From Ctena decussata (taxonomy: Eukaryota; Mollusca; Bivalvia; Lucinida; Lucinidae), in contig OZ022511.1 in NCBI GenBank assembly GCA_963989385.1, positions 27,646,503 through 27,710,502 of the forward strand: 64,000 bases of DNA. Direction: 5' to 3'. This document shows positions 1 to 64,000 of this stretch, in pieces. A program made the translations under genes and the position numbers. Position 1 is the first letter of the stretch, and each line of letters starts with the position of its first letter. The notes below the pieces were generated by a model. It saw only the letters and a list, made by a program, of their open reading frames with translations, was not told the DNA's origin and ran no database searches.

Positions 1-677
1 ATGTGACGTAACGACATCATATCGACGTGAGTATGACGTCATTTGACGTCATGTGCCGGCTGAGGTAAGATTATTCAACATTTTCTTGTGATTTATGAGC
101 AAAGATGACAGCGCTGATGCTGACTTTGACTTAAAATGGTACTAAAATTGGTACAAGTACAGACAAATCATAGAACAGTTGTTTAGTGAAGGCTTGGTCA
201 CATTTCTGTCAAAGTCAGTTGCACATTTTTATCTATCTACTAATCCTCTCAGATGGTAGGGTAGGGGGTAAGGGTAAGGGTAAAGTGTTGAATCTTAGTC
301 TCTAAAATTATGGCGTAAAGTGTCTCTCGCAATCAAACATATGATGTCACAAGACTGCCTTTCAAGCATGAGATCCGATCATTTTATTTAATCCAACAGA
401 CCAACAAATCCGCACCCAGTGTGCCCTGGGCTGATATAAGGACCGATTGCTGCCTGGCGATAGCAGTGCTTTTTCACTCGATGTCACACACTTTAACAGA
501 GAATTGTATTATAATAGGTTTGAGAAAATCACACCTTCAATTGTATTAAAAGCAGTGTATGCCATGCTCAGCCAGTTTTTCAATGGCATTACAAACGGAA
601 ATTCTTTCAACAGAAGCTTCCGATTTCCTCAAACAAATAACTACTCTCTCGTCATTTATTCCTTATTCATTATTATA
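1..677. other. Anonymous sequence with two CRE-like palindromes
   Basis: No gene is recognised here. Two perfect TGACGTCA palindromes lie at 34-41 and 44-51, only two bases apart, and TGACGTAA precedes them at 4-11. This is the consensus for CREB/ATF factors, but no promoter or exon is visible nearby, so function is unproven. A short G-rich stretch of GGGTAA-like steps at 248-285 resembles degenerate telomere-type repeats. Confidence 0.4.
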
Positions 678-915
678 TGAGCCGCAACACGAGAAAACCA
701 ACATTGTGGTTGTACGCCCAGCGCAGACTCAGATCAGCCTGGGCTTCCACTCAGTCTGATCAGAGTCTCCTCAATGCATTTAAAGGGTAACTAAAGGTCT
801 AAGCTACCCTTATGCGGACAGTGAAGACTCTGATCAGACTGGGCGGATGCCCAGGCTGATCTGAGTCTACGCTGGATGCACAACCACATTGTTGGTTTTC
901 TCGTGTCGCGGCTCA
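678..915. repeat. Family A foldback MITE, copy 1
   Basis: A 238-bp element begins TGAGCCGC and ends GCGGCTCA, and its two halves are inverted copies along nearly their whole length. Recurrent landmarks are GAAAACCAAC near the ends, a CAGACTCAGATCAGCCTGGG arm and an unpaired centre with AAGCTACC. Other copies here are flanked by TA (17457, 53505), which would fit a Tc1/mariner-mobilised MITE (inference). There is no coding capacity. Confidence 0.88.
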
Positions 916-1230
916 ATTACAAGCGCCTAAAACAGCCTCAGAACGGCTAAAAGTTAATTATATCACCATTCCAATCTTTAAGAAACAAGTGTCAGAATCA
1001 GGTATTTTCATGAATTCAAATACATTTATGTCTACTTACAGGAAGTAATAGCCACTAATAACCACAAATGTTCTTTTTAAGGAATGGCTATTTACGTCAT
1101 TTTCTGACGTCTAATATCATATTTAGACAGCATTTATGTATTCTACATTCCAACGTATGTCTTGAACTTTAAATCCTTATGAGCGTAAGTTCAATGCACT
1201 TCGTGTGCGTGTGTTGTGGTAGTGGGGTAT

Positions 1231-1290
1231 GGGGGGGGGGGGGGGGGGGGGGGGGGGAGTAGGGCAGGGTAGGGTAGGGTAGTAGGGTAT
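1231..1290. repeat. Poly-G run followed by GGGTA repeats
   Basis: About 27 consecutive G are followed by several (A)GGGTA steps. The stretch has strong potential for G-quadruplexes. The length of the G run should be treated as uncertain, because such runs are assembled and sequenced badly. The surrounding 916-1544 shows no gene. Confidence 0.85.
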
Positions 1291-1544
1291 ACATACACAC
1301 GCAAAACACAATTATTTTGCGAATTGTAAAGGTGCGTTGCTCGCTGAAGTTGCTGACTTCTGTTTAAGGATTTATGTCAATAATAACTACATGTATTTGA
1401 TACCCATGATTGCTACTAGAAGTAACAATTATACCATGGTATGTCCGTCTGTACGAGGAGATACTCCACAAGTGAAGCTCTTGGAATATTTTCTGAAACC
1501 ACGGTAAAACCGTTTTATACAACCCTCATTAGTAGTGCCCTTGT

Positions 1545-1879
1545 ACACAGGGTATAATTGATTCCGCCAATTTTCGCTTCCTGCAGAGACTGTACATCAT
1601 ATTTGGCTTCCGCCGAGACTGTCCGCGATCTTTTGCTTCCTGCCGAGACTTCTGTACATGATAAATGGCTTCCTGCAGAGACTGTCCGTGTGATTCTGCT
1701 TCCTGCCGAGGCTCTCGGCAGGAAGCAGAATCACGCGGACAGTCTCGGCAGGAAGCCATTTTGCGAGGACAGTAGTCTCTGCAGGAAGCAAGAGTTCGCG
1801 GACAGTCTCGGCGGAAGCCAAATATGATGTACAGTCTCTGCAGGAAGCGAAAATTAGCGGAATCGATTATACCCTGTGT
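1545..1879. repeat. Family M foldback element with internal short repeats
   Basis: A 335-bp inverted repeat has ends ACACAGGGTATAAT and its complement. Each arm is built from degenerate copies of a module of about 35 bp, GCTTCCTGCCGAGACTGT, so the element is both a palindrome and a minisatellite. The centre is near 1712. Open reading frames on both strands are by-products of the symmetry, not genes. Confidence 0.85.
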
Positions 1880-1951
1880 TGTAGATTATGAAATATTTTG
1901 TGTCAAACTTTTTGTTCTGGCAAAGGTGGTAGTTAAGTATTTCCTCGCGTC

Positions 1952-2169
1952 TAGGGGAGAGTCGGGTAACTTCGGACAGCGGGTAATTTCGGACAGTGAC
2001 ACTGTTTCCTTTATATGTCAGTTGGTTTGACATAAAACAAAAATAACTGGCCAAACAGTGAAAATCCTGATGAGACGGCTCATTATGAGCCGTCTCATCT
2101 GGATTTTCACTGTTTGCCATGATAAGTCCGAATTTACCCGCCTGTCCGAAGTGATCCGACTCTCCCCTA
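1952..2169. repeat. Family I MITE, copy 1
   Basis: Terminal inverted repeats begin TAGGGGAGAGTCGG and contain AACTTCGGACAG; they close with CCGACTCTCCCCTA. A compact hairpin cassette at 2049-2119 (ends AAACAGTG and CACTGTTT, heart GGCTCATTATGAGCC) occupies the middle. The same cassette recurs inside two unrelated MITE families in this window. A second copy of family I lies in the EF-hand gene intron at 59851-60055. Confidence 0.85.
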
Positions 2170-2440
2170 ATGAAAGGCGCCGTTGTCAAGTGGCTCTGTT
2201 AGACTGACTCGGTTATGGTGCAGAAGGTCGTGGGTTCAAATCCCGGCTTGGGCGACTGGACAACTATGTCAACCCAGCAGTAAATGGGTACTTTCTCGAA
2301 TCAGGGAAGGATAAGGCAGCGAAAGGACAGGGATGGACTACGACTTTCATACGTTTTGCCCCAGATACAGCGGCCAACTAACCCCATCTGCCTCTATGGC
2401 CACTAGGCTATGGAAAAACCTCTACCTCTCTACCTGTAAT
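2170..2440 (+). repeat. tRNA-derived SINE
   Basis: The start is tRNA-like. There is an A-box-like TTGTCAAGTGGC at about 2185 and a B-box GGGTTCAAATCCC at about 2231, spaced as in a tRNA-derived Pol III promoter. It is followed by about 180 bp of unrelated body. It abuts the end of the family I MITE. The fold lacks a proper acceptor stem, so it is a SINE and not a tRNA gene. The 3' end is not clear. Confidence 0.7.
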
Positions 2441-3294
2441 GAGTATATCCAAATATTTACACTTGCCACTGACTTCCGAAAGGTGAACCCTTTCATACAC
2501 CGATGAACAGATGAAGGGCAATGTGATCATGTCGTCAAGCTACGTCTTATGTAAACAAACGTCTTGCTTGGTTCTTGTAACGTTCGATCGACGCCACGTC
2601 AGGGCGACGGCTGTTTAACGTTATGGCCGAACACGTCGTTACTAACTTTTCTTCGACCCATATTTTGCCTATTCTACACCAAATTACCACGAAAACGGCT
2701 CAGAGAGGCTCACAAATAAAGTGTAAATATGAGAATAAAAATGATTTTTTCATCGTTCATCGTGTGGAGAAGCCAGTGAGCATCCCTAAAATTCTACAAG
2801 AAGCGCTTCGCGCTTCATGGAATTATAGTTCCGCCCACTGGCTTCATCATACGATGACCGCTGAAAAATCAAATTGTTAGTCTTACATGTAAATAATGTG
2901 AGTTTTATCAACTTGTAGTACTAGTACGAACAAGGTTAATCGCTGAATGTATGTTACGTCCTTGCAGTTCAGGGCATTTCGACCCCAGTAAACTCTGAAC
3001 AACTCCTTCCGTCTTGCCATTCGTGTGTCTTTCTGTCTGTCTCTTTTTCATTCAAAATGCAGAATGGCACTTTGAAATGAGTACATTTTCACATCATAAA
3101 ACTACATCAATACTGGAGTATAATGAAACTATGCAAATGAACAATGCTGCACTTGAAGATGTAAAAAGAAATTTAACACTATCTGAATGTATTAATTTTA
3201 TTCTAATTTCAAAGAAATTTCAAAGAAATTGTCCTCAGAACCTGAAAACAATATCAGATTTCTGTTTATAAAGACGCTTGTCTTTTGTACATGT
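2441..3294. other. Anonymous stretch
   Basis: The frames of about 85 codons at 2623-2880 and 3014-3271 show no recognisable domain, no splice-site context and no signs of codon bias. An imperfect inverted repeat around 2765-2865 (GCCAGTGAGCATCC against its near-complement) suggests one more unrecognised MITE. Confidence 0.4.
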
Positions 3295-3512
3295 ACCGTA
3301 AAAAATTAAGAATCGGAGCAAATAGTTCTAAGCAATCAGTTTATACCCAGATCAGACTGCTCCAGCAGGAGCAGTCTGATCTGGGTATACACTGATTGCT
3401 ATTCAATCGGCATTTTCTACACGCATTGCAGCATTATTAAACCAAACTGTTCCATGTTTAGGACAATTATGGTAATTTTGAGGTGTCCCAATATTCAGAA
3501 TTTTGACGGTAT
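3295..3512. repeat. Family U MITE, copy 1
   Basis: The element starts TACCGTAAAA and ends TTTTGACGGTA, 218 bp. One side contains GGTGTCCCAATATT. The middle is the hairpin cassette at 3336-3404 with arms AGATCAGACTGCTCC and GGAGCAGTCTGATCT. Two further copies are at 7584-7793 and, interrupted, at 20234-23382. Confidence 0.8.
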
Positions 3513-3787
3513 ACTTGACTTTTAAGTTCTATAATGACACGTTATGTAATTCTGGAACATCAGCGAAAAAGACGTTAGAATTCCATGTTAAGGCACAGTG
3601 GTATCAGTTGTTGAAAATGCATGTCATACCTGGCGAAGACATAGGAGGGGAATATCAAACAGTTTTCAGCCTCACACAGAAAGAGCGAGGTATTTGGATT
3701 TTGCACTGTCATAGTCCACGCTGGTTAAGTCAATAACTACCGGACGGTTCGAATCTTGGTCACCTAACCAGCACTCCATGACAGCAG

Positions 3788-4045
3788 TCAACTTATCATC
3801 ATCCTCATATCTCCGGCCCCGAAGGTGGTTTTCAGCCTGTGAAAGAGGCGGAAGTCACTAGGGGCTAAATCTGAAGAATAGGCAAGATGAGGGAGGGAGG
3901 GGAGGGGGGAGGGAGGGGAGTTTGTAGCCGCACTCGCGCACAGCTTCCATCGCCACTCGGCTGGTGTGTACTGGCGCGTTGTCCTGGCGAAGCAGAATCT
4001 CACTGGGGGCATGTCTCTTCCAAAAAGTGTTGTGCACCCAGCAAT
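3788..4045 (-). pseudogene. Degenerate mariner transposase fragment
   Basis: Read on the minus strand, one frame gives QDNAPVHTSRVAMEA (about 3940-3985) and another gives YSSDLAPSDFRLFHRLK (about 3830-3880). These match the second and third catalytic-aspartate motifs of mariner DDE transposases, where the third is normally YSPDLAPSD. They are in different frames because a purine-rich GGGAGG insertion (about 3888-3920) shifts the frame. Neither the first catalytic block nor mariner terminal repeats are seen. It is an old, inactive fragment. Confidence 0.8.
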
Positions 4046-4315
4046 ATGATCCTACATAAAATCAGTATAGCTACGGCACTGATGTACACCAGGCGTGGTG
4101 CATTGTACTACACGTATCCAAAATGGAAACAAATGTGCGAAGTTGAAACTTTCTGATATCTCCTCGTAATGGTAAATAATAATCAAGCTAATATAGTGTT
4201 GACTGAAGCTGTAGAAGATATACTCAGACGCCAATTTTTGAATGCTCATATTTTTTCTCATTTTTTTATTAATAGTTCTGAAGTTCTCTCTTAAGTTGCA
4301 ATAATGTGGTACAGT
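4046..4315. other. Anonymous stretch before the satellite
   Basis: No gene, tRNA-like box or inverted repeat is recognised here. Confidence 0.4.
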
Positions 4316-6545
4316 AAAATGCAGCATGATAGGCTTGACTAGCTACATTTATGGTAAGTTGGTTGGCTGTAACTAGTGCATACTGCAGTATGCATATTAT
4401 CGTGAAGCTGGCTGGCTGTAACCAGCCATACTGCCGAATAAATATTATCGTGAAGTTGGTTGGCAGTAACTGATGCAAACTGCTGCAGTATGAATATGAT
4501 CTTAAAGCTGGTTGACTGTAACTGGAGCATACTGAAGTATGAATATTATCGTGAAGTTGGTTAGCTTTAATCAGTCATATTGCAGAATGAATATTATCGT
4601 GAAGTTGGCTTGCAGTAACTGGTGCATACTGCAGTATGAATATTATCGTGGAACTGGTTGTGTGTAACTGGTGCATATACTGCAGTATGAATGTTATCGT
4701 GAAGCTGCTGGCTGTAACTGGTGCATACAGCAGTATGAATATTATCGTTAAGTTGGTTGGCTGTAACTGGTGGTACTGCAGTAAGAATATTATTAACAAG
4801 TTGGCTGGTTGTAACTGGTGCATACTGCAGTATGGATATTATTATGAAGCTGGCCGGCTGTAACTGGTGCATACTGCAGTATGAATATTATCGTGAAGTC
4901 GGTTGCCTGTAACTGGTGCATACTGCAGTATGACTTCTACCGTGAATCTGGCTAGCTGTAACTAGAGCATACTGCAGTATGAATATTTTCGTGAAGTAAG
5001 GTTGCTGTGACTGGTGCATACTGCAGAATGAATTTTATCGTGAAGTTGGTTGGCTTTTACCGGTGCATACTGTAGTATGAATATTATTAAGAAGCTGGCT
5101 GGTTTTATCTGGTGCATACTGCAGTTTGAATACAATCGTGTAGCTGTGTGGTTGTTACGGGTGCATACTGCAGTATGGATATTATCGTAAAGTATGTTAG
5201 CTGTAACTGGTGCATACTGCAGTATGATGGATGGATGGATGACTTGCGATTTTGCGTCCTTTTTACTGCAGTATGAATATTATCGTGAAGTTTGATGGCT
5301 GTAACTGGTGCGCACTGCAGAACGAATATTATCGTGAATTTGGTCGCCTCTAAGTGGTAGATACGAATATTTTCGTGAAGCTGGCTGGCTGTAACTGGTG
5401 CATACTGCAGAACGATTATCATCGTGAAGTAGGTTGGCTGTACCTGGTGCATACTGCAGTGTGAATATTATCAAAAGGCTGGATGGCTGCAACTGATGCA
5501 TACTGCAGTATTAATATAATCGTGAAGCGGACTGGTTGAGACTAGTGCTTAATGCAGTATGAATATTATTGTGAAGCTGGGAGACTGTAAAACGAACATT
5601 ATCATGAATCTGGTTGGTCGTAGCTGATGCATACTGCAGTATGAATATTATCGTGAAGTTTGTTTGCTGTAACTGTTGCATACGGCAGTATGAATATTTA
5701 AAAGAAACTGGCTGGCAGTAACTGGTGTATACTGCAGTATGAATATTGGTCGGCTGTTACTGGTGCATACTGCAGTATGAATATTACCATGAAGCTGGCG
5801 TCGTGTAACTGGTGCATAGTGCAGTATGAATATTATCGTGAAGCGGGCTAGGCGTAATTGGTGCATACTGCGGTATGAATATTATCGTAAAGTTGATTGG
5901 CTGTAACTGGTGCATGCTGCAGTATGAATGTTATCGAGTAGCGGGCTGGCTTTAACTAGTACTTACTACAGTATGAATAATATCGGTAAGGTGGCTGGCT
6001 GTAACTGGTGCATACTGCAGTATGAATATTACCGTGAAGATTGATGACTGTAACTGGTGCATACTGCAGTATATTTTCGTGAAGTTGGTAGGCTGTAACT
6101 AGTGCATACTGCAAAATAATATTATCGTAAAGTCGGCCGGATGTAACAGGTGCATACTGCAGTATGAATATATTTGTGACGCTGTCTGGGTAAAACTGGT
6201 GCATACTACAGTATGAATATTATCGTGAATTTGATGGCTGTAACTGGTGCAAACTGCGGTATGAATTTTATTGTGAAGTTGGTTGGCTGTAACTGGAGCA
6301 TACTGCAGTATGAATACTATCGTGAAGTTGTTTGGCAGTAACTGGAGCAAACTGCAGCATGAATATTATCGTGAAGCTGATTGGCTGTAACTGAAGCATA
6401 CTGCAGCATTAATATTACAGTGAAGTTGATTGGCTGTAACTTGAGCAAACTGCAGCATGAATATTATCGTGAAGTAGTTGGCTGTAACTGGAGCATACTG
6501 CAGTATGAATATTATCGTGAAGTAGTTGGCTGTATAAACTTTGCA
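4316..6545. repeat. 49-bp satellite array
   Basis: About 45 diverged head-to-tail monomers of about 49 bp are present. The consensus reads GTGCATACTGCAGTATGAAT, then ATTATCGTGAAGTTGG, then TTGGCTGTAACTG. Most monomers carry the perfect 14-bp palindrome CATACTGCAGTATG with a PstI site. A unit of about 49 bp is not a multiple of three, and the apparent ORFs across the array are repeat translations. At 5222-5267 the array is interrupted by a GGATGGATGGATGACTTGCG segment that matches the tail of the SINE at 33066-33269. Confidence 0.93.
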
Positions 6546-6552
6546 TACTGAC

Positions 6553-6697
6553 TGCAGGTACAAAATGATATGTGACTTGCGACTTTGCACCCCTTTCAAT
6601 AGTATTTCAATGTTAGAAAAGAATCCCTGATTAGAAGAACCCAAGGCCGCCGGACTAACAGTCCAGCGTATAACCCACTGGGCTGCCAGTGTACTAT
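6553..6697 (-). repeat. Degenerate tRNA-derived SINE
   Basis: On the minus strand the right end reads GGCAGCCCAGTGGGTTATAC, an A-box-like tRNA head. The left part (TGTGACTTGCGACTTTGC) corresponds to the 3' tail of the better preserved SINE at 33066-33269. The B-box is decayed. It lies at the end of the satellite array. Confidence 0.6.
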
Positions 6698-7583
6698 AGA
6701 CTCAATCTAATATGTAGGCCTCATTATGTTAATGCATTTTTAAGCACAAGTAAGGGTAGAAACTACAGAAATAACAATAACAATAGCAATAATAATTATG
6801 ATAAAATAATAATAATACAATGTTATACATGTAATAATAAAAAATGATTAATAAAACAGTAAATGTATACTAATATTTAATTCTCTTGCTGATAGTTGAT
6901 ACAATAAGTAACTGCATAATGATCTAAATGAGTTAAATAATTTAATGAATAAAGTCCTAGTAAGATAAACAAAATATTCTAAAACACGACTAAAAGAGCA
7001 AGATGTTAAACCTAGACTTACCATATTTATCAGTATTTTAGTGGCAACATTATTTCCACTTTATGGTTCTAGGTTAACATTTATGTCATTTCTATAACAC
7101 AAAGTCAGCAACTTTTTGTTGCAAATGTATCTGCTGCATTCGGAAGACATGACGTCAATAAAATATGGTTTAATCCAAGGTTCAAACGAACTCTTAATCC
7201 TGACATAACCTCAGTACAGTAATCCAAAACATATCTCTTTTTGTTTAAGTAAAACCGTCGCCTGTCCTTTACTACTTTAGATGCGTGCTGTCTACCAACT
7301 TATTCTGACTGCCAATTTTTATGCGTTTTTTCATTCAACAGTCACATGCAACACACCTGCACATTTCAATATGAATGAAACCGCCGACAGCGCCTTAAAA
7401 AGTCATGTTTAACATTGCATGATCTTCATCAATAAAGGAAACGTAAAAATACAAGCTGTGCCAAGCATTAGACTGGTACTTTCGCTTTCCGTTATTATCG
7501 ATTTGGGTTTGAACGTCGTCGGAAGACTGCACGATTACAAAGCATAATTCTTCCATTAAAGTTAACCTGAATTTGCACTGCTT
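6698..7583. other. AT-rich anonymous stretch
   Basis: The segment is AT-rich, with AATAAT steps at about 6765-6850. I see no exon, RNA gene or repeat end. Confidence 0.5.
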
Positions 7584-7793
7584 TACCGTAAAATTGCTAA
7601 ATATTTGGACTCATAAGTCTGAACAAACAGTGCAGACCCAGATCAGACTGCTCCCGAAGGAGCAGTCTGATCAGGGTCAACACTGTTTGCCATTTCATCT
7701 GCGTCATTTGGACACGACTGCATTAAAAAGGCAACGTTTTAGGACGTTTACGGCAATTATTTTAGGTGTCCCAATATTTACATTTTTACGGTA
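7584..7793. repeat. Family U MITE, copy 2
   Basis: The ends are TTACCGTAAAATTG and ATTTTTACGGTA. The central hairpin cassette at 7619-7692 has arms CAGATCAGACTGCTCC and GGAGCAGTCTGATCAG, bounded by AAACAGTG and CACTGTTTGCC. It has the same layout as the copy at 3295-3512. The 79-codon frame through it is not a gene. Confidence 0.82.
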
Positions 7794-9447
7794 TTTTAAT
7801 CAGAAGAATTAGCAGCTGCGTGTTTCACGACAAGACACACGTTTGACAGGATCACTCGCAGACAAGTGGTTAATAAGAATCAATAAAAGAATATTCATTT
7901 TGCATCTTCAAAAATACTGCCACCTTTCTCGACTCGTGTGTTATCAGGGTAACTGCAGCTTTGAAACTGCCTTATCGACCTGATAACCATTTTTATCTTT
8001 CGGATATCCTTATTTGTAATCAGTTCCATCATAATCATTAAAAAAAATAACGAATAGTCTTTAAGATTTGCTCCATTTTAGCACGTATGACGTGGCATTG
8101 CAGCAGTGGAACATTTCAGCCACATCATGTGATTTCAGACAATATGGCAATGAAGACAAGCAAAGGCTCTAATCAGACTGCACTTAAGTGCAGTCTGTTT
8201 AGAGCCTTCACTTGTCACATCAGCTATCTATGGAATTGTCCAAAACCATACAGCCAACAGTGAGACGTCTTTAGACCCGGTTTAAACGACAAGGATGCTT
8301 TGCATATCACATGACAAAACTGTCACGCACGATGTCGTCCCGACGTCAGTGCGATATTGTTTCGACGGCATGTGCCTGAGGAACAATGCACTTATAGGTC
8401 ACAAAATGTAGCACGATACTATTGCGCATAGCCTTACGGTGGCACGCTGAGACAAACGGCTATGCAGAGTAGCGCCGTAGTCTGCTAGTGACAAGGAACT
8501 TCATCTCCTCGTGGGAGTCATATACTGAGGTAATCAATCAGTTAATTAGTTTATAATTGACTGATACATGTATACTCATTATCTCTGGTCAATAAATGGT
8601 TTGATATATGGGAGCATTCACTGTCATTATAAGGGTAGCATTCCCATTATGTGTTAATTTCAAAGACTTTAAAGGAAGTTTTGATTTGACTCATGAGACT
8701 GGCCAAGAGTATATTAAGCCAAGGTCGGTATGGATATTTAGAAAGTACGCTTATTGTCTATTGCTGCAAGAACTTATACCTATAGAACCGAGATCAAGTA
8801 AGAGAGTTGTCGCGAGAGGTAAAATATCGGCTCGTTATATTTCGTGTTTGGCTCATGGCGTTTTGGGTATTATCCAGTTTAAGATAGACGGCGGACAAAG
8901 TTTGAAAGAATAGTTGCCCAATGAAAGTTTCCCAGCTTTCCCTCGAAAAATGCGCAAGCTCGGTGCGGAAAATGCCGTCTGTTTGCGAAAATGCGAATAA
9001 GAGAATAATATGTAGCAACTAAGATATACGTGACACATTTTATTAGCGTTTGGTAGGGTCGGTTCTTCTGTTTCAGCTCATTTTCAGAGCTTAAACTTAT
9101 TGGCGTCGCTTGAACGACCCTTTGAGACATTATTTCCGTACTGTAAACAGTCGAACGAGCCTGCGCAGCCAGACAAACAGTCATGGGTCTTCACCTTTCA
9201 CTTTTAGTTCGGATTTTGTGGAAACATGTATACGAGACGTTCTCAGTTAAGCTGGGCCATTAGCTATTAATTTTGTCCTTCCTATTACCTCTCTTTAAAT
9301 TACAAAATAATGGTTCTAATTACCCTCTGACAAGTAGCCCTCTGTCTAAAGAAGTAGTTAAAAGTACCAAGACATAAATGCGTTTTGTTAGACATTTTTT
9401 ACACTGGTTCGAATAATGATACCCTGGTTAAAAAGGCGACGTTTTTG
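7794..9447. other. Anonymous stretch with one hairpin
   Basis: The only obvious structure is a palindrome at about 8155-8218 (GACAAGCAAAGGCTCTAATC opposite a near-complement, heart CACTTAAGTG). The 101-codon frame at 8608-8913 matches nothing I know and has no splice context. A 40-bp segment at 9222-9262 (around GACGTTCTCAGTTAAGCTGG) recurs inverted at 11455-11496, which marks an unnamed dispersed repeat. Confidence 0.45.
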
Positions 9448-9505
9448 AATTAAAATCTGAAAGCGTTCCTTCAAGAGCAGAGAATACATTCACAAGAAGG
9501 AACAT

Positions 9506-9551
9506 GGGCCAGACTACGTAGTTTCGGCTAATAAAGCCTCTTCAGTGACCC
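9506..9551 (-). ncRNA. Type I hammerhead ribozyme, unit 1
   Basis: Minus-strand reading, in order. Stem I strand GGGTCA (9546-9551); core CTGAAGA (9539-9545); stem II GGCT/AGCC with loop TTATT (9526-9538); core GAA plus A15.1 (9522-9525). The stem III region ACTACGTAGT spans 9513-9522, followed by C17 at 9512. The second stem I strand TGGCCC (9506-9511) pairs with GGGTCA, with one G-U. Every invariant core position is present, including the G10.1-C11.1 pair and the A15.1-U16.1 pair. Predicted cleavage is between 9512 and 9511. Stem III is a self-complementary 10-mer, so a monomer has only about 3 bp with a tetraloop, while two copies can share a full 10-bp stem. Confidence 0.88.
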
Positions 9552-9888
9552 TGACAATATCTAGTGACGAAACCAAAGAAGAGCATACTGTAATTGCTTA
9601 AGCTTAATTGGACAGTCGATTCAAAGACTGATTAGTATCAAAAAGGGTCCAAATAATATATAAAATGATGGCTTAGAATATGAGTATAAACCAATCTAAA
9701 ATATCAGATTTCTCAGAATATATCCTCTGATCTCAAAGGACGAAAATAAAATATAATCTGCACTATGGATGATGTACGGGGAGACGTTTTACGGCCGCCA
9801 CACTGCACAACACCAGCTGCAGTGAGGTAAAATTAAAATCTGAAAGCGTTCCTTCAAGAGCAGAGAATACATTCACAAGAAGGAACAT

Positions 9889-9934
9889 GGGCCAGACTAC
9901 GTAGTTTCGGCTAATAAAGCCTCTTCAGTGACCC
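9889..9934 (-). ncRNA. Type I hammerhead ribozyme, unit 2
   Basis: Core, stems and cleavage site are identical to those of unit 1, 383 bp further on. Cleavage at units 1 and 2 of a minus-strand transcript would release a 383-nt RNA. Confidence 0.88.
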
Positions 9935-10271
9935 TGACAATATCTAGTGACGAAACCAAAGAAGAGCATACTGTAATTGCTTAAGCTTAATTGGACAGTC
10001 GATTCAAAGACTGATTAGTATCAAAAAGGGTCCAAATAATATATAAAATGATGGCTTAGAATATGAGTATAAACCAATCTAAAATTTCAGATTTCTCAGA
10101 ATATATCCTCTGATCTCAAAGGACGAAAATAAAATATAATCTGCACTATGGATGATGTACGGGGAGACGTTTTACGGCCGCCACACTGCACAACACAAGC
10201 TGCAGTGAGGTAAAATTAAAATCTGAAAGCGTTCCTTCAAGAGCAGAGAATACATTCACAAGAAGGAACAT

Positions 10272-10317
10272 GGGCCAGACTACGTAGTTTCGGCTAATAA
10301 AGCCTCTTCAGTGACCC
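10272..10317 (-). ncRNA. Type I hammerhead ribozyme, unit 3
   Basis: This is the same intact hammerhead within the 3'-truncated third unit. All three ribozymes are sequence-identical over stems and core. Confidence 0.88.
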
Positions 10318-10513
10318 TGACAATATCTAGTGACGAAACCAAAGAAGAGCATACTGTAATTGCTTAAGCTTAATTGGACAGTCGATTCAAAGACTGATTA
10401 GTATCAAAAAGGGTCCAAATAATATATAAAATGATGGATTAGAATATGAGTATAAACCAATCTAAAATTTCAGATTTCTCAGAATATATCCTCTGATCTC
10501 AAAGGACGAAAAT

Positions 10514-11898
10514 GTCGCAATATTGCCGTTGCATAGATATGAACGCCGCACGGCTACAAAAGATAAACCACTGCTAAAACCGAGTTCCATCATTAAATTC
10601 AGGTGATTTCTTACATATTTCCCCGCTTAAACAATATCTAAAGGGCAGTTTTTGCTACGAAAAGAGACTGGGAACTAATGTCGCAAATTTTATGTAACCT
10701 ACGTCACAGCGGTAAATTCATGATACATGTGTTAACTAAAATGGCCCGGCATCATAAAACTTACAAGATCACACGAAGAAATATGCGTTCTTCAATGTTT
10801 TATATCATTTGTGCAAATTTGCTCCATTTTGTATAATTTACTCGACTTCAAAATACATTACCCCCGCATTTTTCTGTAAGAATGTAACCTTACGTCACGG
10901 GCTTTATTTTAAACTGAGCAAAGCAATCGTTATGAAAATCATGTGCAAAATCCTGCCTAGTAACAGCTACAAGATGGTGTGCTTAGATTTCATGCACTGA
11001 AACATTAAATGGTACAAAAACGTTAAAAAGTGTGTACTGTAACCTACGTCACACGTAACCTACGTCACAACGTCACCAAGACCACGTTTTGAAAGCGCTG
11101 ACGTCATTTGACTAAGCAGCGCTTCATAGAAAACCCCTTTCTTCCAAAAAAGCAAAGAAAACCATTTTAAATTGAAACCAGCCAAAATAATCAAATGTCA
11201 GTATATTAGCAAATGTGCAATGCTATGCATGTCAAAGAAATCGTATGCGACATCGTCTTTCAACGTATCTAAATAACGTTATAAAACATACCATTTCTAA
11301 TTGTTAGGGTGTGCCTCTAAACATGGTTGGTATTCCATAATCTGAAACTATTATCTGAAAATATTTTAAAGCTTTGAAGCAGATATAATGAGCAATATGG
11401 TCGTGATTTTTTCTTGAATTCCGGCATGGTTGAATATATGGCCATTTTTGTCCGCGAATGGCCCAGCTTAACTGAGAACGTCTCATACATGTATGATCAG
11501 ATTGCATCAGTGCCTGATCATTGCCTATATTTTTACTTTTATTACTCATTTCTTCTTGTTCTTTCGATGGCTTGGTGGGTTGGGCTTCATAGTTGTGGTT
11601 GTCTACAATTTTGCAAATAAAATCTGAAAACAATATCATCAAAGTTAGTTCTAGCTTTTCCACTTAGATGTACAAAGATCTGATGATACAAAGATTGTTT
11701 CTTTCCTTTCTTTCCTTGCAATGTAATCAACGTTAGTTCTAATTCAAAGACCTACCTATATTTAAATTTCTTTCTTTTCCTTACTCTGTTTATTTTCTTT
11801 TTCTTTTCTTTCTGTCTTTCTTTCTAATTTATGAAGAGGAATTATGTTACAATTACTTTATTGTAATCTGCTTTTTACGTTGTAGCGTCTACATTGTC
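10514..11898. other. Anonymous stretch with CTACGTCAC repeats and a CT-rich tract
   Basis: GTAACCTACGTCAC-like words occur at about 10695, 10885 and twice at 11038-11070. A pyrimidine-rich microsatellite-like tract (CTTT/CCTTT steps) covers about 11695-11830. The 119-codon minus-strand frame at 11304-11663 overlaps the dispersed segment also seen at 9222-9262 and is not credible as a gene. Confidence 0.45.
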
Positions 11899-11911
11899 GA
11901 CAATTGCTCTT

Positions 11912-12146
11912 GACTGATTGCTTTGGGTTTAACGGCCCTTTGAGACAGTCTTTCAGTCTATATCGGGCCGTCTCCCAGAGAGGGGGAGAAAGAAGAGAGA
12001 AATGATAGACGAGAGAAATATGCCCAAACACCCCACCCGCACCTACTGCAGGCAGAGTAGGCCCTTGTCTTACTACACTCGAAATCAGTAGAACGCCCCC
12101 GCACTGGAAGTTACACGCAGCACCATCGCACCACCAGACCACCCCG
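11912..12146 (-). repeat. Family B SINE with perfect 13-bp target duplication
   Basis: The flanking duplication GACAATTGCTCTT is perfect (11899-11911 and 12147-12159), which marks retroposition by target-primed reverse transcription. Internal landmarks on the minus strand are CAGTAGGTGCGGGTGGGGTG, GGGAGACGGCCCGATATAGA and ACTGTCTCAAAGGGCCGTTA. The 3' side is AT-rich without long poly-A. The 5' head is not clearly tRNA-like. Frames through it are not genes. Confidence 0.88.
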
Positions 12147-12978
12147 GACAATTGCTCTTACAGTGGTATAAATTTATGTTATATTTTATCATAAAAGTAG
12201 GTTCCCACTGCTGATTCGATCAAGCCCGATCAATCGATCGGAGACTGCTCGAGCCCGCTCGGCCTGTCTACCTTGCTCGGCATCGCTCAGGCTTTCAACC
12301 CGAAATTTTTGGGCATGGTCAAACAATTAGAGTAGAAATCGAGAAGCCAAGCGTTCGAGAAGCCATCAGGAAGTGATCGGGTATTAGGTGAGTAGAGGTA
12401 GAGTTGTTCGAGAAATGATCGAGTAGAGATCTGGATTGGTCTGGATTAAAAAAAAAACGATTCGCACCCGATCAACTCGACCTCTATTCGATCAATACCC
12501 GATCGCTTTCCGATCAATGTGATCCTTATTCAACCTGTTGTCCAGATCGACTCGACCGCTACCCGATCGATTATTTGGCCGCACTCGATCGCTTCCCGAT
12601 AAGCACTCAGCAACCGCTCCTCGATCCTTACACGAGCGTACTCGACCGAGACACAATCGAAACGGGCGGACAGATCTGCCAACCTCTTCTAAGCTGAAAC
12701 AAAGAGGTCATATCTACAACTACTAGAATGCCATAGAAAGGCAGAAAGCCCTGTGAAGCATACGAATATGTGAAGCTAAACCTTCACAAAGCCCGCCCTG
12801 CTGCAGCATTTTTGATGATGAAGCCACAAGCTCATCGTCCCCTGCTAGCTCCATCATAGCCATGACCCTGTTTTCTGGAGCTCTAACCACCAGAGACCGT
12901 ATTTATAAACGGCTTAAGTGGTTGCTATGCTGTTGCTAAGGCTAAATTTCTATGAAGGAGATTCCCTTCAACTATGAA

Positions 12979-14170
12979 AGGACTTCTATGCTCAAGGCGA
13001 GGATTTTTCCCATCAGACCGGCACGACAGGTTCGAATTTTCAAAAGTATAAAATGTGTATATTTTACTTAGCAGAGCTTCCACAAATATGAAAACCGTAT
13101 GAAAACAGACCATTTGTGTCATTCATTCCATACATTTTTGTCAAAACTACATGCTAAATACATGCATATCACAACACAAAGCAATGATTTTCTTCTTGAT
13201 ACGCCTGTTTGGCATTTAAACTTGCAAAGCCATATAGTTATACTTCCGGTCGAAACAGCAAAAGGGGAACGCTTCACTATATTTAAAATACAAGGACTTT
13301 CCCCCTGTGACCAAGCATTCCTTTTTTTCCTTTATGCACCAGACTTATGCTTGGTTGGTTGGTTGATTTGATGCTTAACGTCCACGGTAAACAACTAAGG
13401 TCATGTCGGGACGGTCAGTTAACCTAACCACACTGTTCCTGGGCAGGCTTAGACCTCCTAAGCGGTTAACCAGTACAAAGTGCACATACTTTCGCCAGTA
13501 ACTGACAACTGCCCTTCTTGAATCAGCGGAAGGAGAAACGAAAGTATGTGGCCAGACCGGGATTCGAACCCAGGACCGGCCACATACTTTCGTTTCTCCT
13601 TCCGCTGATTCAAGAAGGGCAGTTGTCAGTTACTGGCGAAAGTATGTGCACTTAGTACTGGTTAACCGCTTAGGAGGTCTAAGCCTGCCCAGGAATAGTG
13701 TGACTTATGCTTGGCAAGTTCGCAATATATATGAGTGGGAAGCTGGGTCATGGGGGTGGGGGGACGATACTCTACTCAGTTAGACAAAGAAGAAGACTGG
13801 CCAACAGTAGCACTGTGATCTTAAAGGCTTATATTGTGTACTATGACATTGAAATGAGCTCAAGGTCACATAAATATAGTCAAAACTATCCAGTGCTGTC
13901 TGCTATGTAAGTAATGTAAGTAAAACGAGGGTGAAATGTATTCAATAAATCATTATTTCAGTGATCAGTTTGAAGATAATTTACAATTAATCTCAACAGT
14001 GACGTCAACGTCAACGTATGTTTAACGTACTTTACATGGACACAAACACTTGAAAACTCATTTGGCATGCAAGTTACATGTCATAGTCATAAATGCAAAG
14101 CCAAAGTCAGCGATTCGTATAACTTTTTAATTTTGGGGGAAATTCATGCCTTAAGCATAGACATCTTTCG
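12979..14170. mobile_element. Family W element inserted in a family C MITE
   Basis: It is defined by its position inside the split MITE. The ends are imperfect inverted repeats of about 28 bp: TCTATGCTCAAGGC on the left against TCTATGCTTAAGGC on the complement of the right, followed by TTTCCC-like runs. There is no coding capacity. It is itself hit by the SINE at 13355-13701. Confidence 0.7.
13355..13701 (-). repeat. Family D SINE with inverted 5' segment and 13-bp target duplication
   Basis: A perfect duplication GACTTATGCTTGG flanks it (13342-13354 and 13702-13714). The left half is a normal minus-strand SINE. It starts with the tail TTGGTTGGTTGATTTGATGC and runs inward to a tRNA-type B-box (GGTTCGAATCCCGG on the minus strand, about 13558-13573). 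The right half, about 13575-13701, is the same body in the opposite orientation. A single insertion with an inverted 5' segment is the signature of twin priming or strand switching during reverse transcription. Confidence 0.85.
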
Positions 14171-14708
14171 TCTGGAGGAACAGTCTGAAATAGACTGTTC
14201 CTCCAGAGCAAATTTCAAAGTTGTAGGGAATCTCCTTCATAGAAATTTAGCCTTAGCAACAGCATAGCAAAGATTTAAGTCATTTCATAAATACGGCCCT
14301 TGGCCCCCAACCACTGCAAATGCTTCACCTCCATGACGTAACTACGATGCTGATGCTGATACATATCCTCTAGAGCGTCTGAGATCAACTGAACTTCGAA
14401 GTTTTTTATTCTAAAATCGCCTGTACACGAGCCCTAACGACCCCTGTACGACCATGTCGACTTGGTCGGGTCGAGATCGACCAAAGATCGAGTAGAAGTG
14501 GAGTTGGCCGAGTAGAGATCGTGTAGGGGTCGGCATGATCGAGTAAAGATCGGTTTAGTAGTGGAAGAATCGTGTGGGGTCGTGTATTTTCGAGTATCGG
14601 TGGGGAAAATGTCGTTGACAAGTCTGATCAAGTAGTTTATCGAGCTTGGTCGGGGAAATCGGGCGATCGGGACGATCAAGTTGATCTGATCGGCAGTGGG
14701 AACCTACC

Positions 14709-15168
14709 TTGAGGTATCATTGCAAGTTTTTCACAAGTGTGTCATCATCACAAATTAACTGATTAGCCAAATAACATCATTTAGTTTCATATAAAAGTTT
14801 TGCAACAGCAGCATAAATAAATGGTAAAAACACAAGGTACAGTTGTGGGCGCCATCCATTGTCTCACTTTTGTTAAAAGGAAATTTTTATTTTGTGAAGT
14901 AAGTTGTTATTTTTCCAAAGCATGTTCTCTCTACTTAATGGCCCAGTAAATGTACTTTGACCTACACGGTGATGCATTTAAATTAGGCCATTCCTCCTGT
15001 GCGTGCAGTAGGTGCGGGTCAGGACTGCTCGACTATTTTATCTCTGTTTTTTTCTATCACGATACTGATTGACTGTCTGTCTTAAAATGCAGTTAAGCCC
15101 GAAGCATTCAACCAATCCAACTTCCCTTTCTTTCTTTTTTTTTCGTCCAATGATAACGATGTTCACCA
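14709..15168. other. Anonymous stretch with a decayed family B SINE
   Basis: About 15003-15118 on the plus strand has the landmarks GCAGTAGGTGCGGGTC, ACTGTCTGTCTTAAAATGCA and a CATTCAACCAATCCAAC tail. It is a worn family B SINE. The rest shows nothing recognisable. Confidence 0.55.
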
Positions 15169-15390
15169 GGGGCCGTATTTATAAAACGACTTAAGTCGTT
15201 GCTATGCTGTTGCTAAGGCTAAAATTCTATGTTGGAGATTCCCTACAACTACGAAATTTTCTCTGGAGGAACATCTTTTTCAGACTGTTCCTCCAGAGCA
15301 AATTTCATAGTTGTAGGGAATCTCCTTCAAAGAAGCTTAGCCTTAGCAACAGCATAGCAACCACTTAAGTCGTTTTATAAATACGGCCCC
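15169..15390. repeat. Family C MITE, copy 2
   Basis: A 222-bp near-perfect palindrome with ends GGGGCCGTATTTATAAAACG and its complement. The arms contain TTGCTATGCTGTTGCTAAGG and CCCTACAACTA, and a small heart is bounded by GGAGGAAC and GTTCCTCC. Both halves can fold into a long hairpin. Confidence 0.9.
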
Positions 15391-15884
15391 AGGATGCTTA
15401 GCAGAAAAATCCGTAAGATGCGCCTCTTGGCACCGAGTGTCCTCATGTCCGTTCCTCTCCAATTCAAAGAGGGGAGCGTCCTTGGCTTTCATTCGCGTTT
15501 ATAAATCTCCAATATTTCTACAGCCGCTGTCGCTCCTTCGTTTGAAACAGCACAAAGAAAAGTATTCGGATTATGTTATTAACTTTTTCGTGTAGGAGCT
15601 AGATTTGTCGTACTAAGCTGTAAATTAAAACCATTATTTTATATTAAAGGGAGAAAGTTTTTTTACTGCCTGACTCGGTGCCAGGAGGTGCAGCTAAGTC
15701 TTGTTCCACTGAGCCTCTTTGAGGACATCGTTATGAGAATTGAAACAACAACAACAACACTCCCTGATTCGATGTACCCATGCCTACTTCAGGTGAATCG
15801 CCATTGTACGGAAACATGAAATTTGCCCGTTGCATCCTAGCAGGCACATGACGTAATAACGACGCGTCGACGCCAGTACTGATT
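15391..15884. other. Anonymous stretch
   Basis: No exon, RNA gene or repeat end is recognised. ACAACAACAAC occurs at about 15746. Confidence 0.4.
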
Positions 15885-16090
15885 GATTGTTTTTGGTTTA
15901 ACGGCCCTTTTAGACAATAGTTCAGTCTATATCGGGCCGTCTTACAGAGAGAGGGAGAAAGAAGAGAAATGATAGACGAGAAAAAGATGTCCAAACAACC
16001 CCCACCGGCACCTACTGCAAGCACAAACCAGTAGGACGCGCCGGCACTGGAAGTTATACACAGCACCATTGCACCACCCGACCACACTCG
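15885..16090 (-). repeat. Family B SINE
   Basis: It has the same landmarks as 11912-12146: GGCCGTCTTACAGAGAGAGG, CACCGGCACCTACTGCA and CAGCACCATTGCACCACC on the plus strand. The flanking duplication is not perfect; TCGACG-like words occur on both sides. The 118-codon frame through it is repeat-derived. Confidence 0.8.
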
Positions 16091-16852
16091 ACGAGTCAGA
16101 CGTCATTTCGACGTTGTATGCCTGCTGGGATATGACATAAGGTTACATTTTCTTGCTATGTGGTTTGAGATTTGTTTTATCTTAATTTTATTATAACCGC
16201 CAAAATATTGCTTCCGCGAACGTTTCCGATATTGTAAGAAAGAGGGAAACATCAAGAGTTTTCCTGTTTTGTATAAGTGTTGAATGACTAGTACTTGAAT
16301 CACAATGTGTAAACGGTTCATGACAAAAATCTCATGTCTTAAGTGTTTTCAAATGTTCTGAATATATTTGTCATATTTCCATTTCTTATATGTCTGATCT
16401 CGCGTGAAAATGGACAGGGCCATAATATGCGCCTAACGCAAATACTAAAATCAGCTTGCGGATTTGCGCAAACTGAGCAATGTTTCTTCCTACCACTATT
16501 TAGATTCCTGCATGGGAGTTTATAAAAAAAGGAAGACTCTGATCACTGCGCGGATGCCAGGTTGATTTGAGATTTTCCTGTTCGCACAATCTTAGTCCAT
16601 GCCTGAAGCTACATTTTCAAGAGACTTCCGTCAAAAAAGTTCTGATTAAGTTATAATTGTCATCTGTCCATTCATTATCTATTGTTTGATGACTATTAAA
16701 AAAATAAACTTTAAACTTTAAATAAACCTTAAACCTTGAGTTTTACAAGCCAAATAAAGACATTGTTTAGTTCCAGAAAAGACTTTGCTCTTATATTCTC
16801 TTTCCCGTTTATATCATTATTTTCACGAGCAAATACGTTCAGGGAACTATTT
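16091..16852. other. Anonymous stretch
   Basis: About 16535-16590 contains a decayed arm of family A (AAGACTCTGATCACTGCGCG). TTAAACTTTAAATAAACCTTA at about 16705 is a short AT repeat. No gene is seen. Confidence 0.4.
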
Positions 16853-17447
16853 ATATACTAGTCAAAAGTTCTAACCGGCCACTTACTTTTTATCATTTTT
16901 CCTCACTGCTATAAGCAATCTCACAATTCAGTTTACAGCCACATATAGGCAAATATGTCTGTAAACCATATCACTTAAAGGTTTAGCAATATTCAGTACA
17001 ACGTATGCAGGGGGCACAGATGAATACGGGTACCCCCATTTTCAAAATTAACAAGAATTTGCATTGAGTGGTGGGGTAAGTTTTAACATTTTGACCCAAA
17101 AGCGGCCACTGTCATGCAGGAAGATTGTTAATTTCTGCATAAATCTGTTTCTTCAATCATTTGCTTTAGTAGTGAAGTGGTGTTGCTCACGTAAATTGGA
17201 TATTTAAAAAAGTGATCTTTCACAAATTGTGACGAAATGCTGAATTTTGTGAATTTTAAAAACGGGGGTACTTGTTTTCATCGGCGCACCCAGGATGTTA
17301 TGCTAAGAATTTTGTCCAACCTTTTAATGGCTAAGTTGACTGACACATCTGCCTATTTGGGGATGTAAATAGAACTGTAATATTGTTTGGGGCTTTGAAG
17401 AAAAGCGACAAAATGTAAGTGGCCGGTTAGAACTTTTGGCTAGTATA
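16853..17447. repeat. Family T long inverted-repeat element
   Basis: The ends ATATACTAGTCAAAAGTTCT and AGAACTTTTGGCTAGTATAT are inverted, with AACCGGCCACTTAC just inside both. The two arms, each about 220-250 bp, remain recognisably complementary across GGTACCCCC-type landmarks. The whole 595-bp unit is therefore a diverged foldback element with a short unpaired middle. No protein is encoded. Confidence 0.8.
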
Positions 17448-17456
17448 TTATACATA

Positions 17457-17694
17457 TGAGCCGCGACAGGAGAAAACCAACAATGTGGTTGTGCGCCCAG
17501 CGCAGACTCAGATCAGCCTGGGCATCCGCCCAGTCTGATCAGAGTCTTCGCTGTCCGCATGGAGGTAGCTTAGACCCTTAGCTACCCCATAAACGCAAAG
17601 CGAAGAGTCTGATCAGACTGGGTGGATGCCCAGGCTGATCTGAGTCTGCGCTGGGCGCAAAACCACATTGTTGGTTTTCTCGCGTCGTGGCTCA
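17457..17694. repeat. Family A foldback MITE, copy 2
   Basis: It is full length and well preserved, flanked by TA on both sides (CATA before, TATG after). It lies 10 bp from the family T element. Confidence 0.9.
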
Positions 17695-17984
17695 TATGAA
17701 TTGTTTCAATGACCTATGCACAACTCACTGTGGTCAACCGGCGCCTGCACGTTTCGTTTCATCGCAGTCGTCGGTGTTAGAGTATGAAACTTCATGATGA
17801 CAAGCATACTTAGCAGCCAAAAAAGTAAGTTACAGACTGCTTGTGGTCCCTCGAAAAGTGTATTCTTTCAGGAAAGGTTTTCCAGCTGTTACCTTTGGAA
17901 TCATGCTGTAAAATTATTGTTTCTAAAAGAAAATTGAATTCAAGTGTGAAATTCACAAATTCAGGTGTAGTCTTCAAATAGATA

Positions 17985-18201
17985 TGAGCCGCGACACGAC
18001 AGACCCAACAAAGCGGATGTGCTCAGATCAGCCTGGGAATCCTCCAAGTCTGATCAGAGTCTTCGGTAAGCGCTTAAAGGGAAGCCAAGCTACCTCTATG
18101 CGGACAGCGAAGACTCTGATCAGACTGTGCGGATGCCCAGGCTGATCTGAGTCTGCGCTGGGCGCACAACCAATTTGTTGGTTTTCTCGTGTCGCAGCTC
18201 A
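17985..18201. repeat. Family A foldback MITE, copy 3
   Basis: It is shorter (217 bp), with a damaged left arm (CCAACAAAGCGGATGTGC) that lacks about 20 bp. The right arm and both GAGCCGC termini are retained. Confidence 0.88.
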
Positions 18202-18647
18202 TATTTTTTTCTTGTCTGACAGTGAGTGCCTCTTTTTTATGAATTCCTGTTTAAAAATGCATAGATTATGTTACTAGAAACATTTTTAACTCTATGGCAA
18301 GTCGAAAAAGTTTACTGTAACACCGATCGATATGATTAAACGAAAACTGCCGGAGTAGAATGACCACAGTGCCACTGTCTCTCGACAAAAAGTCACTGGC
18401 ACCAGGTAAACAAATGACACAGAGAAAATAAACGAATACAAAATAAATCCATAAATAAGCAAATAAATCAAAAATGAATACTAAGACCTTGAGAATGACT
18501 GAAATAATGGGAGACTGATAAAATGGCAGATATACACCGAATTATAGAATTATAGATACAATACTGTCATCTGATAAAACTATGTCAAGGCAGTTTCCTT
18601 CAATATCTAATACATGTAGCACCTGCTTCAGCGAATAAAATAGTACT

Positions 18648-18884
18648 TGAGCCGCGACATGATAAAACCAACAAAGTGGCATGTGCACCCAGCGAAGACT
18701 CAGATCAGCCAGGGCATTTGCCCATTCTGATGTGAGTCTTCGCTGACCGCATGGAGCTAGCTTAGATCCTTAGCTACATTTAAGCTCAAAGTGAAGACTC
18801 TGATCAGACTGGGTGAAATTTTAGGCTGATCTGAGTCGTCGGAGGGCGAACATGCCACTTGTTAGTTCTCTCGTGTCGAGGCTG
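18648..18884. repeat. Family A foldback MITE, copy 4
   Basis: This is a diverged full-length copy. Its right end, TCGTGTCGAGGCTGG, has lost the last perfect match. Confidence 0.85.
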
Positions 18885-19006
18885 GTATCAACGATATCGG
18901 GGGTTTAACTGATGCAGGAATAATATGTTTAAAGATGCTGCAATGTTACGAGTACTTCTTTGTAGTTTTTTTCCTTTAATTTTCTTTGCAATTCAACGAC
19001 AGAATA

Positions 19007-19244
19007 TGAGCCTCGACACGAGAAAACCAACAATGTAGTTGTGCGCCCAGCGCAGACTCAGATCAGCCTGGGCATCCGCCCACTCTGATCAGAATCCTCG
19101 CTTTGCGCTTAAACGGTAGCTATGGGTCTGAGCTACCTCCATGCGGACAGCAAAGACTCTGATCAGACTGGGCGGATGCCCAGGCTGATCTGAGTGTGCG
19201 CAGGGCGCACAACCACATTGTTAGTTTTCTCATGTCGCGGCTCA
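19007..19244. repeat. Family A foldback MITE, copy 5
   Basis: This is a full-length copy with the central CTATGGGTCTGAGCTACC region intact. The ends are TGAGCCTCGACACG and CATGTCGCGGCTCA. Confidence 0.88.
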
Positions 19245-19832
19245 ATATAAAAGGTATCCGTTGCCAGTCTTGCTGGTTCTAACAATATTTTGAACCAGCA
19301 AGAATAATAATAACAAACAACGAAAACTACTCATTTTTGACAGACTCTAGGCCATTATTATATCGTATAATATGAGTTTTGTGATTTTTTTCTTTCACGC
19401 GTGTGTTTGTTTTTGTTACAGTTGATTCGCGATATCTCGAACACTGATATCTCAAATCATCCTCATATGTCAAACCATATAGTATGAACACTTTTTCTAT
19501 TTTACTTTACCTTTCAACTCCTGTTATCACAAACTACCGATATCTCTGATAATGATTTCTGGAACCAGAAAATTTACTTTGAGATAACCGTAGTTTGAGA
19601 TGAACTTTGACTTTGAGATATCAAAAGTTGACTTTATATTGTATATTATTGTTATACATGTACGGGCCTGGAAAACACGCAATTCCATTCCCATCTGGAA
19701 ATTAAAAATTCAAACTTCAACAAAACTTAGCTAAATATAACAATTCAGTTCGACTCAATCTATTCGACTCATATGTACAATAACATACTTTTGCTGAAGT
19801 AAAGGAATTGGTAAAATTATCACAAAACTCTT
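19245..19832. other. Stretch with GATATCTC repeats
   Basis: About 19430-19640 repeats words such as CGATATCTCGAACA, GATATCTCAAA, TTTGAGATA and GAGATATCAAA in both orientations. It looks like a worn foldback element of unknown family. No gene is recognised. Confidence 0.5.
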
Positions 19833-19980
19833 AGTGAGCGGGAAGAAGAAAAGAGAAATGATAAACGAGAGAAAACATTTACTAACAAACCCCACCCGCA
19901 CCTACTGCAATCAAAGTATGCCCTTGCTCGACATGTACTATTATCTAAATTAGTAGGGCGCTCCGGCACTGCAAGTCGAA
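19833..19980 (-). repeat. Family B SINE fragment
   Basis: It retains CCCACCCGCACCTACTGCA and GTAGGGCGCTCCGGCACTG. The 3' third of the SINE is missing. Confidence 0.75.
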
Positions 19981-20002
19981 CCTATCGGCCAACACAATAA
20001 CA

Positions 20003-20229
20003 TGAGCCGCGACACGACAAAACCAGCAATGTGGTTGTACGGCCAGCGCAGACTCAGATCAGCCTGGGCATCCGCCCAGTCTGATTAGAGTCTGCGTTGT
20101 CCACATGGAGGTAGCTTAAAACCCTAGCTACCCTTTGAACACTAAACAAAAGAGTCTGGTCAAACCGGGCTGGTCTGAGTCTACCATGGGCGCACAACCA
20201 CATTGTTGGTTTTCTCGTGTCGCGGCTCA
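20003..20229. repeat. Family A foldback MITE, copy 6
   Basis: The right arm has lost the GCGGATGCCCAGG block, leaving 227 bp. Termini are intact. Confidence 0.88.
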
Positions 20230-20316
20230 ATGTCATACCGTAAAACATCTTAAAATTGAGACACCTACAATAATTACCGTAACTGTCTTAAAACTGGAAC
20301 AATTTGAGTTTTCAAT

Positions 20317-20843
20317 CATGGATAACTTTCCACGCCACTGTTTAAAAATCGATAATCGATATTCGCGAATCGAGCTGGTAGTGAAATACACTACGAGATA
20401 TGGGCAAGTCATCTTTTTCTTCTTATTTTATTTTTCCTTATATTCAAATCCATTTTTCCGTGTTCATTTCGAAAACCGCATTAATTTGCGAACAGCCTGA
20501 TATAATTTTTGAAAAGATTGCATAAGAAATACCGCGGTCATTTTTTAGTTTAAGTTGACTACCCTCAAAATGTATAGAATATATAGTAAATCATGGCATT
20601 TTTACTGCGTTGATCAAAGTTTTTACCCGCATATGTCTCTTTTTTTCATAAAATGAAAATTTTCCGTGTTCATTCCGAAAACTACAATTATTCAGCATTT
20701 CACTGATATATTTTTTATTGAAATAGGAAGTAAAACAGTGCGGTCATTTTTACATTTTCGATCAGCACCCTAATTTTCTATGCTGGCGCAAATATCCAAC
20801 AGAATTCACACATTACTCCAGGTGGCGTAGAAAGTTGCGGACG
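20317..20843. repeat. Family Q 527-bp element, left copy
   Basis: It matches 22721-23247 in the same orientation, and by eye I find a single mismatch (near 20772). The ends carry an imperfect inverted repeat, AACTTTCCACGCCAC against the complement of GTGGCGTAGAAAGTT. It contains two diverged internal modules (TTTTTCCGTGTTCATTTCG and ATTTTCCGTGTTCATTCCG, about 190 bp apart). The 60-codon frame found identically in both copies (start MDNFPRHCLK) has no recognisable domain. Confidence 0.85.
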
Positions 20844-21207
20844 CTAAAGGCGTTCTACAAGGGGAATATTCCAGTGCTCACTGTTTTATATGACCCGACT
20901 GCTCTTGTAAGGGGAGGAGAATTGGGGGGGGGGGGGGGGGGCGGAGGGATGAACGCAAAGTTCGTAAAAGGTGTCCTCCCTGGATTTTTCAAATAAATAG
21001 TACTATAAGATAAGATGAACAGGACATATGTAATGTCATTAATCTTACTGTTTTCTTCAGAAAAAAATGCGTTTTTCTACCAAATTGTCTGCTTGGCAAC
21101 GTTTGTTTTCCGCTGAATGCATTAATTTCGTCCGACATATAAGTTCGGCAAAAATAATGTTTGGCTTCTGAGACCAGAGTTGTTAGCTCTAAGGTTTGAC
21201 AAGCTGA

Positions 21208-21415
21208 TTACCATATTAATTCGGCCATAAGACGGAGGTTCATTTCCCCCAACACACAAACAGAATGACCCCAAATATCTGAAACCTACAGTAATTGTGC
21301 TGTAAGACGGGATTTCTCTTACGGTCTAAGAAAGCTCAAGATCCATCTTAAAAGTTGGACCTAGAATTTGTCTTCTTCTTTGGAGGAAATCCCGTCTTAT
21401 AACTGAATAAAAAGT
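21208..21415. repeat. Family K MITE-like copy
   Basis: Landmarks are AATTCGGCCATAAGACGG, CAGAATGACCCCAAATATC, GATCCATCTTAAAAG and TCCCGTCTTATAACTGAATA. These are the paired GACGG/CCGTC motifs of family K seen most clearly at 31014-31220. Confidence 0.65.
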
Positions 21416-21506
21416 TTCATCATGTACAAACAGAGAAGATTCAGTTTCAACATTTATCAGCAAGTTGTTCTGTAATGTGAGTTATTAGCTCTTGGATTGG
21501 GTAACC

Positions 21507-21742
21507 TGACTGCCAGATTAATTCGGCTACAAGACGGGGCTTCCCTCCTCCTCCCCCCCCCCCCCCCCCCCCCCCATTAAAAAAACCCCACACAACAACC
21601 TCCAATGCGTTTAATAGTAATTTTGCTATAAAACCGGTTAATCTTGTACAGTCTAAAGTCTACATCCATCTTAAAAGATGGAACTAGAATTTTGTCTACT
21701 TCCTTGGAGGGAAATACGCGTCTTATTACCGAATAAAGACAT
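21507..21742. repeat. Family K MITE-like copy with a poly-C insertion
   Basis: AATTCGGCTACAAGACGGGG begins it and CGTCTTATTACCGAATAAAG closes it. The middle carries about 25 C at about 21551-21575 where other copies have the CAGAATGACCCC block. The poly-C run is probably unstable and its length is unreliable. Confidence 0.65.
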
Positions 21743-22149
21743 ATATCATGTGCTATTAGCAAAGACTATGATCCGACTCATATGTACAGTCTGTTCTGTG
21801 ATGTACGGTTTGTATATTCCAAAGCGCATGCACAAATCAAAATTAAACATTTCAGGCGCGCCATGAAAAATGTATACTCATACATAGGATAAACGCACGA
21901 ATTACGCTTGTCCGAACCAGCCTGTACATGGTACTGCAGTCTGATCAGACCTGCACAGTTCCCTTTCAAAATTGTGCATGCCTAGATATTTTCTTTGCGA
22001 AGATCTCACGCTAAATCAGTATATTTTGTATGTGTGCAGGTTGGCAGTGTTTGTATATGCAGACGGTAGTTTTTGCAGGATGCGGACAATAACACCTTTT
22101 AATATACAAAGTGATAATTAATGTTACGCTCGATTAACCCGCTAAATAT

Positions 22150-22527
22150 CTGGGCCCAGTTGTTCAAAGCATCGTTAGCCTAACGAGCTCGTTAAGGGGT
22201 CAACTCGTTAAGTGTTTTGCATCTTTGTAACCAAATACGCTGGTATTTTTTTGTTGAAAAAATGTAAGAAGCTTTTGCAATACGCTGGTATTTTTTGTTG
22301 AAAAAATGTAAGAAGCTTTTGCACCGCTGGTATTTTTTGTTGAAAAAATGTAAGAAGCTTTTGCACTGCAAAAGCTTCTTACATTTCTTCACCAAAAAAT
22401 ACCAGCGTATTGCAAAAGCTTCTTACATTTTTTCAACAAAAAATACCAGCGTATTTGAGATATTAACGTTTAAAATTTTAACGAAACGTTAACTAACGAC
22501 GTCATAAGTTTTGAACAACCGGGCCCA
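22150..22527. repeat. Family L foldback element with internal direct repeats
   Basis: The ends CTGGGCCCAGTTGTTCAAA and TTTTGAACAACCGGGCCCAG are inverted. The left arm has three direct copies and the right arm two inverted copies of a module of about 48 bp around CGCTGGTATTTTTTGTTG and AAGAAGCTTTTGCA. The ORFs rich in KKCKKLL are read-through of this module. Confidence 0.85.
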
Positions 22528-22544
22528 GAAAAATATTTGGTAAG

Positions 22545-22601
22545 GTCGTGGGTTCGAATCCCTGTTGTTACCTATTTTTTTTTTTTTTTTTTTTTTTTTT
22601 T
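22545..22601 (+). repeat. tRNA-like B-box fragment and poly-T tract
   Basis: GTGGGTTCGAATCCCTG is a perfect tRNA B-box context with no A-box upstream. It is followed by about 27 T. It is probably the 3' half of a tRNA-derived element or retroposed tRNA-like sequence. Confidence 0.5.
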
Positions 22602-22720
22602 GTCTTTCCTGCAATAAATTGAAGTATCTGCAAACAACTTTATATATCATATTTAACAAAATCGATCATTTTTGGCAACTTAATACACGAAAAAAACAGC
22701 TTTGAGAATAAGGACCTTAC

Positions 22721-23247
22721 CATGGATAACTTTCCACGCCACTGTTTAAAAATCGATAATCGATATTCGCGAATCGAGCTGGTAGTGAAATACACTACGA
22801 GATATGGGCAAGTCATCTTTTTCTTCTTATTTTATTTTTCCTTATATTCAAATCCATTTTTCCGTGTTCATTTCGAAAACCGCATTAATTTGCGAACAGC
22901 CTGATATAATTTTTGAAAAGATTGCATAAGAAATACCGCGGTCATTTTTTAGTTTAAGTTGACTACCCTCAAAATGTATAGAATATATAGTAAATCATGG
23001 CATTTTTACTGCGTTGATCAAAGTTTTTACCCGCATATGTCTCTTTTTTTCATAAAATGAAAATTTTCCGTGTTCATTCCGAAAACTACAATTATTCAGC
23101 ATTTCACTGATATATTTTTTATTGAAATAGGAAGTAAAACAGTGCGGTCATTTTTACATTTTCGATCAGCACCCTTATTTTCTATGCTGGCGCAAATATC
23201 CAACAGAATTCACACATTACTCCAGGTGGCGTAGAAAGTTGCGGACG
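22721..23247. repeat. Family Q 527-bp element, right copy
   Basis: This is the direct repeat of 20317-20843 at an offset of exactly 2404 bp. Homology begins abruptly at CATGGATAAC and stops abruptly after GCGGACG in both copies, and the 1877 bp between them is unrelated MITE-rich DNA. Confidence 0.85.
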
Positions 23248-23382
23248 GCAGTAATGCGTCTTACAGACAAAGGTGAACCGTCAAACAGTGTAAATAAACA
23301 CTGATCGGATCTCAATTTGATCTGAATCTGCACTGCTTGCCCAAACCTATACGTCCCCTGAATACAATTTTTTAACCGTAAA

Positions 23383-23790
23383 TAATAAAATAAACTACTT
23401 ACTATTTCTAAATAAAAGCCTTCTGTTATTTTGCAATTATCCACTGTCTTCAATATAGTTCCTTAACCGCCTTTTTAACTACATGGAAAAAAACATTTAG
23501 ATTGGGTTTCTGGAAAAATACCGAAGTTTAAGTTTGACATTTCAAGGTTTTATCACACAAGTAAATTACTGATCCTCATTCAAGAGTATGTGAACTTACA
23601 TTTTGATCAAATTTCCGGGTTACCCCGATATCACAAAATTATTATGTTTTTCAATGGATTATTGACTTAGATCTAGATCTTCGTATACATGTTCTAACAA
23701 AGCATAATGAACGAAAGCCAAGGATTTGTGCACTGTTAATCTATATAATATATAACAACAAAGCTACTTGTTAATGTTAGTCACGCAATA
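23383..23790. other. Anonymous stretch
   Basis: AT-rich sequence. No gene or repeat boundary is recognised. Confidence 0.4.
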
Positions 23791-24190
23791 TGAGTCGCGA
23801 AGAGCGAAAACGGGACTTATGGTATCATGGCGCCAATAGCGAATACTCAGATCAGCCTGCGCGTCCGCGCAGTCTGATCACAGTCTTCCCTATTTGGGTG
23901 GTCGGGTCGGGCGATGGTGCTGGGTAACTTTCAGTGCTAGGGCGTCCTGCTCATTTAGATAATAGTAGGGCAAGGGCCTACCGTACTTGCAGTAGGTGCG
24001 GGTTGGTTGGATTTTTTCTCTCGTCTATCACGCACTCTTTTCTTTCTCCCGCTCTCTGGGAGACGGTCTGATATACTCTGAACTGAAATACTGTCTCAAA
24101 GTGCTGTTAAATCCAAAACAATCAACCAACCAACCAACCCTATTTGCATAAACAATATATGGATCAAGCAAAGACTGATCATAATTCCGG
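23791..24190. repeat. Diverged family A relative, interrupted by a SINE
   Basis: It starts TGAGTCGCGAAGAGCGAAAA and keeps CTCAGATCAGCCTGCGCG and CAGTCTGATCACAGTCTTCC. It then stops at the SINE and resumes at 24147 with GCATAAACAATATATGG. The right arm is mostly lost. Confidence 0.6.
23897..24137 (+). repeat. Family B SINE with perfect 9-bp target duplication
   Basis: CCCTATTTG occurs at 23888-23896 and again at 24138-24146. This is the most complete plus-strand copy. The head is GGTGGTCGGGTCGGGCGATG, followed by CAGTAGGTGCGGGTTGG, GGGAGACGGTCTGATATAC, CTGTCTCAAAGTGCTGTTAA and a tail ATCAACCAACCAA. The same ATCAACCAACCAA tail ends the family D SINEs, which implies a shared LINE partner (inference). 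Confidence 0.9.
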
Positions 24191-26911
24191 TATAGCAATG
24201 AAGCGAGGTTCATTTTACTGTGCTGAGAGTCATATTCAAGTACTTACAGCCTAATGCCACATAGTTTTGCGTCAGAATTCTGTATAGCTCCCTTACTTGT
24301 GCCAAGACTCGTTAACAGGTGTCTTGTGACATGACTGTGCAAAGATCTAAGACCAGTAATCTGTCCAGTCTGATAAGAACACACACCTGGTAAATTGGTT
24401 GGTTGGCTGTTTTGGGTTTAAAGTCTCCATAATCCTAGATCTACCAGTAGTAAAAATCGTCGAAATACAAATTATTATAAAATCTGCACAACTTTCAGAA
24501 TTGATGATGATATGGCGGTTGGTTGCCTTTTAGTAACACATAACTGATAAAAAAGAAGGAAAAGGGTATTTTTAAAAAAAAAAAAAAAAAAAAAAAGATA
24601 AGTATCTCCATAAAAATACGGTTTTCTTCTCTGGTTCCCCGTTAAGCAATGAAATAATGCAACAGCGGCACAATCAATGGGATCTTTGCCTTACATTTTT
24701 GTACATTGTATTTTTATCACCTGTTAAAAAACGCATATACCTTGTATTTCTACCTCTTGTACCTCTTGTACCTTGTGTTTTTACCATGTAATAGGCTTTG
24801 AAATCGAAAGTAGGTCATTTTAGTTGGCAACTAAAATGTTCTTGTTATTTTTTATGAGAAACTCAAAGATATTTAGATTTTTCAAAGCCGGCCAATCACG
24901 ATCATAATCAATGACGAAACTGTAGTGAGAAGCTTGTAGCGATACCTCACGATCAAATATTTCATGCTGATAGAGCACTGGGGCCTTAAATGTATTCATG
25001 CAAGTATCGTGAAAGTCCGTCCACTCATTGGTTCGAGAAATATTGTGGGCACAAGTAATTGTCACTCCATCGCATAGCAGAAAATTTAACATTTTACGAC
25101 CTCCTGTGACCTTGAAAATAGGGTCAGTTTTACCAAAACATAATCAGCTCTTTGACTTATCCAAATTATGTATCAATGCAAGTTTGATCAAATTTGATGT
25201 AAGTTTGGCAAAACTCCAGAAAATGATTCAAGCAATATTGTAGTGGGTACAAATTGTCACTCCGGCACAGACGCCGACGCCAATTGGATCCGCACTGAAA
25301 CCAATACGTCTCACTTTGTCTTTAGTGGTGGTGGGGGCCATAATTCTGCAACCAAGAGCTTAATTTTACCATTTTTGGTATTTCTAGCTTATACAGTTGA
25401 ATAAAATCTTCTTCCAAGCAAGTATATGTGTTTAATCAGCAATGAAAACTAGGTCATTGTAATATTCTGGTCACACCATCGATTGTCCTGGTCAAGGTGT
25501 TTCCTTGATATGCTTTTGGTGATAACTGGTCAATAAATTTAGCAAATGTACCAAGAAATATTGAAAATACAGGAAAGAATATAAAAAAAAAGCTGCATCT
25601 CAAAAAGAGTATTTTTTGACATCAAATATTTGTTAAACCATATAAAATGATATGGTAATACATTTTAGATACACTGTTTATCATTTTATCAAACGTTGTC
25701 TGTCTGTTATATTCTTTTAATGGAAACATTTTTACGTGCTAAAACCGTGTAGAATTACCCAGCCCACTTCTGTGGACCATAGCTCGGTAACTAGGACTTT
25801 CAGACCAAAGTCACATATAGCTCAGTAAATATCACACCCTGGAGTGTACCATCAGCTTAAAAAAGAACAAATTTGGTAGGATGCAGAAAACCCACCTTAC
25901 TGATACCCCTCCTTTATGACCAGCAATATTCCCTGGCATAATTTAAAGGATAACGTACTTACAGGCAAAAGAAAGTATGCAGATGACGCAGTTTTTCTAC
26001 ATATCTGCATAACATCCAGGCACTCCTGTTCTGATAAATACAAGCAGCTTCGCATAATTTGCGACAATTTGCGACAATTTTCAGTACAATCGGTCAAAAG
26101 ATAAGGAAACGACATCAATTTAAACGGACAAAGTGTAGTTGTCGCTTAAGTAACTCCCCTTTAAATATACTTTTTGACAACATAGATTAGTGTTATGCGT
26201 TTTTATGCATTACATCGAAAAGGATGAAGGGTTTGTAAGGACAAGTAGAACTCTCAAATTTAAACGGGATAAAGTATCAAATTTTCATCCAATAAATGAT
26301 GTTTTAGGCGTTTCCAGGTAACACGCATTGAATTTGAATTGGATTTATGGGAAGTTCATTTGCAATTTTCTTCCAGATAAACGAGTCTACGAAAATTCGT
26401 TCAAGTGTGCACAAAAGCAACAAGCCAAACAAAAAAAAAACGGCTTCAAGTCAAAACTTCATATACCACGTAAGATAGAGAAACGTTTGATTCCCTATAA
26501 TTTTAATTCAAAGGGAGATAACTTGAGACGTAAGTAGTAAGTAAAGGGCGCCACTGACGTAGAATTTCTAACAATGGTTGAATCCGCTACGCTAGAATTT
26601 TTGAAGTGCAGCATGCCGTTTGCCATGACGTTTGCCATAGGCCAAGCGTCCCCGACGATTCAAATGCGAAACAAACTGCAGACCTTTATTTAGTATCAAA
26701 GTAACTGTATGGTAACTGAAAATAAGTGAATTACAGAAGCTGGTAAGAAAATAATAAATTGAAGCATAAGCAGACATATACCCAATAATGGCCCTCTATG
26801 AAGTTGTAAGATATAAACTGTAGATATGCCCAAATGTTTATCAGGTGACTGAAACCTTAGGGCCTTACAGAATGCCATAAACATCGACACTATATACCCA
26901 AATGTCAAAAT
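24191..26911. other. Anonymous stretch
   Basis: A run of about 23 A lies at 24574-24596. About 25030-25300 looks like part of a tandem or dispersed repeat (GTGGGCACAAGTAATTGTCA and GTGGGTACAAATTGTCACTC, with ACGCCGACGCC). The 90-codon minus-strand frame at 24820-25092 begins inside that repeat and is therefore doubtful. No exon or RNA gene can be supported. Confidence 0.4.
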
Positions 26912-27520
26912 AACAAGGGCTATAACTCTGCCAATATGAAATGGATGAAAATTTACAATGCATCTATGAAAATTAAGCCCAATTATAAGAATAATTCTGG
27001 ATTCATCCTTTTACCTTTAAGAGAATGCCTGTTATCTATGAAATTGGAATAACTCTGCCAGTAATCAATACAGCATGTCGTAACCATAACCAGAATAATC
27101 AGTATACCAAATACTAATCGCAGTCCAACATTCGGTCCTCTTGGTCAAACGGTTCCAAAGTGGGATAAATGCCAAAAAACGACAAAGATTCATAAGCCTG
27201 TCAAAAATAAGACAAATGAAAAGCCAAAATCACGTGCACATCTTTAGATCATTGTGAATCATTCTGCAAAGTTTCAAATTAAGTCAATGAAAGATGTTGC
27301 AGGAGTTGCGGAGACAAAGTCTGAGTCAGCAAGGGCTGTAATTCCATCAAAACTGGCCTAAAAAAGTCATAAAACAAATCAGCATCTATAAAATTTCAAG
27401 TCAATCGGATAAAAGACGTAGGAGGAGTTGCGGGGACAAGATTTCGGACGCACGGACGGACGGAAGAACGTACGGACGAGGGTCATTTCTATAGTCCCAT
27501 TCCGCCGACGTCGGGTGACA
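26912..27520. repeat. Dispersed repeat R, Helitron-like tail style
   Basis: It starts near ACAAGGGCTATAACTCTGCC. It then has GGAATAACTCTGCCAG and AAGGGCTGTAATTCCATC-like echoes, and ends with GGAGGAGTTGCGGGGACAAG, a GGACGGACGGAAG run and ATTCCGCCGACGTCGGGTGA. Repeated core modules followed by an ACGG microsatellite and a small terminal palindrome are typical of bivalve non-autonomous elements. Class assignment is tentative. Confidence 0.5.
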
Positions 27521-27661
27521 ATGACCGCACGACAATTTACTTATTAAAATTGCATATCATAATCCAAACTTAATTATAATATTAGAGTTAAGACCTCTTA
27601 TTTTCAAATAGGGTTAGGCTTAGGGTTAGCATGAAAACTGCATCAAACTACTATAAGATCC

Positions 27662-27886
27662 GGGGCCGTATTTATAAAACGACTTAAGTGGTTGCTTTGC
27701 TGTTGCTAAGGCTGAATTTCTATGAACGAGATTCCCTACAACTATGACATTTGCTGTGGAGGAACAGTCTGAAAAAAACCCTGTTCCTCCAGAGCAAATC
27801 TCATAGTAGTAGGGAATCTCCTTCATAGAAATTTAGCCTTAGCAACGGCATAGCAACCACTTAAGTCGTTCTATAAATACGGCCCC
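27662..27886. repeat. Family C MITE, copy
   Basis: A full 225-bp near-perfect palindrome with ends GGGGCCGTATTTATAAAACG and CGTTCTATAAATACGGCCCC. A 66-codon frame spans its centre and is not a gene. Confidence 0.9.
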
Positions 27887-30800
27887 AGGACACTCTAGAA
27901 ATAAACAAAGTTTCCCATCATCAAGCATAAATTTATCAAATTTCACATCTCAAGAGTCGAATCCAAGGTTGGCTTATCATCCTCCGTCAAACACTTCGGG
28001 TTAGTTTTTGAGCGTTGTGTGTCCATCCATCTGAATGTCCTTCCGTCTGTCCTGATTAGCTGATCAAAGAAATTTCATGGCCTAATTTAAACAGGTTTAT
28101 ATGGCCTAACTATTCAGAAGTTCTTACCTGGCTAAATCAGGAATTTATTGCACTTCAACTGAGACAAAATCCGTATCAGAACTACGACAAACAAGCATAG
28201 CCTTCACAAAAAGCGTGGCCTAACCTTAGCAACCATGAACATATTTCTACATGCAAAAATGACTTGATGGCTAGAATATATAGGTGCTATGAATTTTTAA
28301 GCTGTATCAAGAACAATATCCACTTTTGTTCTGTATTACAGAAATAATCATAAAATACACATACTATAGCATATATTTTTGCTGTGGAATGAAAAATGAA
28401 AATATTAAATTAGTCAAAATATACCTTGAACTTGGCCACATTTTGGAAACCCGGAACTCCATTTTCCTTCATCAGAAATATAGATATTTTGCACCAACGT
28501 ATAGTGTAATCCGTAATCTAACACAGTCGGAATGTGAAATTTTCCAAAATTTATTTTATAAGCTCTTTATTTCTGCTTATTTGACAGCACCCAACACACC
28601 TGATAGCCAGTGGAGAGTACATGAAAGATATTTTTACAGGCAAGTTTACATACAGATAGATAACATGTACACCTGATTGTCACTGTGTGTTGTATAAACA
28701 ATTTTGGTGGGGTTCTTTAATCATAAAAAAAAGTTTTTGATGTCCTTTTGTTGAAAAAAAAAAAAAAAAAACATTTCGATTGCATTAGTTCGTGGATTAT
28801 GCTATATTTCTGATGAAGAAAAATTGAATTTCCAATTTTTGGCCAAGTTCAGTTTATTATATTACTTATTTAATAAATGTTTATTTTTCATTCAACAACA
28901 AAAATGCATATCTCATGATTATTTCTGTAATTCAGAACTAGAGTGCACATTGTTCTAATACAAAGCAGCTGAATATTTTAGCCACCAAGTCATATTGACA
29001 TTTAGAAGTAGCTTAACATGTAATAGATGCTTATCAAATACACCATTACAACAAAAAATATAGACTTTTTTTTTATATCTTAAAAGCCGACACTTAGGTC
29101 TCCAGTGGTGGAGTTCAAGCGCGGGTGCGGGTGTTGGGTTTTATACCACTTCGCTTTCATTATCGAAATACTGTTTAAACTTAACAGCTTAATTTCACTG
29201 TACAGTGTCATCCCAATAACCTAGAGACTGCTATCGACGTATGCCCGTGGAGTGATACCTTCTACCATATGTTATTGTTTTCGCCTGCTAGGTTGGTATG
29301 ACTACATACGGACCTATTCCAGAACACACATTCCCAACTACACATATAATACTTAATAACAAATGCGACCGAATACTTCCTGCATTGAAAACTGCATAAA
29401 ATTCGTATGTATTCTATATCATATATTGGCTCCTAAATCTTGAAATAAAAAAAACATATGTCACCTTATTAAATTTTAAAATATCTGAACTGGAAAGATA
29501 ACACCCTTACTGCTTTCCCGAAAAAAGCACCAAACAAGCCTGGTAGTTAAATATCAATTAAATGGCAAATTTTATATAGCTTACAATTACGTTGTCTAGT
29601 CAAAATGATATAGGAAATGTTACTCCTACCACCCAAAAGCTTGTATTTCAAAATGAAACAAAATGTTGCAAAGACAATTTTAGTCGCCGGCTGAAAAATT
29701 CTTAAAATATCTTCCTGTCCGCTGTATTTTGGACCTTACAGAAACACTCTAAATTAAAAGTCTCACCAAACATGTTATTTTCCTGATTCGAACTTTTCAG
29801 CAGATAGAAAATTAAAAGAAAAGTAGGGGTCACTTTACTTATTACTTTTGTAATGAACAAACACTACCCCTACCCCCAACATTTATTACGTGACAAACGT
29901 ATATATATAAAAAGCTTAAAAAAGATAGTGTATCACATCCAGATAACTTATGAATTTTGCTTGCACACAACAAATTAGCATAACATGCATTGAAATAAAT
30001 CATATTGGTAAGTAAGTTGCCATTAAACTTGCTCACATGATGAATAAATGTAAAAAATGAAAAAAATTGCAAAAATCGTAATATTACTATTTTCCATACG
30101 TTTATGACCAATTTCTAAACCCAAACTAATAAAATGAGCCCAAAATGATATTCAAACCACAAACTTCAGCCATTTCCTTACCCAGTTATAATAAAATATT
30201 GACTCTAGGGTAACTTTCAATTTTTGCAAATACATTAAAATGGCGGAAAGGTCGCATATGTCTTTAAATTACATTACATGTACTTTAGTTGCTACATGTG
30301 AAGCTTACAGAAAGTCGTCCATAATCTTCACACATATGTGCATTTACGGATAGCTTTCCGTAATCATCACAGCGTTGTGAAGCCTGCGAAGGTGTGAAAC
30401 GTATACCTTCACAATGCTTTGATTTGTAGTATGCATGAGCGATTGTGTTGTTTGTAAACTGCAAGAATAGTATGTGCTTATATTCTGCTGAAAATTTGAA
30501 GCCGGATTAATATGTACTTTCAGAGGCCTTGATTCTTTTGAAAAAGTGACCAATTAGAAATTTTGTTCAAATCTTTCTTGGCATAATGTCAATAATATGT
30601 TCTTTTGTGACTTGTCTGCAAAGATAACAACAGTCAGGTTCTTAGTTTTATAAAGGTATATGTTGAGTTATCAAAGTCTGTAATGGTAAATACATTCTTT
30701 AAGATTTAGATTAACACATGTGGCTTAATTTATTGTAATTTAATTAAAGACCTAATTATTTCGTAGTCAGATTAATTTATGCCCTATCATGATAAAACCT

Positions 30801-31013
30801 TAATTAAGTAGTATAACAAGAGCTGGGCAATCTACGCCCGTTTCTGAGTCAGTTTCAACCCCAGTCAGTACAATGGGCAGAACTACATGTATAACCCTTG
30901 CAATCAGCCACACACAGGTACTACATGTGATGTGTCTTAATCAAAGGGATGTAACTCCAAAAATTAAGAACCCACTTTTTCACATATGACTAAAGTAGGT
31001 TAAGCTTTACATA
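27887..31013. other. Anonymous stretch
   Basis: No exon, tRNA or complete repeat is recognised over 3.1 kb. There is an A run at about 28755-28770. The 116-codon frame at 28326-28676 and the 89-codon minus frame at 29842-30111 match nothing known and have no splice context. About 30815-30985 has the ACAAGAGCTGGGCAAT to GGGATGTAACTCC style of a dispersed molluscan repeat. Confidence 0.4.
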
Positions 31014-31220
31014 CCGTATTTATTCGGCAACAAGACGGGGTTTCCACTCTGTAGAATGACCCCAAATATCGAAATCAGTCCACAAAGTTCTGCTATAATA
31101 TGAAGTTTCCCATTCCAAAACAAACCCAAAGATGTAGATCCGTCTTATAAGACGGATCTACATCTTTGGGATTGTTTTTGAAGGAAAAAATTATGCGTCT
31201 TATATCTAAGTAAATACGGT
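31014..31220. repeat. Family K MITE, most complete copy
   Basis: The ends TACCGTATTTATTCGG and AAGTAAATACGGTA are inverted. The centre is the perfect palindrome TCCGTCTTATAAGACGGA. Other landmarks are CTACATCTTTGGG arms and AGAATGACCCCAAATATCG. This copy is the reference for recognising the split copy at 40548-50620. Confidence 0.85.
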
Positions 31221-31294
31221 AGCTAGAACTTTGCAATCCATATTCAGGAGCCCGACTGCTAACCTCTCCAAGTGAGAATGGAATTGCGCATTCA

Positions 31295-31560
31295 CACGTT
31301 CTGTACGTCCACGGTAAACAGCTATGGTCATGTCGGAACGGTCAGTTACCCTAAACACACTATTCCTTGGCAGGCTTAGACCTCCTAAGCGGTTAACCAG
31401 TACTAAGTGCACATACTTTCGCCAGTAACTGACAACTGTCCTTCTTGAATCAGCGGAAGGAGAAACGAAAGTATGTGACCGGATCGGGTATTGACCCCGG
31501 GACCTCTGGCTCTTGAGTCAGACGCGCTACCGACATGTACCGGGCATTTGGACAGGATCA
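31295..31560 (-). repeat. Family D SINE with tRNA head
   Basis: Read on the minus strand, 31555 to 31488 is a tRNA-like head: GTCGGTAGCGCGTCTGACTC (A-box region) and CGGGGTCAATACCCGATCC (B-box region). The body contains CACATACTTTCGTTTCTCC, CAGTTGTCAGTTACTGGCG, TTAGTACTGGTTAACCGC and GACCATAGCTGTTTACCG. The ATCAACC tail is truncated. This copy shows the normal, uninverted order, for comparison with 13355-13701. Confidence 0.85.
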
Positions 31561-31892
31561 GTTTGGACAGCCAAAAATATGCAATTTCGTTTCTTTACCA
31601 AATTGACCTTATATGTGTAATCATTTATAGTAATGGCATGAACAGTTTTTATATGTCCGTCCTTCCGTTCGTCCGTCTGTTGTTAACTTTTCGTTTCCGG
31701 ATAACTCCTGCTACAGTTTACATTAGATCGAGCATAGTAAGACTATCAGATGGACCAGTGCATATCGTTTCGATGTTACGCTCCAATGATATTTAGCGGA
31801 GTTACAACCCTTTACTTAGATTTTATAGCATGTTCATTTCAGACTTCAAAGCAATATTGTGCACAAATATGTTTTTATGCATTGAAGTATAT
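31561..31892. other. Anonymous stretch with a Helitron-like tail motif
   Basis: TATGTCCGTCCTTCCGTTCG and GTCCGTCTGTTG at about 31655-31685, followed by GTTTCCGGATAACTCC, resemble the CCGT-rich zone of the Helitron-like repeats. No clear ends are seen. Confidence 0.35.
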
Positions 31893-32075
31893 TTAACCCT
31901 TAATGCGCCAAAAAGCAGACGACAAAATTTACGTCTGCTAAAATTTCAAAAAATGGTTTGTCTAAGCTATATCATATTGAGAATTCAAAGACTATAGGGC
32001 AAACAGTTTAGATCCAGATGAGGTGGCTCATTATGAGCCACCTCATCTGGATCTACACTGTTTGCAAATTTAAGT
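31893..32075. repeat. Family J MITE, right-truncated copy
   Basis: The left end is TTAACCCTTAATGCGCCAAA, followed by ACGACAAAATTTACGTCTGC and the hairpin cassette at 31997-32066 (AGATGAGGTGGCTCATTATG and complement). The matching right end seen at 52819-53027 is absent. Confidence 0.8.
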
Positions 32076-33065
32076 TCACTGTTTGCAGAAGGTTTCAGTC
32101 TTATATGGGCATGGAATTTCGCGTTACCAGCCGCGCCTGTGACACGCGATAAAACGCAATAAATCAGTTTGACAGATTGAATTGATTTAGAATAATCATT
32201 TTGATATCATTCAAAATCTGGTGAGAGGAAAAATGCTGTATCTAACATATGTTACTTAAAAATAATTGGGAAAACATAGGTTATACATGTATATACAAGT
32301 TGTATGAAAATACCGTATATTCCAAAATTTCAGACATTCTACAGAACAAGCATTGTGGACTCAGTTCAGAATGCTCCTTTCAGACAGTCTTATCTGGGTC
32401 TGCACTGTTTGCAAATATTATTTTAAAATGCCAGTTTACAGGAGAAATAGATATGCGAAAATCTGAGGTTCGTATAAACATGGATAATGTTATCAAATAT
32501 TTAGAGTTATGCATCCTTTTTTTTTTTTTTTTTTTTTGCTTTGTTTTGTCTGCCAAGCTGCTGCTATTGGAGAAATGAACACAAACTGGTGTTTTCTGAT
32601 GAAATATACAATAGTAAATGACACAAAGTAGTAAATTATGATGGTAAGGTGATGGCCTGTTAGGACTTAGTGCTACGTATGACTAAGAGAACATCTTGGA
32701 CGTACCTGATTTTATGGCACGCCATACCTGCCATATCATGCTGGGAATAATTAAATTTTCTTACACATTGAACAAGAATATCCCTTTCTAGAGCTGTTTG
32801 AGATTTTCTATTTCGGCTTGCCATTTCAGCCTAGCCCAAGAAATTTGTCTCAGTATGTCAGCCATTGCTATATAGTACAGCCCAATCCTGTGACACACTT
32901 AATTTCAACAACTCCATATGATCCCTGTCATGTAAATTGCATGCAGAATATACCAATAATGTGCACTGTGTGTTTCTGATTAGCTGCCTGTCATGAAAAA
33001 TGCATGCACAGGTTGAAATTCACAGGACATATATATTTATAGAAAATTAGCTTGAAGTTTTTAGG
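32076..33065. other. Anonymous stretch
   Basis: A poly-T run lies at about 32517-32537. A remnant of the cassette tail (TCTGGGTCTGCACTGTTTGC) at about 32394 suggests another decayed MITE at about 32300-32420. No gene is seen. Confidence 0.4.
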
Positions 33066-33269
33066 ATGGATGGTTGAATGACTTACGATTTTACGTCCTT
33101 TTAACAGTATTTCATTTATATCGGGACGATGAGTGGGTGATAATGAAAATCTGAGGTTTGCAATGGAACCCCATTTGCGATTGGAAAGATCCCCGCTTAC
33201 AGCGGGGCTTGAACCTGGAACAGCTAGATCAGCAGGCCAGCGCTTAACCTACTGAGCTACCGAGGCTCC
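33066..33269 (-). repeat. tRNA-derived SINE with 11-bp target duplication
   Basis: The flanking repeats AAGTTTTTAGG (33055-33065) and AAGTTTATAGG (33270-33280) differ at one base. On the minus strand the head reads GGAGCCTCGGTAGCTCAGTA with an A-box TAGCTCAGTAGG and a B-box GGTTCAAGCCC. Then comes a body of about 130 bp ending in AATCGTAAGTCATTCAACC and an ATCCATCC tail. The intact Pol III boxes and recognisable duplication make it one of the better preserved SINEs here. Confidence 0.92.
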
Positions 33270-33524
33270 AAGTTTATAGGAATGGCCTCAACGACAAGTA
33301 AAGGATTTAATGAATATTCCGTTTTATAAAATATAATGGGTGAGATAATATTCAATGACGGGGTTTGGGCCCCGACAAGGAAATCTCAGGCTCGTTTTGA
33401 AATCATTTCAAAATTATCGTTTTAAATGCAAGCCTCGCATAAGACTTATAATCTGAAAACTAGCCGGAGAATTCCTTCTCTCGGCCTCAATCCCATCATA
33501 AATTCTATAAGTCATCATATTACT

Positions 33525-33745
33525 GTATTTTATCAGTTATAAGACGAAGGGTTTGCCCTTCTATTTCAATCAAAAAATCTAGAACCATCTTATATGACTA
33601 ACTTCTCTCTAGATTTTTGTGACTGTTTTAATGCCAAGAAGAGAAAATCCCTTCTCAGAGCAGCATTTCATAAGATATGCCTAATTTTGGATATTTTGGG
33701 TCATTCTAGAAAAGGAGAAACACCGTTATAGCCGAAAAACATTGT
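33525..33745. repeat. Family K MITE, diverged copy
   Basis: It begins TACTGTATTTTATCAGTTAT and ends near CACCGTTATAGCCG, with TAGAACCATCTTATATGAC in the middle and TTTTGGGTCATTCTAGAAAA towards the right. Confidence 0.6.
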
Positions 33746-35675
33746 GCATGCGGAGGTTTATGCAATTTATGTGGCAGATATTGGATTATATTCATTAGGA
33801 CATACGTTTTCTACGTTGTGATTTTCTAATATTCATTGCTTTTTATAGACGATGTACTGCATATTTTCTGATGTTGAGTCATGCAGTGTCATGCACTGCA
33901 AAAATTTCCGTAGACTTTACAGTAGTATAACTGGAAACCAGCTGCCAGTTCATTTCCCGTTATTTTGACGGGCGCCCGTAAAAATTGCAGGAACCATCAT
34001 GCGCAGTAGACTAGATTAGAGCAGGTGTTGTTTTAGTAATATAGCCCTTAAACACAATAAAGTAATTTTTGAGTGCGGCTAGTTAACACAGCACTTCCAT
34101 ATCGTGGTTTCCGAAAATGCATTACATGAAAACGACCGTGAAAATAGAAGTATTTCATTCGAAGTATTTCACTTATCATAATAAAGTTTGCACTCAACAC
34201 AAAGATGTTTTCATCATATATAATAACATGAGAATCGGACTTACAATGAGGAACAAAATGTAAGTACTGCCCGTTAATGTCTATAAAAACACTGATTACA
34301 CTACTTAACAAGGGTTCTGCTAACCAGCCTATCTCCGCCACATTAGCAGTAAAACAACAACATGTACATGTAACACTGAAACCTCTGCATCCAATACTTT
34401 CACTACTGCATAAAGTGTACAATTTATTCTCCACCAACCATCAAGATTTTTCTCAAGCCTATCACATATAATAGCACGACAGCACTTGATATAATTATTT
34501 CTATGATGATAAGACGGCGATGACGTTTCATACCATATCCCCAGCAGTGCTACATGTAACAAAAGTCATATAAACTTATTCTGAAGTAAAGGAACATGTC
34601 ACTGCCTTCCGGTCTCTCCTTCATACTAGGCACCATGATTTCATAAATAGAAATGCCTACGAAAACAGTACAAACCGAATTTAGTACGACAGACGCGCGC
34701 TTCTGTATTTAATTTCTTCAGTCTTGGTAAACCCAAAAGGCGATGGGCAGATGGTGCACAGGAGCAGTCAGATCAATGTATATCCTGTTTGAATCGACAG
34801 TCCAAAATTTTCCCACAGCGAGTTCCAGCGGAAATAACTTCAACATTATTTTCTACAGTTTTTAAGTCAGAGTTATTTATCTTCGACCAGGTACATTGTA
34901 TAAATAAAATTTCTAGCCTGTCGTGTCAAAAGGTCGCCGATTCCATTCGAACCTCGAAAATGGGTAACCACGACTATATCTGTAGCAAAACAACCGTCCG
35001 CCTTTCTCCGTAATATACCGAATGCACTCGTCATTATCCGTCAGTGAAGTGCATGGTATAACTGGAGTAATAATGCCAAAAAATACACTGCCCGCTGTGG
35101 CGAAGTGGGTAAAGCAATACGCACTACGAGTATAAAATAAGTTTTGCATGGGCATACCGTTGGGTCAGTGTTTTTTTTTTGTGTGTGTTTTTTTCCCAGC
35201 AGCAGGGGCGGTGGCTGGGTATTTTTTCCCCGATATAGCATATCGTGGGAAGATTTTTTTAACTGTTTATGGGTCTCATTGGCATTGAGCAATTTATTCT
35301 ATCGAGCTACTGTGTCGTTGCCCTGGTCGTATACTCAAATCATACATGAAGGTGTTCACATATTTGTTTTCATTTTTTTTCCGTTCCTCCTACATTTCGG
35401 ACAAAGTTGAAATAACGCGTGGCGAATCTTCTACGAGAATTGAACCAAAAACTGTTGAACTCATATTATGGCTGGACGATTGCCTGTCATGTAGATTTAG
35501 GTACTCTTTCGTGCTGTTTTGTCTGGCAAAATCAATCTGTTTAAAAAGTCTCTTTTTGAAGACTCATGAACTTGCCTGTCTAACAGAGAAAGAGCGAAAC
35601 ATAACCTCAACGCAGCATGCAGACTGACCAGGATATTGCTGATTAGACAAAGCAGAACATTCAGCTCAAATTATT
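33746..35675. other. Anonymous stretch
   Basis: No exon is recognised. About 35093-35175 has GCCCGCTGTGGCGAAGTGGG, a possible A-box of a decayed tRNA-derived element, without a convincing B-box. The 129-codon minus frame at 34048-34437 has no known domain and no splice context. Confidence 0.4.
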
Positions 35676-35880
35676 GGATGGTTGGTTTTTGGGGGTTTTA
35701 CGACTCGTTTGGACAGTATTTCAGTCTATATTGAGGCGTCTGCCAGAGAGAGGGAGAAAAAAAAGAGTTGTGATAGGCAAGAGAAAAATATCCAAAAAAC
35801 CCCACCCGCACCTACTGCAAGTACAGTAGGCCCTTGCCCTACTATTATCCAAATTAGTTGGACGCTCCGGCAGGACAGCA
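35676..35880 (-). repeat. Family B SINE
   Basis: On the plus strand it begins with the complement of the tail (GATGGTTGGTTTTTGGGGG) and carries GGCGTCTGCCAGAGAGAGGG, CCCCACCCGCACCTACTGCA and GTTGGACGCTCCGGCAGGAC. The head beyond CTCCGGCA is truncated. Confidence 0.82.
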
Positions 35881-35984
35881 ACCAATCCCGCTGCTCAAAA
35901 TGACAAAATTTATGCTTTCCCAAGGTCAGACAGAGATTCGGTTTTGTCACAGTCGAGCGTTATTTTTGGAGTTGCACTTGATGC

Positions 35985-36110
35985 TGAAGCGTCCGTGTAG
36001 CAAAGTTGTTAGCGCTCCCGACTTTGGATCATTGGGTCGAGTCCAGATGGCAGACAAGGCTCTGTTTAAACCTAACCGGTGCTTTATTGCACATAGTCTT
36101 TCACAATCAC
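35985..36110 (+). repeat. tRNA-like SINE head
   Basis: GTGTAGCAAAGTTGTTAGCG resembles a tRNA A-box and D-arm region, and TTGGGTCGAGTCCAG at about 36032-36046 resembles the B-box. It is followed by non-tRNA sequence. It lies 105 bp after a family B SINE in opposite orientation. The 3' end is undefined. Confidence 0.6.
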
Positions 36111-36354
36111 CCTTGAATCGTCCTGGTATGACTAAAATATTGGTGAATAGTCGTTAAGCCGCCATTTCATCCATTCATCATGTGAATTCTCGTTTTGATA
36201 CAAGAAACCCCTTTGCATTGTATAAACCCTAGCTATTATGTGTAGTTTCATTGGTAGTAAAACAAGAAGAGGTGGATTCGTTATTAGAAGTGGAGAACTT
36301 AAAATGAAATGAAATTGACAAAAAAAAATAAATGAAATAAATAAGTAGAAAAAG

Positions 36355-36478
36355 GCAAAAAAAGGGGGGGGGGGAGGAAGAAAAGGGAAATATGGAATTC
36401 GAACCACTGACTCAGGATATTTAGATTAACAGTCTACAAGCTGAACCTCTGGACCACATTGACATGTCTCGAAATCGT
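36355..36478 (-). repeat. tRNA-derived SINE head with G/A-rich tail
   Basis: On the minus strand, ATGTGGTCCAGAGGTTCAGC (A-box region) is followed by CAGTGGTTCGAATTCC (B-box, 36394-36410), then a pyrimidine tract (poly-G/A on the plus strand, 36355-36389). The spacing fits a tRNA-like fold but the acceptor stem is absent. Confidence 0.65.
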
Positions 36479-36630
36479 CCAAAATGGTTGTATATAAAAG
36501 TGTTCTGACTGATACGGAAAGAGCCGACTTTTTTCCGTGACAAGCTGCTCAACCTATTTCAAGGTTTGGTCCAAAATTAAAAGTGCATTGACACGACAGT
36601 AAACAAAATTTGATCTGTAATACCTTGTAT

Positions 36631-36750
36631 TGGCTAGTAGAGTAAGGGGGTACCGTTCTTGCAGCAGGTGCGTGTTGGTGCTCTCTTTGTTGTGTCTCCA
36701 TCTCACTGGGAGACGGCTCGATACTACATGTACTACTGTATCTCATAAAT
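36631..36750 (+). repeat. Decayed family B SINE
   Basis: GGCTAGTAGAGTAAGGGGGT, CTTGCAGCAGGTGCGTGTTG and CACTGGGAGACGGCTCGATA align with family B, but about half the body is deleted. Confidence 0.65.
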
Positions 36751-36810
36751 TTATAACATGAGAAAATAAAAGTTTTGTTTGCATGAATGTGAAATCGTGA
36801 GTGATTCTTA

Positions 36811-37027
36811 AGCCGTGTTCATGTGCACATTTTGCACCCGGGTGCAAAAATACACCCGGGGTGCAACCCCGGGTGTAGTTTTGGCCACGTGAACGGTGTT
36901 TTAAGAAAATGCTCCCGGGTGCAAATTTGCCCCCGGGTGCAAATTTGCTCCTACTTTTGAGGTGGTGCAATTTTATTTGCACCCCGGTGCAAATTTGCTC
37001 CCGGGTGCAAATTGTGCACATGAACGC
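36811..37027. repeat. Family G element of CACCCGGGTGC repeats, copy 1
   Basis: The ends CGTGTTCATGTGCACA and TGTGCACATGAACGC are inverted. The interior is built almost entirely of degenerate, self-complementary words such as TTTGCACCCGGGTGCAAA. A 92-codon frame is an artefact of the repeat. A shorter copy lies at 40296-40400. Confidence 0.85.
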
Positions 37028-37547
37028 AAAATGTGTTTATCAGTATATAAAATTGATCTAGGATTTTTTAAAATGACTACCTAAATGATTGGCCTTTTTA
37101 TTATGATCCTGTATAATCCGATACAAAGAAATGTGTCCACAGGACACGGATGCCCCTCGCCTAGTGCATTGAGTAAGATTGCGCATCGATTAAGTTACAG
37201 GCACTTGTAGGATAACTAGGCTCATGGAGGCAGACTTGTATAAACTAAATGGCAAATCAAGGGACATGAAATATCGGTCAAAAGGATTTATATTTGTTTT
37301 GCAGTCAAACCTCGTGCACGAATATGACACAATAGCCTATGAACATAGCTTTAGTGTGCACTGTGACCATGACCTTTAAACTAGTGACATGGTCAGTGTG
37401 TGCAACAAATTGTCTTGCCAAATGGTTTTGAAATCCCGCCATGTAGAACAAAGTTATGGGCCGAATATGAATAGGCCTATGACCTTGACCTTTGAGCTAG
37501 CAACATGTTTCTTTCACATGACACATCGTCTTGCCATGACCATTATT

Positions 37548-39330
37548 AGCTCACCTGAGCCGAAGGCTCACAGGTGAGCTTATAGTATAGGCAGGCATCC
37601 GTCGTCCGTCGTCCGTCGTCCGTCCGTCGTCCGTCGTCCGTCCGTCGTCCGTCAATATTTTCAAAAGACATCTCCTCTGAAACTACAAGGCCCATTGTTA
37701 CCAAATTTCATATATAGCATCTATAGGCAGGGGGAACCAATAATACTGTTTTTTATCCAAATCGCTTCAGAACTTTGGTTGCTATGGCAACTTAAAGTTT
37801 CCATTGACTTGTATGGGAAAAATTGAAAATTTGCATTTATTGCTATGTCACTGCAGATGTTTTGACAAAACTTTTTCAGAAATGTTCCTTGAGTAGTCCT
37901 CTATCAACCACATGAAATTTATGTAAATTGCACAATTAGGCTGGTTGCCATGGCAACCGAAAGGTTAAAAATAGAAAAGATATTCAAAAATCATCTCCTC
38001 AGAAACTATACAACCAATAAAGCTCAAACTTCACAGAAAGGATATAGGTACTACCGTCTATAAAAACACTGTTTTTCTTGACAATTGCTCCAACAATTTG
38101 GTTGCTATGGCAACTTAAAGTTGCCATTGACTTATAATGGGAAAATTGAAAATTTGCATTTATTGCTATGTGACAGCAGATATTTTGACAAAACTTTTAC
38201 AGAAATGTTCCTTGAGTAGTCCTCTATCAACCACATGAAATTTATGTAAATTGCACGATTAGGCTGGTTGCCATGGCAACCGAATGGTTAAAAATAGAGA
38301 AGATATTCAAAAATCATCTCCTCAGAAACTATACAACCAATAAAGCTCAAACTTCACAGAAAGGATCTAGGTACTACCGTCTATAAAAATACTGTTTTTC
38401 TTGGCAATTGCTCCAGCAATTTGGTTGCTATGGCAACTTAAGGTTGCCATTGACTTATAATGGGAAAATTGAAAATTTGCATTTATTGCTATGTGACAGC
38501 AGATATTTTGACAAAACTTTTACAGAAATGTTCCTTGAGTAGTCCTATATCAACAACATGAAATTTATATAAATTGCACAATTTGACTGATTGCCATTGC
38601 AACCAAATGGTTAAAAATAGAAAAAAAAAATCATTTTTGCAGAAACTATGTGGCCGATAAAGCTCAAACTTTAAAGAACGGATCTTTGTACAAGCCTCTA
38701 TAGAATTACAGTTTTTTATGGCAATTGCTTCAGTGGATAGGTTGGTATGACAACTTATAGTTTCCATTGAAATATAATGGGAAAAATGGAAAGCTGCAGT
38801 TTTTGCTATCTCCCTGCAGTTATTTTTGGATTTTTTATCTACAGAAATGTTGCTTGAGTAGTCCTCTATGATTCCTATTAATTTTGTCCAAATTGCCAAA
38901 TTTGATTTGTTGCCATGGCAATATTAAGGAAATATTTTTGAAAAAAATATTTAAAAATCTTTTCAACAAAAACCATATAGGGGGATGAAGCTGATTCTTT
39001 GCATGCATGTTCATGACATTAGCCACCACGTAAATATTGTTTTTATTATTGTTGCCCACATGGTTTCATTACTATGGCATTTTAAAGTTTCCATAGACTT
39101 GTATTGCGAAAAGTGCAAATTGGCATTTATTTCTGTGTTACTGCAATATTTAGGCAAAAAGTTTTACAAACATGTTTTTTTTTATTGTAACTTCATTAAA
39201 CTTGCTAATATTTACTAGGACAAGCAAAGTTGAAATTAATCCGAATTGTACAACTTACTTCAGTGTTTCTTACTCTTGAGTGCTAAGGATGAATGGACTC
39301 AGGTGAGCTACAGGACCAATGGTCCTCTGG
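37548..39330 (+). mobile_element. Family E1 Helitron/pearl-like non-autonomous element
   Basis: The head AGCTCACCTGAGCCGAAGGC forms a hairpin with CTCACAGGTGAGCT and is followed by a CGTCCGTCGTC microsatellite at about 37600-37652. Next comes a segment shared with E2 and E3, then five diverging tandem units of about 322 bp (starts near 37777, 38100, 38423, 38740, 39062; landmark GGTTGCTATGGCAACTTAAA). The end is CTCAGGTGAGCTACAGG with a final hairpin AGGACCAATGGTCCT and CTGG. Insertion is between T residues without a target duplication. Hairpin end, microsatellite, tandem core and no duplication fit 'pearl'/Helentron-type rolling-circle elements. Confidence 0.72.
37777..39233 (+). repeat. 322-bp tandem units inside E1
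   Basis: Units 1 to 3 are spaced exactly 323 bp apart and are very similar. Units 4 and 5 (spacings about 317 and 322) are clearly older. This suggests amplification from the 5' side. Landmarks are TGCATTTATTGCTATGTGAC, TTCCTTGAGTAGTCCTCTAT and GTTGCCATGGCAACCGAA. Confidence 0.88.
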
Positions 39331-40295
39331 TTTAATATATGCCAAACAATTCTGAAATATCACCTTGTATGACAAACTTATAGGCCGGACACAAAACTGT
39401 TTTCACTATAGCCTATACACAAAATTTATGTGCGCAGTGTGACCTTGGTCTTCAAGCTTGCGGTCTGTCATAATGATTATTTATACCATATAATTTTAAT
39501 CCCACCATGCAGGATAAAGAAATGTGCAGGGCACGAACAAGTCTCAGTGAAGCCTATGCACCAAGTTTAAATGTAGACTGTGACCTTGACCTTTCAGATA
39601 ACGACATGGTTCTTGCAGATGACAAATCTACTTGTCAAGATATTTATGTCAAATAATTTTGAAATCCCATCATGCAGCACAAAGTAATGGGCCGAAAACG
39701 AACATGTTTAACAACAGTCTATGCATGAAGTTTACGTGCGCAATGTGACCTTGACCGTCAAGCTAGAGATATGGTTCTTAAACGCAACACATTGTCTTGT
39801 CATGATAATTTTGGGATCCCACCATTGAGCACAAAGTTATGGACCGAACACGAACATTTTTCATTATAGCCTATGCACAAAGTTTAAGTACGCTGTGACC
39901 ATGGCCTTTGAGTTACCGACATGATTCTTGGACGTGACACCCGTCTTGTCATGGTGATCATTTGAGCCAAATAATTTTCAAATCCCACCATGCAGGCCAT
40001 AGTTATGAGTCGGACACGAATCTGGTAACACGCACACATACACAAACACGGACAGGGTAAAAATTATATGCCCTTCCGCCATTTCGTGGCGGGGGCATAA
40101 AAAGTTCTCTTTATCAAATTGAAAACCAGACTGTTATTTATGGCAGACCGAACATCAAAACAGATTTGCATAGATTAATGAGACTACGATTTTGGTCATT
40201 CTTAAGCATGGTGTCCACCCGTCAATATCAAAACTGAGTAACCTTTGTTAAGTTTAATGTCAAATCCAGGTACGTATGGACACAAATTATTGGCA

Positions 40296-40400
40296 TATGA
40301 ACGCTACACAAGGGGGTTCAAATTTGCCCCCGGGTGCAAATTTGCACCCGGGTGCAGATTTGCCCCCGGGTGCAAAAAAGGCACATGAACACGGCTTTAG
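40296..40400. repeat. Family G element, copy 2 (short)
   Basis: It runs from ATATGAACGCTACAC to GGCACATGAACACGGCTTTA, with three CCCGGGTGCAAATTTG-type words between. It lies about 200 bp beyond the end of family F, whose start is about 100 bp from copy 1. Confidence 0.75.
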
Positions 40401-42937
40401 AGGTTGTGAAATCTCTAAACTGCAACATTTTCTTTCTTTTCTTTCTTGTAAAAAGATAAAATGAAATAGAAAGCTGCGTCGCTCTGTTTATCGCCTGTTC
40501 GTCAGTCTGATTTTAGTTGGTTTGATGGTCTCGGTCTACAACCGGCAATACCGCATTTCTTCGGTTATAAGATGGAATTTCTGCCTTCCCAAAAAAACAA
40601 GCCAATATCTAGATCCGGGGCCGTATTCATAAAACAACTTAAGTGGTTGCTATGCTGTTGCTAAGGCTAAATATCTTTGAAGGAGATTCCCTACAACTAT
40701 GAAATTTGCTCTGGAGGAACAGTCTTCGTAAGACTGTTCCTCCAGACCAAATTCCATAGTTGTAGGGAATCTCCCTTATAGATATTTAGCCTTAGCAACC
40801 GCATAGCAACGACTTAATATCAATTCTCTGTAAGAATCGGAAAACGTTGGCCACGCTATGTCTGGGATTTTAGTAATTTTTTGTCTACATATCAGGTTTG
40901 ATGCAAAACCACCATAAACGGCGTTGAAATCTTCATTTTATGTTTCGTTGCCATGGAAACGGAAAATGTTTGTTCTGGGAGGAAGGCAGAAAAATTGAAC
41001 ATAAAAAAATAGAAAATTGGCAAAATTGTTTGTTATTTTCCCGTCTCCACAGAAACTTTTGGGAAAAGAAATGTTTTTAACATCAAAGCACAAAGTTGGC
41101 ATAGCACAAGGATATAAAGTTGGTGACAAAATTTTGCATAGGTTTCTTACACTAAGGGCCCAAAAAGGGGGAAAATTGGCATTTTATCAAATTTGTGAAA
41201 AATGCAATATTACACTTTTTCGGTGGAGTTTTTGGACAGTTTAACAGAAGATGTCCAGACAAAGACTAGTATGGTCATAAAGAACAATATATGCAAATGT
41301 AAAATATAAAAAAAACTGTTTGGAGAAATTCAAATCAAAAGGTCAAGGTCAATGTTAAAATAGCTAAAAAAATGATATTTTAATGCCTTTTTTCGACATT
41401 TATTGGTATAAATATCATTTTTTATGTTTTAAAGGCGGTTTTAAAGCGCAAAGAACTATTATACATAATAAATCTGATCATTGCAGCAACACTAGTATAT
41501 CCAGAAGCAACAAGGTTTCAAGGTCAAGGTCACCAAAATCGAGAAATTTTTAATAAATAACATGTTTTACATGAAAATTATAGTCTTTTCCTCCTTCGAT
41601 AAGGTATGTAATTATAGCAAACAGTCTAGATACAATTTACAGTAACCTTGCTTCAATTTCTGACATAATTCAGGTTGAAGGAAACTGCAGTGCCAAGGTC
41701 AAGGTCACAAATATCCACAAAATTATGGCTCAAATGAACTCTGTATCATGTATTATGATCATTTAGAAACTCTGACAATTCTTGATTTCATTTTAATTGG
41801 TCATGCATAAACTGCATTTAATGTTATGATACATCATCTGAATCAGGGGGACCATTCAAGGTCAAGGTCACTTATTTTCAGTCTGAGCTCTCTATCAATA
41901 CTTAGAAATTTTTGTCGATTTACAGCAAATTTCTAGGCTTTATCAATGTTTGCTTAAGTTTGCTGGGTAGACAATCAATTTAATGTTTGCGAATAGTTTA
42001 TACCATTCATACCATTCATATTGAATGATTCATTGAGGCCAAGGTCATCAGAAATCAAGAGATTCCTGTGTCTACAAGTCGTATCATATAAGATAGCTGC
42101 ATTAGTAATCGTCAGACTGGAAATAACAAAATGTTGACATCCATGTATTTTTTTCTAATCCAGCATGGCAGTTAGAGGAGAAAAGAAGTAACCTGTGGGA
42201 ATAAACTCTTTAAAGGATCTCTGTAATTCCTGTTTTAAACATTCTGATACACTTTTTGAAAAGCCGGTAGTTGATGACTTAATAAATCTGAAGATGTTTC
42301 CCCTTAAAGCTCTTGTTTTTGAGAAAGCAGTGCGCCAAAATATGATTGGTGTCTTGGTCTGATTTTGAGTAAAATAGTGATCATCCGTAGAAATGATTAT
42401 TTTGAGACGAGAATGGGCTTCCTGCAATATATGTGCATTCTTTCCCAAGATTCTGAAAACCACATCTCAAGATTCACGCAAGGGATATGCCTCACCAGTT
42501 TACTATACTTCATAGACAATAAGATATTGCTAGTGGTTTCAAATTTCAAGTACTTGGGACTAAATTGATTTTCCATTGGCTAGATCTATAGTCAAATGAA
42601 TTGCAGTGAATGAGTGATGTTGGCATTGTTAGACAGTTTTGTGGATTAGCATGACAGTTAATGTGGTTACATGTAGAAATGTAACATAAGTATATGGTGG
42701 CCAATTATGTCATATTGGTACACCTCTATGTTTTTCTACTATGTTTACAAAGGGGCACAACTTTTTTGACTTCCAGTTTGCTTAGAGACTAGCATGTCCC
42801 TTCCAAAGTGGGTCTGCTCTTGAAGGAAAGAGGAGCAATCCTTTTGAAGTTGACCTCCTTTGAGAAAGGAATCAAAAACCAAAATGGCAGAGTTGCTTCC
42901 AGTTAAAGTGTACTCACCACCATTAAGAGGGGTACCT

Positions 42938-44870
42938 ATAAGGCCCCTTTTCTGCCCAAGAGCAAAATGTTTTATTTTCTGCTGATGATTAGCCTAAAGT
43001 GTCCGCTATACTGAATAAATAATGGTTAAGCTCCGTAAACATTACTTTTGGAATAATGGGGTTATTAAAGTGGGTGGGGTAAATCAGCATGGACCAGGGG
43101 AGTCATATTATAAGCTATATTTCTCCTTCAAATTTAATGGTATTCATATATATCTTCCTTCATAAGTTAAAATAATGTCTGAGGTGATATCTTTTCTCAA
43201 TTTCTACCTTTCAAAGTAAAATCTTATGTCTGCGTAATTTCTTTTAGTGACACTGTCAATTTTCAGTAATTTTGGTACTTTGAATTCAAGATATTTTACC
43301 ATATGACTTCTTACCAAACTAATGTGGGTTCACTGATGGGAGAGTGCAAACTGTTGATTAAATTTTGGTGACCTTGACCTTTGGTTCAAGGTCACTGTAA
43401 GACTTATAATGTCAATTTTAAGTCAAGCTTTGACCATTGTCTACACATTAGCTCCTGAATTGATATGAAATCATGACCAAGGTGGCCAAAATAAGCACTA
43501 TGAAAAGTTAGATCACTGGTTATGATAAAATCTTATGTCTGCGTAATTTCTTTTAGTGACACTGTCAATTTTCAGTAATTTTGGTACTTTGAATTCAAGA
43601 TATTTTACCATATGGCTTCTTACCAAACTAATGTGGGTTCACCGATGGGAGAGTGCAAACTGTTGATTAAATTTTGGTGACCTTGACCTTTGGTTCAAGG
43701 TCACTGTAAGACTTATAATGTCAATTTTAAGTCAAGCTTTGACCATTGTCTACACATTAGCTCCTGAATTGATATGAAATCATGACCAAGGTGGCCAAAA
43801 TAAGCACTATGAAAAGTTAGAGCACTGGTTATGATAAAATGGCCATGACATCATTTTCAAGGTCAAGGTCAAGGTTAGAATAGACAGAGTTTAATCAAAT
43901 ATCTCACACAGCTATACAGAAATTTAAGAATTATGTATGTTTGTATTTGTAAATCAATGCTTAATATGCATATAATGACCTTGACCTTGATCTGAAGGTC
44001 ACCAATATATTCAGAAGTTCAGTATTTCACAATAGACTTTTCTTTAACCTTTAAGTTTAACCCAGTTCTGTTTCATTATGTCTGGCTAATGTTGACCTTC
44101 AGACCAAGGTCAAGGTCATTCTGTGCACATTAAACATTCATTTTCAAATGAAAACTCTCAGCTTTGGTACATTTCTGTTGACTGATTGTGTGAAATCTAT
44201 GATGAAACTCTGTTTAGTCTAACCTTGACCTTGAAGATGATTTTATGGCCATTTAATCATAACTAGTGCTCTAACTCTTCATAATGTTTAACTTAGGCCA
44301 CTTTGGTCATGATTTCATATCAATTCAGGAGCTAATGTGTAAACAATGGTCAAAACTTGACTAAAATTGACATAGTAAGTCTTACTGTGACCTTGAAACA
44401 AAGGCCAAGGTCACCAAAATTTAATCAACGAGTTGCACTCTCCCAACGGTGAACCCATGTTAGTTTGGTAAGTAGTCATCCATTGGTTCTAGAGATATGG
44501 TAGAATATACTGAATTCAAAGTACCAAACTTACTGAAATTTGACAGTGTCACTAAAAGAAATTCTGCAGACATAAGATTTTACTTTGAAAGGTAGAAATT
44601 GAGAAAAGATATCACCTCAGACATTATTTTAACTTATAAAAGGAGATACATGTACATATGAATGCCTTTAAATTTGAAGGAGAAATATTGCTTATAATAA
44701 GACTCCGCTGGTTCATGCTGAATTACCCCACCCACTTTAATAACCCCATTATTCCAAAAGTAGTGCTTACGGAGCTTAACCACTATTGATTCAGTATAGC
44801 GGACACTGAAGGCTAATCATCAGCTGAAAATAAAACATTTTGCTCTTGGGCAGAAAAGGCCTTATAGCCT
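42938..44870. repeat. Large inverted repeat inside the TTAA element
   Basis: The left arm starts at TATAAGGCCCCTTTTCTGCC and runs to about 43920. The right arm, about 44165-44870, is its diverged complement, ending GGGCAGAAAAGGCCTTATAG. Shared landmarks are GAATAATGGGGTTATTAAAG and AATAATGTCTGAGGTGATAT. The left arm is longer because of an internal duplication. The unpaired middle is only about 240 bp. A poly-C run at about 44871-44884 borders the right arm. Confidence 0.87.
43222..43839. repeat. 309-bp recent tandem duplication
   Basis: Segments 43222-43530 and 43531-43839 are almost identical; I see a few differences, for example ATATGACTTC against ATATGGCTTC. The right arm of the inverted repeat has only one equivalent segment, so the duplication came after the inverted repeat formed. 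Confidence 0.92.
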
Positions 44871-45299
44871 CCCCCCCCCCCCCCTCCGCCCCCCTTTATT
44901 CGAGAAGGCACAGTTAGACTACCTATGCTGTATTGTCAGTTCTGGATTCGAAGTATACCATAGCAGTAATTTCTCTTTTGAGGTGAATAATCTTCTATTA
45001 AAAAACTGGATATTCCATCAGAATAATTTTAACTAGATCATTATTTGGATATTATTAGTGTAAGGTTGTCCTGTACATGTATATTTGCTTTCACATTCAT
45101 TTTCATCATCTGCATTAAATATTTGGGCTTATTGGGCCTTTATAGCAGTTGCTTCTCACTCCTGATTTTACATCATTAGGTTGTAGGTGATTATCCAGTA
45201 CCACTCATATTTCATAATGTCAGAGATCTGCTCTAATGCCACAGTGCTGATTTTAGACAAAAAAAATTTGTGGAGCCTCCATGGAGCACTTTTTCAACT

Positions 45300-48200
45300 T
45301 GGAACTTTGATTATCTTGACCTTGAGCTTCATATTTATAGTTTTCCATCTGTTCTATGATTTATTTCTTTAAATGATATAGGACTAGTCAAATATAGCAA
45401 AGTTTTTTTTATTATATTCAGTTACTGTTTTCAAACGTTACAAACTAAGAGAAAATCCTTTTTTTAACAATCATTTAATTTGAGTTTTGATGATTTTGAC
45501 CTTGACCTTCATATTCAAATTGCTTCATCTGTTTAATTTTAGTAAATGATAAATGACTCTCCTCAAACTTGGCAATATTATTTATTAAATTTACCAAAAA
45601 AAAAAATGGTACAATGTGTAAAAAGATCCTGCTTTTTTTTTCACACACTTTGAAACGAAGTTTTGCTGTGCTTGCCCTTGACCATCATTTTAAGCTTTTC
45701 TATCTGTGTTATGATTTATTTCATTTAATGATATATGACTCTTACTGAAGCTTTGATGATCTCGACCTTGACAGTCAAATTTAAATATCTGCATCTACTT
45801 TGTGTTTTATTTCATTAATGGATATATAACTCTTTGCACATATAAACTTTTACAAAGTTTGGTACATTATATAAGATATTCGGGTGTTTCAACATTTTAA
45901 AAAGAAATCATAAGTGATTTTGACCTTGGCCTCCATATTTAAACTCCTTCATCTGTTTTATATTTCATTAGTTGATATGTGACTCTTCTAAAATACAGCA
46001 TATGCTTCATCACATATTCCAAACAAGAGGGTCATGAGGCCCTGAATCGCTCACCTGAACAATTGGTTAAGTGGGTTTTTCTTAGGTCTGAAATTGTCAA
46101 AATATGAGTCTTGGGTCAAAAGTCAAAGAATGACCACGACCTCTTGTACTCATAAATCTTCATGTACATGTACTCATTAAGACAACCATATATACCATTT
46201 GTAGGCCAAAATCTTCTCAACTGTCCATGAAATCTTATGTTCTGACATTTTTCCATAAAAAAGGTCAAGGTAAACCCAAAGTCATCGTTTGAACAGTCTT
46301 GGTAGTACTCTAGTATTCTATGCAACTTACAAGTTTCAAGGCCATAAGTGTATTGGTTCTGGAGAAGAAAAACATTAAAGGTTTATACCATAAATGGGTA
46401 TGGCGGCGATGTTGGTCATGTGACTTGCACCGTTTGAACAAATTTTTGTTCAATCAACCCCTGGAGGCTCTATATGAAATGTGTTTATAAGTGGCCCTTT
46501 TGCTTTTGAGGAAATGTCTGAAAATGTCAAAATATGAGAGATCTTAATCAAAGGTCAAAGAATGACCTTGACCTCTTGTACTCCTAGTTCTTCATGACCC
46601 AATTTTTAGGCCAACATCTTCAAAACTTCCAATGAAATCTTATGTTCTAGCATTTTCCCATATTTGACCTTGCCGTAAAATGGTCAAGGTCAATACAAGG
46701 ACATCATTTTGAAAAATCTTGAAAGTACTGGTGTACGCAATGCTACATACCAAGTTTCAAGGCCATGGGTCGATTGGTTCTGGAGAAGAAGATTTTAAAA
46801 GGTTTTTACCATATATTGGCATGGCGGCCATGTTGGTCATGTGACCTGGACCGTTTAAATGAATTTTCATTCCCTCAACCCCCGAAGGCTCTATATGAAA
46901 TTTGGTTTCCATTGGCAAAGTGGTTTTTGAGGCGATTGTTCAAAATTGTCAAAATATAAGAGTTCTGGGTCAAAGGTCAAAGAATGACCTTGACCTCTTG
47001 TACTCACAAATCTTCATGTTCTCTTTAAGATGACTGTATATACCAATTTTTGGGCCTTAATCTTCAAAACTTCCCATGAAATATTATGTTCTAATATTTT
47101 CCCAAATTTGACCTTTCCGAAAAAAAAGGTCAAAGTCACCCAAGGTCATAATTTGAACAATCTTGATAGTACAAGAGTACTCGATGCTACATACCAAGTT
47201 TCAAGGCCATCGGTCAATCGGTTCTTGAGAGGAAGATTTTTTTTAGGTTTTTACCATATATGGGCGGGGTGGCCATGTGGGTCACGTGACCTGGACCGTA
47301 TAAATAAATTTTGTTCTCTCAACCCCCTGGAAGTTCTACATAAAATTTAAGAACAATTGGCTTAGTGGCTTTTGAGGAGATTGTTTGAAATTGTCAAAAT
47401 ATGCGAGTTTTGGGTCAAAGGTCAAAGAATGACCTTGACCTCTTGTACTCATAAATCTTCATGTTCTCATTAAGATGACTGATACCAATATTTTGCCCAA
47501 AATCTTCAACAGTTTCCAAGATATCTTATGTTCTAGCATTTTGCCATATAAAAGTGCAAGGAAGCAAACTTGACCTTACCGTAGAAAAGGTAAAGGTCAA
47601 CCCAAGGTCATCATTTGAACAATCTTGGTAGTACTTGTGCACCCAATGCTACATACTAAGTTTCAAGGCCATTGGCAAATTGGTTCTGGAGCAGAAGATT
47701 TTTTTAGGTTTTTACCATATATGGGCGTGGCGGCCATGTTATTCATGTGACCTGGACCATATGAATAAATTTTTGTTCCCTCAACCCCTGGAGGCTCTAT
47801 ATGGAATCTGGTTTCAATTGACCCAGTGGCTTTTGAGGAGATTGTTTGAAGTTTTCAAAATATGAGAGGTGTGGGTCAAAGGTCAAAGAATGACCTTGAC
47901 CTCTTGTACTCATAAATCTTCATGTACAAGTAAATCTTCATGTACATGTAGATACCAATGTTTAGCCCAAAATTTTCAACAGTTTCCAAGATATCTTATG
48001 TTCTAGCATTTTCCCATATAAAAGCACCATAAAGCAAATTTGACCTTGCCGTAACAAAGGTCAAGGTCAACTCAAGATCATAATTTGAAGAACCTTGGTA
48101 GTACTCGCATACCAGATGCTACATATTAAGTTTCAAGGCCATCGGCCTATTAGTTCTCAAGAAGAAGATTTTTTAAGCTTTTTACCATATATGGGCGTGG

Positions 48201-49990
48201 CGGCCATGTTGGTCATGTGACCAGGACTGTTTGAACAACTTTTCGTTCCTAAGGTCCCAGGAAGTATATATGAAATTTGGTTGCAATCGGTCCACAGGTT
48301 TCAGAGGAGAAGTTGTTTGAAAGTGTGGACGGACGACATACGACTGACGACGGACGGACGACGGACGCCAGAGCCTTACCATTCTATAAGCTCCCCCAGA
48401 GCCGCTGGCTCAGGTGAGCTAAAAAGCAATTGCAAATCTTAGTACAAAGTATGAGAAAATTCCACTTTTTCCAAATTTTGACAGGAAGCTGTGATTTTCA
48501 TGGCCTTGACCTTCGTATTTGAATTTTTCAATCTGATTTATTAATACTCTTTTCAAATATAGCAATGGTTTTATCATATCCAGTTAATCATTACAAACAT
48601 TGGTATAAGTAAATCATGGGGAAAATTCCTCTTTTTCGACATTTCGAAATCGGAGCTATGATGTGTTTGACCTTGACCTTTCTTTTTGAATTTGTTGATC
48701 TGTTTTATGTATTGTCACATTAAATACGTTGCTCTTTTCAGATAAAGCAATGGTTTTCTTCTATATGCAGTAGACCTTTATAAAAAAAATGGGACAAAAA
48801 AGGAAATTCCCATTTTTTTAACAACATTTTGAAATTGGAGTTTTGTGCTTGACCTTGACCTTCATATTTTTTTTGCTTCATTAAATGATATATTGCAATT
48901 TTCAAATATAGCAAGTGCAATATATTTTCTGATCATTGTCAGTTAACCTTTACAAAAAATGAGAAATTTCCACTTTTCAACATTTTGATAATGGACCTTT
49001 GTTGTGCTTGACCTTGACCTTGATATTTGAATTTCTGGATCTGTTTTATTTATTGTTATATTAAATGATACATTGTTCTTTTAATATATATCAATGGCTT
49101 TCTTATGATATCCAGGTAACTTTAACAAAAAAGGGACGAAAATGAGAAAACCCAGAAACTTCCATGCTTGAAAGTAGGTCCTTCGCTGATTTTGACCTTG
49201 ACCTTTGTATTTGAATTTTTCAATATGTGTTATGCTTTGCTTCGTTACATGATATATGTTTCTTTTCAAATATAGCAATGGTTTTCTTATCATATTCAGT
49301 TAATTTTTACAAAAATTGGGACATAAAATGAGAAATTCCCAGTTTTTCAACATTTTGAAATTGGAGTTTTGTTGTGCTTGACCTTGACCTTCGTATTTGA
49401 TTTTGCTGATCTGTTTTTCATTTTGCTTTATTAAATGACATGTTGTTCTTTTCAAATATAGCAATGGTTTTCTTATTATATTCAGTTAACCATTACAAAA
49501 ATTGGGACATAAAATGAGAAATTCCCAGTTTTTCAACATTTTGAAATTTGAGTTCTGTTGTGCCTAACCTTGACCTTCATATTTGAATTTCTGGATCTGT
49601 TTTATGTTTCGCTTCATTAAATGATATATTGTTCTTTTAAAATACAGTAATGGCTTTCTTATGATACTCAGTTATCCTTTACAAAAATTGGGACATAAAA
49701 TGAGAAATTACCAGTTTTTCAACATTTTGAAATGGGAGCTTTGCTGTGTGTGACCTTGACCTTCATATTTGATTTTATTGATCTGTTTTATGTTTTGCTT
49801 CGTTAAATGACATGTTGCTCTATTCAACTGTAGCAATCGTTTTCTTTATCATATTCAGTTAACCTTTACAGAAATTGGGACAAAAATGAGAAAATCCAAG
49901 TTTTTTCATGTTTAGAAATAGGAGCTTTGCATAATTTGACCTTGACCTTCAAATATTAATTTCTCCATCCAGTTTTTTTTATATTATATA
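45300..49990. repeat. About 185-bp tandem array rich in GACCTTGACC
   Basis: Units with the landmarks TTGACCTTGACCTTCATATT, TTAAATGATATATTG, CAATGGTTTTCTTATCATAT and GAGAAATTCCCAGTTTTTCA recur about every 185 bp. In 48660-49950 the starts lie near 48667, 48850, 49009, 49194, 49378, 49560, 49750 and 49935. Older units occupy 45300-46020. The array is split by the E2 insertion at 46024-48420. Confidence 0.85.
46024..48420 (-). mobile_element. Family E2 Helitron/pearl-like element
   Basis: On the minus strand the head AGCTCACCTGAGCCAGCGGC is followed by a CGTCCGTCGTC microsatellite. Then come about five tandem units of about 440 bp (landmarks GACCTTGACCTCTTGTACTC and GGCGTGGCGGCCATGTTGG on the plus strand). 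The tail is TCAGGTGAGCGATTCAGGG ending CCCTCTTG. It shares head and tail style with E1 but has a different tandem core. Insertion is within A residues of the 185-bp array, with no target duplication. The many 60-106 codon frames are repeat translations. Confidence 0.75.
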
Positions 49991-50625
49991 CTTTGGTATA
50001 TTACTAGTTATGACTATACTAGTGGCTTTCTGAACATCTTCTGCGAAACTACCCAAAACTTGTTCCGAAGAACGTCAAAATCCCAATTATTCCACATTTT
50101 GGAATTTGCCGATTTGTGTCCCCTTCGAGCCCCCAGTGTGGCCTAAGTGTGAGACATACTTGTTTTTTATTTCTTTCTGTATACAGAGCTAAGTTGGTAT
50201 TATATGTTATAATATCTGTATTAGGGATTTAAGAATTACCTATGGATGGATAGACCACACTAATATCCTATTTTTTCAGTTTTTTCCTCCTAATTTTTGG
50301 ACTCTCTTGTTTGACTCAAATTGTCTTGGTTACCATGGCAACAGGATGACTCACAGAAATTTCACTACTGTTTTTGTAGTTTGGGGGTCATTTCTGATTC
50401 ATACACCAAGAATGAAAAACATCTGAGACGTAGCGTGCCGGACCCCTATGGCAATTTTCTGATTTTTACAGAGAATTGATATTAAGTGGCTTTATGAATA
50501 CGGCCCCCGACTTTGAAGACGGATCTAGATTTTTGGATCGTTTTGGGAGGGAGGAAAAACCTGCCTTATGGCATAATTTCATCAGACTGATTTTGATATT
50601 TGAGGTCATTCTACACATGTGATTC

Positions 50626-50970
50626 AATTCTTCCGTGAGTCAGTCTTTTACCCCTGGCCAGTTCAGTCAGGACTAGAAGAAGCGAAAAGTGTAAATTTTA
50701 TCGCACAGCATTATCAGTCTCAGTCAATTACTATATGATTCCAGATACGCTGCCGATATTTATTTAATCTTAGAAAACCATGTTACATGTAAAATATTTC
50801 TTTCTCATAAAATTTTGAATGACGTATAAAATGTTGTATATTCTGCAGTAAGTAAACTTCCTGCAGATAACCAATATACATACTTTTCAAATATTTCGAA
50901 CATAAATTTAAAATAATTATAACACAGAAGTATTTTGTTTAAGTAAGTACGAGTATTAGAAAATGTCTGG
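50626..50970. other. Anonymous stretch
   Basis: AT-rich sequence; nothing recognised. Confidence 0.4.
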
Positions 50971-52119
50971 TAATGCTGTGTTCCCACTATCACGATTCGC
51001 AGCACGATTGAAATCGTGGTCCTAATCGTAGACTAATCGTGGTGATCCTATCACATCCCATCAGATCTTAACAGTTCTTGAGGTCAGTCGTGGCAATCGT
51101 GTTGATCGTAGAAAATTTTTTGACGGTTAAAAAATTTTCTACGATCAACACGATTAATTTTCAGTCGTGAAAATCGCCTCAGATCGTATTTGATCGTAAC
51201 AAAACGCGACAGATCGCATCTAATCGCGCTTCTAAATCGGGTTGATCGGGATCAGTCTTGGACAAGACAAACGTCACGCTCTGTTGAGATTTGCTGCGAT
51301 CTCACACGATCAGTCACGATCCGTTACGCTCTGTTATATTCCATTGCTCACGACCTGACACGAAAGACTCACGGGCAGACACGAGTAGATACAAGAAGAT
51401 GCAAGTAAATGCGATTAAAGCCATGGCCGCATCCGAAACTGCCTGACTGCAGCTCTCCTGGCCCTATGTGGTTGGGGTTGTGGCTGGTCTGGCTGCTGCT
51501 CGTCTTCTTCCTCTCTGGAGATAATGTGAGTATACAATAATAACGCAAGTGTCCCGTTGTCATGATCCTCAACTCCTGCCATTATCAATGGTTGTTGGCT
51601 GTAGTGTTCACTCAATAATGCAAGGTCAAGAAACAATGAAGTCCTGGTCAGTCGGGCTGTATATAAACCGTCGGGTTCCAATCGTAGCTCAAATCGTGGT
51701 TACTATCGATCCTGATCGTGAAACACATCGCGACACAATCGTATTCTAATGTAACACAGCGCATTGGTTCGCGATGAACGTATCGGAACGTATCTGAACT
51801 TACCAGATCGTCCCAAATAGGGGAACCCGTTCGTGATGATCGTGTCACATCGAGGCCATATCGTGGACTCTATCGGGACAATCCTATCGGAACGTATGTG
51901 ATCATATCTAAACGAGAGACCAGATCGTGACAGGTCGTGTCACCTCAAATTGACCAATCGTGACCATATCGCATCCAAGCGCAACAAATCGTACCATAAC
52001 GTATCGACTCGCATCACCTCGTACCCAAACCTAAAATTTCAAAGAAGTTCCACGATAAGCTACGAATGGCAAATCGTGGCGTTCGTAACGGATCTCACGA
52101 CAGTGGGAACATAGCATTA
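50971..52119. mobile_element. Family N foldback transposon, Harbinger-related
   Basis: The ends TAATGCTGTGTTCCCACT and AGTGGGAACATAGCATTA are inverted with one mismatch. TAA is present at both borders, compatible with a 3-bp TWA duplication, but asymmetric by one base. Much of the interior is degenerate ATCGTGTTGATCGTAG-like words in both orientations, including the perfect palindrome arms TGATCGTAGAAAATTTTTT and complement at 51100-51146. A transposase remnant sits in the middle. Confidence 0.78.
51415..51681 (-). pseudogene. N-terminal remnant of a Harbinger-type (HARBI1-like) transposase
   Basis: The minus-strand frame includes the stretch EEEDEQQPDQPQPQPHRARR followed by RMRPWL before a stop at the edge of the repeat filler. 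A basic run followed by a VRPWL-type motif is characteristic of the N-terminal region of PIF/Harbinger DDE transposases and HARBI1. The DDE catalytic domain is absent, so this is a leftover exon or fragment with no activity. Its position inside family N suggests that N derives from a Harbinger element. Confidence 0.55.
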
Positions 52120-52818
52120 AGCATCAGCTATTATAAACAGTTTTTGTCCATTGGATTTATTTCGACTTCAGGAACACATTACTATAAACAGGTTACACTT
52201 GAATAATATTATTTTCAGATGAAAATCAATTGAAATCTGGTCTTCTGACATCATTTAAATCAGACATATCCTGGCGTCCACAGTCAGTACATTGTCAGAT
52301 GTTAGCAGGCTGGTCAGCCAGTTCTACTTTTTGATTAGGCATGTGTGGCAAAAGACGAACACTAGCAGGGTCCCAGAGCTCACTACGCCCCGTACTGGCA
52401 TTAACTACAGACTCAGGTCTGGGCTGATCGAGTAACAGGTTAGGCAAATGATAATGATGGGACCGTGCATAGTTAACATGCCACCTTTTCACATTATGAG
52501 TACGCCAGACATCCTGATGTGTCTTGCACATAAAGATAAGATGAGATAAGATAAGATAAGATAAGATTTACTTAAAGTCGGCAAGTTACATAACAATGCA
52601 ACACACGCTCTTTATTAGTTTTAAACCAACTACAATAGAGCAATGGCGTTCTGACGACCTCAGTATATACATTTTGTGTAATCCCATTGACAATGAATTT
52701 TTGAAGATCTCACTATTACTTGCAATATTACGAAAAAACCTTTTCAAAGGAATTGACACAAATGTCATCTTTGACAAATATTTTCTTAAGGTCTTTATCC
52801 AAAAGGTTATGAATGGCT
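52120..52818. other. Anonymous stretch with a GATAA microsatellite
   Basis: A (GATAA)n tract lies at 52534-52567. Nothing else is recognised. The 102-codon frame at 52596-52904 runs into the family J MITE and is not credible. Confidence 0.5.
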
Positions 52819-53027
52819 TAATCCTTAATGCGCCAAAAAGTAGACGACAAAATTTACGTCTGCAGAATTTAAAAAAAAGTCTCGTCCAAAAGATATCATA
52901 TTGAGAATTCGAACACTAGAGGGCAAACCGTGTAGTTACAGATGAGGTGGCTCATTATGAGCCACCTCATCTGGATCTACACTGTTTGCAAATTCAACAA
53001 TTTTAATTTTTGGCGCTTTAAGGGTTA
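52819..53027. repeat. Family J MITE, complete copy
   Basis: The ends TTAATCCTTAATGCGCCAAA and TTTTTGGCGCTTTAAGGGTTAA are inverted. The left side has ACGACAAAATTTACGTCTGC. The centre is the hairpin cassette at 52921-52991. Confidence 0.87.
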
Positions 53028-53504
53028 AATTGTTCAAGTTATGCGCTAATACGATAGAAACAAAGATATGAACTCTTCATAACATCTACTTTGGAATTTT
53101 TGGCCTGCATTTTCTTAATCCAGCGGATCCTCAGATTAGGATTAGGATAATCCATTAGCGGTCCTACATTGAACAAGGTACAGAATAGAATACACGGAGG
53201 GAGGCGGTCAAGATCAGCTGGGGTATTCGAGCAGCGAGATCCTACAGGACTTTCGGAGTTTAAATTGTTTTGCATTGTTCATCTACTCAAACAGCAAATA
53301 GCCTGGATCGGAATGTACGAGAGCATAGACTGGCCTAAATCTTCGCTGTTCGCTGTAGGTAATCTACATTCCCGAAGGCAGGGGAACATTTAATCCTCTG
53401 GGTATGCCTACGTCATCAACACATTTTTCGAAGCGCCGTACGTAAATGCGGATTTGACCGACACATAGGAATGTTAGTTATTTGAGTCTTGGCACGATAT
53501 AATA
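53028..53504. other. Anonymous stretch
   Basis: No repeat boundary is seen. Short frames at 53039-53275 (minus) and 53169-53393 (plus) have no recognisable domain. Confidence 0.4.
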
Positions 53505-53742
53505 TGAGCCGCGACATGACAAAACCAACAATGTGGTCGTGCGCCCAGCGCAGACTCAGATCAGCCTGGGCATCCGCCCAGTTTGACTAGACTGTTTGTT
53601 AAGTGCTAAAAGGGTAGCTAAGTGTCTAAGCTACCTCCATGCGGACAGTGAAGACTCTGATCAGACTGGGCGGATGCCCAGGCTGATCTGAGTCTGCGTT
53701 GGGCGCACAACCACATTGTTGGTTTTGTCGTGTCGCGGCTCA
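53505..53742. repeat. Family A foldback MITE, copy 7
   Basis: A well preserved 238-bp copy flanked by TA on both sides (AATA before, TATG after). This supports a TA target duplication for the family. Confidence 0.9.
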
Positions 53743-54092
53743 TATGTGAACGTCAAAAACTGGTCAGCCGTCGATGATTGGCAGTTAGATTCCCCTTTGA
53801 TGCAAACGGAAAAGTAAAGTTTGACAGCGTTTGGTGTTCGCAAATAATATAAAAGGCCAGTCTGTGCTCTCGTACATTCACAGGATCCAGGCTAATTGCT
53901 GTCCTCGTTTCTGTGTTTGTTTAAGCATTCTGATCACCTCGCTGTGGGAATAGGGAGCTTTTTTTCTGTTCCTTGTTCATTTGTTTGTTTTGCGCGCGTG
54001 TGTTTTGTCCTTTTCCTCTTCCTCTTGGTGTTGTGGTTTTACTGTGGTTTGTGTGATTGTGGCATACCCTGGACCTTTCTATTAACTTTTTG
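53743..54092. other. Anonymous T-rich stretch
   Basis: The 88-codon frame at 53896-54162 gives a Phe/Leu-rich pseudo-membrane peptide produced by T-rich sequence and running into a SINE. It is not supported as a gene. Confidence 0.4.
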
Positions 54093-54207
54093 TTTAGACA
54101 TTTTTTCTCTCACCTATCGTCTCTTCTCTTTCTCCCTTTCTCTTGTGGACGGCCCGACATAGACTGAAATACTGTCTAAAAAAGCCGTTAAACACCAAAT
54201 CACCAAT
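54093..54207 (+). repeat. Family B SINE, 5'-truncated
   Basis: It contains TTTTTTCTCTCACCTATCG, GACGGCCCGACATAGACTGA and ATACTGTCTAAAAAAGCCGT, ending CAAATCACCAATTTTC. Only the 3' half is present. Confidence 0.78.
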
Positions 54208-54298
54208 TTTCTTATTGGCAGTTACAGAGTCCGAGTTCGATCTTTCCACTGGCTGGGTAACTGTTACTTATAACTTTCACTAAATATGACACAGTTAT

Positions 54299-54645
54299 GA
54301 ATACCGTCTACAAGGTAATTTTTGCGGTTTTCGATTTTTCGCGGTATTTCGTGGTCACTTAGAAACCGCGAGTATTAAAATCGCGAAATAATTTCCTGTT
54401 TCTTACAAAGTATCTTCTGTAGACACAGTGTTCATATATTTTAGTTCTTCTGTTTGCTTCGGTAATTTTCATTAACCTGCGGCAGCCCTGCCGCATGTTA
54501 ATGAACGAATTGGCTCAAGTGAAAAAGAAGTAGTTTTGCTTTTCACGCATGCTGCGAAAATTAAAAATCGCGAAAATTAATGTTTAAGTTTTTCACCCTT
54601 AACCGCGAGAATTTGAACCCGCGAAAATTACCGCGTATACGGTAT
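54299..54645. repeat. Family X MITE with CGCGAAA arms
   Basis: The ends ATACCGTCTACAAGGTAATT and AATTACCGCGTATACGGTAT are inverted. The interior has several CGCGAAAATTA and TTTTTCGCGG words and a central hairpin around CCTGCGGCAGCCCTGCCGC. A diverged relative is at 59101-59300. Confidence 0.75.
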
Positions 54646-54771
54646 AAGCATGTTCAGAACTTGCAGATGCAAGATGGCCTAGCCACTGGATTACTTATTT
54701 GAAAAACAGCTCATTTCCCATGGAATTGCCGCTTTGTTATATGTACATGTATTTAGGGGATAACTGTATAC

Positions 54772-54905
54772 AAAATTGTCATTGGGGAGGTAAATCGTCG
54801 GTTTTATGGTCGGAAATTTCGTTTTACGGCGACGCGCCAGCGGAGCCGTAAAACGGAATTTGCGACCATAAAACCGACGATTTACCTCCCCAAATGACAA
54901 TTTTC
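54772..54905. repeat. Long near-perfect palindrome 1
   Basis: The arms run from AAATTGTCATTGGGGAGGT and its complement inward through AAATCGTCGGTTTTATGGTC. The loop is about 20 bp around CGACGCGCCAGCGGAGCCG. Intra-arm divergence is very low. Confidence 0.9.
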
Positions 54906-55022
54906 AATATTCAATATGCACTTTATCACATTTTCCCCTTTCAAAGTGTACTTCTTTGCACCCATTGCAAGCGCTTTCAGCAGCGTAAAACCAAACGTCA
55001 GCCAATGAGAAGAGACGTTTTA

Positions 55023-55098
55023 TAATGACGTCGGATTTGCGACAGTATATCGTAGAATATACTCGTATAATACTGTCGCAAATTTCTGACGTTATCCA
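55023..55098. repeat. Palindrome 2
   Basis: ATGACGTCGGATTTGCGACA faces TGTCGCAAATTTCTGACGTT across a short AT-rich middle. The arms are slightly diverged. Confidence 0.75.
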
Positions 55099-56298
55099 AT
55101 CAGACGTCGCGTTATATTTATAAGTGCATTAGAATGCATGATTTACAGGCTTTTGAGCACATGTAACCTGACGTGTACACGTATAAGCTGAGTGGCTTAA
55201 TACCTTGCAACCAAGACATGTCTATACATAATTGGCAAAGTAAATACGTCCGGATTCCGCGGAGGATTGTATAAAATTTTGATTATGAATTAGGCCAGTA
55301 TAGGATTTGTTTGTATCAAATTTATTTTGAGGTGTTTCTAGAGATGATCTACAATAGAAAAGGCATAAAATGAAATATTTTGTGATAAGATTACTGTATT
55401 TTAGGAACTCTCCAAATATTTCTGTCCGAGGTTATCCAAACACTATTTTTGCTGACACACATTTGAAAATTTAGTTCATAAAAGCCTCAGTGTGGGTCAC
55501 TTATTCTATGTTTTATACCAACAGTTGTGTCGACCTAGGTGGTGATCTAGAGGTGATCTAGTGAGTGCATTCGAAATATTCCCGTCAGAAAAAGACCACC
55601 GCTGTCTTTGAAGTTTGAACTCGCACGTAGAGTGCTCAGTACAAGTCCGTTTTCTCCATGATAAAAATCGGCAAAATTCGAAATTGGCTGATTGAATCAA
55701 TAACTGTTCAGTGATAGCCATGCCCTAAAATGCATGCCACATTTGGCATTATGTCTATAGCATCGTGAAATTGCTTCTAAGTATTGAATAGACAACTCCA
55801 TCGAATAACTATATACAATCCGACGGAAAATTGCTTGGTAGAGTGATAAAATTTAATATAAAATATATCGGTGAAAAAAAAACTGAAGCATTCTTTCTTT
55901 TTCTCGAGTGCCTTGGCTTGTTTAAAATGCACAATAAGAATCGGAAGACGCTATGAATTGCAAAGATTTATTGAGAAATGTAGCTTACAAATACATAAAA
56001 AACATTGTCTAAATGTCCATCAACACTCAGTAAAAAGTCGAATCTTGAAACCCCTCATTTGTGTGCCAGAACTTTGAAAAAGACCAAAGTAAAGAAGTAC
56101 AAACAAGACAGTAGCGAGGATGAACAGAACAACAGGGTCGTAACTAGTCGTGATTACATGCTACGCACTATTATGTTTTATACCCCTTCAGGACAAAACT
56201 TAGAGTTTTGCCCTAGAGATATCTCAAGTAATCTCCTCTGTTTGCAGTTATATCGAAATCATTTCCAGTATAGAAAATGTCAGCATCATTAAATATGC
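55099..56298. other. Anonymous stretch
   Basis: No gene is recognised in this 1.2 kb. Frames of 68-95 codons at 55506-56292 lack domains and splice context. Confidence 0.4.
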
Positions 56299-56352
56299 AG
56301 ATGCGTGTTGAAATTTTGTCAAGTTGACAAAATTTCATTATGCATCTGCGTA
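56299..56352. repeat. Palindrome 3
   Basis: CAGATGCGTGTTGAAATTTT faces AAAATTTCATTATGCATCTG around GTCAAGTTGAC. It is short, with slightly diverged outer arms. Confidence 0.8.
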
Positions 56353-56514
56353 TTTGCGTATAGGCAGGTAACGCCCTTGTGATAAGCTGTAAAGCCTATG
56401 GTTCCCCAGGACATCCGTAGAAACGCATCATCTTTGTCAGCTTTAGTCTTTTATTTTGAAGGATAAACCTGAAATAGAAATAAGACCGTACCTAAGTCTT
56501 AGATAAATAGAGAA

Positions 56515-56652
56515 TACCATGTTAGTGTCTTTTGATATCGAGTTTATCAGGCGAGACCAGAACAAGCGTAGGAATGGCGAGGCTTGCCGAGCCAGTCCGA
56601 CGTGTTTCTGGTCGAGCCTGATAAACTTGATATTAAAAGACACTATCATGTT
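56515..56652. repeat. Palindrome 4
   Basis: ACCATGTTAGTGTCTTTTGA faces TTAAAAGACACTATCATGTT; the inner arms are GTTTATCAGGCGAGACCAGA-like. The centre is GCGAGGCTTGCCGAGCC. Confidence 0.87.
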
Positions 56653-56969
56653 TTTTCTATTTTTTATGCATCGTTAGAAGATTTTTGCGGCGTAAAAAGA
56701 GTAAAACAAATGAAATGCAAACGCAATTTAGTCTGAACCTGTTGACGTCGTGAATGCTTGTGACGTAAGTCGGTGACGTCATTTAACCAATAGAAGGTTA
56801 TTATCATGGCCAACGTCAGTATGTAGCCAATCATCTTCAGAGATCGCTTCTTTAGGCATCGCCTGGTAACATTCGCGCATGCGCAGTTCTAAAATGAAAT
56901 GATATCACATCATGTTATCATACCCCAGTTATCAGGTGAATTTTGCAGTAGATGCATGATAAATACACA

Positions 56970-57131
56970 TTATTATAATAGTAACTTGATCTGGCAGACT
57001 GTATCACGTCGAGTTGATGAGCTCATACCATCGGATCACCCGAGACGCTTGCGTCGAGGGTGATCCGATGGTATGAGCTCATCAACGAGACGTGATACGG
57101 TACGCCAGATCAAGTTGCTATTATAATAATT
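56970..57131. repeat. Palindrome 5
   Basis: ATTATTATAATAGTAACTTG faces its near-complement. The inner arms GATGAGCTCATACCATCGGA are perfect, and the heart is CGAGACGCTTGCGTCGAG. The arms total about 75 bp each with a few indels. Confidence 0.9.
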
Positions 57132-57189
57132 TGTTTATTATATACCTTAGAGAACAGCCAGCCATTCATACTTGCCAGCGCTAATGCAT

Positions 57190-57271
57190 CGATCCGGATT
57201 CGAACCTGCACGGCAGAGGTATGTAGCTAGTCGTGAGACAAACGTTACCGACTGAGCTATCGAGGCGCGCC
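57190..57271 (-). repeat. tRNA-like SINE head
   Basis: On the minus strand, CCTCGATAGCTCAGTCGGTA has a canonical A-box, and GCAGGTTCGAATCCGG (57194-57209) has a perfect B-box. The two sequence ends do not pair as an acceptor stem and the anticodon arm is not convincing. I therefore call a SINE head rather than a tRNA gene; a degenerate tRNA remains possible. Confidence 0.6.
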
Positions 57272-58063
57272 ATTTTTTACGTGTTTGATGACGTTACGTC
57301 ACTAGTCTTGTTTCTCTGGTTCTCGTTTCTACGATGCACTCTAAAAATGACGCGCCTGAAGCTGGAACTCAGACATAGCCTCGTTTTAAAGGATAGTGAT
57401 ACGGATTCAGAAAACGTCAGTTTGATACGGCGTTCTGTATCAGATGGCCAGAAAACAGGCAGTTCAAAGGGTTTATCATATACTTTTACTAGTATTGCCC
57501 TTGATACTAGATATTTGGACCAACCATTATAGCCCCGTCAAAAAGCGCTGTCCAGCCCTGTTGTCCAAAAGTCAAGTGTAGGGCCGAGACCACCTCACGT
57601 GTAGGGCGGGACAGAAAAATCTCAGCCCTGGTATCAGCCCTCAAATTTGGCGCTAACGTAAAGTATTGTAGCTGACGTCATCAAAACAATTCAACGGGCT
57701 AGAAGACGTTTGACGCCATTTTTTATTTCCGCACGTCGACTGGTTGAAAGTGGACATGTACAGACTGTGTAGTCTGTTTTAACATCAGAAAATCATTCTC
57801 GGTAAGTTTTATTTTGTAATGTGAGCAATTTACGATTAAAATCCTAACAATTTTGTTGTGTTTTCTTGATTTTATACTCAACTGAATTCAAGCTGAAAGA
57901 AAAATGGCGCTCACCATCCATGTTCCTCCGACTCGGCCATCTTCATGTTATTTCATCCAATGATAAAAAGGGAAAAACAGACATATATCTTATTGGAACA
58001 AAAAATGCACTATTTCTTACACAACTTCAATTTCTATAAAAAAAATATATGATAAAAAGATCA
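57272..58063. other. Anonymous stretch
   Basis: About 57530-57650 carries CAGCCCTGTTGTCC and CTCAGCCCTGGTATCAGCCC, words shared with palindrome 6, so a related decayed element is likely. The plus-strand frame from 57346 (MTRLKLELRHS) has a somewhat gene-like composition but no supporting splice evidence. Confidence 0.4.
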
Positions 58064-58190
58064 TAACACGGTTGTTTTGATCCCATCCCTGATCTCAGCC
58101 CTCGGACGGTATCAGCCCTCGCCCTTCGGGCTCGGGCCGATACCGTCAACTCGGGCTGAGATCAGGGCTGGGATCAAAACAACCGTGTAA
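58064..58190. repeat. Palindrome 6
   Basis: ACACGGTTGTTTTGATCCCA faces its complement, and the inner arms ATCTCAGCCC and GACGGTATC are repeated. The heart is GCCCTTCGGGC. The arms are about 60 bp and nearly perfect. Confidence 0.88.
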
Positions 58191-58452
58191 TAATCTCTAT
58201 GTATCATAGATTGGTATATAATAATAGCTAATAACTGGTGTTAATGATCATTTCTAAATCTCCTTCAGCGCATTGATGCCTAGTTGACCGTTCTGCTTAT
58301 TATATTGGAAAAGGACTAGCCCATTTATAGTTTGGGCTGGTCCTTTTTTATATAAGAAGTATCTAATCTGATCTTTATTGTTATTATTTTTCTTTTCATT
58401 TTGAAATTTCTGGCAATACCTCAAACAGTGTAGTTACTGATCATATGAAACT

Positions 58453-58480
58453 GTTGGTTTTTTCTCGTGTCACGGCTCAG
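58453..58480. repeat. Family A terminal fragment
   Basis: GTTGGTTTTTTCTCGTGTCA followed by CGGCTCAG is an isolated right end of family A. The rest of the element is missing. Confidence 0.65.
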
Positions 58481-58566
58481 ATAACTAAATTGCCTCCCTT
58501 TGAGAAATAGTAATTTCCTTTTCATTTCTGAAGTGAATGGATACATTGTCATGGGAAGCAACTCTA

Positions 58567-58749
58567 TCATTTTTTAATTTCCTCCATGGTTTTCGGGGGC
58601 AACTCTTTAAGAGTTACTCTGTAAGAGTAGACTCCAATTTGGAAGGGCTTTGTTGTCAACTGAGGCAAAAAGATGATGTTTTCCGATGACTGACGATTTT
58701 TGACGGACTTTAACGAATGGCAAAACCAGTCAATATTTTGGCTCCTCAT
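58567..58749 (-). CDS. Possible 3'-terminal exon, unassigned
   Basis: A 60-codon minus-strand frame ending in a stop at 58567-58569 carries KPFQIGVYSYRVTLKELPPK with plausible composition. It lies 1.04 kb downstream of the EF-hand exon at 59785, on the same strand. However, the phase-0 donor there does not join the acceptor-like AG sites I can see without meeting a stop. It may belong to another gene or be chance. I do not recognise a domain. Confidence 0.22.
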   Translation of the reverse strand: MRSQNIDWFCHSLKSVKNRQSSENIIFLPQLTTKPFQIGVYSYRVTLKELPPKTMEEIKK

Positions 58750-58869
58750 AAAACAAACTGTGCATGCCGACCATACTTTACACGTGCACAGACTGATCTA
58801 TCGTATTTATTGGTTATAAAAAAATTGGTTAAAAATAATGACCGACATACTGTAAATGTACATATTTTT

Positions 58870-59100
58870 TAGCCGCGACACGAGAAAACCAACAAAGTGA
58901 TTGTGCACCCAGTGCAGACTCAGACCAGCCAAGGCCACGGCCCAGTCAGACTCTTCGCTAAGCGCTTAACAGGCAGCTAAGGGTCTACGATACCTCCATT
59001 CGGACAGCGAAGACTCTGAACAGACTGGGCGGATGCCCAGGTTGATCTGTGTCTGCGCTGGACGCACAACCACTTTATTGCTTGGGCATGCCGCAGCTCA
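58870..59100. repeat. Family A foldback MITE, copy 8
   Basis: This is a diverged 231-bp copy with the central AAGGGTCTACGATACC. The right end ATGCCGCAGCTCA is degraded. Confidence 0.82.
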
Positions 59101-59300
59101 AATGTTCACGGTGTACTTATGTTGGCGATTTTCACGGTCAGCATAATTGCGCGAACTTAAATATCCTCGAAATTGATGACTTTACAAAGGATTAATTGGA
59201 AAGCATGACGAATTCGCGAACTTGAATGTCCGTGAATGTGTCTAAAATTGTAAAACGGCGATTTTTTTTCGCGGCAGGGAACATTGATACAATTACAGTA
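59101..59300. repeat. Family X-like MITE, diverged
   Basis: It carries GGCGATTTTCACGG, ATTGCGCGAACTTAAATATC, AATTCGCGAACTTGAATGTC and TTTTTTCGCGGC, a mirrored set of CGCGAA words. The termini are not clean. Confidence 0.5.
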
Positions 59301-59329
59301 TCTAAACCCGCCTATGAAATTATGTTTTA

Positions 59330-59452
59330 AGATAGAAAGTTCCCTTTCAAAACAATGCCAAAAAGCTTCACACGTCTTGGAAGACGGTTCTATATTTCAT
59401 ATTGTTTTAGAATGAAAAAAAAAATCCGTCTTATAACAAAAAAAAAAAAAAA
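59330..59452. repeat. Family K fragment and poly-A tract
   Basis: CACACGTCTTGGAAGACGGT and AAAATCCGTCTTATAAC mark a worn family K core, followed by an A-rich tract at about 59437-59470. Confidence 0.55.
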
Positions 59453-59506
59453 TAAATAAATAAAAAAAGGTATGTCTGAACATGGTCACTTCACATTGTC
59501 CATAAC

Positions 59507-59743
59507 TGAGCCGCGACACGAGAAAACAAACAAAATGGCTGTGCGCCCAGCAAAGACTCAGTTCAGCCTGGGTATCCGCCCGGTCTGATCAGACTCTTGG
59601 CTAAGCCCTTAAAGGGTAGCCGAGGGTCTAAGCTACCTCCATGCGGACAGCGAAGACTCTGATCAGACTGAGCGGATGCCCAGGCTGATTTGAGTCTGCG
59701 CTGGGCGCAAAACCACTTTATTGGTTTTCTCGTTTCGCGCTCG
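59507..59743. repeat. Family A foldback MITE, copy 9
   Basis: This is a full-length copy sitting 42 bp downstream of the EF-hand exon donor site, hence inside its intron. Transcribed as part of the minus-strand pre-mRNA it would form a long hairpin right next to the 5' splice site. Confidence 0.85.
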
Positions 59744-59784
59744 ATTATTAAGACAGACATGACGCCGTTTTTTTCTATGCTTAC

Positions 59785-60825
59785 CTTGTCCATCCAGCTG
59801 TAGCCCTCAGACACAGAAACTTTGCCATCCTCTGCAAAAACAATAAAAAGTGTCGAGTTGGGTAACTTCGGACAGTGGGTGAATTCTGACATACCATTGC
59901 AGACACTGTAAATCCAGATGATGAGCCGTCTCATCAGCATTTTCACTGTTTGCCCAGTTAATTTTCTTTTAATTCCAAACAACTGATAAATAAAAGTAAC
60001 AATGTCACTGTCCGTGATTAGCTGCTGTCCGAATTTACTTGACTTGACCCTACACGCTGCGTTCAAAACACACTTTTAGGGAAATGCGTGCATTTGTTAC
60101 TACGCCTTTACCAATTTTTAATCGGAGGTCAATTTGAAAAGCAAGAGGTCAATTTGACTAATGATAATTAACATTTGGAAATTCATTTAGCTTAAAAAGG
60201 GGATGCATGTTGAATTTTCGGAAATTAGATATTAAGGAATTTGCAGTCAATTTCTTCCAGACTTCTAAACGAGACCAGAATACATTGGTCATGTGAGATG
60301 GTCATTTTATTGTGATATGTTAGAACAATATTGCTTTGTCCTTTTTCTTTGTTGTAAAACCAGACTTGCAACCCTGATTTGCTTGTAAACATTAAACAAA
60401 CAAGATGTGCAATCTCTCATTTATAACATCCAATGTCCCTACGGTCACAAAGCTACGGGAAACCTTTACCCTTTTTTGATCATGTAATACAAAAATGCTC
60501 TCAACAGACTGCGCTCCTGTACTGTCTGATTTTAGTCAGTCCGAGTCTGTGATGGTCGAACATGTTCTTACTACCTTCCCTCATTCCTGCACGCGACTTT
60601 GCTGGTTTCCGTCCTACTTACTGTCAACGTCCATATCAGTATAGTGTTCAATCAAGTCGAGTGGTCCCAAGCTGCCACAGCTAGACCAAGGTTTCCTCCT
60701 TATGAGCCGCATACAAACCACATCTAGATTGTTGAAGAACTCCTTAGCAGTTTCTATGGAGTCTCCGTAGAATGCCGGCCAGCCATTTGTCGGATTTATG
60801 AATTCATCCTCAGTCACTATCCAGT
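59785..60825 (-). CDS. EF-hand protein, two consecutive exons (partial gene)
   Basis: The upstream exon spans 60622-60825 (204 nt), preceded by TTTCTTTCTTCCAG and followed by GTAAGTAG. The next exon spans 59785-59831 (47 nt), preceded by TTTTTATTGTTTTTGCAG and followed by GTAAGCAT. The phases fit: the first exon ends with one base of a codon, the second begins with the other two, and the reading frame stays open. The splice joins DMDVD to KDGKVSVSEGYSWMDK. This creates a canonical EF-hand loop (D1, D3, D5, G6, V8, E12), so a calcium-binding role is likely. The upstream 67 residues (landmarks NPTNGWPAFYGDS, KEFFNNLDVVCMRL, GSLGPLDLIEHY) belong to no family I can name. Start, remaining exons and stop are not identified. 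The 790-bp intron contains a family I MITE. Confidence 0.75.
59851..60055. repeat. Family I MITE, copy 2, in the EF-hand intron
   Basis: It runs from TGTCGAGTTGGGTAACTTCG to GACTTGACCCTACA, with the CACTGTTTGCCC cassette in the middle. It leaves only 19 nt of original intron before the acceptor of the 47-nt exon. The branch point must therefore lie in the MITE or within those 19 nt. Confidence 0.8.
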
Positions 60826-60934
60826 CTGGAAGAAAGAAATAGCCATCCTTCAAATTTTCACCTACCCGCCTTAATAAAATCAGTCATAGTCTTTAGACAT
60901 GACATTTTTCAAAAGGAAGGTCTATCTGCAGCTG

Positions 60935-61258
60935 ACTGGCAATAGTTATTTAACGTTAAAATCGCTATTCGTTGTCGACTTGTAATAGCCATTGTACGTC
61001 AAAATCGCTGCTACCAGTCGACTGGCAATAGCCATTATACGTTTAAATCGTTATTATCAGCTGACTACATGTAGCGATTGCGATTTTGACGTGAAGTCGC
61101 AATTGCCAATCTAACTGGCAATTGCGATTTTACGTTACAATCACTGCTAACATATGACTGACAATAGCGATTTCAACGTAAAATGGCTATTACCTGTCAA
61201 CTGTTAATAGCGATTTTGACGTAAAAAGGATATAGCCAGTTGATTGGTAATAGCCACT
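60935..61258. repeat. Family P degenerate repeat array in both orientations
   Basis: Words such as AATAGCGATTTTGACGT, ACGTAAAATCGCTATT, CAGTCGACTGGCAATAG and GGCAATTGCGATTTTACG alternate in direct and inverted orientation about every 40-50 bp. It begins and ends with CTGGCAATAG- and TTGGTAATAG-like sequence. No coding capacity. Confidence 0.75.
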
Positions 61259-62316
61259 TCGTTTACACTTGTCTTATAGTCTTACAATCCATAAGTTCAC
61301 ACATTAAGGTGGTAATTAATAACTGGTTTGTGGTGAATACAAAAATCTGCATAAAATGATGAAAATGCAATATATCATCTCAATTCTTAGGAGATGACTT
61401 CTTAATGTAGTTTTTTCACAATTTAGAATCCCAAAACGTCTGGCTTGTTGGTGTTAAAAGGGTTTACATTAGTTAAGCGCAAAAAATACTGTCATTACTG
61501 AAAATTTGTTTAGGTCTGAAGATACTTCAATGCAGTGAGAGAAATAGTCCAGCGATTTTTTTCCAACTCCTTTACAAATTATCAGGTTAAACAGATAAAA
61601 AGAGGAAGAATTTTGTGTCCAAATTTTGACAAAATTATGAAGACATACAGGGGAGTCTACTTTTTCAAAGTTGAAGAATTTAATTTATACGCCTGTCTTG
61701 GTGGGAGCTATGTATTTTCTATACATTATGTGTGATATAAATATACCTGCATACCTTATAGTAAATAAATGCATCCAATGGATATGAACCTAACATTTGA
61801 ATATAAACTTTTGTTTCCGTTTGATCTGCCTTACAATTTGAGAAAGAGTTGAAACATATAATCGCTAGGACGTTATTCTCGATGTATTGATGTACCTTCA
61901 GGCCAAAACTTATTTTATAACAATGTTAATTGTTTATGTTTTTGCGCAGCAAAGTATCCTCTGATATTTTTAGATAGCATTTAAGTCTTTCTTGTATTCT
62001 AAACTACTGAAAACAACAAAAGTAAGCAGTCTGCTAACTTTCGGGGAGATGTGTTAATCTTTTATGGTTTTATTCAGATTTTTGTTTTTACCAAAAATTT
62101 ACCACCTTATTTAATTAATTTCAAATATTTCCATGTCTGCTCCCCGAGGAAGCTCCAATAATTTGTTGAAAATTTGGCAAATTTGAACTGACACTGTCAA
62201 GAATCCTTTGCTCGTTACAGAAGGAAGGCAGAAAAGAAAATAACAGAGTTGTTTCCCCCTGACACTATACTAAAGCATCTTAAAAGGCATGCCAGACAGC
62301 AACTTCTTAAGGTACT
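61259..62316. other. Anonymous stretch
   Basis: No exon, RNA gene or repeat boundary is recognised. If the EF-hand gene has further 5' exons in this window they would be in or beyond this interval, but I could not identify any. Confidence 0.4.
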
Positions 62317-62539
62317 GGGGCCGTATTCATAAAACGACTTAAGTAGTTGCTATGCTGTTGCTAAGGCTAAATTTCTTTGAAGGAGATTTCCTACAACTGT
62401 GAAATTTGCTCTGGAGGAACAGTCTTACAAAGACTGTTCCTCCAGAGCAAATATCATAGTTGTAGGGAATCTCCTTTATAGATATTTAGCCTTAGCAACA
62501 GCATAGCAACGACTTAAGTGGCTTTATGAATACGGCCCC
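62317..62539. repeat. Family C MITE, intact copy
   Basis: A 223-bp palindrome with ends GGGGCCGTATTCATAAAACG and GTGGCTTTATGAATACGGCC. It is the intact relative of the copy split at 40617-50507 and gives the exact pre-insertion sequence CGACTTAAGTGGC. Confidence 0.92.
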
Positions 62540-62738
62540 ATGGGTATATATTCCGCAATAAAACGGTGTTTTCCATCTCCAGAATGACCCCAAGTATCTA
62601 AATCAGACTTATGAAAATTCAGCTGTGAGAAGTGTTTTCCCTTCTAAAACGATCCATAAAGTCTATATCCGTGAGATGGATCTAGATTTTTTTTGGATTA
62701 TTTAGGAAGTGTAAAATCCGTCTTACAACCGATTTTTT
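62540..62738. repeat. Family K MITE, truncated by E3
   Basis: It carries CCAGAATGACCCCAAGTATC, ATCCGTGAGATGGATCTAGA and AATCCGTCTTACAACCGATT. It then ends abruptly in T residues, where the Helitron-like element begins. Confidence 0.7.
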
Positions 62739-64000
62739 AGCTCGCCTGAGCCGAAAGCTCCGGGGGAGCCTATAGGTTAGGCAGGCTCTGTCTCCTTCGT
62801 TGTCGTCGCCGTCCGTCCACAATTTCAAACGACTTCTCCTCTGAAACCGCTGGACCAATTTAACCAAATTTCATAAATACATGTAGCCTCCAGGGGACTT
62901 AGGAACGAAATATTGTTCAAACGGTCCTGGTCACATGACCAACATGGCCGCCATGCCCATATACTGTAAAACCTTCACAAATCTTCTTCTCCAGAACCAA
63001 TAGGTCAATGATCTTGAAACTTGGTATGCAGCATGCGGTACTTGAGTACTACCAAGATTGTTCAAACGATGGCCTTGGGTTGACCATGACCATTTTACGA
63101 AATGGTCAAATATGGAAAAACGCAAGAACAAAAGATTTCATGGGAATTGTTGAAGACTTTGCCCTAAAAATTAGTAGTTCAAATTATGACCTTGGGTTGA
63201 CTTTGACCTTTTTACGGTTAGGTCAAATTTACTTTCTAGTGCTTTTATATGGTAAAATGCTAGGACATAAGATTCCTTGGAAACTTTTGAAGATTTTGGC
63301 TTAAATTTCCATGTACAATTATCTTATGAGAACACGAAAATTTATAAGTACAAGAGGTCAAGGTCATTATTTGACCTTTGACACTGGGCGCTCATATATG
63401 TACAATTAATAACATATCCATCTAAGTTACTGAGCCAATTGTAACCAAATTTCAAATAGTGCCCCTAAAGGCTAAGGGAATAAAAATTGTTCAAACGGCC
63501 CAGGTCACATGACGAACATGGCCGCCATGCCCATATATGGTAAAACATTTATAAATCTTCTTCTTCAGAACCAATTGGCCGATGGCCTTGAAACTTGGTA
63601 TGTAGCATCGGGTATTTGAGTACTACCAAGGTTGTTCAAACGGTGGCCTTGGGTTGACCTTGAACTTTTCTACGGTAAGGTCAAATATTCGAAAATGCTA
63701 AAACACAAGATTCCATGACAAGTTTTAGAGATTTATGCCTAAAAATTTGTAAATTGAGTCATCTTAATAAGAATATGAAGATTTGTTAGTAAAAGAGGTC
63801 AAGGTCATTGTTTGACCTTTGACCTTTGACTAGTATTTTGCCAATTTCAAGCATCTCTTCAAAAGCCACAGGCCCAGTTGTAACCAAATCTCATATAGAT
63901 TTGGTTGTGTTGATTTGATGCTTAACGTCCACGGTAAACAACTACGGTCATGTCGGGACGGTCAGTTAACCTAACCACACTATTCCTGGGCAGGCTTAGT
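62739..64000 (+). mobile_element. Family E3 Helitron/pearl-like element, runs off the window
   Basis: The head AGCTCGCCTGAGCCGAAAGC and a short GTCGTCGCCGTCCGTC zone are followed by at least two tandem units of about 440 bp of the E2 type (AACATGGCCGCCATGCCCAT at about 62940 and 63518; AAGAGGTCAAGGTCATT at about 63352 and 63795). It is interrupted near 63899 by a family D SINE. The 3' end lies outside the window. Confidence 0.72.
63899..64000 (-). repeat. Family D SINE, cut by the window edge
   Basis: TTGATTTGATGCTTAACGTC, ACGGTAAACAACTACGGTCA and TCCTGGGCAGGCTTAG are the 3' portion of family D on the minus strand. The tRNA head lies beyond the window. Confidence 0.82.

Follow-up and report, generated by a model that had tools for sequence, protein, structure and literature searches.

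A dispersed 383-nt retrozyme of the bivalve Ctena decussata with fixed 3' ends and scattered 5' ends

A 64,000-nt stretch of the Ctena decussata genome (hereafter, the window) holds a tandem array of 383-bp units, each carrying a type I hammerhead motif, and copies of this unit elsewhere in the genome nearly always share one 3' end and have scattered 5' ends. This end pattern is new evidence on how animal retrozymes move, and points to a reverse transcription that starts at a fixed internal site and runs round a template uncut at the ribozyme, likely a circle. Judged by its sequence, the element is a previously undescribed member of the metazoan non-LTR retrozymes, probably mobile and likely copied from small RNA circles. 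Its genomic copies record at which end copying starts, in which direction it runs, that it uses one template and how many rounds it makes; their fixed end lies where Penelope-like elements have theirs.

In the literature consulted, the re-entry of retrozymes into the genome and the enzyme responsible are only a proposal, made in a study on mussel in which circles are put forward as templates and Penelope-like elements are called a strong candidate (PMC7229834). We found no title or abstract on the insertion ends of animal retrozymes in the open-licence literature, and the word beginnings 'truncat' and 'boundar' are absent from the main text of PMC7229834. With the end pattern described here, the proposal becomes testable in defined terms, with a single enzyme, a single RNA circle and one predicted start nucleotide.

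A hammerhead motif in every unit of the array

Tandem Repeats Finder gave a period of 383, 2.8 copies and 99% matches for positions 9448-10513 of the window, where unit 2 shows two differences from unit 1 and the partial unit 3 likewise two. The features of the array are:

9448..10513, minus strand: retrozyme array, 2.78 units of 383 bp (tandem repeat finding and unit comparison)
9506..9551, minus strand: type I hammerhead motif, first copy from the left, unit positions 280-325 in ribozyme sense (core residues and descriptor; weak Rfam match)
9889..9934, minus strand: hammerhead motif, second copy (core residues and descriptor)
10272..10317, minus strand: hammerhead motif, third copy (core residues and descriptor)
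9511..9512, minus strand: predicted cut between C17 (9512) and 9511, placed from the motif; likewise 9895/9894 and 10278/10277
9448..9511, minus strand: 64-nt tail from the predicted cut to the fixed 3' end, containing an 8-bp hairpin, GTTCCTTC/GAAGGAAC
9447..9448, minus strand: fixed 3' end of the insertion (unit position 383), presumed start of reverse transcription (51 of 57 visible 3' ends)
10513..10514, minus strand: 5' end of the window insertion, at unit position 84 (end comparison)

On the minus strand, every unit has a stem I of 6 bp (GGGTCA/TGGCCC, one G-U included), CTGAAGA, a 4-bp stem II (GGCT-TTATT-AGCC) followed by GAA, and a stem III (ACT-ACGT-AGT) followed by C17 at 9512, 9895 or 10278. 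The open helix is stem I, hence the assignment to type I. The preliminary description had claimed a hammerhead in every unit and no protein, and both statements hold: descriptor and residues recover all three motifs, and no stop-to-stop ORF of at least 80 aa overlaps the array, whose unit has a G+C content of 37.9%. A relaxed descriptor run on the whole window matched exactly these three motifs and nowhere else; 300 dinucleotide-shuffled versions of the window, scanned on both strands, gave one match. The covariance check put forward at the same time turned out negative, since no family reached its gathering score in an Rfam search of the whole window; the best hammerhead match (RF00008, 17.6 bits, E 2.3, cut-off 48.5) was confined to the unit at 9516-9560. 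We call the hammerhead from its core residues and helices rather than from a family model.

Predicted folding counts against the hammerhead. Its fold is less stable than the best one by 1 to 2.2 kcal/mol, varying with the stretch that is folded, and by 1 kcal/mol for the circle; in the linear monomer the predicted pairing probability of stem I falls from 0.34 at 37 °C to 0.03 at 18 °C. For the 383-nt circle, predicted folding is only mildly stronger than that of shuffles (z = -2.0; opposite strand, -1.9).

Copies across the genome

We searched the 1.66-Gb assembly (245 contigs, the window being part of contig C14) twice with the element. The best 40 of 2453 first-look candidate places held 102 matches to the unit, and our first sample consists of the window array and 39 other places, taken with 1 kb of flank. 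A second sample of 20 further loci came from a query with the last 100 nt (best 40 of 1137 candidates scored). Sampled loci carry L-numbers; L078 and L079 share their flanks and were counted once, leaving 59 insertions including that of the window. Both samples are top-scoring places, in which old and 3'-truncated copies are under-represented. Sampling did not disfavour ends past position 383, and L025 alone showed one. Counts of 3' ends leave out L080 and L084, whose 3' ends fall outside the retrieved stretch, and counts of 5' ends leave out L025; allele tests cover only the 40 insertions of the first sample.

The sampled copies range from 0.37 unit to at least 8.4 units and most have fewer than three, and their flanks are mutually unrelated. 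Among the 19 insertions of the second sample, 12 are single partial units, all of them ending at position 383 or 382. Taken together, the dispersal of the units, the absence of a long ORF, a hammerhead core intact in 83 of the 88 units that span it, and a size and kind close to the 350-390-bp retrozymes described in mussel (PMC7229834) bear out the initial identification as a retrozyme. Recent activity, which had been read from the near-identity of the units, is plausible: 20 of 39 arrays differ by less than 1% between their own units (0.5% in the window), although this similarity is in part an effect of a shared template. The exact hammerhead-core pattern had no match in viral contig and genome contig collections, neither of them of animals.

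One fixed end and one scattered end

In ribozyme sense, 51 of 57 insertions end at unit position 383, which is position 9448 of the window and lies 64 nt downstream of the predicted cut; four end at 382, one at 379 and one at 98 (L025). The DNA beyond the fixed end varies among copies, with A as the third base in 30 of 51, and the sampled copies have neither an A-tail nor a simple-repeat tail at this end. The 58 scored 5' ends, by contrast with this fixed position, are spread over unit positions 1 to 327 (Kolmogorov-Smirnov against uniform, p = 0.12).

None of these 58 ends falls at the predicted cut (319-321), which rules out run-off at the 5' end of a cleaved RNA. Ten of them lie inside the ten-base palindromic stem III (309-318), a clustering seldom equalled by the densest ten-base window of random draws (p = 0.0008). 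Because these ends sit 2-11 nt past the predicted cut, the cluster is not run-off at a cleaved end either; stalling within the ribozyme is our guess at its cause.

Seamless joints and one template per array

Of 76 joints between units, 75 are seamless. The cut site is crossed with no base inserted or missing in 114 of 122 units, the other eight being misfits to the search pattern. We then compared alleles at the 17 columns in which arrays of the first sample differ from one another. Among arrays of under two units (n=28), 3 of 281 cells were mixed, against 77.5 expected if units were independent, a result that rules out assembly of the arrays by jumps between unrelated RNAs. Longer arrays (n=10, L039 set aside) had 4 mixed cells in 170, against 76.5 expected, and L009 shows zero differences over 5.33 units. 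Two loci depart from this uniformity. L025, the exception to the end rule, also has unlike units, and in L039 (G000:C17:64109826-64113797; 5.15 units) two types of unit alternate (ABABAB) at 19 of the 27 mixed columns. A dimeric circle copied through two and a half rounds would leave the pattern of L039; unequal exchange of dimers could also produce it.

Taken together, a fixed 3' end, scattered 5' ends, seamless joints and alleles from one template point to an internal start at a fixed site on a template uncut at the ribozyme. Uniform alleles within an array do not by themselves show whether the template was a circle or a linear RNA transcribed from a uniform parent array, and the same element with the same fixed start could be copied from the linear, uncut, multimeric transcript of a parent array. 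We consider this unlikely. Such a transcript would likewise explain why the 3' end is fixed, the alleles are uniform and no copy ends at the cut, and the Penelope-like enzyme of Anolis used unprocessed RNA in vitro (PMC11167929); however, the core that is intact in 83 of 88 units would cut it, the joints are seamless in all but one of 76 cases, most sampled copies have fewer than three units, so that parents for copies of five to eight units would be rare, and the published mussel RNA is mostly circular (PMC7229834).

As for constraint on the unit, the share of arrays deviating per site is 0.0076 in the hammerhead, 0.0038 in its core, 0.0289 in the tail and 0.0206 in the rest; the hammerhead is quiet, but 56 of the 383 circular 46-nt windows are equally conserved, many of them near the fixed 3' end.

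Resident Penelope-like elements end at a similar distance from their own cut

We scored the best 150 of 926 candidate GIY-YIG places in this genome. Many hold a 774-aa open frame, and some of these stand head to head or in tandem with a spacing of 3681 bp. At L068 and at G000:C2:2587885-2621697 the tandem elements are of this kind (774 aa, 3681 bp apart), and the copies at L068 are more than 99.9% alike. Pfam found GIY-YIG in four of five proteins and RVT_1 in three of those four; a 432-aa ORF upstream of the 774-aa frame had no Pfam match.

Our initial hammerhead scans missed the Penelope-like ribozymes, in which stem II has 2 bp or is irregular, and a motif search found them. In family A (6 copies), CTGACGA, GCTCAGC, GAA, ACGCGT and T precede the predicted cut, from which 62-66 nt lead to a common 3' end. 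The 7-bp stem I seen in L072 is due to chance matching with its (TA)n flank; by eye, stem I of the other family A copies is made up of two helices, of 3 and 6 bp, separated by an internal loop. Family B (14 rows, partly non-independent, of which four are terminal) combines an irregular hammerhead with a distance of 48-49 nt between predicted cut and end, and its tandem joints vary by a base or two. Stem III is palindromic in both families, as it is in the retrozyme, and a (TA)n terminus is present in 4 of 6 copies of family A and in all four terminal copies of family B.

Reverse transcription by a Penelope-like protein of Anolis has an internal start 111-118 nt into the ORF, 85-92 nt downstream of the ribozyme cut at +26; in vitro it did not require cleavage and took unprocessed RNA as its main template (PMC11167929). 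At 64 nt, the tail of the retrozyme falls within the span of these values, which are 48-49 and 62-66 nt in the resident Penelope-like elements and 85-92 nt in Anolis. Because resident families end 48-66 nt past their own cut, and because an internal start has been published for such an enzyme, a Penelope-like enzyme is the likely driver. Several findings argue against it: the retrozyme lacks the (TA)n target preference of families A and B, no 3' sequence is common to the unit and the Penelope-like bodies examined, the tandem joints of family B vary where those of the retrozyme are seamless, and the enzyme of Anolis could do without the ribozyme cut.

The absence of (TA)n targets and of shared sequence favours a LINE-type retrotransposon as the driver, the like spacing from cut to 3' end being then a coincidence with Penelope-like elements. 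We find this quite improbable, since the 3' end of the retrozyme has no A-tail or simple-repeat tail, a hammerhead with a tail of similar length occurs in two or more resident Penelope-like families, and the internal start is documented for a Penelope-like enzyme (PMC11167929).

No sequence was shared between the 383-nt unit and Penelope-like bodies in 28 loci, some of which overlap. Diverged pieces of the retrozyme lie inside four of these Penelope-like loci (L048, L059, L062 and L074; some of the 28 overlap), perhaps beyond chance. Among the 120 listed relatives of one resident Penelope-like protein, seven bear the names of bacterial symbionts of clams, five that of Thiodiazotropha and two that of the Solemya velum gill symbiont; these relatives are presumably host DNA in those assemblies, and the names fit a bivalve.

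A model for the copying of the retrozyme

The reading we think rather probable is that of a dispersed 383-nt retrozyme of metazoan type on whose circular RNA a reverse transcriptase, likely Penelope-like, starts at a fixed internal site and runs until it stops. A transcript of an array is predicted to fold its hammerheads and cut itself into 383-nt monomers, which a host ligase would close into circles; RNA circles were demonstrated by others in mussel (PMC7229834). Reverse transcription would start 64 nt downstream of the cut site, where the fixed end lies. The enzyme would then go round between 0.4 and at least 8 times and stop anywhere, as the lengths, joints and 5' ends of the copies indicate, with a circle rather than an uncut linear multimer as its presumed template. 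The copy would be fitted into unrelated targets with few bases lost or gained, as seen at four sites, by an enzyme that the matching layout suggests is supplied by a Penelope-like element.

A broader analogy, to which we give about even chances, is that animal retrozymes relate to Penelope-like elements as SINEs do to LINEs. The hammerhead and the 64-nt tail would be the minimal handle for an enzyme that seizes the RNA circle and rolls round it, and the arrays would be fossils of rolling-circle reverse transcription, among them the rolled dimeric circle of L039.

Relation to known retrozymes

In the mussel Mytilus galloprovincialis, type I hammerheads occur in 350-390-bp repeats with about 5000 copies; they are without most of the conserved contacts between loop 1 and loop 2, and their RNA is mainly circular (PMC7229834). 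The unit from Ctena resembles them in its type I hammerhead, its short tandem repeats (383 against 350-390 bp), low G+C, lack of a long ORF and dispersal, and no clear loop 1-loop 2 contacts are visible in it either, a likeness drawn from the published description. RNA has been described in mussel; for the 383-nt unit, RNA and self-cleavage are predictions from its DNA. The fixed 3' ends, the scattered 5' ends and the single template per array are features of the 383-nt unit, and the passages of PMC7229834 consulted contain no such analysis. With metazoan non-LTR retrozymes at large, the element shares a type I core, dispersed repeats within 150-450 bp, a G+C below 50% and the absence of a long ORF. 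As a group these retrozymes also lack LTRs, primer-binding sites and polypurine tracts and have unit-length RNA in linear and circular form.

Plant LTR retrozymes are likewise non-autonomous and hammerhead-bearing, with RNA circles as a proposed intermediate, but they have type III hammerheads, LTRs and 4-bp target duplications (PMC7229834); the 383-nt unit is of type I and has no LTR-like flanks. With EN+ Penelope-like elements (RVT_1 and GIY-YIG), it has in common the hammerhead, a tail of tens of nt, the fixed 3' end, the palindromic stem III and the tandem copies and, with the element of Anolis, the internal start of reverse transcription that we infer for the retrozyme. Penelope-like elements differ in being protein-coding, mostly (TA)n-ended and, in family B, variable at their joints, and in sharing no sequence with the unit.

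Target sites and surroundings of the array

Compared with seven empty-site relatives, L012 has lost four bases, two of which are possibly common to the array end. Small losses are also seen at L028 and L030 against diverged empty-site relatives, and L039 has about 4-6 bases doubled and nine extra bases. In metazoan non-LTR retrozymes target duplications exceed 4 bp when present; among the four sites compared here, doubling is seen in L039, and a long direct or inverted target duplication was discarded as a rule, the sampled insertions showing no general duplication. The A+T content of the 3' flank is 64% in the first ten bases and 63% further out, and no LTR-like flanks surround the sampled copies.

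That the unit is an ordinary satellite with an incidental hammerhead, spread by unequal exchange, circular DNA or carriage in a DNA transposon, is very improbable: its tandem form, the position of the window array within a 2.27-kb stretch with 41-bp terminal inverted repeats and the Helentron-carried satellite-like arrays reported in oyster (PMC7492417) would fit, but plain satellite spread is rejected since only one end is fixed, with a common 3' end in 51 of 57 insertions, scattered 5' ends, unrelated flanks and single partial units ending at 383 or 382 in 12 of 19 second-sample insertions.

The inverted repeats just mentioned (41 bp, 93% alike, at 9224-9264 and 11454-11492) bracket the array at 2.27 kb, with ACATGTAT on both outer sides. 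From its sequence, this stretch is likely a non-autonomous DNA transposon that the retrozyme invaded. A near-inverted 10-bp repeat at the edges of the array itself is within chance by our estimate. Other repeats of the window include a 309-bp unit present twice at 43217-43840 (99% alike, with no hammerhead or Rfam match), a 42-bp repeat at 22234-22455 that occurs three times and is followed by two reverse-complement copies, all nearly identical, and tandem arrays at 37742-38869 (323 bp), 46599-48287 (470 bp) and 48952-50105 (186 bp). Relatives of the 470-bp repeat adjoin the retrozyme in L029.
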